Shown here one piece after another: positions 1-45,848 of a stretch of DNA of 45,848 bases (position 1 is the stretch's first letter; every line of letters begins with the position of its first letter). The translations under genes and the position numbers were made by a program. The stretch spans positions 1-45,848 of the forward strand of contig JAFQID010000002.1 in the NCBI GenBank assembly GCA_017397685.1, given 5' to 3'. The DNA is from Bacilli bacterium (lineage in GTDB: Bacteria > Bacillota_I > Bacilli_A > RF39 > UBA660). The notes beneath the pieces are model-generated. The model was not told the DNA's origin, made no database searches, and saw only the letters and a program-made list of their open reading frames with translations.

Positions 1-1
1 T

Positions 2-226
2 GATCTTAATATTTATAATGATATTCTTACTAAGGAAGAGGATGATAGACTTATAAGAGAGTCTGAGAAGTTATTTGCACGTGATGAGGGAATTGAAGAA
101 GGTATAGAACAAAGTAAAGTAGAAATAGCAAGGAATATGTTAAATATGAAATTGGATTTAGAAGTGATATCTAAAGCAACTGGTTTATCTATAGAGGAAA
201 TTAAGGAATTAGAGAAATTAATGTAA
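2..226 (+). CDS. C-terminal fragment of an Rpn/PD-(D/E)XK nuclease-family protein (partial, cut by window start)
   Basis: The reading frame is open from the window edge to a TAA at 224-226 and gives about 74 residues. The segment contains a charged stretch (EEGIEEGIEQ) followed by a short helical tail (ISKATGLSIEEIKELEKL). This Glu/Gly-rich linker plus 'TGLSIEEI' tail is characteristic of the C-terminus of Rpn/transposase_31-type PD-(D/E)XK proteins, which act in recombination and are often scattered as paralogues. The nuclease core lies outside the window, so activity cannot be judged. The same tail type ends the next gene, so the two are probably tandem paralogues. Confidence 0.6.
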   Translation, partial: DLNIYNDILTKEEDDRLIRESEKLFARDEGIEEGIEQSKVEIARNMLNMKLDLEVISKATGLSIEEIKELEKLM

Positions 227-303
227 GTTGATATTTACATTTTTTTATTTGTTTTTAAAGTGTTCCTTAATATTTTTAGCGAATATATATATTAGGAGGG
301 AAT

Positions 304-1154
304 ATGTTTGATTTAGAAAATGTTGATTTAAATGACTTAATGTATTTTAGTGAAAAGAAAGAAGAGTTTTTGAGTTGTATGAATGATAAGGTGTTTAAAT
401 ATTTAGTTAAGACTAAGTGTGGTATGAAGTTAATTACTGAGATATTTAAGATGATAAGTGGTATTGAAATAGTAAATGATGAGCTTAAGGATAATGAAGT
501 AAAGGTGAATAATAAGAAAGTTAAGAAAAAGAGAGTAGATTTTTTGATTAATGATGAAGATGTTGTTTTAAATATTGAAGTTAATAATGGAAATGATAAT
601 AATTTTTATAGGAATTATGTTTATATTAATAGTTTATTAATTAATGATGTACTTGATGGAGAGGAGTATAAGAAGGATAAGAAATACTTTTCACTTAATT
701 TTTCTAAGAAAAGCGTGCTTAGTAGTAAGATGGAAGAGTATGGATTATGTTCTATAAGTAAAGGGATAGTTGTGTTCCATTTTTAAGAATAATAGAAATA
801 GATATGGAAATAGTTAGGAAAATATGTTATGATAATAATATCGGATGTATAGAAAGGCTATACAGATATATTGGAATGCTTTGTGCGGATGAAGAACTAT
901 TAAATAAGTTAAGTGAAGGAGATGAGTTATTAATGGAAGTAAAAGAAGAGGTAGAACTATTTAATAATAAGGGGAGATTTTTGATAAGTCCAGAGGAAGA
1001 AGAAAGAATATGGGAAAATACTATTATTCATGATGCGGAGAAAAGAGGCATATTAAAAACAGCTAAAAAGATGATTTTAAATGGTTTTGATAATGCTATG
1101 ATAAGTAAGATAACTGGTCTAAGGATTGATGAGATTGATAAGTTATGTAAATAA
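304..1154 (+). pseudogene. Frameshifted Rpn/PD-(D/E)XK nuclease-family gene
   Basis: Two consecutive frames together make one Rpn-type protein. The first (304-786, 160 residues, preceded by AGGAGG) carries the nuclease core: Asp79 in RVDFLI and Glu92 in LNIEVNN, matching the D...E-x-Q/K pattern with Asn in place of the usual Gln/Lys. The second (804-1154, 116 residues) supplies the helical C-terminal half and the same TGL-x-x-x-EI tail as the fragment upstream. Reading the second frame backwards through 780-803 gives continuous sequence (FLRIIEIDMEIVRK), so a single missing T in the T-run at about 780-784 would rejoin them. It may be a real inactivation or a homopolymer sequencing error. The family is linked to DNA cleavage and recombination. 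Confidence 0.6.
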
Positions 1155-1196
1155 AGAAAATTAATATATTTATTTTAAAACCAAGCAAAAAATATT

Positions 1197-1224
1197 TTGT
1201 TATTTTTATATTTTGGTATATAAT
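1197..1224 (+). promoter_or_regulatory. Probable sigma-A promoter of mutS
   Basis: TTGTTA (1197-1202) and TATAAT (1219-1224) are separated by 16 bp. The -10 box ends only 7 bases before the mutS ATG at 1232, so transcription would start at or next to the start codon. Confidence 0.5.
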
Positions 1225-1231
1225 AAATTGT

Positions 1232-3754
1232 ATGGAAAGAAAAGAAGTAAATATTAATGAAGTTAGTCCGATGATGAGAGAATATCTTAAGACTAAAAGT
1301 GAATATGAGGATGTAATTTTATTTTATCGTCTAGGTGATTTTTACGAGATGTTTTTTGATGATGCCTTGACGGTTAGTCATGAGCTTGAACTTACTTTAA
1401 CTGGCAAAAATGCGGGTCTTAGTGAAAGAGTACCGATGTGCGGAGTTCCTCATCATTCTGCGAATATTTATATTGGAAAGCTACTTGAACGTGGTTTTAA
1501 AGTAGCTATTTGTGAGCAAGTTGAAGACCCTAAAAATGCTAAAGGAATTGTTAAAAGGGAAGTTGTTCAAGTAGTTTCTCCTGGGACAATTACTAATACA
1601 GATTTAACTAATGAAAAAGATAATAATTATATCGCTAGTTTAATTGATTATAAATATGTTTATGTTCTTAGTTATGCTGATATTCTTACTGGTAAGATTT
1701 ATACAACTTATATTTCTAGAAATGATGATAAACTTATTAGTTATTTAATTAACTTAAATATTAAAGAGTTAATTGTTATGAATGATTTTGACAAAGAATT
1801 AAAATATTCTCTTAAAAATAATTATAATATTTTTATAAGTACTTTTGATAATTTAGATAGTTATAATAATAAAGATATTTTCTTTAACATTAGTGATGAT
1901 AAACTTATTAGATGTACAACATTACTTCTTAATTATCTTGAGTATTCACAAAGACATGTTCTAGAACATTTACAAAGGGTAGAATATGTTGATAGTAAAC
2001 TATTCTTAGAGCTTGATAAGGAATGCATTAGAAATCTTGAACTTGTTGAAACTTTAAAAAATAAAGATAGGGTAAATAGTTTACTTTGGTTTATGGATAA
2101 GACTAAGACTGCGATGGGAAGTAGGCTTCTTAAAAGTTATATTATTTCTCCAAGTGTAGATAAAGATGAAATTATAAGAAGGCAAGATTTATGTAAAAAG
2201 TTAATTGAAGAATTCCTTATTAAAAGCGAGTTATCAGATTTACTTTATGAAATATATGATTTAGAAAGACTTACGGGTAAGGTTTCTTGTGGTAATGTTA
2301 ATGCTCATGATTTAATTCAACTAAAAAATAGTATAAAGGTACTTCCAAATATCAATATTATTCTTGAAAAACTAGAATTACCTTTACTTGAAGAGTTTAA
2401 AGAACTTTATGAGTTATTAGATTCATCTATTAGTGAAAGTGCTGGAGTTACAGTTAAAGAAGGCGGTATAATTAAAGATGGATTTAATGAAGAAGTTGAT
2501 GAACTTAGAAGTATAAGAAAAAATGGAAAAGATTTTATTTCTAAGTTTGAATCTGAAGAGCGTGAAAGAACCGGTATTAAAAATTTAAAAATAGGATATA
2601 ATAAAGTTTTTGGATATTATATAGAGATTTCTAAAGGTCAATTATCAAGTATTAAAGAAGAGTTTAATTATGAAAGAAAACAAACTATATCAAACTGTGA
2701 AAGGTTTATTACACCTTTACTTAAAGAAAAAGAAAATATGATACTTGGAGCTGAGGAGAGAGTTAATAACCTTGAATATGATTTGTTTTGCTTTATTAAA
2801 GATGAAATAAAAAAATATATTCCTTCACTTCAAAATGTTTCTGCTAAAATAGCTTATTATGATGTCATACAAAGTTTTGCTAGTGTAGCTGAAGCAAATA
2901 GATTTGTTAGACCTATTATTAATAATGATAATGTAATAGAAATTATTGAAGGAAGACATCCAGTTGTTGAAAGTGTTATAAGTAGTGAATATATTCCAAA
3001 TGATATTATTATGGATAGTAATACAAATATTTTAATTATTACTGGACCTAATATGAGTGGTAAAAGTACTTATATGAGAGAACTAGGTATTATTGTTATT
3101 CTTAATCAGATTGGTTCTTTTGTACCAGCTAAAAAAGCAAGTTTACCTATTTTTGATAAGATTTTTACTAGAATTGGTGCGAGTGATGATTTAACTCAAG
3201 GTGATAGTACTTTTATGGTAGAAATGAAAGAAAGTGCTAATGCACTAAATAATGCAACTGAAAATAGTCTTATACTATTTGATGAACTTGGAAGAGGAAC
3301 ATCTACCTATGATGGTATGAGTCTTGCTGGTAGTATAATTGAATATATATCTAAGAAAGTAAAATGTAAAACTTTATTTTCTACTCATTATCATGAACTT
3401 ACAGATATGGAAAATATGTTTTCTAGTATAAAAAATGTTCATGTATCTATTGATGAGAAAGATGGAGAAATTACATTCTTACACAAAGTAATGCCTGGAG
3501 CGGTAGATAAGAGTTATGGTATTAACGTTGCAAAACTTGCCGGTCTTCCAAGCACAGTAATTAAAAGAGCGGACGAACTTCTTTTGAGTTATGAATCCAA
3601 AGATGACAGTAAAAATGTTAAAGTTAAACAGTTTGAACTTGATTTTAGTGAGACGCAAGATGAACTTCGTGAGTATATAAAAACTATTAATCCTTATGAA
3701 GTTACACCGATTGAGGCTATTAATATACTTGCTGAAATTAAAAATAAAAGTTGA
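1232..3754 (+). CDS. mutS: DNA mismatch repair protein MutS
   Basis: An 840-residue MutS of normal bacterial length. The mismatch-probing Phe-Tyr-Glu (F37-Y38-E39 in GDFYEMF) is near the N-terminus. The ABC-type ATPase shows Walker A GPNMSGKST at about 605-613, Walker B/signature LFDELGRGTSTYDG at about 683-696 and the STHYHEL switch histidine. It binds mismatched DNA as a dimer and recruits MutL. The ATG at 1232 fits the family N-terminus but has no Shine-Dalgarno, and the -10 box directly upstream suggests a leaderless transcript. No mutL follows; an unknown gene starts 10 bases after the stop, probably in the same operon. Confidence 0.97.
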   Translation: MERKEVNINEVSPMMREYLKTKSEYEDVILFYRLGDFYEMFFDDALTVSHELELTLTGKNAGLSERVPMCGVPHHSANIYIGKLLERGFKVAICEQVEDPKNAKGIVKREVVQVVSPGTITNTDLTNEKDNNYIASLIDYKYVYVLSYADILTGKIYTTYISRNDDKLISYLINLNIKELIVMNDFDKELKYSLKNNYNIFISTFDNLDSYNNKDIFFNISDDKLIRCTTLLLNYLEYSQRHVLEHLQRVEYVDSKLFLELDKECIRNLELVETLKNKDRVNSLLWFMDKTKTAMGSRLLKSYIISPSVDKDEIIRRQDLCKKLIEEFLIKSELSDLLYEIYDLERLTGKVSCGNVNAHDLIQLKNSIKVLPNINIILEKLELPLLEEFKELYELLDSSISESAGVTVKEGGIIKDGFNEEVDELRSIRKNGKDFISKFESEERERTGIKNLKIGYNKVFGYYIEISKGQLSSIKEEFNYERKQTISNCERFITPLLKEKENMILGAEERVNNLEYDLFCFIKDEIKKYIPSLQNVSAKIAYYDVIQSFASVAEANRFVRPIINNDNVIEIIEGRHPVVESVISSEYIPNDIIMDSNTNILIITGPNMSGKSTYMRELGIIVILNQIGSFVPAKKASLPIFDKIFTRIGASDDLTQGDSTFMVEMKESANALNNATENSLILFDELGRGTSTYDGMSLAGSIIEYISKKVKCKTLFSTHYHELTDMENMFSSIKNVHVSIDEKDGEITFLHKVMPGAVDKSYGINVAKLAGLPSTVIKRADELLLSYESKDDSKNVKVKQFELDFSETQDELREYIKTINPYEVTPIEAINILAEIKNKS

Positions 3755-3764
3755 TGGAGGGTTT

Positions 3765-4442
3765 ATGGAAAAGTTAAGTGTTGAAGAGGTTTTATTAATA
3801 TTACCTGAACTAAGTGAAGAAGAGTTAGATGATTTATTATCTTTATATACTGAAGAAGAAAAAATCAAAATATTTGATGAACTTAATCTTAGTGATAGAA
3901 TAAAATATGCGATGAAATATGTATGTGGTCTTGAAAATGATGAATTAATAAAAAGAGAAGTTATAGATATTAGGAAAGGTTTTAATAAGAATCTAATTAA
4001 AAGTGGAAGAAAAGTTAAGCTTTGTAATAAACTTTTAACTTATTATATGATTATTCCTAAAATAGTTAATAATTATTTAATGAGAAGAGCTATACTTGAA
4101 AATAATATCATTAAAGAATCAAAAGCGGAAGTTGTTGATACTGAAATTGCTAAAATAGTAAATGAACTTGATAAAAATGCTTCTTATTTAACTTTTTTTC
4201 TTGAAGTTTGTAAAAAAATAAATAAAGATACTTTATATAATTATGACGATGTTGATGATGTTTTTGATAATCTTGAAAATATTTTATCTATTGTTGTTAA
4301 AAAGATGAATAACTTAATGGATCATCTTAATTATGTAGTATCTAGAAGTAATGAAAATTATACTGAAAATAAATCTTTTGAATATAACGGAATAATTAAT
4401 GATAGTATTATGTCATTAAAAAAGAGTAAATATTTACTCTAA
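3765..4442 (+). CDS. Hypothetical protein downstream of mutS
   Basis: This 225-residue protein is not recognised. I chose ATG 3765 because GGAGGG sits 6 bases upstream; a longer frame reaching back into mutS has no ribosome site. It is acidic at the N-terminus (VEEVLLILPELSEEELDD), then basic and predicted helical, with no signal peptide or clear membrane span. Its spacing suggests co-transcription with mutS. Its 3' end overlaps the convergent rnhC gene by 9 bases. A role in repair is only suggested by position. Confidence 0.7.
   Translation: MEKLSVEEVLLILPELSEEELDDLLSLYTEEEKIKIFDELNLSDRIKYAMKYVCGLENDELIKREVIDIRKGFNKNLIKSGRKVKLCNKLLTYYMIIPKIVNNYLMRRAILENNIIKESKAEVVDTEIAKIVNELDKNASYLTFFLEVCKKINKDTLYNYDDVDDVFDNLENILSIVVKKMNNLMDHLNYVVSRSNENYTENKSFEYNGIINDSIMSLKKSKYLL
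4417..4440 (-). terminator. Rho-independent terminator of rnhC
   Basis: The palindrome AGAGTAAATATTTACTCT (4423-4440) is followed on the minus strand by a run of T (complement of 4418-4422). It lies inside the 3' end of the convergent hypothetical gene, so the two genes share this DNA. Confidence 0.6.
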
Positions 4443-5372
4443 GATTTTATCCATATTTTTAAAGTTTGTCTTTGCAATATCATTTAAAACATCTTTACCG
4501 TATTTATTTATAAGTTGTTTGCCTATGGCATCAACTTTTTCATTTGCTCCTTTAGGAATAGAAACACCATATGTTTCAGATAATTTATCCATTTCTTTTA
4601 AAAATAAGTATCTACTTATTACTGATGCAGCTGCTACTGAAAGATGTTTTCCTTCAGCCTTAGTCAAGAATGTTATTTTTGTTACTTTTTCTTCTATGTT
4701 TTCTTGTTTTAAATAACTAAAATAACTTCTTGGAGTAGTAAACTGGTCGACTATTATCTTATGATAAGATATTCCTTCTTTATTTGATAAGTCATATAAT
4801 ACTTTATTATGAAGTACTGCTTTTATTTTATTCATATTAAAACCTTTTTTAGAAAGTTCATTGTACTTCTTATTGCTTAGAATGAATGAAATATAAGGTA
4901 TTTTTTTTATGATTATTGGTGCACAGCTGAGTATTTTTTGATCTGTTAATTTTTTTGAATCATCTACTTTTAACTCTTCTAATAGTTTTCTAGTTTCTTT
5001 TGTCACTAAGGTAGCGGTAACTACTATTGGGCCAAAGAAATCTCCAGTTCCAACTTCATCACTTCCAATTGCATCATAGTAGTAATAAGTTTTATCATTT
5101 TCTTTTTTGTCTTTTTCTTTTATTTCTGCATCTATATCTCTATTATTATGATGTCTTTCAAGGTCTTTCCACATATTAGCATCTATATCGGCGCTTATTC
5201 CTTGGAACATTACTTTACCAGATTCATAAAGTGTAATTACTGTTCCTCCTTCTTCAGCTTGGAATACGGCATATGGCGGAGTTTTATCTTTTCTTAAAAG
5301 TTCATAATAATCTATCATCTTTTCTTTTATATTATCACTTACTTTAAATACTATAGTTTGTTGTTTTGACAT
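4434..5372 (-). CDS. rnhC: Ribonuclease HIII
   Basis: A 312-residue RNase HIII, which cuts RNA in RNA-DNA hybrids. The N-terminal ~90 residues form the TBP-like substrate-binding domain typical of HIII. The type 2 RNase H core begins at about residue 99, with the metal-binding pair D105-E106 in GSDEVGTGDFFGP and further catalytic acids in VDDSKKL and VDQF. ATG at complement 5372 is chosen because GGAAGTG precedes it and it gives the normal family N-terminus; a longer frame upstream would read through the promoter region. It is transcribed convergently with the mutS operon and divergently from the thymidylate kinase gene. Confidence 0.95.
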   Translation of the reverse strand: MSKQQTIVFKVSDNIKEKMIDYYELLRKDKTPPYAVFQAEEGGTVITLYESGKVMFQGISADIDANMWKDLERHHNNRDIDAEIKEKDKKENDKTYYYYDAIGSDEVGTGDFFGPIVVTATLVTKETRKLLEELKVDDSKKLTDQKILSCAPIIIKKIPYISFILSNKKYNELSKKGFNMNKIKAVLHNKVLYDLSNKEGISYHKIIVDQFTTPRSYFSYLKQENIEEKVTKITFLTKAEGKHLSVAAASVISRYLFLKEMDKLSETYGVSIPKGANEKVDAIGKQLINKYGKDVLNDIAKTNFKNMDKILE

Positions 5373-5472
5373 GTTTTTCACTTCCTTTTTATATTTTAAC
5401 ATTTTAAAGAAAAATAATAAATATATTTTGTTTATATTTTTAATATGGTAAAATATAGTAGGTGAGATAAAA

Positions 5473-6165
5473 ATGAATAAAGGAAAAATTATTGTTATAG
5501 AAGGAACTGATGGTTCTGGTAAGGAGACACAAAGTAAAAAATTATATGAATATTTCAAATCTATAGGAAAAAAGGTTGCATATTTTTCATTTCCAATGTA
5601 TGAAACTGCAACTGGTAAAATAGTAGGTGGTCCATATCTTGGTAAAGGCGAAATATGTGAATCATATTTTCTTGAGGGATCTTCTAAGGTTGATCCATTA
5701 GTTAGTAGTTTATATTATGCAGCTGATAGAAGATATAATTTTTTAAATACTATTAATGATGAAATTAAGAAGAATGATATAATTATTCTTGATAGATATA
5801 CTACTTCAAATATGGGTCATCAAGCGGGTAAAGCTAAAGATGAAGAAGAGTTTTTCAAGATTATTAATTTTATTGAAACAGTTGAATATGATTTGTGTGA
5901 GCTTCCAATACCTGATGAGGTTATATTTTTACATATGCCATCTAGGGCGAGTGTAGATCTTAGAAAAGGTAGAAAGTTTACTGACGGTAATGAAAGTGAT
6001 TTTAATCATATACTTAAGGCTGAAGAAGCTTATGTTAAACTTGCTAAACTTAAAAATTGGGAGTATATTAATTGTTTAAAAAACAGTATATATAATGATG
6101 TTAATGATATTAAAAGTATTGATGAAATACATGAAGAAATTAAAAAACTTGTACTTAAAAAGTAG
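5473..6165 (+). CDS. tmk: Thymidylate kinase (dTMP kinase)
   Basis: A 230-residue nucleoside monophosphate kinase that phosphorylates dTMP to dTDP. It has the P-loop EGTDGSGKET at residues 10-19, the substrate-binding DRY at 107-109 (LDRYTTSNMGHQ) and an LID-like basic segment (RKGRKFTDG). Length is slightly above the usual ~210. The ATG is preceded by AGGTGAG, and TGGTAAAAT just upstream looks like an extended -10. It stands alone between rnhC (divergent) and a spore-type peptide gene (convergent), with a terminator over its stop codon. A thymidylate kinase-like paralogue cannot be excluded because only one copy is visible. Confidence 0.9.
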   Translation: MNKGKIIVIEGTDGSGKETQSKKLYEYFKSIGKKVAYFSFPMYETATGKIVGGPYLGKGEICESYFLEGSSKVDPLVSSLYYAADRRYNFLNTINDEIKKNDIIILDRYTTSNMGHQAGKAKDEEEFFKIINFIETVEYDLCELPIPDEVIFLHMPSRASVDLRKGRKFTDGNESDFNHILKAEEAYVKLAKLKNWEYINCLKNSIYNDVNDIKSIDEIHEEIKKLVLKK

Positions 6166-6195
6166 TTAATTTTGTTTAACTACTTCTTTTTTTTT
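6160..6195. terminator. Bidirectional terminator between tmk and the YjcZ-type gene
   Basis: A perfect 10-bp stem, AAGTAGTTAA (6160-6169) and TTAACTACTT (6176-6185) with a 6-base loop, is followed by a long T run on the plus strand and by T residues on the minus strand. It covers the tmk stop codon. Confidence 0.85.
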
Positions 6196-6421
6196 AGTTG
6201 CATCCGCAATTGTTGTTGTTATAATGACCACATCCGCAATTATTGTTATTTAAAAAGCCAGCACCAAATATTACAACTAATAATATAAATAGTACTAAAA
6301 TAATAGCTGCACCATATCCAAATCCACCACCATAATTATATCCACCATAATATCCTGGATAATTATTATAGCCAACTGAATTACCACCAGCATATCCGCC
6401 ATTATATCCATAATAATACAT
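6194..6421 (-). CDS. YjcZ-like Gly/Tyr-rich small spore-associated membrane peptide
   Basis: This 75-residue protein starts with about 38 residues of Gly, Tyr and Asn, followed by one membrane span (AAIILVLFILLVVIFGAGF) and a Cys-containing tail with two Asn-rich CGC segments. Short proteins of the YjcZ/SscA type in Bacillus share the Gly-Tyr lead and the span and are made during sporulation. Here the tail is extended and holds four Cys that could cross-link. AGGAGGT lies 7 bases upstream of ATG (complement 6421). It is divergent from ftsW. The spore link is by family resemblance; no late-sporulation promoter could be assigned with confidence. Confidence 0.65.
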   Translation of the reverse strand: MYYYGYNGGYAGGNSVGYNNYPGYYGGYNYGGGFGYGAAIILVLFILLVVIFGAGFLNNNNCGCGHYNNNNCGCN

Positions 6422-6529
6422 AATTATTACCTCCTGTTTTCTATAATATTTTACGTATTTTGATTATTATTGACACTACTATTATTTACTTATTAAGTAT
6501 ATTTTTATATAATAGAGTAGGTCAATAAT

Positions 6530-7732
6530 ATGAAAAAGAAGAAAACTAAATCAGTTGTTGTTAGAAATATAAATAAACCTTTACTTATTATGATGTTTAT
6601 TTATTTAATTGTTGGAGCTTTAATGATTTTATCAGCTTCAAGTATTTCGTCTGTTTTACAATATGGTCTTGATTCTTCTTTTCATTTTTTTAAAAGTCAA
6701 ATTATTTATGCAATTTTAGGATTAATTGGATTTTATGTTATAGTTCATGTGCCAACAAAAACATATGATAGATTCTCTAAACTTTTTATGGCAATATGTG
6801 TTATAGCTATTTTATTTGCATTTTTAAATGGAAAAATATTTAAAGAGGGAATAAATACTGTTACTTTAGATCTTGGTTTTATATCATTTCAGCCGGCGGA
6901 ACTTTTAAAAATTATTATGATTGTTTATTTGGGTGTGTTTTATGATAAATGGTGTAATAAAACGCATAAGAAAAACTCATTTTTAATTCCTTTATTTATT
7001 TGCTTGATACCAATTTCTTTTATTGTTTTAGGTGGTGATTTTGGTTCGGCAGCTATAATGATAGCGCTTGTTGCATTGATATTTTTTGCTATTCCTGGTG
7101 AAGAAGTATCTTTTAAAGTTTTAAAATATATTGGTATAGTATTCTTTATTTTATGTATTTTGTTTTTAAAGTTTGCTTACCTAGTTATACCAGAAGATAT
7201 TCTTGAAAGTGATTCAAGACTTAATAGACTTATTTATAAAGAACCATGCACGAGATATTTATCTAATTCAGGATATCAAGTATGTAATGGATATATTGCT
7301 ATTAGTAATGGTAATATATTTTCGTTAAATATTGGCGGCTCTACGCAGAAATATCTTTATTTACCTGAAAGTCATACTGATTTTATATTTCCAATAGTGG
7401 TTGAAGAATTAGGCATTTTACTTAGTATTATTATTTTAGTTGGTTATGCTTATATGATATTTATAATTTTAAAAGTTTCTAGAAACTCATATAAACTTCA
7501 AAATAGTATAATATGTTATGGAGTAGCAATTTATTTTTGTCTTCATATATTTATAAATCTTGGAGGAGTTCTTGGTTTATTACCTCTTACAGGAGTTCCT
7601 TTACCATTTTTTAGTTATGGAGGTAGTTTCATTATAAGTTTAATAGCTTCCTTTGGTATCGTACAAAGAATACATATTGAAAACTTAGAAGAAAAGAAAA
7701 ATAGAGAAATAAGAAAAATAACTAACTCATAG
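6530..7732 (+). CDS. ftsW: FtsW/RodA/SpoVE-family peptidoglycan glycosyltransferase (SEDS)
   Basis: A 400-residue polytopic membrane protein of the SEDS family, which polymerises lipid II in partnership with a class B PBP. Diagnostic segments are QPAEL at about 122-126, GGDFGSAAIM near 175, LPESHTDFIFPIVVEELG at about 283-300 and the C-terminal LPLTGVPLPFFSYGG. The pattern fits the FtsW/SpoVE branch better than RodA. The window also holds a SpoVD-like PBP, the usual SpoVE partner, so a spore-cortex role is possible, but a vegetative division role is equally compatible. The start is ATG 6530 with a modest GTAGGT site; TATAAT at about 6509-6514 is a likely -10. Confidence 0.9.
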   Translation: MKKKKTKSVVVRNINKPLLIMMFIYLIVGALMILSASSISSVLQYGLDSSFHFFKSQIIYAILGLIGFYVIVHVPTKTYDRFSKLFMAICVIAILFAFLNGKIFKEGINTVTLDLGFISFQPAELLKIIMIVYLGVFYDKWCNKTHKKNSFLIPLFICLIPISFIVLGGDFGSAAIMIALVALIFFAIPGEEVSFKVLKYIGIVFFILCILFLKFAYLVIPEDILESDSRLNRLIYKEPCTRYLSNSGYQVCNGYIAISNGNIFSLNIGGSTQKYLYLPESHTDFIFPIVVEELGILLSIIILVGYAYMIFIILKVSRNSYKLQNSIICYGVAIYFCLHIFINLGGVLGLLPLTGVPLPFFSYGGSFIISLIASFGIVQRIHIENLEEKKNREIRKITNS

Positions 7733-7798
7733 TTTAATAAAAAACTTTTATTTTATACATTAGAATGATAAAATAAGAAAGAAAAGGAGAAAAAAATC
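7733..7798. other. Junction where strand-specific codon bias inverts
   Basis: Plus-strand genes left of this point (mutS, tmk, ftsW) favour T-ending codons (GTT, ATT, ACT, CCT), and the minus-strand rnhC favours A-ending ones. To the right the pattern is reversed: plus-strand genes from the cyclophilin onward use GTA, ATA, ACA and CCA, while minus-strand rpsD, spoVD, gspE, lexA and the polymerase gene use T-ending codons. The spacer holds a 9-bp inverted repeat, TTATTTTAT and ATAAAATAA. No convincing dif site was identified. Confidence 0.5.
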
Positions 7799-8467
7799 AT
7801 GAAAAAAATAATAAAAATATTAAGTGCTATAATAATGATGTTTACATTAGCATCTTGTGAAACTAAGCTTAACTTTATAATGGAAGAATCAGAAGGACAA
7901 AAAATTTATACAATCGAAAACACTAAGTTTAAAGAAAGTAGTGAAGAAACAAACCTAGTATTAATAAACGTAAAAAACAAAGGTGCAATGGTAGCAGAGC
8001 TTTATCCAGACATCGCTCCAATAACAGTAAAAAACTTTAAAAAACTTATAAGTGAAAACTTTTATGATGGACTAACATTTCATAGAGTAATAAACAACTT
8101 TATGATTCAAACTGGCGACCCAACAGGGACTGGTATTGGAGGTAGTGAAGAAAACATAAAAGGAGAATTTGAATTAAACGGAGTAAAGAACAATTTATCT
8201 CATACAAGAGGAGTCCTTTCAATGGCAAGAAGAGGAGCTAATCCAGATACCGAAGAAACAATGAACTCAGCATCTAGTCAGTTCTTTATAGTACACGCTG
8301 ATTCAGATTTTCTAGATGGAAGTTACGCATCGTTTGGTAAAGTAATACATGGATTAGAAGTGATTGATTTAATCGCTAAAGTTCAAACAGATGAAAATGA
8401 TAAACCACTAACAAATATAATAATAGATGAAATTATATTCCTAGAAGAAAAAGAGGAATCTAAATGA
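7799..8467 (+). CDS. Cyclophilin-type peptidyl-prolyl cis-trans isomerase, lipoprotein
   Basis: A 222-residue protein with a lipoprotein signal: KK-rich start, hydrophobic segment and lipobox LASC with Cys20, so it should be anchored to the outer face of the membrane. The cyclophilin domain covers about 55-215 and shows FYDGLTFHRVINNFMIQTGD, the GGSE loop, NSASSQFFI and FLDGSYASFGKV, which hold the catalytic Arg and peptide-binding residues. It would help fold exported proteins. AAGGAGA precedes the ATG. Its stop overlaps the folD start (ATGA), so the two are translationally coupled. Confidence 0.92.
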   Translation: MKKIIKILSAIIMMFTLASCETKLNFIMEESEGQKIYTIENTKFKESSEETNLVLINVKNKGAMVAELYPDIAPITVKNFKKLISENFYDGLTFHRVINNFMIQTGDPTGTGIGGSEENIKGEFELNGVKNNLSHTRGVLSMARRGANPDTEETMNSASSQFFIVHADSDFLDGSYASFGKVIHGLEVIDLIAKVQTDENDKPLTNIIIDEIIFLEEKEESK

Positions 8468-9312
8468 TTTTAAATGGAAAAGATTTAAGCGCACGAGTTA
8501 AAGATGAACTAAAAGGAAAAATTGATTCATTTGTAACAAAACCAGTACTTGCAGTGATAATGATAGGTGATAATGAAGCAAGTAAAATATATATTGAAAC
8601 AAAGAAAAAAGCTTGCCAGTATGTTGGAATAAGTTTTATGACCTTTTATTATGATGAAAAAGAAAAAGAAGAAACTATCATAAATAAAATAGAAGAACTT
8701 AATAATGAAAAAATAGTCTCAGGCATAATAGTACAACTGCCACTTCCAAAAAAATTTAATGAAAAAAATATAATAAACGCAATATCTCCATCAAAAGACG
8801 TAGATGGATTAACAGAAATATCTCAAGGTAAAATGCTAAGTGGAAAAAGTGATTTTATTCCATGTACTCCAAAAGGAATAATAAAAATATTAGATTTTTA
8901 TAATATAGATATAACATCAAAACACATAGTTATAATTGGAAGAAGTAATTTAGTAGGTAAACCACTACTTTTAGAATGTCTAAAAAGAAATGCCACGGTA
9001 ACAATATGCCATTCAAAAACAAAAGACTTAGAAAAATATACAAAACAAGCAGATATACTTGTGTCAGCAACAGGTAAAAAACATATTATAGATAAAAACA
9101 TGATAAAAGAAGGTGCTACTTTAATAGATGTAGGTATAACTAGAGAAAATAACAAAATATACGGTGATATAAACCCAAATGCTTATGAAAAAGCATCAAC
9201 CTATTCTCCAGTGCCAGGTGGAGTAGGACCGATGACAGTAGTAATGCTTCTTGAAAACGTATACGAAGCATATAAAAAACAAGGCGGTATAACAGATGAA
9301 ATCTTTGGATGA
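8464..9312 (+). CDS. folD: Bifunctional methylenetetrahydrofolate dehydrogenase/cyclohydrolase
   Basis: A 282-residue FolD of standard length, interconverting 5,10-methylene-, methenyl- and 10-formyl-tetrahydrofolate with NADP. Visible motifs are the catalytic Tyr/Lys helix (SKIYIETKKKACQYVGI), the PSKDVDG substrate loop, the Rossmann segment IGRSNLVGKP and the C-terminal TPVPGGVGPMT-type loop (here SPVPGGVGPMTVVMLLEN). It is coupled to the cyclophilin gene by ATGA and its 3' end overlaps the next gene by 17 bases, so the three form a compact operon. Confidence 0.96.
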   Translation: MILNGKDLSARVKDELKGKIDSFVTKPVLAVIMIGDNEASKIYIETKKKACQYVGISFMTFYYDEKEKEETIINKIEELNNEKIVSGIIVQLPLPKKFNEKNIINAISPSKDVDGLTEISQGKMLSGKSDFIPCTPKGIIKILDFYNIDITSKHIVIIGRSNLVGKPLLLECLKRNATVTICHSKTKDLEKYTKQADILVSATGKKHIIDKNMIKEGATLIDVGITRENNKIYGDINPNAYEKASTYSPVPGGVGPMTVVMLLENVYEAYKKQGGITDEIFG

Positions 9313-10117
9313 AATAGAAAGAAGTATAATAAAAACATATCGAAAAGAAATATGGGCAAAGTTCATAAAAGCGGTAAAAGAATTTGAACTCATAAAAGAA
9401 AACGATATTATCGCAGTATGCATATCTGGAGGTAAAGATTCATTTTTACTTGCAAAATGTATGCAAGAATTAAAAAAACATGGACAAATAAACTTTGAAT
9501 TAAAGTTTCTATGTATGAATCCAGGATATAACCAAAAAAATTTGGAACTTATAAAAACTAACGCAAAGCATCTAGGAATAGAATTACATATTTTTGAAAC
9601 TGAAATATTTAACATAGTTGAAAGAGAAAAAGAATCTCCATGCTATTTATGTGCAAGAATGAGAAGGGGATATCTATACCATGAAGCAAAAAAACTTGGT
9701 TGTAATAAAATAGCACTAGGACACCACTTTAATGATGTAATAGAAACTGTTCTTCTTAGCATGTTTTATGCATCAGAATATAAAACAATGATGCCAAAAC
9801 TACACTCAGATAACTTTGAAAATATAGAATTAATAAGACCTCTTTATTATGTAAAAGAATATGACATAGAAAGATTTGTAAACTCAAATGAATTAAAGTT
9901 CCTTAACTGTGCATGCAAGTTCACTGAAAAAAACAATATAGAAAACACATCAAAAAGAAAAGAAATAAAAAACCTAATAAAAGAACTTAAAAAAATAAAT
10001 CCAAATATTGATAACAACATATTAAAATCAACCTTTAATATAAACTTAAACACAGTTCTAGGTTATCATAAAAATGAAGAAAAATATTTCTTTTTAGATG
10101 ATTACGAGAAAAAATAA
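9296..10117 (+). CDS. ttcA: TtcA-family tRNA-thiolation ATPase (PP-loop)
   Basis: A 273-residue N-type ATP pyrophosphatase. The PP-loop SGGKDS is at 44-49. A Cys-x-x-Cys pair (C116, C119 in SPCYLCARMRRG) and further Cys at 205 and 207 match the Fe-S cluster ligands of TtcA-type tRNA 2-thiolation enzymes; LGHHFNDVIET is the second family motif. TtcA modifies cytidine 32 of tRNA in Proteobacteria, but related Bacillota proteins may act elsewhere, so substrate is uncertain. Its start lies inside the folD end, and a terminator follows 6 bases after the stop. Confidence 0.85.
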   Translation: MKSLDEIERSIIKTYRKEIWAKFIKAVKEFELIKENDIIAVCISGGKDSFLLAKCMQELKKHGQINFELKFLCMNPGYNQKNLELIKTNAKHLGIELHIFETEIFNIVEREKESPCYLCARMRRGYLYHEAKKLGCNKIALGHHFNDVIETVLLSMFYASEYKTMMPKLHSDNFENIELIRPLYYVKEYDIERFVNSNELKFLNCACKFTEKNNIENTSKRKEIKNLIKELKKINPNIDNNILKSTFNINLNTVLGYHKNEEKYFFLDDYEKK

Positions 10118-10123
10118 ACATAA

Positions 10124-10155
10124 AAAAATACTTGAAAATAAACTCAAGTATTTTT
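10124..10155. terminator. Bidirectional terminator between ttcA and rpsD
   Basis: A 12-bp stem, AAAAATACTTGA (10124-10135) with TCAAGTATTTTT (10144-10155), encloses an 8-base loop. A or T runs on both sides let it stop transcripts in both directions. Confidence 0.85.
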
Positions 10156-10753
10156 ATCTGTTATAGAACTCAACTATTAATGATTCGTTAATTTCAGCAT
10201 TTAACTCTTCACGTTCAGGATATCTTACATAAACACCTTCTTTTTTATTAGCATCAAAACTAACATAAGCAGGTCTAGTAATATCCATATTTAAACATTC
10301 ATTAATAACAGGATGATTATTAGAAGCCTCAGCAACACCAATTACATTTCCAGGTTTAACTCTAAATGATGGAATATCAACTTTCTTACCATTTACAGTA
10401 ATATGACCATGGTTAACTAATTGTCTAGCAGATCTTCTAGTTTTAGCAAGGCCCATACGATAAACAAGATTATCAAGTCTGCTTTCAAGTAAAATTAAGA
10501 AATTAACACCATGAACTCCATGCATTTTACCAGCAGCATCAAATGTTTTTCTAAATTGTTTTTCGCTTAGTCCATATAAAAATCTAACTTTTTGTTTTTC
10601 TTTAAGTTGAACACCATATTCACTTAATTTCTTTCTACTAGTTCCATGTTGCCCAGGAGCTGTAGGCTTCTTAGCAAGTTCTTTACCAGTTTCTAAAGTA
10701 GAAAAACCATATCTTCTAGATTTCTTATAAATAGGTCCTGTATATCTAGACAT
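10154..10753 (-). CDS. rpsD: 30S ribosomal protein S4
   Basis: A 199-residue uS4, an early-assembling 16S rRNA-binding protein. The Gram-positive S4 start ([16 protein letters not shown]) and the S4 RNA-binding domain ([20 protein letters not shown], then [10 protein letters not shown]) are clear. It lacks the N-terminal Cys zinc site. ATG at complement 10753 is chosen over an upstream in-frame start because AAGGAGG precedes it and the family N-terminus begins there. The gene stands alone, as in Bacillus subtilis, with a long leader upstream. Confidence 0.97.
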
Positions 10754-10908
10754 ACAACTTCCTCCTTTCATAAAATTAAACAAAAGGCTTTCTATTAGTA
10801 TCGTAGGGTGTCCACATATTACTTTCATCTTGGCAGAGATTACTTATAACTTATATAATAAGTGTGAAGCACGTTACAACCTATATAAAATACTGCCACT
10901 TGCTTGCG
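10754..10908 (-). promoter_or_regulatory. Long rpsD 5' leader, candidate S4 autoregulatory RNA
   Basis: About 155 bases separate the predicted transcription start from rpsD. Stand-alone rpsD genes of Bacillota are known to be repressed by S4 binding to a structured leader. The leader has short complementary blocks but I could not confirm the known S4 fold by eye, so this rests on position and length. A covariance-model scan would decide it. Confidence 0.4.
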
Positions 10909-10914
10909 TAATAA

Positions 10915-10943
10915 ATTATATTATATATTTTTAAAAAAATCAA
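10915..10943 (-). promoter_or_regulatory. Sigma-A promoter of rpsD
   Basis: On the minus strand TTGATT (complement of 10938-10943) and TATAAT (complement of 10915-10920) are separated by exactly 17 bp. Confidence 0.7.
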
Positions 10944-11021
10944 CTTTTTCTCTGAAATTAAGCCTTAAAAACTTGAAATATTAAAAAAAAGTATGCTATA
11001 CTCATAACTATGGAGGGAAAA

Positions 11022-11552
11022 ATGCAAAAAAGATACAAAAATAAAAGAGAAAGAAAAAATAAAAAAGAAACTACTAACGAAAACGGATTGAAAACAGTAA
11101 TTATAACAGCGAGTAGTGTAGTTTTATTTATAGGACTATTCTATGGATTAAATTTAATTTTAACAAAAATGGGAGCATTTGAAGAAGGATATACAAAACC
11201 TATAAAAACAGCAGCCGAAATAAATTATGATGAAATATTATACGGTAATGTATTTAACAAACCAGAAAAAACATATTATGTAATATTCGATACATACAGT
11301 GATTTAACAAATAATGTATACATTGAATATTTAATATCCTCAAAAGAATATAGTAATAAAATATATAAAGTAGATTTATCTAATCCTATGAATAAAAATA
11401 TTAATAGTGATAAAAGTAATAAAAAAGCATCAAAACCTAGTGAATTAGAAATTAATGATACTACGTTAATAAAAATTTCATCAGGAAAAATAACAAATTA
11501 TATTATTGGTGATGAAAAAATAGAATCATATTTAGAAAAATTAAGTAAATAA
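11022..11552 (+). CDS. Membrane-anchored protein with a thioredoxin-like fold lacking CxxC
   Basis: A 176-residue protein with a very basic N-terminus (KRYKNKRERKNKKE), one membrane span at about 24-47 and an extracytoplasmic domain. The domain pattern resembles thioredoxin: TYYVIFDTYSD (beta strand and loop), YKVDLSNP (the D-V-D strand) and TTLIKISSGKITNYIIG followed by a final helix (YLEKL). The Cys pair is absent and the expected cis-Pro position is not conserved, so it is unlikely to be a redox enzyme. ATG 11022 is preferred to 11010 because GGAGGG lies between them. No operon partners; rpmB is convergent. The fold assignment is an inference. Confidence 0.6.
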   Translation: MQKRYKNKRERKNKKETTNENGLKTVIITASSVVLFIGLFYGLNLILTKMGAFEEGYTKPIKTAAEINYDEILYGNVFNKPEKTYYVIFDTYSDLTNNVYIEYLISSKEYSNKIYKVDLSNPMNKNINSDKSNKKASKPSELEINDTTLIKISSGKITNYIIGDEKIESYLEKLSK

Positions 11553-11570
11553 AAAACAGACAAAACTGTC
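11551..11570 (-). terminator. Weak terminator of rpmB
   Basis: A short stem (ACAG/CTGT at 11556-11559 and 11566-11569) is followed on the minus strand by T residues (complement of 11551-11555). It may also serve the convergent gene. Confidence 0.4.
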
Positions 11571-11572
11571 CA

Positions 11573-11740
11573 TTATTTACTTTTTTTATTAGCTCTAATT
11601 TCCTTAGCAGATAGTCTAACTCTTTTACCATCAACTACAGTAGCTTGTAAATTAACTTTTTGAGTCTTTTTAGTAGCCTTTAATGAAAAAGGTCTGTTTT
11701 GAGCACTCATATTCTTTCTATTTGACACATTCTTAGCCAT
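11573..11740 (-). CDS. rpmB: 50S ribosomal protein L28
   Basis: A 55-residue protein that reads MAKNVSNRKN, NRPFSLKATKKTQKVNLQ and VVDGKRVRLSAKEIR. The order N-R-x-x-S, T-K-K/R, N-L-Q, V-x-x-(D)GK, V-x-x-S-A-x-x-I/L matches bL28. It is a few residues shorter than the usual ~62 and has no Cys, so it is a zinc-free form. AGGAGG lies 11 bases upstream of the ATG. It is transcribed alone on the minus strand, with its own weak terminator. bL28 is a late-assembling large-subunit protein. Confidence 0.85.
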   Translation of the reverse strand: MAKNVSNRKNMSAQNRPFSLKATKKTQKVNLQATVVDGKRVRLSAKEIRANKKSK

Positions 11741-11861
11741 AAAATATCTTGCCTCCTCTTTAAATCATATATAATTTATCATAAAAAGTGCTTTAAGTAA
11801 AGTGAAAGTTGATTTTTAATATAAAATTTGATATAATCTAACCATTAAATGAGGGGATAAT

Positions 11862-12686
11862 ATGGATGAAAAAGTAAAAAACAAACCAAAAAAATACTTT
11901 ATAGTGCAGTATGATAGAAAAACAATACGAATATTTAAAACTGAAAAAGATTACGAAGAAATGATAAAAATTATCAAAAAGAATAACAATAATCCTTCTA
12001 GTGCACTACTTTTTAGTAATGTAAAAAAAGAATATAATGAAAAAGGAGAAATAGTTGCAACTATAAGTGTATATGCAAAAATTAAAGATAGAAGTTCATT
12101 AGAAGACATTGACGAAGAAACAATGAATATACGCAGTATGTATGAGTTCTTAGAAATATATGGACATCTAAGAAGAAATAATCTTTATTACCCAGAAATC
12201 CTTTCCTTTGGTGCAAGAACATACAAAGATGAAAATGGAATGCAAACTAAATACGATGTAGGATCACATACTGATAGATTATTTTTTAAAAATGATAGAA
12301 TATATATGAATCCTAAAACCCCAGCATATGTAATAAATGCGGCGTCACAGGAAAATAATATACAGTTTTTTACTGATTTGGCAAACTCTTTTTCAACTTA
12401 TCCAAACGCAACAGATGCATGTATTAGTTGTAAAAAAGCTATAAACTTTTATAAGCAAAACGGATTTTTTACAACAAGACTATGGTATGAAGGGAAAAAT
12501 ATATTTGAAAATACAGTTTATAAAAAGAAAAATAATAAATTTCTTATAGATGAAAATGGTAAAAAAATACTTGATTATAAACCAAGAAGAAACTTCGCTG
12601 ATTTTCTATCAAAATGTCATCAAGATGGACTTATATATATAGATGAAATGATTATTAGTGAAGAAAATCAAAAATTAAAAAGATAA
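11862..12686 (+). CDS. Hypothetical protein upstream of spoIIGA
   Basis: A 274-residue, probably cytosolic protein that I do not recognise. It is rich in Lys, Asn and aromatic residues, with no signal peptide, span or obvious catalytic motif. Segments that could help identify it are EFLEIYGHLRRNNLYYPEI, DVGSHTDRLFF and CISCKKAINFYKQNGFF (a Cys-x-x-Cys pair). GAGGGG lies 6 bases before the ATG. A strong terminator starts at its stop codon, so it is a single-gene unit, separate from the sporulation genes that follow. Confidence 0.8.
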   Translation: MDEKVKNKPKKYFIVQYDRKTIRIFKTEKDYEEMIKIIKKNNNNPSSALLFSNVKKEYNEKGEIVATISVYAKIKDRSSLEDIDEETMNIRSMYEFLEIYGHLRRNNLYYPEILSFGARTYKDENGMQTKYDVGSHTDRLFFKNDRIYMNPKTPAYVINAASQENNIQFFTDLANSFSTYPNATDACISCKKAINFYKQNGFFTTRLWYEGKNIFENTVYKKKNNKFLIDENGKKILDYKPRRNFADFLSKCHQDGLIYIDEMIISEENQKLKR

Positions 12687-12718
12687 ACGTATAAATCGAC
12701 AAAATTTATACGTTTTTT
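12685..12718 (+). terminator. Terminator of the hypothetical gene upstream of spoIIGA
   Basis: A perfect 12-bp stem, AAACGTATAAAT (12685-12696) and ATTTATACGTTT (12704-12715), with a 7-base loop CGACAAA, followed by T residues. The loop and its 5' edge coincide with the Spo0A-like box of the next promoter. Confidence 0.85.
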
Positions 12719-12728
12719 AATTTATAAT
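12695..12728 (+). promoter_or_regulatory. Candidate Spo0A-activated spoIIG-type promoter
   Basis: TATAAT at 12723-12728 lies 17 bases before the spoIIGA ATG. TCGACA at 12696-12701 resembles a -35 box but is 21 bp away. A Spo0A-box-like sequence, TTTGTCGAT on the minus strand (12695-12703), overlaps it. The B. subtilis spoIIG promoter is known for an over-long spacer and a 0A box over the -35, so the arrangement fits sporulation control by Spo0A. Confidence 0.5.
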
Positions 12729-12745
12729 TTCTTTGGGTGATAAAA

Positions 12746-13471
12746 ATGTATCTAGATGAACTTTTATTATTAAACTTTGCTATAGATTACTGTCTTCTAA
12801 GTACCTTATCAAAAATATTAAAAATAAATGTAACAAATAAAAAAATATTACTAGGTTCTCTAGTCGGAGAAATATCAATATTATATTTATTTTTAAACAC
12901 AGGCAATATAATTCTTTGGCTTTTTAAAATAACAGTAAGTTTAATAATGCTTCTTGTTTCATTTGGATATAAAGATAAAACATTCTTTTCAAACGCAGTA
13001 CTTTACTTTTATACAATATCATTTTTACTTGGTGGAATACTTTATTATTTTAAACTAGAAGACCTTTTAATAGAGTATAAATATTATATTTTATTAATAC
13101 CAATATTTATGAATATATATAAATATTTGACATATAATCTAAAAAACTATTATTCTCAAATATATAAGGTTGATATATATTTAAAATCAGGACAAATACT
13201 TCATCTTATAGGATATATGGATTCTGGAAATACATTAAACGAGCCATATACAAATAAAAAAGTAATAATAATAAACAAACAATTAGAAGAAAATTACTTC
13301 CTAGTTCCATACGAAACAATAGATAATCATTCGCTATTAAAATGTTTTACCCCTAATCGGGTCTACATAGAAGGAATAGGGGAAAGACAAGATGTAGTAG
13401 TAGGAATAATAAATAAAAAATTCAAAGGATATGATTGTTTACTAAACTATAATTTAATGGAGGAAAAATGA
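12746..13471 (+). CDS. spoIIGA: Sigma-E processing aspartic protease SpoIIGA
   Basis: A 241-residue protein with an N-terminal membrane half of about five spans (to residue ~130) and a C-terminal aspartic protease half. The catalytic Asp159 lies in GYMDSGNTL, matching the D-S/T-G-N motif of SpoIIGA, which cuts pro-sigma-E in the mother cell. It is shorter than the ~309-residue B. subtilis protein, mainly in the protease half. I chose ATG 12746 over an upstream GTG because GGTGA lies 5 bases before it and overlaps that GTG. The stop overlaps the sigE start (ATGA), so the substrate and the protease are translationally coupled. Confidence 0.93.
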   Translation: MYLDELLLLNFAIDYCLLSTLSKILKINVTNKKILLGSLVGEISILYLFLNTGNIILWLFKITVSLIMLLVSFGYKDKTFFSNAVLYFYTISFLLGGILYYFKLEDLLIEYKYYILLIPIFMNIYKYLTYNLKNYYSQIYKVDIYLKSGQILHLIGYMDSGNTLNEPYTNKKVIIINKQLEENYFLVPYETIDNHSLLKCFTPNRVYIEGIGERQDVVVGIINKKFKGYDCLLNYNLMEEK

Positions 13472-14148
13472 TAAAAAAAATATTAGAAAAGTTTTTTAAA
13501 AGAAATGATGTATTTTATTTAGGATCTTCAGATATTTTGCCGCCACCACTACCAAAAAACGAAGAAGAAGAACTAGTAAAAAGAAGTAATTTAGGAGACT
13601 TACAAGCTAGAAACAAACTAATAGAACATAACTTAAGACTTGTTGTATTTCTAGCAAAAAAATATGACAATACCGCATATGATTTAGAAGACTTAGTATC
13701 AATCGGAACTTTAGGACTTATAAAAGGAGTAAAAACATATAAACTAGATAAAAATATTAAACTTGCAACATATGCATCAAGATGTATAGATAATGAAATA
13801 TTAATGTTCTTAAGAAAAAACAAAAGAAAAAGTAGTGAAATAAGCTTTGAAGATTCAATAAACTTTGATAATGAAGGAAATGAATTACACCTTGAAGACA
13901 TTCTAGGAACGGATAATAATCTTGTAGAAAAAGAAGTTGAAGATGCAAATGATAAAATACTTCTAAAAGAAGAAATAAAAAAATTAAAAGGAAGAGATAA
14001 AGAAATAATAGAAATGAGATATGGCTTAAGTGGAAAAAAAGAACTTACACAAAAAGAAGTGGCCGATAAACTATCTATATCTCAGTCATACATATCAAGA
14101 ATAGAAAAAAAACTAATAAATAAATTAAAAAATCTCATGAGAATATAA
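13468..14148 (+). CDS. sigE: Mother-cell sporulation sigma factor, pro-sigma-E
   Basis: A 226-residue sigma-70 family protein. Residues 1 to about 17 form a short basic pro-sequence, followed by FYLGSSDILPPPLPKNEE, which matches the processing site and start of mature sigma-E. Region 2 (NLRLVVFLAKKYDNT, DLVSIGTLGLIKG) and region 4 (ELTQKEVADKLSISQSYISRIEK) are intact. It should direct mother-cell genes after SpoIIGA cleavage. It is coupled to spoIIGA by ATGA. Unusually, sigG does not follow; a type VII secretion locus intervenes. Confidence 0.96.
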   Translation: MIKKILEKFFKRNDVFYLGSSDILPPPLPKNEEEELVKRSNLGDLQARNKLIEHNLRLVVFLAKKYDNTAYDLEDLVSIGTLGLIKGVKTYKLDKNIKLATYASRCIDNEILMFLRKNKRKSSEISFEDSINFDNEGNELHLEDILGTDNNLVEKEVEDANDKILLKEEIKKLKGRDKEIIEMRYGLSGKKELTQKEVADKLSISQSYISRIEKKLINKLKNLMRI

Positions 14149-14183
14149 CAAAGTCGTCTATTTTAAATAGATGATTTTGTTTG
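14149..14183 (+). terminator. Terminator of the spoIIGA-sigE operon
   Basis: A 15-bp stem with two G-T pairs (14149-14163 with 14165-14179) and a minimal loop follows the sigE stop directly, then TTTG. It separates sigE transcription from the secretion locus. Confidence 0.8.
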
Positions 14184-14209
14184 CTATTTAAAAAGTTATA
14201 TGCTAAAAT
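14181..14209 (+). promoter_or_regulatory. Sigma-A-like promoter of the type VII secretion operon
   Basis: TTGCTA (14181-14186) and TAAAAT (14204-14209) are spaced by 17 bp, just after the sigE terminator and 27 bases before the first gene. This suggests expression independent of sigma-E. Confidence 0.6.
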
Positions 14210-14236
14210 TATTTATAGTAGAAAAGGTGAATATAT

Positions 14237-14491
14237 ATGAATAAATTTTTAATAACAGTTATTATACCAAGTATAGAAGCGGAGTATGACTTATTCATAC
14301 CAAATAATAAAAAAGTCGGTACAATTAAAACATATATATTAAAATCCATATCTTTTTTAACAAATAACACATATCAAAAAACTATAGATGAAGTTAAATT
14401 CATTAATAGATTAACAAACGAAGAATACGATAACGATAAATTTATTAAAGATACAAACATAAAAAATGGTACTAAATTAATAATCATATAA
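14237..14491 (+). CDS. yukD: YukD/EsaB-like ubiquitin-fold protein of the type VII system
   Basis: An 84-residue protein with a beta-grasp pattern: ITVIIPSIEAEYDLFIPNN, a central helix (VGTIKTYILKSISFL), then LTNEEYD and a C-terminal strand TKLIII after an NGT turn. EsaB/YukD proteins of Bacillota type VII systems have this size and fold and are cytosolic regulators or components. There is no C-terminal Gly-Gly, as expected for this family. It is first in the operon, 20 bases before essC. Confidence 0.85.
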   Translation: MNKFLITVIIPSIEAEYDLFIPNNKKVGTIKTYILKSISFLTNNTYQKTIDEVKFINRLTNEEYDNDKFIKDTNIKNGTKLIII

Positions 14492-14511
14492 AAGTATTGG
14501 GGTGATAGCTA

Positions 14512-17500
14512 GTGAGAGTTTCAATTATAAATAATAAAAAAATAGAAAACTTAATTTTACCAAATAAAATAGAGGGCACATACTGGATAAAAGACTATGA
14601 TGCAAGCGGAAATAAAACAAATCTTATATCAATCGAGCCTGAAGATAATAAATGGAAATTAATAAGTAATAAAGAATGTTTTATAGAAAAAAATGGTAAT
14701 AATAAGGATTTTGTATATTTAGAAAAAAATGAGTTCTATATTCTTAAAAATGGTGTAATGAACAAAACATTGCTTCTTTATTGTACAGAAATAGAATCAA
14801 AGTATTTAAATTATGATGCTGGAAAATATTTAGATACCGGTATTTTAATTGGTAATAATAGTGAGTGCCAAATAAAACATTCACTATTATCAGAAGTGGA
14901 AGCTAAAATAAAAAAAGAAAATGAAAATGTAGTTATTACTGATCAAGACTCAGATTGCGGAGTATACGTAAATAACCTTAAAATAAATAGAAAAACTATA
15001 CTTACAAATGGTGACACGATATTTATTGGTGGTCTTAAAATTATTTATAATATAAATAAAGATATATATGATCAAAAAACTTACTGCTTATCAATTAGAA
15101 ACGATGAAAAAGTAAATACATCTTTGCCTATAGTAGAACTTTCAAAACCTAAAAACAACGATTTTAAAGAACTATCAGAAGATATAGAGTTTCCTTTATA
15201 CGAAGAAAGAGAATACTTTCACAAAAAGCCAAGATTTGTAGCTACTATAGAACCGTTAAAAATGCATATAGATCATCCACCAGGCTCAGTACCAGAAGAT
15301 AAAATGCCAGCTTTGCTTACATATGGTCCAATGATTACGATGTCGCTTTCATCACTAGTAATAGGTTTTACAGCATTAAATAACGTACTAACAGGTAATA
15401 CATCTTGGGTAGCCGCAGCACCATCGCTAGTGATATGTTTAACAATGCTCGCAGGTGTTATAGTTTGGCCTATGCTAACAAGGGCATACATGAAAAAAAC
15501 TCGAAAAGAAGATGAAAAGAAAAAATTAGAAAAATATACTGAATATATAGATAAAAAAAGAAAAGCAATTATAGATGCTAAACTTGAACAAAAAAACTTA
15601 CTTAACAATAAATATCTTTCATCTTTTGATTCAAGTGAAATAATACTAAGGAAATATACTACACTTTGGGAAAGAAGAATAGAAGATATAGATTTTCTTG
15701 AAATAAACCTAGGAAATGGTTCATATCAAATGGCAATAGATATCGCATATCCAGAAGAACATTTTACTATGGATGAAGATAAACTAAAAGATTTAATGAA
15801 CAATCTTTATAAAGAACCTAAAATGCTTAGTGATGTACCTGTAACATATTCGCTTATAGATAACTTTATAACAGGTGTAATAGGATCTAACACATTAACA
15901 ACAGAGTATATAAAACAAATAATAATTCAAATACTAGCATTTCATAGTTATGATGATTTAAAAATAATAATGTTAATAGATGAAAATAGTGAAGAAAACT
16001 TTAAATTTTTAAAAAGTATACCACATATATTTTCTCAAGATAAAAGCATAAGATTCTTCGCAACTAACAGTAATGAATACAAAGAAGTTTGTTATCACCT
16101 AGATAAAATTTATAATGATAAAAAAGAAAAATTTGGAAATAATAAAATAAAAAATGAAGATTTAGATAAAACTTATTTAATTATTACAAATAGCTTTAAA
16201 AAAATTAGAGACTTTGACGTAATAAATAAAATCCTTGGTAATAAAGAATATTATGGTTTTAGTATGCTAATACTTGATGAAAAAGTAACAAACTTACCAA
16301 ATCAATGTAATTCATTCATAAAAATAGCATCTGATAAAGGTGAACTTCATTTTATGAATCAAGCAAGTAAAGATGCATATGTCTTTAATATTGATTTTGA
16401 AAAAACTATAAAATACGAAGAATGTTCAAGTGTACTTGCAAACATACCGATAGATACTAGTAATACAGAAGAAGGAAAATTACCAGAAAAGTTAAGATTC
16501 TTAGAAATGTATGATGTAGGAAAAGTAGAGCAATTAAACTCTTCATCTAGATGGGAAGAAAATAACCCTACAATTAACTTAGAAGCTCCAGTTGGAGTAG
16601 GTAAAAACGGAGAACTTATAACATTAAACTTACATGAAAATGCTCATGGTCCACATGGACTTATTGCTGGTATGACAGGTAGTGGTAAATCTGAGTTTAT
16701 ACTTACATTTATACTTTCAATGGCAATTAACTATAGCCCAGAAGAAGTTCAATTTATACTTATAGACTATAAAGGTGGAGGTTTAGCTGGTGCTTTTGAA
16801 AATACAGATTTAAAACTACCACATTTAGTTGGAACAATCACAAACCTAGACACAGTAGACATGAATAGAAGTTTTACATCGATAGAAAGTGAAATAAAAA
16901 GAAGACAAGAAATATTCAATAAAACAAGAGAACTTACTAGAGAAAGCACTATAGATATATATAAATATCAAAAAATGTATAGAGAAAAAATTGTAAATGA
17001 ACCAATATCTCATTTATTCATAATATGTGATGAGTTTGCAGAACTAAAAGTTAGTCAGCCTGATTTCATGGAACAATTAATAAGCGCGGCACGTATAGGA
17101 AGAAGCCTAGGTATTCATCTAATTCTCGCAACTCAAAAACCATCAGGAGTAGTAGACCCACAAATATGGAGTAACACAAGATTTAGAGTTTGTATGAAAG
17201 TCCAAGATAAACTAGATTCAAACGAAGTAATAAAAAGCTACGATGCAGCATTCTTAAAAAATATTGGTAGATTTTACTTCCAAGTTGGATATAATGAAAT
17301 ATTTGTCTTAGGACAAGCCGCATACGCAGGAGATGATTATAATCCAGCTGATAAAGTTAAAAAAACAATAAATACTTCTATAGATTTTATAGATAATATC
17401 GGAAGTATAATAAAAGAAACAAGCACTAAAGATAATACATTCATAATATATGAGCAACTAGGAGAAGAAAGCACAAACATAGTAAAATACTTACAAAAAA

Positions 17501-19155
17501 CAGCCGAAAGCAAAAACATAAACATAAAACCTTTATGGCTTCCTAAAATACCAAGTGAACTAAAAATAGAAGATCTAATATCAAAATACAATTATCAAAA
17601 AAAACCAAATACAATAAATATAGTTATAGGTGAATATGATATTCCAAGTAGTCAAAAACAAGCTCTTTTAACTCTTCCATTATCAAAAGGAGGAAATACA
17701 CTTATTTATGGAACGGTGGGTAGTGGAAAAGAAAACTTTATAACAACATTGATCGCATCATCCATGATTCATTATTCACCCAATGAAATAAATTATTACA
17801 TACTTGATTTTGGCGCAGGAACACTTAGAATGTTTAGAAATGCAAATATAGTAGCGGATACCATAACAATGGATGAAAAAGATAAACTAGAAAGTTTATA
17901 CAAAATACTAACTAAAGAAATAGAAGATAGAAAAACACTATTCTATGAATATAACGGAGATTATCAAACATATCTTAACCATAGTGGAAATACAATCCCA
18001 GCTATAATAGTAATAATAAATAACTATGAACAATATGAAGAATTATGTGAAGAATATAATGAAAAATTAAGTACATTAACAAGAGACGGTGCTAAATATG
18101 GAATATATTTTATTCTTACAGTATCTACGCCAGATGGAGTAAGATTCAAATTAAAACAAAACTTCCCAATGACATATTGTTTAACTCAAAATAAGTTAGA
18201 AGACTACTTTACAATACTTGGAAACACTAATAAAATTTATCCAAGCAAAATATTTGGCAGAGGAATTATAAAAACTGATAAAACATATGAGTTTCAAACT
18301 GCAAAAATATCAGACTCAAAAAATATAATAAATACAATAAAGTACATAAGTGAAGAATATAATAAAATATTTACAGAGGGTGCTAAAAGAATACCAGTAC
18401 TACCAAATATAGTAAATTACTTTGATATAAACACTAGTCAAAAACAAAATGAACTTATAATAGGTTTAGATAAACACTCTCTTGAAATAAGTAAGATAAA
18501 CTTGCATAAACAATTTATTACATTAATAAGTAGTATAGATCTTTCACTTACAACACCTCTAGTAAACAGCATTTCAAAACAACTAATAGTTAATCAAAAA
18601 GAACTAATAGTTATAAATGCTGCAAACTTAGAACTCGATCTAATAATTACAAGTAATCCAAATTATATAGAAAACGAATATAATCAAATATTTACTAATC
18701 TTTATAACTATGTAACAACTAATAATAATGAATATATTTCAAATAATTATGATAAAAGCATATTTAATAACATTCCTAAAACAACAGTAATAATAATTGG
18801 AATAAATGATTTTCAAACAAAACTTACAGAAGAAAATCAATCATTATTTAAAGAATTATTTACAATATCAAAACAACTAGGAATAATAAACTTTATATTC
18901 GTAGATAACGTTAATACTTTAAAGCAATATGAATTCGAAACATGGTATAAAACATCAGTTAATACTAATAATGGTATTTGGGTAGGAAGTGGAGCACAAA
19001 CTCAATACTTAATAAAAATATCAAACAAATTACAAGAGCTTAACGAAGAGTCAAAAGAAGGCTACTGTTTAGTAATAAAAAATGCAAATGCACAGTACGT
19101 TAAAATCGTAGAAAAATATGATTTGACAAACCAAGAAATTGGTGATAACATTTAA
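14512..19155 (+). CDS. essC: EssC/YukBA-type FtsK/SpoIIIE ATPase, motor of type VII secretion
   Basis: A 1547-residue protein. Residues ~95-185 form an FHA domain (ILIGNNSECQI, then NGDTIFIGGLKIIY). Two membrane spans lie at about 265-325. Three ATPase modules follow: D1 has Walker A GMTGSGKS at about 721-728 and Walker B FIICDEFAEL near 838-843; D2 has GTVGSGKE at about 1067-1074; the C-terminal D3 is degenerate. This is the EssC layout, which energises export of WXG100 and LXG substrates. Length is near the usual ~1480-1500. The start is GTG 14512 with GGGGTGA upstream. It is flanked by yukD and a WXG100 gene. Confidence 0.96.
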   Translation: MRVSIINNKKIENLILPNKIEGTYWIKDYDASGNKTNLISIEPEDNKWKLISNKECFIEKNGNNKDFVYLEKNEFYILKNGVMNKTLLLYCTEIESKYLNYDAGKYLDTGILIGNNSECQIKHSLLSEVEAKIKKENENVVITDQDSDCGVYVNNLKINRKTILTNGDTIFIGGLKIIYNINKDIYDQKTYCLSIRNDEKVNTSLPIVELSKPKNNDFKELSEDIEFPLYEEREYFHKKPRFVATIEPLKMHIDHPPGSVPEDKMPALLTYGPMITMSLSSLVIGFTALNNVLTGNTSWVAAAPSLVICLTMLAGVIVWPMLTRAYMKKTRKEDEKKKLEKYTEYIDKKRKAIIDAKLEQKNLLNNKYLSSFDSSEIILRKYTTLWERRIEDIDFLEINLGNGSYQMAIDIAYPEEHFTMDEDKLKDLMNNLYKEPKMLSDVPVTYSLIDNFITGVIGSNTLTTEYIKQIIIQILAFHSYDDLKIIMLIDENSEENFKFLKSIPHIFSQDKSIRFFATNSNEYKEVCYHLDKIYNDKKEKFGNNKIKNEDLDKTYLIITNSFKKIRDFDVINKILGNKEYYGFSMLILDEKVTNLPNQCNSFIKIASDKGELHFMNQASKDAYVFNIDFEKTIKYEECSSVLANIPIDTSNTEEGKLPEKLRFLEMYDVGKVEQLNSSSRWEENNPTINLEAPVGVGKNGELITLNLHENAHGPHGLIAGMTGSGKSEFILTFILSMAINYSPEEVQFILIDYKGGGLAGAFENTDLKLPHLVGTITNLDTVDMNRSFTSIESEIKRRQEIFNKTRELTRESTIDIYKYQKMYREKIVNEPISHLFIICDEFAELKVSQPDFMEQLISAARIGRSLGIHLILATQKPSGVVDPQIWSNTRFRVCMKVQDKLDSNEVIKSYDAAFLKNIGRFYFQVGYNEIFVLGQAAYAGDDYNPADKVKKTINTSIDFIDNIGSIIKETSTKDNTFIIYEQLGEESTNIVKYLQKTAESKNINIKPLWLPKIPSELKIEDLISKYNYQKKPNTINIVIGEYDIPSSQKQALLTLPLSKGGNTLIYGTVGSGKENFITTLIASSMIHYSPNEINYYILDFGAGTLRMFRNANIVADTITMDEKDKLESLYKILTKEIEDRKTLFYEYNGDYQTYLNHSGNTIPAIIVIINNYEQYEELCEEYNEKLSTLTRDGAKYGIYFILTVSTPDGVRFKLKQNFPMTYCLTQNKLEDYFTILGNTNKIYPSKIFGRGIIKTDKTYEFQTAKISDSKNIINTIKYISEEYNKIFTEGAKRIPVLPNIVNYFDINTSQKQNELIIGLDKHSLEISKINLHKQFITLISSIDLSLTTPLVNSISKQLIVNQKELIVINAANLELDLIITSNPNYIENEYNQIFTNLYNYVTTNNNEYISNNYDKSIFNNIPKTTVIIIGINDFQTKLTEENQSLFKELFTISKQLGIINFIFVDNVNTLKQYEFETWYKTSVNTNNGIWVGSGAQTQYLIKISNKLQELNEESKEGYCLVIKNANAQYVKIVEKYDLTNQEIGDNI

Positions 19156-19179
19156 TTAATAATAAAGGAGGAATAAGAT

Positions 19180-19476
19180 ATGGCAAAAATATCAATATCA
19201 CTAGATCAACTAAATACAATTGTAACAAAAATAAACTCATCAAGTGATGAAATAAACAAAACATGGACAACAATCAAAACAGATGAAATAGCAAAAATTC
19301 GCTCGTCATGGATAGGAACTGATGCTGAGGCATATATAGCAAAAGTTCTTGAAATGGATGCTGAAATGACAAAAGCAATCCAAGCATTAAAATTACTTGC
19401 AACAACTTATACAAAAGCAAGAGAAAGCATAGTACAAACACAAAACACTATTAAAAGTAGTGTAACAGGTTTATAG
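19180..19476 (+). CDS. esxA: WXG100 protein (EsxA-like) secreted by the type VII system
   Basis: A 98-residue helical hairpin protein with the central WXG turn (SSWIGTDAEAY, Trp46-Gly48), the hallmark of WXG100/ESAT-6 proteins. Length is typical. These dimerise and are exported by EssC, often as core components needed for other substrates. AAGGAGG lies 8 bases before the ATG. It sits 24 bases after essC and 9 bases before the large substrate candidate. The Y-x-x-x-D/E export signal is not obvious at the C-terminus. Confidence 0.95.
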   Translation: MAKISISLDQLNTIVTKINSSSDEINKTWTTIKTDEIAKIRSSWIGTDAEAYIAKVLEMDAEMTKAIQALKLLATTYTKARESIVQTQNTIKSSVTGL

Positions 19477-19485
19477 GAGGAAATT

Positions 19486-20859
19486 ATGGATAATAAAGTA
19501 TATGTAGATAGCGAACAATTAACCTCTGTAGCCGCAAGTATAAAGGTAAAAGCAAATAATATATTAAACATATTCCAAGGAGACTGCTCATCAGCAATAA
19601 TCCTAGGAAAAGAATGCTTGCAAGTAAGTGGACTAGATACAACAGCAATAATAAATTCTTTAAATAAAATATTTACAAACCTATCAACTAGAATAAACAC
19701 ACTTTCTGATTTCTTAACACAAAAAGTAGCAGGAGAATACGACCTAACAAGTCAATCAATAATAAATGCATTCAATGGAAACTTTGCAACAGAACTAGCA
19801 GCACTTCTAGGTTTAACAGTAGGTACAACAGTAGTACCAGGAGTAACAGGAAACGGAGCTGGAACAGCAGGTTCAACAGGTGGAATTGCAACTGGAATAA
19901 TAAGGCCATCTACTGGCGGGTCATCTGGAGGATGTTCTACATGTGTGCCAAGTGATACTCAAGACCAAGCAGAACACTTACGAACTAGCGGAACATCAGT
20001 TTGGTTATCAGAAGAACAAGTAAAAATGTTGGAAAAGAAAGGCTATAATATTATTAAAACTAGTAATTGTCCTGGTGATTCATGTTGGTATGAAATTAGA
20101 GCAAAAGATGGTGATTTATTATTAGGAGAAGAAGTTGAGGATGCTTTAGGTATAGGAACTCAAAGTAATAATGGGGGAACTGGAACTATTGCAAGTAATA
20201 ATGGAGTACAAACTCCAACTTCAACAGAAGATGAAGGTATAAAATCTCAAGAGATAAATGGTACAACAGGATTACTATTAAGTAAAAAAGAAGTTGCAAT
20301 ATTAAAAGCTAAGGGCTATGAAATAAATGAAAATGAACAGTTATTATGCGATCCAAATACGGGAAAATGCTATTATGAAGTAAAGTCAGATGGAAATGTA
20401 GTTGAATCAACTCAAGAAATTAATGACGCAGAAGACGCACTTAAAATAAATGAAACTTCCGCGTATTGGACTAGTTTAGGTGATCGAATTCAAAATCCAG
20501 CATCAAATGGTGTTGAAACATCTGCAGATGCTAAAATGAGCGAACTTGGTTGGACAAAAACAGCGGCCGGATATGTAAAAGGTGATAAAATATTAATAAA
20601 AAATAGTGAATTAGGGGCATCAGGTAGCTTAGATGATTTCAAATCAAAACAGGAAAAGTTGACTCAACAACAAAATGAAATTAATAGACAAGTTAGATCC
20701 GCATCATCATATCAACCAGTAAAAAGTGTTCAAGGAGACGGTTTTAAAAGTCGTGCAGAAAGCGGTTCAGGAAGCGGTTCAGGAAATAGTTCAAAAACCA
20801 CCACAACACCAAAAGTCACATATGATTCTGCAGCATTAGGTTTTGGAAAATGGTATTAA
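19486..20859 (+). CDS. Putative type VII substrate with WXG100-like head and Cys-bearing repeats
   Basis: A 457-residue protein. Residues 1-~110 are helical and resemble a WXG100/LXG head without a WXG turn. A Gly/Thr/Ser-rich linker follows (~115-150). Two ~57-residue repeats lie at 168-224 and 258-321: each reads T-x-x-x-L-S, V-x-x-L-x-x-KGY-x-I, C-x(4-6)-C-(W/Y)-YE and ends in DAL-x-I. A degenerate third unit covers ~323-375. The tail is Ser/Gly-rich and ends GFGKWY. No toxin domain is recognised and no immunity gene is obvious. The first third uses A-ending codons like its neighbours; from about 19,950 the codon bias becomes mixed, suggesting a replaced C-terminal part. Export is inferred from position. 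Confidence 0.7.
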   Translation: MDNKVYVDSEQLTSVAASIKVKANNILNIFQGDCSSAIILGKECLQVSGLDTTAIINSLNKIFTNLSTRINTLSDFLTQKVAGEYDLTSQSIINAFNGNFATELAALLGLTVGTTVVPGVTGNGAGTAGSTGGIATGIIRPSTGGSSGGCSTCVPSDTQDQAEHLRTSGTSVWLSEEQVKMLEKKGYNIIKTSNCPGDSCWYEIRAKDGDLLLGEEVEDALGIGTQSNNGGTGTIASNNGVQTPTSTEDEGIKSQEINGTTGLLLSKKEVAILKAKGYEINENEQLLCDPNTGKCYYEVKSDGNVVESTQEINDAEDALKINETSAYWTSLGDRIQNPASNGVETSADAKMSELGWTKTAAGYVKGDKILIKNSELGASGSLDDFKSKQEKLTQQQNEINRQVRSASSYQPVKSVQGDGFKSRAESGSGSGSGNSSKTTTTPKVTYDSAALGFGKWY

Positions 20860-20865
20860 TAATTT

Positions 20866-21180
20866 ATGCAATCAAACATCGAAATAGACACAAACTTACT
20901 TAAAACTGCTATCGAAAGCATAAATACTAAAATTAATGAAATAGAAATAATTTCTAATGAACTATCAACATTTAAACAAACATTTTATGCTTTAGAAGAG
21001 TATTCTGATAAGTTAACTAAAGATTATAATGATTTTGAAAATAGCATTACATTAGTTATAACAAAATTAAAAAAAGTTAATAATTTTATAACTATAAATG
21101 TTATAAATAATTATAATAAACTTGAAGAAAGTATGAGATTATCTATAGAAGATTTAAAAAATATTCTAAATAATTTATAG
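20866..21180 (+). CDS. Small helical WXG100-like protein without WXG motif
   Basis: A 104-residue, almost entirely helical protein (MQSNIEIDTNLLKTAIESI, then long Lys/Asn/Glu-rich helices). The size, the break near residue 45 (FYALEEYSDKL) and the place right after a substrate gene fit a small partner or chaperone of the Lap/WXG100-like type. The Trp-x-Gly turn is missing. It starts 6 bases after the previous stop without a clear ribosome site, so it is probably coupled. A terminator follows the stop. Function is inferred only from context. Confidence 0.6.
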   Translation: MQSNIEIDTNLLKTAIESINTKINEIEIISNELSTFKQTFYALEEYSDKLTKDYNDFENSITLVITKLKKVNNFITINVINNYNKLEESMRLSIEDLKNILNNL

Positions 21181-21206
21181 AACAAGGTTTTATTGCCTTG
21201 TTTTTA
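21181..21206 (+). terminator. Terminator of the first type VII operon
   Basis: AACAAGG (21181-21187) pairs with CCTTGTT (21196-21202) around an 8-base loop, followed by a T run. Confidence 0.85.
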
Positions 21207-21229
21207 TTGTGTAAAATAAAGTAATTTAG

Positions 21230-21258
21230 TTGAAAATCGAATAAAATTTTGATATAAT
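21230..21258 (+). promoter_or_regulatory. Sigma-A promoter of the second type VII-locus operon
   Basis: TTGAAA (21230-21235) and a perfect TATAAT (21253-21258) are spaced by 17 bp. The next start codon is 42 bases downstream with AGGAGG in front of it. Confidence 0.8.
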
Positions 21259-21298
21259 ACCACTAGTAAAAACAAGAGTTTTTATAGGAGGAAAGATT

Positions 21299-22981
21299 AT
21301 GTCAAACGATTATGACGATTATAGTTATGAAAATTATGAAGATGATAGCAAAGGAGTTGCTAAAAAAAGACTTATTATTGTTATTTTAGTAGTTGTAGCA
21401 ATAATAGCAATTATTTTATTATTGAAAGGATGTACAGGAAGAAGTACTAATAAACCAAATGATGACTTTTCATACGAAAATACTTTACTTCAAGCTGGTA
21501 AACTTTATTATGAAAATAACTCTCATACCCTTCCAACAGCTAAAGGGGAGTGCTCAACTGTAACACTAGAAACATTATTATCCTTGGGACTAATAAATGC
21601 TAATGAGTTTAACAATTGTAATAAAGAAACTACTTATGTAAAAGTGTGTATGATGGATGATAATAATTTACAGTGGACTCCATGGCTAACATGTACAAAT
21701 TATTCATCTGATACATTATATGATGCTGAAAAAGAAGGAACAGTATCAGAAGTTGTTAAAGATCAAACACTTATAACAAACTTTGCTTATTTACCACAAA
21801 AATATGTTGCTTCAGAAGATAATCTTGGAGAAGTAGAAGAATTATGGAAAGATGAAATAACATATGCAACATACAAAACATTAGCTAGCAATACTTACTA
21901 TAGATATAGAGATTTAGAATATATATGGAACATTAAAGTAAGAACATATTATTCATCAACTGGAAATAAAGATAATGCATCAAGTGTAAAAGAATACTAC
22001 ACTTCATCTCCAGCAAAAGGCTTTACTAAGAAAGATGATTCCGCTATAGCATATAAATGGTATACAGTTACTGGTGGAGAAAAAATATATGCACTTAATG
22101 AAAAAGGTGAAAAAAAACTTAGCGCAACACCAATAGAAGGTTATCCAAATAACGATGAAGGAAAAACAGTAAACTTCTATAGAACTAGAACAGTACAAAC
22201 TACTTATGCTCCAACACTTTATTATTCATGTGCTAAAAGTTCAACTAGTACTGATTATATAAATCAAACAGTAAAATGTGGTGAAGGACCTAATAGTACA
22301 CATACATACCAAGTAAAAACTTTCTATGCTTGTAATAAAGAACAACCATTAAAAGCTGTTTCAAAAGATACAGTATGTAAATTATATAGTGATTGGTCAC
22401 AGTATTCTACAAAATCATGTGGTAATAAATCTGATGTGTGTGAAGTATCGCCAAAAACATATTATTACTGGTATAAAGTAGATAAAAAAGAAGTAAGAAG
22501 TTATTATCCATCTAAAAGTAGCACAGCAAGTGGAGAAAAAGTATATTATACATCAGCTCCAGTAAAAGGTGCACAAAAAGATGAATCAACAAAAACAACA
22601 GCTTATAAATGGTACAAAGAATCAGATGGCCAAACAACTAAATACTATGCAGTATCTCCTCAGTCAGGAGCAACTAAAACTGATAAATCAAGATGGAGCG
22701 ATTGGTCTAAGTGGAGTTTAGATAAACCAGGATCTCTAGGAAACGCAGGAACAAGAAAAACTGAATCAAGAGTTAAAATAAAACTTCAAGAAATAAAAGG
22801 AGAAGCTACTGAAGAAGAATGGAAAAATCTATCAGAAGAATATGTAACTTTAGAAGAAATGATAAACATATTTAAAACTGAAAAATATGAAGTAGAAACA
22901 CTAAATGATATAAATAATAACGGAGAAATACGTTATCAAGTAAAAATGTTCATAAGAAACAAAAAAATAGGAGAAAAGTAA
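21299..22981 (+). CDS. Single-span membrane protein with repeated Tyr/Trp-rich ectodomain
   Basis: A 560-residue protein: an acidic cytosolic lead (~22 residues), one span (about 24-44) ending in KGC, then a large outer domain. The first outer segment (AGKLYYENN, LPTAKGECSTVTLETLLSLGLI) resembles the C-terminal part of minor pilins. Two ~48-residue repeats begin VRTYYSS and VRSYYPS at about 217 and 402 and share YYTS(S/A)P(A/V)KG and AYKWY. Three Trp motifs (QWTPW, YSDWSQY, RWSDWSKW) recall WSxW modules. Cys are numerous. It is first in its operon. Not a recognised EsaA, EssA or EssB. A surface-exposed part of the secretion system is a guess from context. Confidence 0.7.
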   Translation: MSNDYDDYSYENYEDDSKGVAKKRLIIVILVVVAIIAIILLLKGCTGRSTNKPNDDFSYENTLLQAGKLYYENNSHTLPTAKGECSTVTLETLLSLGLINANEFNNCNKETTYVKVCMMDDNNLQWTPWLTCTNYSSDTLYDAEKEGTVSEVVKDQTLITNFAYLPQKYVASEDNLGEVEELWKDEITYATYKTLASNTYYRYRDLEYIWNIKVRTYYSSTGNKDNASSVKEYYTSSPAKGFTKKDDSAIAYKWYTVTGGEKIYALNEKGEKKLSATPIEGYPNNDEGKTVNFYRTRTVQTTYAPTLYYSCAKSSTSTDYINQTVKCGEGPNSTHTYQVKTFYACNKEQPLKAVSKDTVCKLYSDWSQYSTKSCGNKSDVCEVSPKTYYYWYKVDKKEVRSYYPSKSSTASGEKVYYTSAPVKGAQKDESTKTTAYKWYKESDGQTTKYYAVSPQSGATKTDKSRWSDWSKWSLDKPGSLGNAGTRKTESRVKIKLQEIKGEATEEEWKNLSEEYVTLEEMINIFKTEKYEVETLNDINNNGEIRYQVKMFIRNKKIGEK

Positions 22982-22982
22982 A

Positions 22983-25148
22983 ATGGATAAAATGAGAGAA
23001 TTAGAAAACAGATATAACGAAACTCTTGCAAATGTTGATTTAAATAATTTACAAGAAGTAAGAAACGAAAGAATAAGAGAAATAATAATAGCTCTTGATG
23101 AAATTAAAAGACAATCATTTGAAACAATATCAGATTTATTAGTTGGAACAGCACGCTTAGATAATGGAAGATTTGCAAACAGAAACAATGTTGAATACGA
23201 TATAAATCAAATAGCGCAAATGACTTCTTCTGCAAACAATTTATCTGATAAAATATATGATTCTATACATTCATTAAGTATAGAAAGAACTAATAGACTA
23301 AGTGAAGAATGGGATAACTTATTAAATGAAGGACTTGAAAATATTAATATAAATGATCTTAATGAAGTAGGGTATTCAACTTTAAGAAATATAATAGATA
23401 GACTTGAAACATTAAGTTCAATGGTTGCCTCTGCAAAAGAAAGTGGAGAATTATCAGATGATGTATATGATAATTCATTAATGAATAATTTTGCTGATGA
23501 ATATATTGAAAAAATACAAAATATTATAAATGTAATAAGAGTTGAAGAAAGATTAAAAACAGAACAAGCATTAAATAGAATGCATAGAATAACAGATATA
23601 AATGGTCAAAGAACACTTATAGATAATCAAATAAGATTACTAGAAATTCAAATAGAAAACGAAACAAATAGACTAGCTGGACCTATCGCATCAGAAGTTA
23701 TAAGACAAGATATAAACTTTAATATCAATGACATGAAAGCAAGAATCGAAAGATTAAAACTTGCATTAGAAACTTATGATTTAGAAGAGTCACAGTTAAG
23801 AAGTGAAATAGACATATTTAAAAATGGTGGTAGTCTAAATATTTCTGAACCTACCGAAGAAAACGAAGAAGAAATTGTTAAATCTGAAGAGGCAAACAAA
23901 GAAGTAGCAGATTTTTCTGAATTTGATATAGATGAAGAACAAAAAGAAGAATTCAAAAAACTATTGGCAAAAGATAATGAAAATAAAGAAAAAAATGATG
24001 ATTATGAAAACTATATAATTAATAATAAAAATGCTAGAGAAACTATTGAAAAAGCTGAACATAATGAAGATGAAGAAATAAATAATGAGTCTGAAGAAGA
24101 TGAAGAAAAGAACGTAAACGTTACAAGATTAATTGATTCAGATGATGACAGCATTGAAATAGAAGGATCAAAAGGCAAAAGTGAAGATGAAGAAGTTCCT
24201 TATGCTATACCTAAAAATGAAGAAGCGTTAGATGCTGAATACGAAGAAGTTGAAGAAGAAAAAGATGATAAAGTAAAAATAACAGAGATCAAAAATCCTT
24301 CAAATAAACTATTATCAAAAGTAAAAGAATTATGGAAAAAAATACCAGGATGGATTAAAAAAACTACATTAATTGTTTTAGCAGTGTTAGGAGTAGGTGG
24401 TGCTATGAAGGGATGCGATGAAGGCAAAAAAGATAATACACTCGAAACAAATCCAAATAAACAAGAAGAAATTATAGATGAAGACCAAATTACAACAGAC
24501 GATGTATTAAATGATATGGGTGTAGAAATAGAAGACGAAGATATAGAAGAAGAAAAAGAACCGGAACAATGCCCTGGAGGCGTTTGTCCAACACCTGGTA
24601 AACCAAATACTGGTGGAGGCGGAGGGGGAACTACTCCAAACAAACCAACCACTCCTGATAAGCCAATTACTCCAGATAATCCGGATAAACCGGTTACGCC
24701 AGACAAACCTGTTATCCCAGAAGTAGAGCCAGATGCAGAAGAAAATATATATCTAAAACAAGATAACGGTGAGATTAATAACTTCGATGATTCACAAAAC
24801 CAAGGACCTTGGGAATACGGACAAATAAATGAAGATGGAACTGAAACAGTTTTAACCGCAGATGGAAACGAATATTTAGTAGATGATGATGGAAATGTTC
24901 TTGCTAGTGAACAAGCTGATGAAAATATAGGTAGAGATGTAAAAATAGATGGTGAAAATTACTTAGAAGTTCCTGAAGAAAACTTAGATAAAATAGAAGT
25001 AGAAAAACCAGAAGAAATAGAAAAAACTGGTGAGGAAGTTGTAATAACTCCATCTGAAGATGCACCAGAGTTTACATTTGATGAAATACCAAATGAAATT
25101 AGCGAAGATTTCTTAAATGAACTTTTAGGAACAGGAAGAAGTTTATAA
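22983..25148 (+). CDS. Coiled-coil, acidic, single-span membrane protein with Pro-rich outer part
   Basis: A 721-residue protein starting one base after the previous stop. Residues 1-~280 are predicted long coiled coils; ~285-430 are very acidic; a basic segment (WKKIPGWIKK) leads into one span (about 460-475) ending in MKGC. The outer part has a CPGGVC loop, a Gly run, Pro-rich repeats (TPDKP, about 550-575) and an acidic C-terminus. The layout (large cytosolic part, one span, outer domain) is that of EssB/YukC, but no sequence similarity is visible. It could link the cytosolic motor to the envelope. The preceding gene supplies the second span-KGC protein. Confidence 0.7.
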   Translation: MDKMRELENRYNETLANVDLNNLQEVRNERIREIIIALDEIKRQSFETISDLLVGTARLDNGRFANRNNVEYDINQIAQMTSSANNLSDKIYDSIHSLSIERTNRLSEEWDNLLNEGLENININDLNEVGYSTLRNIIDRLETLSSMVASAKESGELSDDVYDNSLMNNFADEYIEKIQNIINVIRVEERLKTEQALNRMHRITDINGQRTLIDNQIRLLEIQIENETNRLAGPIASEVIRQDINFNINDMKARIERLKLALETYDLEESQLRSEIDIFKNGGSLNISEPTEENEEEIVKSEEANKEVADFSEFDIDEEQKEEFKKLLAKDNENKEKNDDYENYIINNKNARETIEKAEHNEDEEINNESEEDEEKNVNVTRLIDSDDDSIEIEGSKGKSEDEEVPYAIPKNEEALDAEYEEVEEEKDDKVKITEIKNPSNKLLSKVKELWKKIPGWIKKTTLIVLAVLGVGGAMKGCDEGKKDNTLETNPNKQEEIIDEDQITTDDVLNDMGVEIEDEDIEEEKEPEQCPGGVCPTPGKPNTGGGGGGTTPNKPTTPDKPITPDNPDKPVTPDKPVIPEVEPDAEENIYLKQDNGEINNFDDSQNQGPWEYGQINEDGTETVLTADGNEYLVDDDGNVLASEQADENIGRDVKIDGENYLEVPEENLDKIEVEKPEEIEKTGEEVVITPSEDAPEFTFDEIPNEISEDFLNELLGTGRSL

Positions 25149-25167
25149 AAACTAATAGGAGGAAAGA

Positions 25168-25422
25168 ATGGAAAATATAACAAATCAAGTTATCTCACTT
25201 GCTAATGGAAAAAAGTATTATGTAATGCGTCAAGCACTTTATAGAGGTACTACATATCTATTAGCCGCTGGGGTTGAAGAAAATGAAGAAGATTTCACAG
25301 ATGAATTTACATTTCTAGAAGTAGTAATAGAGAATAATGAAAAATTCATAAAGGAAGTAAAAGATAATGAAGTATTAAAAGTTTTACTTCAAAATATTAA
25401 GATTGAAGATATCGAAGAATAA
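25168..25422 (+). CDS. Small cytosolic protein, DUF1292-like
   Basis: An 84-residue acidic protein: ISLANGKKYYVMRQALYRGTTYLLAAG, then FTFLEVV and a C-terminal helix. The beta pattern (gly-lys turn, 'Y-rGttYlla') resembles the small DUF1292/DUF1949-type proteins of Bacillota, but the match is weak. AGGAGG precedes the ATG. It ends the second operon of the type VII locus; a terminator overlaps its stop. No function can be given. Confidence 0.65.
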   Translation: MENITNQVISLANGKKYYVMRQALYRGTTYLLAAGVEENEEDFTDEFTFLEVVIENNEKFIKEVKDNEVLKVLLQNIKIEDIEE

Positions 25423-25445
25423 ATACCTTGAAAAAGGTATTTTTA
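25421..25445 (+). terminator. Terminator closing the type VII locus
   Basis: AAATACCTT (25421-25429) pairs with AAGGTATTT (25434-25442) around a 4-base loop, followed by T residues. It isolates sigG from read-through. Confidence 0.85.
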
Positions 25446-25448
25446 TTT

Positions 25449-25478
25449 GAATAAAAAATTAAAATAAAAGCCAATATA
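25449..25478 (+). promoter_or_regulatory. Candidate forespore (sigma-F/G) promoter of sigG
   Basis: GAATA (25449-25453) and CAATATA (25472-25478) are spaced by 18 bp, close to the known sigma-G pattern (GMATR and CATNNTA). No good sigma-A hexamers are in this gap. Forespore control is expected for sigG, so this fits, but AT-rich DNA makes chance matches likely. Confidence 0.35.
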
Positions 25479-25497
25479 TTTTTGAAAGGAATAATAT

Positions 25498-26271
25498 ATG
25501 GCAAAAAATAAAGTAGAAATAACTGGTTTAAACACATCAAACATAAAAGTCTTAAATAATGAAGAAATGATAGAATTATTTAACGAGTACAAACAAGGAG
25601 ATAAATCTGCAAAACAAAAACTAATCGAAGGAAACTTAAAACTAGTATTAAGCATTTTAAAACGATATCAAAATAGATGTGATAATATGGATGACTTATT
25701 TCAAATGGGATGTATAGGACTAATCAAAGCTATAGATAACTTTGACCTAGAATATGAAGTAAGATTTAGTACATACGCAGTCCTTATGATTGAAGGAGAA
25801 ATAAAAAGATACATTAGAGATAATAACCCGATAAGAATATCAAGAGGAATAAAAGAAAATGCATATAACATAATAACATTCAAAGAAAAATATTTTGAAA
25901 AAAATGGAAAATATCCTACACACGAAGAAATATGTGAAGAATTAAATATAAATTCATACGAACTAAATCTAGCACTAATGTCATTAAAAGAACCAATGAG
26001 TATATTTGATCCAATATATAACGATGGAGGAGACACCATATATCTACTTGACCAAATAGAAGATAAAAAATCATCAAATGATTTAAGTGATTTAATCGCA
26101 CTGAGAAGAGCTCTTTCAAAAATAAAGATGAGAGAAAAGAAAATAATAATAAAAAGATATCTAGTAGGAAAATCACAAACAGAAATAGCGCAGGAACTTG
26201 GAATAAGTCAAGCACAAGTATCAAGAATTGAAACGTCCGCTATAAAAACTTTAAAAAGATTAATAAGTTAA
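25498..26271 (+). CDS. sigG: Late forespore sigma factor sigma-G
   Basis: A 257-residue sigma-70 family protein. The sigma-G start NKVEITGLNTSNIKVL matches the family lead (NKVEI-x-G-x-x-T), which separates it from sigma-F. Region 2 (DDLFQMGCIGLIKAIDNFD, VRFSTYAVLMIEGEI) and region 4 (KSQTEIAQELGISQAQVSRIE) are complete. It switches on late forespore genes such as SASPs. AAAGGA precedes the ATG. It should follow sigE closely; here about 11.3 kb of secretion genes lie between them, each side closed by a terminator. Confidence 0.96.
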   Translation: MAKNKVEITGLNTSNIKVLNNEEMIELFNEYKQGDKSAKQKLIEGNLKLVLSILKRYQNRCDNMDDLFQMGCIGLIKAIDNFDLEYEVRFSTYAVLMIEGEIKRYIRDNNPIRISRGIKENAYNIITFKEKYFEKNGKYPTHEEICEELNINSYELNLALMSLKEPMSIFDPIYNDGGDTIYLLDQIEDKKSSNDLSDLIALRRALSKIKMREKKIIIKRYLVGKSQTEIAQELGISQAQVSRIETSAIKTLKRLIS

Positions 26272-26293
26272 TCATAATAAAATATAATTTAAT

Positions 26294-26527
26294 ATGATGA
26301 AATTATCAGAATTACAAAGAAAAAATATAATAAATATAAGAGATGGCAAAATCGTAGGAAAAATAGTAGATGTAGAAGTTGATACTAACTCGGGATTATT
26401 AATTAAACTTATAATAGAAAAAGCACACTTAGTAAGAAATATATTTTCTAGTGAAGAAGATATAACTATAAAATTTACTCAAATAAAAAAATTAGGAGAA
26501 GACGTTATATTGATTGATTTAAATTAA
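26294..26527 (+). CDS. ylmC: YlmC/YmxH-family PRC-barrel protein
   Basis: A 77-residue protein. KLSELQRKNIINIRDGKIVGKIVDVEVD is a PRC-barrel beta unit as in YlmC/YmxH, small proteins coded next to sigG in many spore formers. The phrase 'D-G-K-I-V-G-x-I-x-D-x-x-x-D' is the family signature. There is no strong ribosome site, so it may be translated after sigG in one transcript; the ATG at 26297 is an alternative start. The presence of this neighbour shows that the usual sigE-sigG-ylmC order is conserved apart from the insertion. Confidence 0.85.
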   Translation: MMKLSELQRKNIINIRDGKIVGKIVDVEVDTNSGLLIKLIIEKAHLVRNIFSSEEDITIKFTQIKKLGEDVILIDLN

Positions 26528-26607
26528 TATACAAACTCTCCTTTTTATTATTGACGAATATTTGAAAAATATTTACTATAAGTTTACATAAAAATTATAC
26601 ATTTAAA

Positions 26608-26636
26608 TTGACACTTAAACATATGTGATATAAAAT
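26608..26636 (+). promoter_or_regulatory. Strong sigma-A promoter of the surface protein gene
   Basis: A perfect TTGACA (26608-26613) and TAAAAT (26631-26636) with a 17-bp spacer, about 48 bases before the ATG. Confidence 0.75.
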
Positions 26637-26683
26637 AAAATTGTAATTAATTTTTATACAAAATATAGAAGGAGGAATATTGT

Positions 26684-28951
26684 ATGAAGAAAATTATATT
26701 TAGTATATTCGTATTATTAATATGCAATATACCAAACGTATATGCTGCTGATATTTGGGATGGAACATCTGATTCAACATGGTATAATAATTCAAAAACT
26801 TCATTTGAAATAACAACGGCTGAAGAATTATCAGGATTAGCACAGTTAGTAAACTCTGGCGTTAATTTTGATGGAAAAAATATTATATTAAAGGAGGATA
26901 TTGACTTAAAAAACCATCCATGGTCACCAATTGGGAATTCTAGTTCTAATGTATTTTCTGGTAACTTTGATGGAGAAAATCACACAATAAGCAATTTAAC
27001 AGATGGAAATGGAAAAAGTGGACATATTGATACAGGTTCGTACGGTCTATTTGGTTATATAGCAAATACTAACAATCCATTAGAAATCAAAAATTTGAAC
27101 TTAACCAATGTAAATATCAAACAAACCTCATCTGGAAAAGGAGTAGGAGCACTAATTAGTTATGCCCATGAAAGCGCCGTAGGCTATACTATTAAAAATG
27201 TAAATGTTTCAGGAACAATTGAAGGCATCTATCATGTTGGAGGAGTAATAGGAAAAACATACTCAGGAGGAGAAATACTATTAGAAAATATTACTAATAC
27301 CGCAGACGTAACAAACAAAGGGTATGGTATGACTGGTGGAATAATTGGAATATTTTCTCATACAGGTTCTCTTGCAAAACCAAACGCAACAATAAAAAAT
27401 GTAAAAAATCAAGGCACAATATCAAATAAAACAACTAATACAACTTATACGTATTCAAATGCGATGCAAGTAAGTGGAATAATTGGAAATGTAAATAGTG
27501 CAAAAACAATCAATTTTATAGATTGTGAAAATACTGGTAAAATATCATCGCCAGGTTTAAGACAAATGTCAGGAATAGCAAATATTGAAAATGCGGAAAA
27601 TTTAATATTCGAAAATAATGTAAACAAAGGAAATATAGAGGCTACAAACTTTAATAATTATAACACTGATATGTCAACAAGTACACTAAATCACCTAGGT
27701 GGATTATTCGCAAACTCAAATGTTACGAAAAAAATATTAATAAAAGGAACAAATACTAACTATGGAACAATAGGTACATTAGATGGTGATAAAGTATACT
27801 CTGGAAACTATGCAGGTGGAATATTTGGTTCAATTAACTTTAACCAAAATAATATAACTATCGAACTTGAAAATGATGCAAAATTAGTTAATGAAGGAAC
27901 AGTATATTCAAAACAATATGCCGGAGGAATAGCGGGTATATATAAAGCTTCATCTAACATATCATCAGGTACACTAGAAAATAAAGGAGATATAAACGCT
28001 TTATATAATGGTAATAATGAAATGTCAGGTGCTGGAGGTATATTTGGAACAATAATTAACTTAACAACATCTGCATTAAGTAACGGATTTACCGCAACAG
28101 TTGAAAATAGCGAAATCAGTGCAAGTGGATATGGAGAAAATATTCATACTGGAAATGATAACGCGGTTGCCGCAGGTGGATATATTGGATACAATCAAGC
28201 ATTTAATATAAGCAACTCAAATATATTTATAATTAATTCAACTATAAACACAAATGCAAAAGACAATTCATATAACGAAGCATATTCAGGTGGTATATTT
28301 GGATTAATAAAACTAACTAGCGATAATCCAGAAGTTGGTTCCTTAAATAATTTAATAGTAAACAAAACCACTATAAACGGAAAATATGCTGGTGAAATAC
28401 TAGGCGCAGCATATGACTCATACTATGCATCTGGGAGAAACCTACTAAATGTTACTGGAAAAGGATTGATAAAAGAAAATGAAGTTAATTCTACTAATGA
28501 AGTATATGATAAGCATTTAGGAGTAAAAATAAATAAAGCATATATAACATTAGATATTATAGAAAAATACAAAGTTTACTTTGAAACAAACGGTGGAACT
28601 GAAAAAGAATATGAAACTGTAGATGTATATTCAAAAGTGAATAAACCTCAAAATATAGAAAAAGAAGGATATACATTAGATGGTTGGTATACAGATGAAA
28701 ACTTTGAAAATGAATATAATTTTGATAATAAAATAGAAAACGATATTACTTTATATGCTAAATGGAAAGAAATAGAAAACTCAAATCAAGATGAAACAGA
28801 TAAAGAAAATAGTGAAAATATAGAAAAACCAAACACAGAAGAAATAGAAAACCCACAAACTGGAGATAATATTTCTACAAGCATATTAATATTCGCTATT
28901 TCAATACTAGGATTATTAAGTAGTTCAGTATTATTAAAGAAAAATAATTAA
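26684..28951 (+). CDS. Cell-wall-anchored surface protein with GLUG-type repeats and an InlB B-repeat
   Basis: A 755-residue exported protein: signal peptide with a likely cut after VYA (about residue 21), a long beta-rich region with GLUG-like units (GVGALISYAH, HVGGVIGKT, YAGGIAG, SGGIFGLI), an InlB/Listeria-Bacteroides repeat at about 630-695 (YFETNGGTEKEY, GYTLDGWYTDENF, ITLYAKW) and a C-terminal sorting signal NPQTGD (about 723-728), hydrophobic span and KKNN. It should be anchored to the wall by sortase, whose gene is not in the window. An adhesin role is usual for this architecture. AGAAGGAGG precedes the ATG; it is a single-gene unit. Confidence 0.88.
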   Translation: MKKIIFSIFVLLICNIPNVYAADIWDGTSDSTWYNNSKTSFEITTAEELSGLAQLVNSGVNFDGKNIILKEDIDLKNHPWSPIGNSSSNVFSGNFDGENHTISNLTDGNGKSGHIDTGSYGLFGYIANTNNPLEIKNLNLTNVNIKQTSSGKGVGALISYAHESAVGYTIKNVNVSGTIEGIYHVGGVIGKTYSGGEILLENITNTADVTNKGYGMTGGIIGIFSHTGSLAKPNATIKNVKNQGTISNKTTNTTYTYSNAMQVSGIIGNVNSAKTINFIDCENTGKISSPGLRQMSGIANIENAENLIFENNVNKGNIEATNFNNYNTDMSTSTLNHLGGLFANSNVTKKILIKGTNTNYGTIGTLDGDKVYSGNYAGGIFGSINFNQNNITIELENDAKLVNEGTVYSKQYAGGIAGIYKASSNISSGTLENKGDINALYNGNNEMSGAGGIFGTIINLTTSALSNGFTATVENSEISASGYGENIHTGNDNAVAAGGYIGYNQAFNISNSNIFIINSTINTNAKDNSYNEAYSGGIFGLIKLTSDNPEVGSLNNLIVNKTTINGKYAGEILGAAYDSYYASGRNLLNVTGKGLIKENEVNSTNEVYDKHLGVKINKAYITLDIIEKYKVYFETNGGTEKEYETVDVYSKVNKPQNIEKEGYTLDGWYTDENFENEYNFDNKIENDITLYAKWKEIENSNQDETDKENSENIEKPNTEEIENPQTGDNISTSILIFAISILGLLSSSVLLKKNN

Positions 28952-28983
28952 TAAAACTCCACTAAAAATAGTGGAGTTTTATT
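28950..28983. terminator. Bidirectional terminator between the surface protein gene and spoVD
   Basis: A 15-bp perfect stem (28950-28964 with 28969-28983) and a 4-base A loop; the outer arms supply A and T residues for both directions. Confidence 0.9.
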
Positions 28984-29007
28984 ACGATAAAAAATGAAAT
29001 AAAATAA

Positions 29008-30903
29008 CTAATTTAATAATAATTTAACTATACTCCCTTCTTTCGCTTTAGTATTTTCCATAGGAGAAGAATCAATAACCGTATCACCACTACCGGAATA
29101 CTCAACCATAAATCCATTTTGTCTAAGCAAACTACTAGCTCTCTTCTTTGAAAGCCCAAGTATTTCAGGAATAGTAACATATCTTACATCTCCCCATCTA
29201 TAAACTCTAGGAAGTCCCTCATCACTTTCTTCCAAATCATATATATTAATTATTTCCTCAAAAACATTTCTTGCAATAGGAGCGGATACAACACCACCAT
29301 ACTGGGTAACCCCCTTAGCATGGTCAATAGCGATATAAATAACATATTCTGGATCATCCGCCGGCATAAATCCAATAAAAGAAAGAACATAATTTCCAAC
29401 CATATATCTTCCATCTGAACCTACCTTTTGAGCTGTACCAGTTTTACCACCAACGCGATATCCTTCAATGTAAGCATTTCTTCCGGAACCATTAGCAACA
29501 ACACTTTCAAGAGAATACCTAACTACATTACTAGTTTCGCTAGTTATAATATTCTCTTTTTTTAAAGTAGGGGATACTTCATTATCACCATATTTTAATA
29601 CGATAAAGGGTTCAAACAACTTTCCATCATTAATAACAGCACTTAGGGATGCAACTTGTTGTATAGCGGTTACACTAACTCCTTGACCAAAAGCAGTAGT
29701 AGCAAGTTCAACAGGACCGATTTGACTATCTTTAAATAAAATACCGGTAGCCTCACCATTTAAATCAATACCAGTTTTTGATCCAAACCCAAGAGCCTTA
29801 ATATAGCTAAACAATTTTTCCTTACCAAGTTTTTGACCAAGAACAACAAACCCTGGGTTACAAGAGTTTTCAACTACCTGCAAAAAAGTTTGACTTCCAT
29901 GTCCTTTATGTTTCCAGCAGTGAAGGGTAGCATTAGCAACTTTAATCTTACCACTATCATAATATTTATCCTCAAAGACATTTACAAGCCCTTCATTAAC
30001 CGCAGCAGCTAGTGTTACAATTTTAAAAGTACTACCGGGTTCAAAATTAGACCATATAGCTAAATTTCTATTAATAACTTCCTCCGTATACTTTTGATAA
30101 TTAGCAGGCTCAAAAGAAGGTTTAGAACTCATTGCTAATATTTCACCTGTTTTAGGACTCATAACTATTCCAATTGCTCCTTCTGCCTCATACTTACTCA
30201 TCGCATTATTAAGTTCATTTTCAAGAGCAAGTTGAATATCTAAATCTACAGTTAAATAAATATCTTTTCCATTAGATGGTTCATCATATATCTCTGCAAG
30301 CTCAAGTCTATTTCCTCTACCATCAGAATAATACTTAATACTTCCATCTTTACCAGTTAATATATCATCATACTTTAGCTCAAGCCCACTTAAGCCTTGA
30401 TTATCAATCCCAGTATAACCAATAACATGAGATAATACATCTTTATAAATATAGTTTCTTTTACTTTCTTTAAGTAAATATACTCCATCGAAATCAAAAG
30501 CACTAATAGCCTCAGCCTCTTCAAAACTTAAATTTCTTCCCTCAGGATGTACCCTTTCAATAACGGTTCTTTTACTAACATGTCCAAGCATATCTTCAAA
30601 TGAAACATTTAAAACATTAGAAATCTTTTTAGCTACCAATTCCTTATTAACTATTTGATTTGGAACAAAAAAAAGTCCTACCGTAGTTTGATTATCTACA
30701 ATAACTTTACCATTTCTATCAAGTATTTTACCTCTATCTGCTTCAACAGGTAAATTTCTAACCCATAAATTATTGGCCAAACTATTAAGTTCATCATACT
30801 TAATTACTTGAATATAAAAAACTTTAAATAATATAAGAAAAAAAATAGCAAAAACAATTACTAAAATAAGTTTAATTCTATTATTTTGTTTTAACTGAAA
30901 CAT
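29008..30903 (-). CDS. spoVD: Class B penicillin-binding protein, SpoVD-like, with one PASTA domain
   Basis: A 631-residue transpeptidase with an N-terminal membrane anchor (about 12-32), a PBP dimerisation domain (ADRGKILDRNGKVI near 55-68) and a catalytic domain with SxxK (EPGSTFK), SxN (ENSCNPG) and KTGTAQ. A single C-terminal PASTA domain covers about the last 60 residues. SpoVD of B. subtilis has this size and one PASTA domain; PBP2B usually has two, so SpoVD is favoured. It would cross-link cortex peptidoglycan with a SpoVE-type SEDS protein such as the one at 6.5 kb. AGGTGA lies 6 bases before the ATG. A terminator separates it from gspE upstream. Confidence 0.85.
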   Translation of the reverse strand: MFQLKQNNRIKLILVIVFAIFFLILFKVFYIQVIKYDELNSLANNLWVRNLPVEADRGKILDRNGKVIVDNQTTVGLFFVPNQIVNKELVAKKISNVLNVSFEDMLGHVSKRTVIERVHPEGRNLSFEEAEAISAFDFDGVYLLKESKRNYIYKDVLSHVIGYTGIDNQGLSGLELKYDDILTGKDGSIKYYSDGRGNRLELAEIYDEPSNGKDIYLTVDLDIQLALENELNNAMSKYEAEGAIGIVMSPKTGEILAMSSKPSFEPANYQKYTEEVINRNLAIWSNFEPGSTFKIVTLAAAVNEGLVNVFEDKYYDSGKIKVANATLHCWKHKGHGSQTFLQVVENSCNPGFVVLGQKLGKEKLFSYIKALGFGSKTGIDLNGEATGILFKDSQIGPVELATTAFGQGVSVTAIQQVASLSAVINDGKLFEPFIVLKYGDNEVSPTLKKENIITSETSNVVRYSLESVVANGSGRNAYIEGYRVGGKTGTAQKVGSDGRYMVGNYVLSFIGFMPADDPEYVIYIAIDHAKGVTQYGGVVSAPIARNVFEEIINIYDLEESDEGLPRVYRWGDVRYVTIPEILGLSKKRASSLLRQNGFMVEYSGSGDTVIDSSPMENTKAKEGSIVKLLLN

Positions 30904-30929
30904 ATTTTCACCTAGTGAATTATATTAAT

Positions 30930-30966
30930 AAAAAAAAGAAGTATTACTTTTAAAATTCGTAATACT
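30930..30966 (-). terminator. Terminator of the GspE/PilB-type gene
   Basis: On the minus strand AGTATTAC and GTAATACT (complement of 30959-30966 and 30940-30947) flank an 11-base loop and are followed by a T run (complement of 30930-30937). The first arm lies in the last codons of the gene. Confidence 0.8.
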
Positions 30967-32368
30967 CAAGTTCACTAGGTATATTATCATGAGGTATTTC
31001 ATTTTTATGATTTTCCGGATCACTTGGAATCATAGATAAATAATCCTGCATCATAATAGGGGAGATATCATTTTCATCTGGAACATTAATAATTTGTAAT
31101 TTATCATCATTACTTACTTCATAATTATTATTATCTTCTTTCATTAATTTTTCGGTGGTAACTTCTTCATAATTACTTAAATCATTTTCTAAATCAACAA
31201 CCTTAAGTATTTCAGAAAAAGAAGTATCTCCATTTTTAACTTTTTCAAGTCCATCTTGAAGCAAAGTCTTAACATCAGAAGAGTAAACAAGTTTTCTAAG
31301 TTCACTTTTAGGTTTACCACTAGTAATAGCATCTTTAATATCTTCATTAAGTAATAATACTTCAAGTATGGCAATTCTATCTAAATATCCTTTAAAGCAA
31401 TGAGAACATCCATTAGGATTAGCATCATACATTTGATTAACATCAATACCTAGCATCTTTTTAAATACACTTTTTTCATACTCAGTAGTATCTCTTAACT
31501 CTTTACAATGAGGACATAACTTTCTAGCAAGTCTTTGAGAAATAATACCAGTAAGTGCACTACCAAGTAAATACCTCTCAACATCCATATCAGTAAGTCT
31601 CTCAATAGTATTTAGTGAATTATTAGTGTGTATAGTAGAAAGAACTATATGACCAGTAATAGATGCTCTAACCGCAATTCTAGCAGTTTCATCATCACGA
31701 ATCTCACCAATCATAATTATATTTGGGTCTTGTCTTAAAATACTTCTAAGAACATTGGCAAAAGTAAGTCCAATTTCTGATTGAACTTGCACTTGGTTAA
31801 TCCCAGCAATATCCATTTCAATTGGATCCTCAACAGTAATAATATTAACATCTTCAGTATTCATCTTTTGTAAAATAGAATAAACAGTAGTACTCTTACC
31901 AGTACCAGTCGCACCAGTAACCAAAATAATACCATTAGGGATTTTACACATTTTATCTATAACTTTAAGATTATCTTCACTAAAACCAAGAGTTTCAAGT
32001 CCTTGTAAACTCTTTGAATAATCTAGTATACGAATAACTACCTTCTCACCATTATTAGTAGGTAAGCTTGAAACACGAAGATCAAGTAATCTATTACCAA
32101 TCTTACTTTTAATCGCACCATCCTGTGGAAGTCTAGTTTCCATTATATTCATACCAGCGATCATCTTAATACGTGATATCATATTTCTTTTATATGCACT
32201 AGGAATAGTTCCATAATCAGTAAGAACACCATCAATACGCACTCTTATTCTTACATTATCCTTCGTTGGATCAAAATGAATATCACTAGCATTTCTTTTA
32301 ACCGCATCCATAATGATTTCGTTAGCGATTTCAACTATAGGCATTTTTTCAAAGTCAAACTCTTTCAT
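30950..32368 (-). CDS. GspE/PilB-type secretion ATPase for type IV pilus assembly
   Basis: A 472-residue ATPase. The N2-like domain opens the protein (SDIHFDP), Walker A is GATGTGKST at 152-160, followed by the Asp box (ITVEDPIE), Walker B (IIMIGEIRD) and the His box (STIHTNN). A zinc site is formed by CPHC and CSHC. The large N1 domain of PilB is missing and there is an acidic C-terminal extension of about 80-100 residues (from ~390) that is not part of the family core. It is cytosolic and would power pilin polymerisation. It is divergent from a prepilin gene; no platform protein (PilC), peptidase or retraction ATPase is in the window. Confidence 0.9.
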   Translation of the reverse strand: MKEFDFEKMPIVEIANEIIMDAVKRNASDIHFDPTKDNVRIRVRIDGVLTDYGTIPSAYKRNMISRIKMIAGMNIMETRLPQDGAIKSKIGNRLLDLRVSSLPTNNGEKVVIRILDYSKSLQGLETLGFSEDNLKVIDKMCKIPNGIILVTGATGTGKSTTVYSILQKMNTEDVNIITVEDPIEMDIAGINQVQVQSEIGLTFANVLRSILRQDPNIIMIGEIRDDETARIAVRASITGHIVLSTIHTNNSLNTIERLTDMDVERYLLGSALTGIISQRLARKLCPHCKELRDTTEYEKSVFKKMLGIDVNQMYDANPNGCSHCFKGYLDRIAILEVLLLNEDIKDAITSGKPKSELRKLVYSSDVKTLLQDGLEKVKNGDTSFSEILKVVDLENDLSNYEEVTTEKLMKEDNNNYEVSNDDKLQIINVPDENDISPIMMQDYLSMIPSDPENHKNEIPHDNIPSELEYYEF

Positions 32369-32432
32369 ATATCAACCTCTTTGTATTCTAAAAATATTAT
32401 ACATTAACTTAAAAATAATTACAACACTAAGA

Positions 32433-32461
32433 TTGTTTTTATAAAAAAAATTTGATATACT
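32433..32461 (+). promoter_or_regulatory. Promoter of the prepilin-proS operon
   Basis: TTGTTT (32433-32438) and TATACT (32456-32461), spaced by 17 bp and 26 bases before the prepilin ATG. Confidence 0.55.
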
Positions 32462-32487
32462 TAAAACAAGGTAAAGGATAAATTATT

Positions 32488-32907
32488 ATGAAAAATAAAA
32501 AAGGTTTTACATTAATTGAATTACTCATAACTTTAGCAATAATGGCATTATTAACAGTGGTTATAGTCCCATTAATAACAAATATGAGAGATGATATGAT
32601 AAATAAATCATATGAAAGTAAAAAGAATAATATATATTCAGCCGCTAAAAACTGGGCATATGATAACTTAAATATGATAAACACTAACGGGCAGTGTACA
32701 TATGTAATAATTGACGATTTAATAAAAAAATCCTATATAGCAGGAGACTCAAAAGATAAGACAGTCATTACTGACCCAAGAACTGGAGAGGCTATGAATG
32801 AACTTATGGTATGCGTAACAGCAAGTTATAAAACCGTTACCGATAAAAATGGAAATACCAAAACAGTAATCGTATATAACACGGAGTTAAAAGATGAAAA
32901 CGAGTAA
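32488..32907 (+). CDS. Type IV prepilin-like protein
   Basis: A 139-residue protein with a classical prepilin start: MKNKKG|FTLIELLITLAIM, with cleavage after Gly6, Phe at +1 and Glu at +5. The N-terminal helix is followed by a small domain with two Cys (NGQCTYV, LMVCVTA) that may form a disulfide. It would be processed by a prepilin peptidase and assembled by the divergent GspE/PilB-type ATPase. Its 3' end overlaps proS by 14 bases, an unusual pairing that ties pilin expression to a tRNA synthetase. Confidence 0.9.
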   Translation: MKNKKGFTLIELLITLAIMALLTVVIVPLITNMRDDMINKSYESKKNNIYSAAKNWAYDNLNMINTNGQCTYVIIDDLIKKSYIAGDSKDKTVITDPRTGEAMNELMVCVTASYKTVTDKNGNTKTVIVYNTELKDENE

Positions 32908-34600
32908 AAGTTTTTGGTTAGTAAAAAAAGAAGATGTTTCACAAGAAGAAAACTTCATAAACAAAATATTAATTAAGTCAGGATACATATATAAAAACGC
33001 ATCAGGAATTTATACATATCTTCCATTAGGCGTAAAACTAATTGAAAACATTTGTAAGATAATAAATGAAGAATGTAAGAAAATAGACGCAAGCAAGTTA
33101 TCATTTCCATCACTTGTTCCAACTAATGTTTTTGATTTATGTGATAGAAATGAATTATTGGGAAAATCACTTTACAATGTAATTGATAGAAATAATAAAT
33201 CATATACATTATGTCCAACACATGAAGAACTTTTCGCAGAAATAGTCAAAATGAAAGTTAAAAGTTATAAAGATCTTCACTTTATACTATATCAAATATC
33301 AAACAAATATCGTGATGAAGAAAAAACTAATAAAGGTCTTATAAGAAAAAAAGAGTTTTTAATGTTTGATGCATATAGCTTTGATACTGACGAATCAGGT
33401 TTAGATATAAGCTATGATAATATGTATCATGTATTTAAAAAAATATTTAGAAAACTAGGATTAGACACAGTTGTATGCACTAGCGATCCAGGAACAATGC
33501 ATGCATATCTTAGTGAAGAGTTTCATGTAATCGGTCCATATGGTGAAAATGACATTGCAAAATGTACTAAATGCAGTTTTATTTCAAATATTGATATAGC
33601 AGAGGTAAAACCAGAGCCAAAACATAAAGACAAAAAGATTGAAAAACTAAAAAAAGTATATGTGCCAAACTTAAAAACAATAAAAGATATAAGTGATTTT
33701 TTTGATGTAAAAGAGCATCAAATATTAAAAACATTAATATATAAAATAAATAATAGATATAAAATGATTCTTTTAAGAGGTAATGATGAAATAAATAATG
33801 CTAAACTATATAGAGCCTTCGGAACAGCAAACTTTTCACTAGCTACAGAAGATGAACTAAAAAGAATAGGTAGTACTCCAGGTTATGTTGGACCATTAAA
33901 ATCAACGATGGAAATAATAGCGGATAACGCTGTTAAATACATGAGCAACTTTATAACAGGCTCAAATGAAAAAAATTATTATTATCAAAACGTAAACATA
34001 CCATTTGATTTTAAAGTAAGCAGATATATGGATTTAAAACAATTTGACAAAAATACAAAATGCCCTAAATGTGGTAGTGAAATAGAAATGTTAAAAGGAC
34101 TTGAAATAGGAAATATATTTAAAATTGGAATGGCTTTTACTAAAAAAATAGATGCTTCATACACCAATGAAAAAAACAAAAAAAACTATATACATATGGG
34201 TAGTTATGGAATAGGTATAGATAGATGCATCTATGCACTAGCAGAAAAATATCATGATAATAAAGGCCTTACATTACCGCTTTCAATCGCACCATATAAA
34301 ATATCAATAGTCATAGCAAATGTAAATGATAAAGAAAGTAAAAAATACGCAGAAAATCTTTATAATAAATTTATGAATGATAACATAGATACAATATTAG
34401 ATGATAGAAAAGAAACTCTAGGTGTAAAACTTAATGATATGGAATTGATCGGAGTACCTATAATAATTATTGTTGGTAAATCATTAAATATGAATAAGGT
34501 AGAGATAAAAATAAGAACAACAGATAAAAAAATATTAATAGATAAAAATAGAATATATAATAATATTAAAGAAACTATAAAAAAACTTAATTTATCATAA
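32894..34600 (+). CDS. proS: Prolyl-tRNA synthetase (bacterial type)
   Basis: A 568-residue class II synthetase. Motif 2 (YRDEEKTNKGLIRKKEFLM) and motif 3 (MGSYGIGIDRCIYAL) are clear, with CPTHEE near residue 113. A YbaK-like editing insertion (about 230-390) is present, and CTKC / CPKC pairs could bind zinc. The C-terminal anticodon-binding domain covers ~470-568. It charges tRNA-Pro. The start is inside the prepilin gene; AAAGATG supports ATG 32894 only weakly, so translation is probably coupled. No T-box is seen before this gene. Confidence 0.95.
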   Translation: MKTSKSFWLVKKEDVSQEENFINKILIKSGYIYKNASGIYTYLPLGVKLIENICKIINEECKKIDASKLSFPSLVPTNVFDLCDRNELLGKSLYNVIDRNNKSYTLCPTHEELFAEIVKMKVKSYKDLHFILYQISNKYRDEEKTNKGLIRKKEFLMFDAYSFDTDESGLDISYDNMYHVFKKIFRKLGLDTVVCTSDPGTMHAYLSEEFHVIGPYGENDIAKCTKCSFISNIDIAEVKPEPKHKDKKIEKLKKVYVPNLKTIKDISDFFDVKEHQILKTLIYKINNRYKMILLRGNDEINNAKLYRAFGTANFSLATEDELKRIGSTPGYVGPLKSTMEIIADNAVKYMSNFITGSNEKNYYYQNVNIPFDFKVSRYMDLKQFDKNTKCPKCGSEIEMLKGLEIGNIFKIGMAFTKKIDASYTNEKNKKNYIHMGSYGIGIDRCIYALAEKYHDNKGLTLPLSIAPYKISIVIANVNDKESKKYAENLYNKFMNDNIDTILDDRKETLGVKLNDMELIGVPIIIIVGKSLNMNKVEIKIRTTDKKILIDKNRIYNNIKETIKKLNLS

Positions 34601-34609
34601 CACAATCAC

Positions 34610-34638
34610 TTGAATTTAAACAATTTTAGTGGTATTAT
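34610..34638 (+). promoter_or_regulatory. Promoter of the T-box-pheST transcript
   Basis: TTGAAT (34610-34615) and TATTAT (34633-34638) are spaced by 17 bp, just upstream of the T-box leader. Confidence 0.6.
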
Positions 34639-34644
34639 TTACTT

Positions 34645-34860
34645 AACTTTTTTGAAGAAGTAGTAGTGATATAAAATTTATTTTTAGAGAATTGATAATA
34701 TGGTGAAATATCAATAAATAAATAATCACGAATTCACCTTCAGTTAAAAAGAACGTAATTTGGCGTTAACAAAATAAAGAAGCATAAAATATTATGAAAT
34801 AAGGTGGTACCGCGGAAATTATTCGTCCTTAATTTGTAATATTTTTTATTTTAAGGAGGA
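34645..34860 (+). promoter_or_regulatory. T-box riboswitch (tRNA-Phe specific) controlling pheST
   Basis: The conserved T-box AAGGTGGTACCGCGG is at 34801-34815. A probable UUC specifier followed by A is at 34733-34736 in GAATTCACC, matching phenylalanine. After the T-box, CGTCCTTAA (34834-34842 region) would in most T-boxes begin a terminator, but here the only complementary partner is TTAAGGA, which is the start of the pheS ribosome site. No T run follows a stem. This suggests control of translation rather than termination. Confidence 0.85.
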
Positions 34861-34863
34861 AAC

Positions 34864-35901
34864 ATGAAAGAAAAATTAGAAAAATTAAAATTAGAAGCAC
34901 TAAATGAAATATCTAACTGTAGTGACGAATCATCACTTAACAATACTAAATCAAAATATTTAGGTAAAAAAAGTGAGTTCACTATAGTTATGGCAAACAT
35001 GAAAGACCTATCAAATGAAGAAAAAAAAGAAGTTGGAATGTGCGCAAATGTTTACAGAACTATACTTACAGAAAGTGTAGAAAATAAACTAAAAGAAATA
35101 AAAGAAAAAGAACTAAATGAAAGACTAGAAAAAGATAAAATAGATATTACACTTCCAAGTACAAAAATAAATGTAGGAACAAAACACCCAATAAACATGG
35201 TTATAGAAGAAATGGAAGACTTATTCGTATCAATGGGCTATGATGTTGTAGATGGCCCTGAAATTGATAGTGATCTTCATTGTTTTGAAATGCTTAATTT
35301 ACCAAAAGGACATCCAGCAAGAGATGCTCAGGATAGTTTTTATATAACTGAAGAAATGCTGCTTAGACCGCATACAAGTCCAATGCAAGTAAGAAGTATG
35401 CTTGCAAATGTAGAGAAAAAACCTTTCAAATTAATCTGCCCTGGAAAAGTATATAGAAGAGATGATGATGCAACTCACTCTCATCAATTTACTCAAATAG
35501 AAGGACTAGTTGTTGGCGAAAACATATCACTAGCTGACCTAAAAGGAACACTTGAAATATTTGTTAAAAAAATGTTCGGAGAAGATAGAACAATTCGTTT
35601 TAGAGCAAGCTATTTCCCATTTACTGAACCAAGTTATGAAGTAGACGTATCATGCTTTAGTTGTAACGGTAAAGGATGCCCATTATGCAAACACACTGGA
35701 TGGATAGAAATATTAGGTAGTGGAATGGTACATCCAAACGTACTTAGTATGTGCGGATTTGATCCTAAAAAATACACAGGATTTGCATTTGGTATAGGTA
35801 TAGAAAGAGTAGCAATGCTCAAATATGGAATAAATGATATAAGATTATTTTATACAAATGATAAAAGATTCTTACATAACTTTGACAGAAAGGAGATATA
35901 A
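34864..35901 (+). CDS. pheS: Phenylalanyl-tRNA synthetase alpha subunit
   Basis: A 345-residue alpha subunit. N-terminal coiled coil (~1-85), then the class II catalytic core: [44 protein letters not shown] (motif 2) and [14 protein letters not shown] (motif 3). [12 protein letters not shown] provides a Cys cluster found in many bacterial PheS. It pairs with PheT as an alpha2-beta2 enzyme charging tRNA-Phe. AAGGAGG precedes the ATG by 5 bases and may be masked by the leader. pheT starts one base after its stop. Confidence 0.97.
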
Positions 35902-35902
35902 T

Positions 35903-38266
35903 ATGAAACTTAGTAGAAGTTTTTTAAGTGATTATGTAGATATAGAAGATGATACAAAATCTTTAGCTGAAAAAATGACAAGAATAGGCAATGAATATGA
36001 CAGCATAAATAAAATAGCAAACTGCACTGGACTAGTAATCGGAGAAATTATTGATGCAAAACCACATCCTGATAGTGATCATTTAAATCTTTGTGTTGTA
36101 AAAGTGCCAGAAGAATTAAATATAGTATGCGGTGCTCCTAACGTTAGAAAAGGATTAAAAGTAATAGTAGCTCTTGATGGAGCTCACCTTCCAGGTGGAG
36201 AAATCAAAAAAACAACAATCGCTGGATATGAATCAAATGGAATGATTTGTGCATTATCAGAACTTGGATTAGATCAAAAGTTTTTAAAAAAAGAAGACAG
36301 TGAAGGTATACATGAACTTCCAAATGATGCTCCTGTTGGAGAAGATGCTATAAAATATTTAGGATATGATGATGAAATAATAGATTTTGAACTAACAGCA
36401 AATAGAGCGGACCTACTTAGCATACTTGGTCTTGCATATGAAAGTGCTGCATTATATGGTAAAAAAGTGTCTTTACCTCAAACTGATTATAAAACTATAG
36501 ATGAAAACATAACAGACTCATATAAACTTAATATACAAACAGATAACTGTTATACTTTCTTAGCAAAAAAAGTAAAAAATGTAAAAATGAAAGAAAGTCC
36601 ATCATTTATAAAAAATAGACTTATGGCATCAGGAATAAGACCAATAAACGTAGTAGTAGACATATCAAACTATGTAATGCTTGAAACTGGTCAACCACTT
36701 CATTACTATGATGCTGATAGACTAGGAAATGTCATCGGATGTAAAATGGCTGAAGATAAAGAAATAGTTAAAACACTTGATGGAAACGAAAGAACTCTAA
36801 CAAAAAATGATATAGTAATTATTAATAGCGAAAACAAACCGGTAGGTTTAGCAGGAGTAATGGGTGGATATGATACTGAAATAGAAGAAAACACTCAAAA
36901 TATACTTATAGAAGCGGCAATATTTAACCCAATAAATATAAGAAACACTTCTAAAAAATATTTAAGAAGTGAAGCAAGTATAAGATTTGAAAAACCACTT
37001 GATGTAAATAGAACATACTATGCACTTGAAAGATCATGCTACTTACTTGAAAAATATGCTGGTGGAGAGGTTTGTGATGGATTGCTAGAACATAACACAT
37101 TATCAAAAGAAAACAAGAAAATAAATATAACTCTTGATAAAATATGCAGTGTACTAGGGTTAGAAATTTCTCAAAACGAAGTACTAGAAGTATTTGAAAA
37201 ATTAGGATTTAAATCAAACTTCTCAAACAACACATTTGAAGTAGAAGTACCAAGTAGAAGAGTAGACATATCAATCGAAGAAGATTTAATCGAAGAAGTA
37301 GGTAGAATATACGGAGTAGACAACATACAAAGTCATCTTCCTGTATTTCAAAGTACACCAGGTAAAATAGATAAAAGAAAAAGAATAATAAGAGATAAAA
37401 TGGTATCTTTTGGATTAAACGAAGTAATAACATATAGCCTAATAAACGAAAAAGATATATTCAAATTTACTAATGATGAGTTTGGATTAATAAAAGTACT
37501 AGACCCTATGACAGAAGAAAGAGTAGTACTTAGACACAGTATTTTATCTTCCTTATTAAATGTATATGATTATAATAAAGCTAGAGGGATAAAAGATTTA
37601 AATATATTTGAAATAGGAAAGAGTTTTTCCAGTATTAATGGAGAATATGTAGAAAAATACTTACTTAGCGCTTTAATGACCGGAGAATATACAACTGGCC
37701 TTGGATCTAAAAGCTATGATTTCTATTATGTAAAAGGAATAGTAGAAAGTTTACTTGACCATCTTGGTTACAAAAATAGATATACATTTGAAATAAAAGA
37801 GTTCCCATGTGAAATGCATCCAACTAAAAGTGCTTACATAAATATAAACGGAGTAATAGTTGGCTTCTTTGGTTCTGTGCATCCAAACATATATAAAGAA
37901 GAAGTATATGTATTAGAAATAAACCTAGACACACTATTTAACATAAAAACAGGTAAAATAAAATATAAAGAATTTACTAAATTTCCAAATATAACAAAAG
38001 ATCTAGCATTTATTTGTAATAAAGATATAACTTGCCAAGAAATAATTCAAACAATAAAACAAAGCGCAGGAAAACTTCTTAAAAATGTACATGCATTTGA
38101 TTACTATGAAGGCGATAAAATAGAATCTAACAAAAAATCTATAGCATTTAAACTAACATTTGAAAGTTTTGATAAAACACTTACGGAAGAAGAAATAAAC
38201 CCATTAATAGAAAAGGTAATAGAAAATGTAATGAAAAAACATAGTGCAATACTTAGGGATAAATAA
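35903..38266 (+). CDS. pheT: Phenylalanyl-tRNA synthetase beta subunit
   Basis: A 787-residue beta subunit of normal length. It has the N-terminal tRNA-binding OB domain (KPHPDSDHLNLCVVKV), the B3/B4 editing region (about 200-380, with NRADLLSILG), B5 and the C-terminal ferredoxin-like anticodon domain (FTKFPNITKDLAFI onward). I chose ATG 35903 because AAGGAGAT lies 7 bases upstream and it gives the usual N-terminus MKLSRSFLSDYVD; a longer frame would lie inside pheS. The following gene starts at its last base. Confidence 0.97.
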   Translation: MKLSRSFLSDYVDIEDDTKSLAEKMTRIGNEYDSINKIANCTGLVIGEIIDAKPHPDSDHLNLCVVKVPEELNIVCGAPNVRKGLKVIVALDGAHLPGGEIKKTTIAGYESNGMICALSELGLDQKFLKKEDSEGIHELPNDAPVGEDAIKYLGYDDEIIDFELTANRADLLSILGLAYESAALYGKKVSLPQTDYKTIDENITDSYKLNIQTDNCYTFLAKKVKNVKMKESPSFIKNRLMASGIRPINVVVDISNYVMLETGQPLHYYDADRLGNVIGCKMAEDKEIVKTLDGNERTLTKNDIVIINSENKPVGLAGVMGGYDTEIEENTQNILIEAAIFNPINIRNTSKKYLRSEASIRFEKPLDVNRTYYALERSCYLLEKYAGGEVCDGLLEHNTLSKENKKINITLDKICSVLGLEISQNEVLEVFEKLGFKSNFSNNTFEVEVPSRRVDISIEEDLIEEVGRIYGVDNIQSHLPVFQSTPGKIDKRKRIIRDKMVSFGLNEVITYSLINEKDIFKFTNDEFGLIKVLDPMTEERVVLRHSILSSLLNVYDYNKARGIKDLNIFEIGKSFSSINGEYVEKYLLSALMTGEYTTGLGSKSYDFYYVKGIVESLLDHLGYKNRYTFEIKEFPCEMHPTKSAYININGVIVGFFGSVHPNIYKEEVYVLEINLDTLFNIKTGKIKYKEFTKFPNITKDLAFICNKDITCQEIIQTIKQSAGKLLKNVHAFDYYEGDKIESNKKSIAFKLTFESFDKTLTEEEINPLIEKVIENVMKKHSAILRDK

Positions 38267-38616
38267 TGACAATGCATACTCACGAAAACTTAAAACACTA
38301 TAATTATGAAGAAAAACGTTATATAGCACTAAGATATGGTAATAACAAAGGTAAAAGAATATTTCAAGCTAATAACCTGAAATTTATAAGGAACAATAGT
38401 GAATATAAACTATGTCAAATGATTCAAACTCATAAAAAACAAATATTTATTGATATACTTACAAATGAAGAAACCAATGATGAAATAACAGATATAAAAA
38501 ACTTTGAAGAAATAATTCCTTACAAAGAACTAGCAAAGTATTCCTATGTAATTACAGATTCATATATAAAAGAAATATTAAATAATTTAAACGAAGACAT
38601 AATCTTAACAAGATAA
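38266..38616 (+). CDS. Hypothetical small protein after pheT
   Basis: A 116-residue soluble protein, not recognised. It overlaps the pheT stop by one base (TAATG), so it is coupled to the pheST transcript. It is rich in Tyr, Lys and Glu, with no signal or span; ERRYIALRYGNNKGKR-like basic N-terminal half (actual KRYIALRYGNNKGKR) and an acidic helical C-terminal half. ATG 38266 or 38272 are both possible starts. A terminator overlaps its 3' end. Confidence 0.7.
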   Translation: MTMHTHENLKHYNYEEKRYIALRYGNNKGKRIFQANNLKFIRNNSEYKLCQMIQTHKKQIFIDILTNEETNDEITDIKNFEEIIPYKELAKYSYVITDSYIKEILNNLNEDIILTR

Positions 38617-38632
38617 ATTGTCTTCGTTTTTT
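38589..38632 (+). terminator. Terminator of the pheST operon
   Basis: AAACGAAGACA (38589-38599) pairs with TGTCTTCGTTT (38619-38629), followed by T residues; the first arm is in the last codons of the preceding gene. Confidence 0.85.
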
Positions 38633-38655
38633 ATTTCATACTTTAACTAGAGATA

Positions 38656-38684
38656 TTTACAAAAAAAACAAACTTTGCTATAAT
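38656..38684 (+). promoter_or_regulatory. Promoter of the arginine deiminase operon
   Basis: TTTACA (38656-38661) and a perfect TATAAT (38679-38684) with 17 bp between them; AAGGAGGGG follows before arcA. No ArgR or CRE site was recognised. Confidence 0.65.
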
Positions 38685-38707
38685 CAAATTATAATAAGGA
38701 GGGGTAA

Positions 38708-39937
38708 ATGTATCCAATAAATGTAAAAAGTGAAATAAAACCACTAAAAAAAGTTTTAGTGCACAGACCTGGCAGAGAACTACTTAATTTAACACCAGAT
38801 AGCCTTCATAGACTACTGTTTGATGACATACCATATTTGCCACAGGCCTGCGCAGAACATGACGAATTTGTAAGAATACTAAGAGACAATGGAGTAGAAG
38901 TTGTTTATCTTGAAGATCTTATGGAAGAAGTACTAAATCTAAATAGCGAAATAAGAGAAAAGTTCATAACACAATTTATTTATGAGGCAGGAATAAGAAC
39001 GCCAAAATATAGGTCACTTGTATATGAATACTTATCTTCAATAGAAAGCAACAGATTATTAGTACTAAAAACAATGGAAGGAATAATAAATAACGAAGTA
39101 ATTAAATCAAGAGCAAAAAAAGGAAAAAGCCTAGTAGATGCAATAGAAGAAGATTCATCATTTGTAGTAGACCCGATGCCAAACCTATATTTTACTCGTG
39201 ATCCATTCGCATCAATTGGCAATGGAATATCGTTAAATAGAATGTATTCGATAACAAGAAATAGAGAAACAATATATGCTGAATATATATTCGAACATCA
39301 CCCTGATTTTGCTGGAAAAGTACCAAAATACTTTAATAGATATTCACCATATAACATTGAAGGTGGAGATATACTAAACTTAAACGATCACATCTTAGCA
39401 ATAGGTATTTCTGAAAGAACAAGCGCAGATGCAATTGAAGAATTAGCTAGAAATATATTTGAAGATACAACAAGTAAAGTAGATACTATTCTAGCATTTG
39501 AAATTCCAAATAAACGTGCATTCATGCATCTTGATACAGTATTTACTCAAATTGATTATGATAAGTTCACATATCACCCAGGAATAATGGGAACACTTAG
39601 AGTATTTGAAATAAAAGAAGATGGAGAAGGTGGAATAAACGTAAAAGAAAAAAATGCAAAACTAGAAAAAATACTAGAAGAATATTTACAAAAAGATATA
39701 ACTTTAATCCCATGTGCTGGAGGAGATAAAATCGCATCAGAAAGAGAACAATGGAATGATGGAAGTAATACTTTAGCTATCGCCCCAGGAGTGGTAATCG
39801 TATACGATAGAAACAATGAAACAAACGAAGTATTAAGAAATGCTGGATTAAAAGTACTTGAAATGCATTCGGCAGAACTATCTAGAGGTAGAGGTGGACC
39901 TAGATGTATGTCAATGCCTTTAATAAGAGAGGACTAA
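38708..39937 (+). CDS. arcA: Arginine deiminase
   Basis: A 409-residue enzyme converting arginine to citrulline and ammonia. Family motifs are LVHRPGREL at the start, FTRDPFASIGNG (about 162-173), EGGDILNLN, the catalytic His in FMHLDTVFT and the nucleophilic Cys in GGPRCMSMPL near the C-terminus. Length is typical. It is first in the operon, one base before the carbamate kinase fusion. No ornithine carbamoyltransferase gene (arcB) is in the window, so the middle step of the pathway must be coded elsewhere. Confidence 0.97.
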   Translation: MYPINVKSEIKPLKKVLVHRPGRELLNLTPDSLHRLLFDDIPYLPQACAEHDEFVRILRDNGVEVVYLEDLMEEVLNLNSEIREKFITQFIYEAGIRTPKYRSLVYEYLSSIESNRLLVLKTMEGIINNEVIKSRAKKGKSLVDAIEEDSSFVVDPMPNLYFTRDPFASIGNGISLNRMYSITRNRETIYAEYIFEHHPDFAGKVPKYFNRYSPYNIEGGDILNLNDHILAIGISERTSADAIEELARNIFEDTTSKVDTILAFEIPNKRAFMHLDTVFTQIDYDKFTYHPGIMGTLRVFEIKEDGEGGINVKEKNAKLEKILEEYLQKDITLIPCAGGDKIASEREQWNDGSNTLAIAPGVVIVYDRNNETNEVLRNAGLKVLEMHSAELSRGRGGPRCMSMPLIRED

Positions 39938-39938
39938 T

Positions 39939-42326
39939 ATGAAAAAAAATATAGTAGTCGCTCTCGGGGGAAATGCACTTGGTAATACTCCAGAAGAACA
40001 ATTACAAATTGTAACAAACACAGCTGTTTCTCTAGTAGACCTAGTAGAAGAAGGCAATAACTTAATAATAACTCATGGAAATGGACCACAAGTTGGAATG
40101 ATAACTAAATCATTTGAAACATCATCAAAAGAAGAAAATATGCCAAACATGCCATTCGCAGAATGTGGTGCGATGAGTCAAGGATATATAGGATATCATT
40201 TGCAACAAGCCATATCAAAAGAATTAAAAGCAAGGAACGTAGATAAAAATGTTGCTACTATAATAACACAAGTAGTAGTAGACAAAAACGATCCAGCTTT
40301 TGATAACCCAACGAAACCAATAGGAAAGTTTTATACCAAGAAAGAAGCGCAAAAAGAAGAAAAACAAAAAGGATATACTTTCGTTGAGGATTCAGGAAGA
40401 GGCTACAGGAGAGTTGTACCATCTCCGATGCCTAAAGAAATTATCGAACTTGATCTTATAAAAGATTTAGTAGATAAAGGTAATATTGTTATAGTCGCAG
40501 GAGGAGGAGGAATACCAGTAATAAAAGATGGAAACAAACTTACTGGAGTAGATGCTGTAATAGATAAAGATAGAACAAGCGCACTTTTAGCGGACAACCT
40601 TGATGCTGATATACTACTAATTTTAACCGCTGTTAATAAAGTATCAATAAACTTTAATACAAAACAGCAAGAAGATTTAAACGAAATAACTGTCGAGCAA
40701 GCAAAAAAATATATGAAAAATAACGAATTTGGAAAAGGCAGTATGCTCCCAAAAGTTGAATCATGCATATCTTTCTGTGAAAATAATAATGATAGAGAAG
40801 GAATAATAACATCACTAGAACATGCTAAAGAGGCACTTCTTTATAAAAATGGTACACGTATAATAAGTCAAAAAGGAGGAGAAAAAATGACTAAAAAGAA
40901 AAAGAAAAAAGAAAGAATGAGTGCATTTACAATAATATTTTTACTTATAATATTACTTGCAATATTCACTTTATTCTTACCAGAAGCAACATTTATTGAT
41001 GGCATTTTAGTAAATGGTAGTGGAGTAGTATCAGCAAAACTATCAGATGTATTACTCTCACCAATACTAGGATTTGAAAATGCGGTAGATGTATGTATAT
41101 TCATACTAGTATTAGGAGGATTCTTAGCAATAGTACAAAAAACAGGTGCACTTGAAAACGGAATAAAAGCACTTGTAAAAAAATTAAAAGGAAACGAACT
41201 AGCATTAATACCTATACTAATGATTATATTTTCTATAGGCGGAACAACTTATGGAATGTTAGAAGAAACCGTTGGATTTTATGCTTTACTTGCATTTACA
41301 ATGGTAGCAGCAGGAATGGATACAATAGTCGCAAGTGCAACAATACTTCTAGGAGCGGGTAGTGGAGTACTTGGTTCAACAATAAACCCATTCGCAGTAG
41401 GTGCAGCAATAAGTGCCTTACCAGAAGGAATAACAGTAAACCAAGGAGTTATAATAGCTCTTGGAACAGTACTTTGGTTAGTATCACTTTGCATATCAAT
41501 GTACTTCGTACTAAAATATGCAAAAAAAGTAAAAGAAGACAAAGGCTCAACATTCCTATCACTACAAGAACAAAAGAAAATGGAAAAATTTGAAAAAGGA
41601 AATGAAAAAACAGATAAATCAGTATTAACAGGAAAACAAAAAATAACACTTTGGTTATTTGGTCTATCATTCTTAGTAATGGTAATTGGATTTATCCCTT
41701 GGGGAGAATTTGGAATAACAATGTTTGACTCATGGACAGGATGGTTAACAGGCTCACCTCTTGGAGCATGGTGGTTCTATGAAGCAGCAGCTTGGTTCTT
41801 AGTAATAGGAATAATAATAGGAATAATAAATAGATTTAGTGCAAATGAAATAATAGATGAGTTTATCGCTGGAGCAAGAGATATACTATCAGTAGTTTTA
41901 ATAGTTGCAGTAGCTCGTGGAGCAAGCGTATTAATGAGTAAAACTTACCTAGATAACTATATAATATATAATGCAGCAGAGTTCCTAGAAGGAACAAGCC
42001 CTCTAATATTTACACCACTAAACTATATACTTCATATATTTATCTCAGTATTAGTTCCGTCTTCATCTGGTCTAGCATCACTTTCAACACCAATAATGGG
42101 ACCTCTTGCAGCACATATTGGATATAGTGTAGAAACATCAATAATGACATTTGTAGCAGCAAACGGTCTTGTAAACCTAATAACACCAACATGTGGAGCA
42201 ATAATGGGTGGACTAGCACTAGCAAAAGTAAACTATACAACTTGGGTAAAATGGTCATTAAAAGTAATAGCTACAATTGCACTAGCATCAGTATTGATCT
42301 TAACCGCAGCTGCAGTATTACTTTAA
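39939..42326 (+). CDS. arcC: Carbamate kinase fused in frame to a YfcC-family transporter
   Basis: A 795-residue frame with two complete parts. Residues 1-~312 are a full carbamate kinase (VALGGNALG, THGNGPQVG, GRGYRRVVPSP, VAGGGGIPV, DKDRTSALLA), making ATP from carbamoyl phosphate. Residues ~317-795 are a YfcC/arginine-uptake-type carrier with about 10-12 spans (GGTTYGMLEETVGFYAL, GSGVLGSTINPFAVG, LVPSSSGLASLSTPIMGPLA). The kinase normally ends near GTRI, exactly where this one passes into the carrier without a stop. Met317 (ATG 40887) has a perfect AGGAGG 7 bases upstream. Either a true fusion, with possible internal start, or a sequencing error that removed a stop. The carrier probably exchanges arginine for ornithine. 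Confidence 0.9.
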   Translation: MKKNIVVALGGNALGNTPEEQLQIVTNTAVSLVDLVEEGNNLIITHGNGPQVGMITKSFETSSKEENMPNMPFAECGAMSQGYIGYHLQQAISKELKARNVDKNVATIITQVVVDKNDPAFDNPTKPIGKFYTKKEAQKEEKQKGYTFVEDSGRGYRRVVPSPMPKEIIELDLIKDLVDKGNIVIVAGGGGIPVIKDGNKLTGVDAVIDKDRTSALLADNLDADILLILTAVNKVSINFNTKQQEDLNEITVEQAKKYMKNNEFGKGSMLPKVESCISFCENNNDREGIITSLEHAKEALLYKNGTRIISQKGGEKMTKKKKKKERMSAFTIIFLLIILLAIFTLFLPEATFIDGILVNGSGVVSAKLSDVLLSPILGFENAVDVCIFILVLGGFLAIVQKTGALENGIKALVKKLKGNELALIPILMIIFSIGGTTYGMLEETVGFYALLAFTMVAAGMDTIVASATILLGAGSGVLGSTINPFAVGAAISALPEGITVNQGVIIALGTVLWLVSLCISMYFVLKYAKKVKEDKGSTFLSLQEQKKMEKFEKGNEKTDKSVLTGKQKITLWLFGLSFLVMVIGFIPWGEFGITMFDSWTGWLTGSPLGAWWFYEAAAWFLVIGIIIGIINRFSANEIIDEFIAGARDILSVVLIVAVARGASVLMSKTYLDNYIIYNAAEFLEGTSPLIFTPLNYILHIFISVLVPSSSGLASLSTPIMGPLAAHIGYSVETSIMTFVAANGLVNLITPTCGAIMGGLALAKVNYTTWVKWSLKVIATIALASVLILTAAAVLL
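40874..40889 (+). promoter_or_regulatory. Internal ribosome binding site and start codon for the transporter part
   Basis: AGGAGG (40874-40879), 7 bases, then ATG (40887-40889), in frame with the upstream kinase. The spacing is ideal, so the carrier (479 residues) can be made alone even if the kinase is read through. Confidence 0.75.
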
Positions 42327-42329
42327 AAA

Positions 42330-42366
42330 GCAAACTAAAAAACCTATCAATAGGTTTTTTGTTTGT
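42330..42366. terminator. Bidirectional terminator between the arc operon and lexA
   Basis: AAAAAACCTA (42337-42346) pairs with TAGGTTTTTT (42351-42360); an outer stem CAAAC/GTTTG extends it. Confidence 0.9.
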
Positions 42367-42372
42367 TCAAAA

Positions 42373-42990
42373 TTACATCTTTCTGTAAAGTCCAATAGCT
42401 TTACCTAAAATAGATACATTACTTAAAATAATCGGTTCCATAGTACTATTTTCAGGTTGTAATCTAAAATATCCTTTTTCTTTATAAAATCTCTTTAAAG
42501 TAACAGAATTATTATCATCAAGAGCAACTACAATCTCTCCGTTATTAGCGGTTTCTTTTCTCTCAACAATAACAATATCGTTATTAAATATCCCAGCTTC
42601 AATCATACTATCACCAGAAACTTCTAAAGTAAATATTTCCTTATTTCTAGGAATTAAATATTTTGGTAGTGAAAAGAAATCATCTGGTCTTTCAATAGCT
42701 TCTATTGGATTACCCGCAGCAACCTTACCAAGTAAAGGAACACTTACAGTTTCATTCTTCTTATCTTCATACTCATTTGGTACACTAAGTTCAATAGTTC
42801 TAAACTTTTTCTTAGTTTGTTTTAAATATCCTTTTTCCTCAAGCTTTTTAACATGGACAAACATAGTAGCAGGACTTCTAAGTTCACATATATCACATAA
42901 CTCTCTAATAGTAGGAGAGTATCCATTTTTAGCAACAAATTTTTTAATTATTTCTAAAATCTTATCTTGTTTTTTAGTTAATTTTTCCAT
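42373..42990 (-). CDS. lexA: LexA repressor of the SOS response
   Basis: A 205-residue LexA. The N-terminal winged helix (about 1-70; YSPTIRELCDIC, SPATMFVHVKKLEEKGYL) binds DNA; the self-cleavage site is Ala92-Gly93 (KVAAGNPIEA). The catalytic Ser128 (VSGDSMIEAG) and Lys166 (VTLKRF) are present, so autocleavage should be intact. AAGGAAGTG precedes the ATG. It is separate from the downstream arc operon by a bidirectional terminator. No classical Bacillus SOS box (CGAAC-N4-GTTCG) was found upstream, so its operator sequence in this organism may differ. Confidence 0.96.
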   Translation of the reverse strand: MEKLTKKQDKILEIIKKFVAKNGYSPTIRELCDICELRSPATMFVHVKKLEEKGYLKQTKKKFRTIELSVPNEYEDKKNETVSVPLLGKVAAGNPIEAIERPDDFFSLPKYLIPRNKEIFTLEVSGDSMIEAGIFNNDIVIVERKETANNGEIVVALDDNNSVTLKRFYKEKGYFRLQPENSTMEPIILSNVSILGKAIGLYRKM

Positions 42991-43092
42991 TAAATCACTT
43001 CCTTTTTTAAATTTTTATAAATAAATCAAAATCAGATTTATATAATTCATGTTGTTTCGTTCTCTATATACATTTTAATGCTCATCACACAC

Positions 43093-43126
43093 TGTTTCAA
43101 TAAATATATATAGCATTTTTGAAACA
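43093..43126. repeat. Inverted repeat between lexA and rhuM
   Basis: TGTTTCAA (43093-43100) and TTGAAACA (43119-43126) are perfect inverted copies 18 bases apart. No T run follows, so it is not an obvious terminator; an operator is possible. Confidence 0.45.
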
Positions 43127-43180
43127 AATCTTTAATATAAATAATTGTAAAGTTTTTGCTATATTTAAAACCAAATGACA

Positions 43181-44173
43181 TTAACTAATTTTATTTATAT
43201 CTTTTAATTCAATTTTCATAATTTCTAAATAATCTTTTTCAGCTTTAGTTAAATGATTCTTCATATATTTATCATACTCATTATGAGCTTTTTTTAAAGC
43301 TTCTTCATGAGAAATAGTACCTTTATTGTCTAGAATATCATTATGTGTCATCTTAAGAAAACTATTTAATTCATCAATCCAATCTTGCATTGTCATTACT
43401 TTTCTTTTTAAGGCGTTAATTTCAGCAACATCAAGATATGCAGATACTAGTCTATTTAATACTTGTAATTCATCAATTGTTAAATAATTTTTAGCAATTT
43501 CCGTTTCCTTTTTCGTAGGGAGATCTCCTTTAAAATTAGTCAAGCCTATATTATTTTTGTTACTGTCAACTCTACTATAAACAATTTCAGCAGCAGTATT
43601 ATTTGAAACAGCATAGTGCATCTTATTTTGAACTGTTTTAAAGAAATTTAATGTGATTTCAGTTTGTGGATTATAATCAATAGATGTTGAATATATATCT
43701 AATATTTTTCTCCAAAAAACTTTTTCACTAGACCTTATATCTCTAATTTTATCTAATAGTTCATCAAAATATGAATCATTACCATTATTTTTAAATCTTT
43801 CTTCGTTTATATTATATCCTTTTATTAAATAATCTTTTAATTTTTCATTAGCCCATATTCTAAATTTAGTACCTTGATTAGATCTTACCCGAAAACCTAT
43901 AGCAATTATCATTTCAAGATTATAATAATTAATATTATATGATTTACCATCTTTTGCAGTTGTTCGGAAATTCCGAATAACTAAATCTTTGTCTAATTCT
44001 TGTTCTTTTATTATATTTTTTATATGTTCATTAATTGTTGATTTTGCTTTATCATAAAGTTTGCTTATTTGTTCTTGAGTTAACCATACATTTTCATTTT
44101 CTAAAAATACTTCAACATTAACATTATTGTCAGATTCATATATTATAAAACTGTTATTTAAATTACTATTCAA
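43181..44173 (-). CDS. RhuM-family protein
   Basis: A 330-residue protein of the RhuM ('virulence RhuM') family, with VWLTQEQISKLYDKAKSTI (a winged-helix-like N-terminus), VIRNFRTTAKDGKSYNINYYNLEMIIAIGFRVRS (read in two parts) and KFRIWANEKLKDYLIKGY. Members are common in mobile and accessory regions; the molecular role is unknown, with DNA binding suggested by the N-terminal domain. GGGAGA precedes the ATG. Its codon use is less biased than its neighbours, which fits later arrival. It lies between lexA and a Y-family polymerase. Confidence 0.85.
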   Translation of the reverse strand: MNSNLNNSFIIYESDNNVNVEVFLENENVWLTQEQISKLYDKAKSTINEHIKNIIKEQELDKDLVIRNFRTTAKDGKSYNINYYNLEMIIAIGFRVRSNQGTKFRIWANEKLKDYLIKGYNINEERFKNNGNDSYFDELLDKIRDIRSSEKVFWRKILDIYSTSIDYNPQTEITLNFFKTVQNKMHYAVSNNTAAEIVYSRVDSNKNNIGLTNFKGDLPTKKETEIAKNYLTIDELQVLNRLVSAYLDVAEINALKRKVMTMQDWIDELNSFLKMTHNDILDNKGTISHEEALKKAHNEYDKYMKNHLTKAEKDYLEIMKIELKDINKIS

Positions 44174-44221
44174 AATATCTTCTCCCTTCGTTTAATTATA
44201 GATATTATAATATTTATTTTT

Positions 44222-44250
44222 ATTATTTTTTATCTAAAACATATTGTCAA
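44222..44250 (-). promoter_or_regulatory. Candidate promoter of rhuM
   Basis: On the minus strand TTGACA (complement of 44245-44250) and AATAAT (complement of 44222-44227), 17 bp apart. The region is very AT-rich, so the -10 is uncertain. Confidence 0.45.
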
Positions 44251-44366
44251 AATGTTAAAGTTTTAATATTTTTTCTTGTTTTTCGCTATAAAATATTAAT
44301 TAAATCTTTCGTTCTAACATCACTCCTTCTCTAGATAAAATAAACCAAATCACTTCCTTCAAACAT

Positions 44367-44395
44367 ATCTTAACACACAAACAAATAGTTGTCAA
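44367..44395 (-). promoter_or_regulatory. Promoter copy downstream of the polymerase gene (near-duplicate of its own promoter)
   Basis: On the minus strand TTGACA (complement of 44390-44395) and TAAGAT (complement of 44367-44372) are 17 bp apart. About 23 of 29 positions match the promoter at 45669-45697, including TTTGTTTGTGTG in the spacer. It points to rhuM across about 190 bases without a supported gene. Confidence 0.6.
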
Positions 44396-44400
44396 ATAGC

Positions 44401-45651
44401 CTAAATTACATTTTTAAAATTCTCTCTATTCCTAATCGTAGATTCTTCAAGTAACGAAGATGCTTTCAAAAGAGAAATCGCTCCATACTTTAACTTAATA
44501 TCATCAATTATCTTATAATATTCATTACTTTTCATATCATCTTTATCAAACAAAGAAAGCTGATTAGCGCCCCTTTCTTCTAGAGAACTAAATGAAATAC
44601 TAACCTTACGAATAGGTAAAGCCTCAACATGCTTTTCATATAAATATCTTATAACCTCATATAATTCTCTAGAATTATCACTCGCATGTTCAAGTCTCAT
44701 CGTATCATAAAACTCTTTTTCTAAATCGCGTGAATACTTAATCTTTAAATAAACCTTTCTAGTATACTTATTATTATCTCTTAATCTTTTGCAAAGCATA
44801 TCAACCATTTCTTTAATAATTAATAAAGTTTCAGTTGTATTATAATCTCTATATAATATTTGACTCATATTAAAAGACTTTTCTTTAGGTTTCTTATTTC
44901 TATCTTTAACTGAAACAAAATCAATCCCATTAGCTTTACACCATATTTCATTACCAGCAACATTTCCAAAACGCTTAATATAAAAATCCCTAGAATAATT
45001 ATTAATATCACCAATCTTATTTATTCCAAGATTATTAAGTTTTTTCTCTATATTTTTACCAATTCCCCAAAGTTCACTAAGAGGAGATATATTCCAAAGT
45101 TTACTTTCAACATCCTTATAAGTCCATTTAGCAATAAAATCTTTACTACTTTTAGCTTCCAAATCAAGAGCAACCTTAGAAAGAAGAATATTTGGTCCAA
45201 TACCACAAGTAGTAGTAAGTCCCGTTTTTTCTTTAATTCTATTCATAATATCCCTAGCAAGCTCATAATCACTTTTCCTATAATAATTCAAATAATCAGT
45301 AACATCAATAAACACCTCATCAATAGAATATACATGAATATCTTCCTCAGCAACAAACTCCTTATAAACATCAATAACATCATTACTTACCTTAGTATAT
45401 AAACTCATTCTAGGTTTAGCATAAATAATATCAATATTTTTAGGAAGCTCAAAAAGCCTACATCTAGAATTAATACCAAGACTTCTAAGATAAGGACTAG
45501 CCGCAATACACATCGCACCATCACCACGTTCCTTATCAGCTACAACTAAAGCAACTTTAAAAGGATCAAGTCCTCTATTAATACATTCAGCAGAAGCAAA
45601 GAAACTTTTAATATCAATACTTAAAATATTTCTATCATGATAATAATTCAT
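44401..45651 (-). CDS. Y-family (UmuC/DinB-like) translesion DNA polymerase
   Basis: A 416-residue polymerase. Catalytic carboxylates are in LSIDIKSFFASAE (residues ~10-22) and YSIDEVFIDVTDY (about 106-118). A helix-hairpin-helix (PLSELWGIGKNIEKKLNNLG) and the little-finger domain follow. QLSLFD near residue 374 is a beta-clamp binding motif. The serine/Phe-Phe steric gate and overall form resemble UvrX/YqjW of Bacillus. It copies damaged DNA at low fidelity, probably under SOS control with lexA nearby. AGGAGG precedes the ATG at complement 45651. Confidence 0.93.
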   Translation of the reverse strand: MNYYHDRNILSIDIKSFFASAECINRGLDPFKVALVVADKERGDGAMCIAASPYLRSLGINSRCRLFELPKNIDIIYAKPRMSLYTKVSNDVIDVYKEFVAEEDIHVYSIDEVFIDVTDYLNYYRKSDYELARDIMNRIKEKTGLTTTCGIGPNILLSKVALDLEAKSSKDFIAKWTYKDVESKLWNISPLSELWGIGKNIEKKLNNLGINKIGDINNYSRDFYIKRFGNVAGNEIWCKANGIDFVSVKDRNKKPKEKSFNMSQILYRDYNTTETLLIIKEMVDMLCKRLRDNNKYTRKVYLKIKYSRDLEKEFYDTMRLEHASDNSRELYEVIRYLYEKHVEALPIRKVSISFSSLEERGANQLSLFDKDDMKSNEYYKIIDDIKLKYGAISLLKASSLLEESTIRNRENFKNVI

Positions 45652-45668
45652 AATGTCCTCCTAAACAA

Positions 45669-45697
45669 ATGTTATCACACAAACAAAAGTATGTCAA
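45669..45697 (-). promoter_or_regulatory. Promoter of the Y-family polymerase gene
   Basis: On the minus strand TTGACA (complement of 45692-45697) and TAACAT (complement of 45669-45674) with 17 bp spacer containing TTTGTTTGTGTG, shared with the copy at 44367-44395. Confidence 0.7.
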
Positions 45698-45721
45698 CAA
45701 AAAACGACGTTAAATTCGGAG

Positions 45722-45755
45722 AAAACGTCCCTTAAAGAATAAAAGGGGCGTTTTT
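45722..45755. terminator. Hairpin with T run upstream of the polymerase promoter
   Basis: AAAACGTCCCTT (45722-45733) pairs with AAGGGGCGTTTT (45743-45754) over 12 bp with one G-T pair. A T run follows on the plus strand and a weaker one on the minus strand. It most likely stops a minus-strand transcript from beyond the window or a short plus-strand RNA. Confidence 0.6.
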
Positions 45756-45798
45756 AAATGGAAAGGCCCTAAAATATCCAAAAAAATCAAATAATAAC

Positions 45799-45827
45799 TA
45801 TACAAAAGTAATAAAAAAAGGTATAAT
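45799..45827 (+). promoter_or_regulatory. Candidate promoter for a gene beyond the window edge
   Basis: TATACA (45799-45804) and TATAAT (45822-45827) spaced by 17 bp point out of the window to the right; no coding start can be confirmed in the remaining bases. Confidence 0.35.
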
Positions 45828-45848
45828 AACAATGCTTTTTGAGAAAAA

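What the first reader, a model, noticed from the sequence alone, without database searches (positions are those of the whole stretch)
14149..25497. A type VII secretion locus sits between sigE and sigG of the sporulation cluster
Seen: spoIIGA-sigE (12.7-14.1 kb) and sigG-ylmC (25.5-26.5 kb) flank yukD, essC, esxA, a large substrate candidate and two membrane proteins. Known: spoIIGA, sigE and sigG are adjacent in most spore formers. Both edges carry strong terminators and the locus has its own sigma-A-like promoters. Its codon bias matches the local strand pattern, so the insertion does not look recent. The locus could be a stable insertion hotspot or could be functionally tied to sporulation, for example by secretion across the engulfing membranes.
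Basis: partly seen in the sequence, partly recalled or inferred. Interest (0 to 1): 0.8.

Follow-up and report, generated by a model that had tools for sequence, protein, structure and literature searches.

The report
Pared-down secretion system beside spore genes
A small protein-export operon really does sit between two spore-control genes in this gut bacterium, but 12 of its 17 held sister species show the site without it, so it is most likely a passenger in a permissive gap rather than part of spore formation; the odder point is that it and its relatives lack the usual partner membrane proteins of such export machines.

Summary
In detail: spoIIGA-sigE, then yukD-essC-WXG100-substrate candidate-small helical gene, then two membrane genes and an 84-aa gene, then sigG-ylmC. 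The 11.3-kb interval is composite. The last three genes (21299-25422) lie between sigE and sigG in every other species of the genus whose interval can be read, without the T7SS. The T7SS operon (14237-21180) is there only in the window species, the earliest branch of the genus, bracketed by terminator-like hairpins at 14147 and 21179. Across the family the sigE-sigG gap is empty (8 genomes), filled with other genes (10, plus the genus) or broken up; only 2 of 81 EssC loci lie near sigE or sigG, and their EssCs are not sisters. sigG keeps its own sigma-F/G-like promoter, while the T7SS has a sigma-A-like one. Best reading: an ordinary vegetative secretion operon in a permissive spacer, no demonstrable tie to sporulation. 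Gain here versus loss in the sister branch is unresolved. More unusual: EssC, YukD and WXG100 are present, but EssA, EssB and EsaA are not detectable in the family, nor are the kinase/phosphatase/FHA genes of Clostridial relatives. That three-part complement is not among described subtypes T7SSa-j.

The parts
12737..13471 (+). spoIIGA, pro-sigma-E processing protease
   Evidence: TIGR02854 E 3e-28; synteny in all genus members read
13468..14148 (+). sigE, mother-cell sigma factor; left flank
   Evidence: NF006158 E 2e-91; 72-79% identity within the genus
14147..14181 (+). terminator-like hairpin after sigE; left edge of the T7SS operon
   Evidence: genus relatives also have a hairpin plus T-run just after sigE
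14181..14209 (+). sigma-A-like promoter (TTGCTA-17-TAAAAT, TG before the -10) for the T7SS operon
   Evidence: a consensus match only
14237..14491 (+). yukD/esaB-like, ubiquitin-fold component (TsxB)
   Evidence: relatives hit PF08817; AF2 pLDDT 95, ubiquitin fold; next to EssC in 40 of 42 family EssC loci
14512..19155 (+). essC, FHA + FtsK/SpoIIIE-type membrane ATPase (TsxC)
   Evidence: TIGR03928 961 bits; FHA PF00498; two PF01580 stretches; PDB relative B. subtilis YukB E 7e-111
19180..19476 (+). WXG100/EsxA-like protein (TsxA)
   Evidence: TIGR03930 E 2e-8, PF06013 E 6e-6, just below cut-offs; W-I-G motif
19486..20859 (+). 457-aa substrate candidate: helical N-terminus without signal peptide, Gly/Ser/Cys-rich repeats
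   Evidence: position after esxA; no family match; function inferred
20866..21180 (+). 104-aa helical protein, possible Lap/WXG100-like partner of the substrate
   Evidence: size, helical composition and position only; inferred
21179..21204 (+). terminator-like hairpin; right edge of the T7SS operon
21230..21258 (+). sigma-A-like promoter of the genus-wide cassette (TTGAAA-17-TATAAT, TG before the -10)
   Evidence: a comparable promoter lies upstream of the TM560 gene across the genus
21299..22981 (+). TM560: single N-terminal TM, large Cys/Tyr/Trp-rich beta-rich exterior domain; genus-wide cassette gene 1, not T7SS
   Evidence: 41-49% identical homologues at this site in all genus members read; AF2 pLDDT 83, no PDB fold match
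22983..25148 (+). TM721: acidic coiled-coil, single TM, Pro-rich exterior; genus-wide cassette gene 2
   Evidence: syntenic fast-evolving homologues
25168..25422 (+). 84-aa cassette gene 3
   Evidence: 49-58% identical homologues at this site in the genus
25449..25478 (+). sigma-F/G-like promoter of sigG (GAATA-18-CAATATA), approximate position
   Evidence: same motif upstream of sigG in 20 of 34 genomes against 4% of shuffles; alignment
25498..26271 (+). sigG, forespore sigma factor; right flank
   Evidence: NF006071 E 3e-101

Best explanation
The T7SS (14237-21180) is a self-contained operon, expressed vegetatively from a sigma-A-type promoter, that encodes a pared-down type VII exporter: the EssC ATPase pushes a WXG100 protein and probably the 457-aa substrate (with the 104-aa helical partner) out of the cell, with YukD as accessory. 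It sits in a permissive spacer between the sigE terminator and the sigG promoter. In this genus that spacer had also received a three-gene surface/membrane cassette. Because sigG has its own forespore-type promoter, DNA can enter or leave the spacer without disturbing the sigma cascade. The T7SS has no specific role in sporulation. Shown: gene content, genus and family comparison, EssC tree, conserved sigG promoter motif. Inferred: secretion activity, substrate role, sigma-A dependence, selective neutrality of the site.
For: In ten other genus members with the whole interval in one contig the order is sigE-TM560-TM566/721-s84-sigG with no T7SS; G087 and G089 show sigE running straight into the TM560 gene. 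In the family the interval is empty (54-335 bp) in 8 genomes, holds unrelated genes in 10 others besides the genus, and is broken up in several. Of 81 EssC loci read, only the window's and G019's have sigE or sigG in the DNA held, and those two EssCs are not sisters, so proximity arose twice. Several T7SS-bearing relatives have no SigE/SigG-level match at all (G005, G033, G043, G057). sigG carries GnATA-N18-CAATATA in 20 of 34 genomes versus 4% of shuffles; in B. subtilis read-through from spoIIGA-sigE is not required for sigG (PMC5942855). Hairpins bracket the T7SS operon.
Against: The window species is the deepest branch of the genus in a four-protein tree, so a T7SS in the genus ancestor lost once in the sister branch is as parsimonious as a gain here. 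Some other genus members (e.g. G090, G091) have their interval split across contigs. No expression data. The T7SS promoter is a consensus match. The chimera possibility was not tested with reads.
Confidence: 0.82

Rival explanations
1. The T7SS is functionally tied to sporulation, for example exporting proteins across the engulfing membranes.
For: Location between sigE and sigG; a second genus (G019) also has a T7SS about 2 kb upstream of sigG.
Against: Absent from the site in every sister species read; 79 of 81 EssC loci are not near sigE/sigG; present in family genomes without sigE/sigG matches; sigma-A-like, not sigma-E/F/G-like, promoter.
Confidence: 0.05
2. The 11-kb block (T7SS plus the two membrane genes plus the 84-aa gene) entered the genus ancestor as one unit and the T7SS part was later deleted in the branch leading to all other species.
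For: The window species is sister to the rest of the genus; the window EssC is sister to that of G080, so this EssC type was probably in the genus early.
Against: In G080 the same EssC type lies elsewhere, downstream of infC-rpmI-rplT; the T7SS part has its own flanking hairpins; a TM560-plus-coiled-coil pair exists in G032 at a contig end with no T7SS gene in the 7 kb held.
Confidence: 0.3
3. Assembly artefact: the T7SS was joined into the interval by misassembly or binning.
For: The genome is a 49-contig draft; no reads available.
Against: Two false joins would be needed inside one contig, both intergenic and same-strand; G+C and GC3 match; the closest EssC is from the same genus.
Confidence: 0.03

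Closest known systems
T7SSb (Bacillota Ess/Yuk system; S. aureus, B. subtilis)
   Same: EssC with N-terminal FHA and FtsK-type ATPase domains, YukD/EsaB, WXG100 protein
   Different: no EssA, EssB/YukC or EsaA/YueB match at the locus or elsewhere in the genome
T7SSf and other Bacillota subtypes of Garrett, Higginson and Palmer 2024 (PMC11217815)
   Same: EssB-less systems with TsxA, TsxB, TsxC; the Lachnospiraceae/Clostridia relatives found here carry PP2C and DUF6382-FHA genes like T7SSf
   Different: the window's family has none of the kinase, phosphatase or FHA genes recurrently next to EssC
T7SSg (PMC11217815)
   Same: few components besides TsxA, TsxB, TsxC
   Different: T7SSg ATPase lacks FHA domains and comes with TsgL and Tad pilus genes; not so here
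spoIIGA-sigE-sigG sporulation cluster
   Same: order and the sigG own-promoter logic as in B. subtilis (PMC5942855)
   Different: spacer carries two unrelated insertions here

Membership tests
Type VII secretion system (general) | membrane FtsK-type ATPase EssC/EccC | tested here: met
   TIGR03928 961 bits over cut-off 778
Type VII secretion system (general) | WXG100 protein encoded at the locus | tested here: met
   PF06013/TIGR03930 slightly below cut-off, W-x-G motif, next to essC; WXG100-like genes near 31 of 42 family EssC loci
Type VII secretion system (general) | ubiquitin-like YukD/EsaB | tested here: met
Type VII secretion system (general) | secretes a WXG100 protein | not testable with these tools
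   needs an experiment; organism known here only from a genome
T7SSb | EssB/YukC pseudokinase | tested here: not met
   PF10140: nothing over cut-off in 78 family genomes, nothing in 16 further genomes with EssC; B. subtilis control positive
T7SSb | EsaA/YueB | tested here: not met
   TIGR03929: none over cut-off, none in the window genome; control positive
T7SSb | EssA | tested here: not met
   PF10661: none in the window genome; one marginal hit in 78 inside a 550-aa frame
T7SSf | PPM phosphatase and DUF6382-FHA protein at the locus | tested here: not met
   no such gene in the window operon; no PP2C or FHA cluster recurs near family EssC loci, though present near Clostridial ones
sporulation-controlled gene set | sigma-E/F/G-type promoter upstream | tested here: inconclusive
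   by eye the T7SS upstream region shows only a sigma-A-like match; the sigma-F/G-like motif was scored only upstream of sigG; no sigma-E scan was run
mobile genetic element | integrase, transposase or target-site repeats at the edges | tested here: not met
   no recombinase gene in the interval; no shared repeat over 9 bp between the edges

The most novel reading that the evidence does not exclude
In this family of small-genome gut Bacilli the type VII exporter works with EssC as its only dedicated conserved membrane component (plus YukD and WXG100 proteins): a minimal T7SS not among subtypes a-j.
Probability: 0.45. Interest if true: 0.6.

Novelty: new variant of a known kind. Interest (0 to 1): 0.38.

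Why it matters
The location is a clear example of how a sporulation gene cluster tolerates large insertions, probably because sigG is transcribed on its own. If the lack of EssA/EssB/EsaA holds up, these organisms carry natural minimal T7SSs, which would make it testable which parts of the machine are essential for export.

Tried and rejected
Sporulation link through promoters: not found by eye; only sigG was scored for a sigma-F/G motif. Mobile-element signatures at the edges: none. The membrane proteins as EssB/EsaA substitutes: rejected as T7SS parts on linkage, because they occupy the site in species with no T7SS there; a role in trans is not excluded, since most genus members have an EssC elsewhere. 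Fold search of TM560 against the PDB: no match. PHROGs and PADLOC scans of the unknown proteins: nothing informative (PADLOC hits to EssC are shared ATPase domains). G019 as evidence for a conserved T7SS-sigG linkage: its EssC groups with other genera and its sigE-sigG interval is 37 kb with many other genes.

Full report
What is there. The window is contig 16 of a 1.27-Mb, 49-contig, 94%-complete AT-rich genome; by its relatives it is a small-genome gut bacterium of the Bacilli/Mycoplasmatota group (my inference is the order RF39 or a near one). spoIIGA and sigE end at 14148 and sigG starts at 25498. Between them: yukD, essC, a WXG100 gene, a 457-aa and a 104-aa gene; then a 560-aa and a 721-aa single-TM protein and an 84-aa protein. 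EssC is secure (TIGR03928, 961 bits). YukD was confirmed through its relatives and by a ubiquitin fold. No sequence family identifies the 457-aa and 104-aa proteins; substrate and partner are inferences from position and composition.

The interval is composite. Of 17 other genomes of the genus, ten have the whole sigE-sigG interval in one contig stretch (G058, G079, G080, G081, G082, G083, G084, G088, G092 and G093, the last with a sigE cut by the contig end); all read sigE-TM560-TM566/721-s84-sigG, about 3.8-4.1 kb, without T7SS. G087 and G089 also show sigE followed directly by the TM560 gene; G090 and G091 show the cassette before sigG but break near sigE; G078, G085 and G086 have no sigG match at that level. 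Only the window has the T7SS, between sigE and the TM560 gene. Two terminator-like hairpins (14147, 21179) bracket exactly that part. So the two membrane proteins are not part of the T7SS locus but a genus-wide cassette. A TM560 homologue followed by the start of a coiled-coil gene also lies in G032 at a contig end.

Family view. In 78 genomes of the family, sigE and sigG are almost adjacent (54-335 bp) in G070, G047, G039, G076, G016, G029, G007 and G037; carry 1-4.5 kb of different genes in G031, G020, G072, G067, G001, G026, G045, G028, G015 and G064 (sigG inverted in the last); and are far apart in G003, G019, G048 and G061; the rest are on separate contigs or lack the genes. The spacer is thus a place where DNA comes and goes. 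30 of the 78 have a full EssC, in varied places. In 81 EssC loci read with flanks (mean 18 kb, some cut by contig ends), only the window and G019 have sigE or sigG in the DNA held.

History. In the EssC tree (SH-aLRT, quick search) the window EssC is sister to that of G080 (57% identity) and the pair sits among EssCs of other Bacilli genera, not with the two EssC types common in the genus. G080 carries its copy downstream of infC-rpmI-rplT. A tree of SigE, SigG, SpoIIGA and YlmC puts the window species as sister to all other genus members. Gain in the window lineage and ancestral presence followed by one loss therefore cost the same number of events; I do not decide between them, though the other position in G080 and the self-contained operon lean to separate movement.

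Regulation. Upstream of sigG a motif GAATA-N18-CAATATA, resembling sigma-F/G promoters (consensus from my own knowledge), is kept across the genus and in much of the family: 20 of 34 against 4% of mononucleotide shuffles. The pattern was written after seeing the genus alignment, so the shuffle comparison is descriptive for the genus, and the 13 genus rows are related. The upstream regions of yukD and TM560 have sigma-A-like promoters with an extended -10; for TM560 this is conserved in the genus, for yukD it is a single match, and such matches are not enriched in the region. In B. subtilis sigG has its own promoter and read-through from spoIIGA-sigE is not required (PMC5942855). This explains why the spacer can be permissive; it is inference, not a measurement. 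RF39 members are predicted to sporulate by others (PMC10868615).

The T7SS itself. EssB (PF10140), EsaA (TIGR03929) and EssA (PF10661) give no match in the window genome and none of weight in the family, while B. subtilis rings as control. EssB is also missing in 16 further genomes with EssC at 34-57% identity. Recurrent neighbours of EssC in 42 family loci are YukD (40), WXG100-like genes (31) and DUF4176 genes (10); no membrane protein family recurs broadly, only one syntenic group of six loci. The Lachnospiraceae/Clostridia relatives have PP2C, kinase and DUF6382-FHA genes, as in published EssB-less subtypes (PMC11217815). The family's complement of A, B and C alone is not one of the published subtypes T7SSa-j. 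Absence rests on profile searches of draft genomes and could hide a very divergent partner encoded elsewhere. By eye the window FHA lacks the canonical Arg and His of phosphothreonine-binding FHA domains (not tested further).

Verdict. Observation confirmed. Hotspot idea supported, sporulation link not supported, grouping of the membrane genes with the T7SS not supported. Moderately interesting, mainly for the pared-down T7SS.

Noticed in passing
G000:C26:13983-18518 (L124): A second EssC in the same genome, 39% identical to the window's and of the type common in the genus, with YukD upstream and small helical genes downstream.
   Followed up: partly
window 21299-25422: Genus-wide three-gene cassette between sigE and sigG: a Cys/Tyr/Trp-rich surface protein with no PDB fold match, an acidic coiled-coil single-TM protein, and an 84-aa protein. 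Function unknown; conserved position next to sporulation sigma genes.
   Followed up: partly
window 26294-28951: In sister species ylmC is followed by lspA and rluD; in the window it is followed by a 755-aa surface protein with repeats and a PQTGD sorting-like motif, another rearrangement just beyond sigG.
   Followed up: no
L161-L162, L114 (G019:C11:22000-67850): sigE and sigG are 37 kb apart with a large T7SS cargo region (WXG100-like genes, DUF4176 gene, giant repetitive proteins) ending about 2 kb before sigG.
   Followed up: partly
L105, L109, L113, L117, L119, L121: In six family genomes the EssC locus keeps one place near rplM-rpsI, while other EssC loci lie at various housekeeping loci (infC-rpmI-rplT, rpoBC).
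   Followed up: no
L166:4646-9820, L167:729-9329, L173:5776-9663: Related T7SS loci carry giant (1300-2900 aa) repetitive proteins without Pfam domains, likely substrates; the window locus has only a 457-aa one.
   Followed up: no
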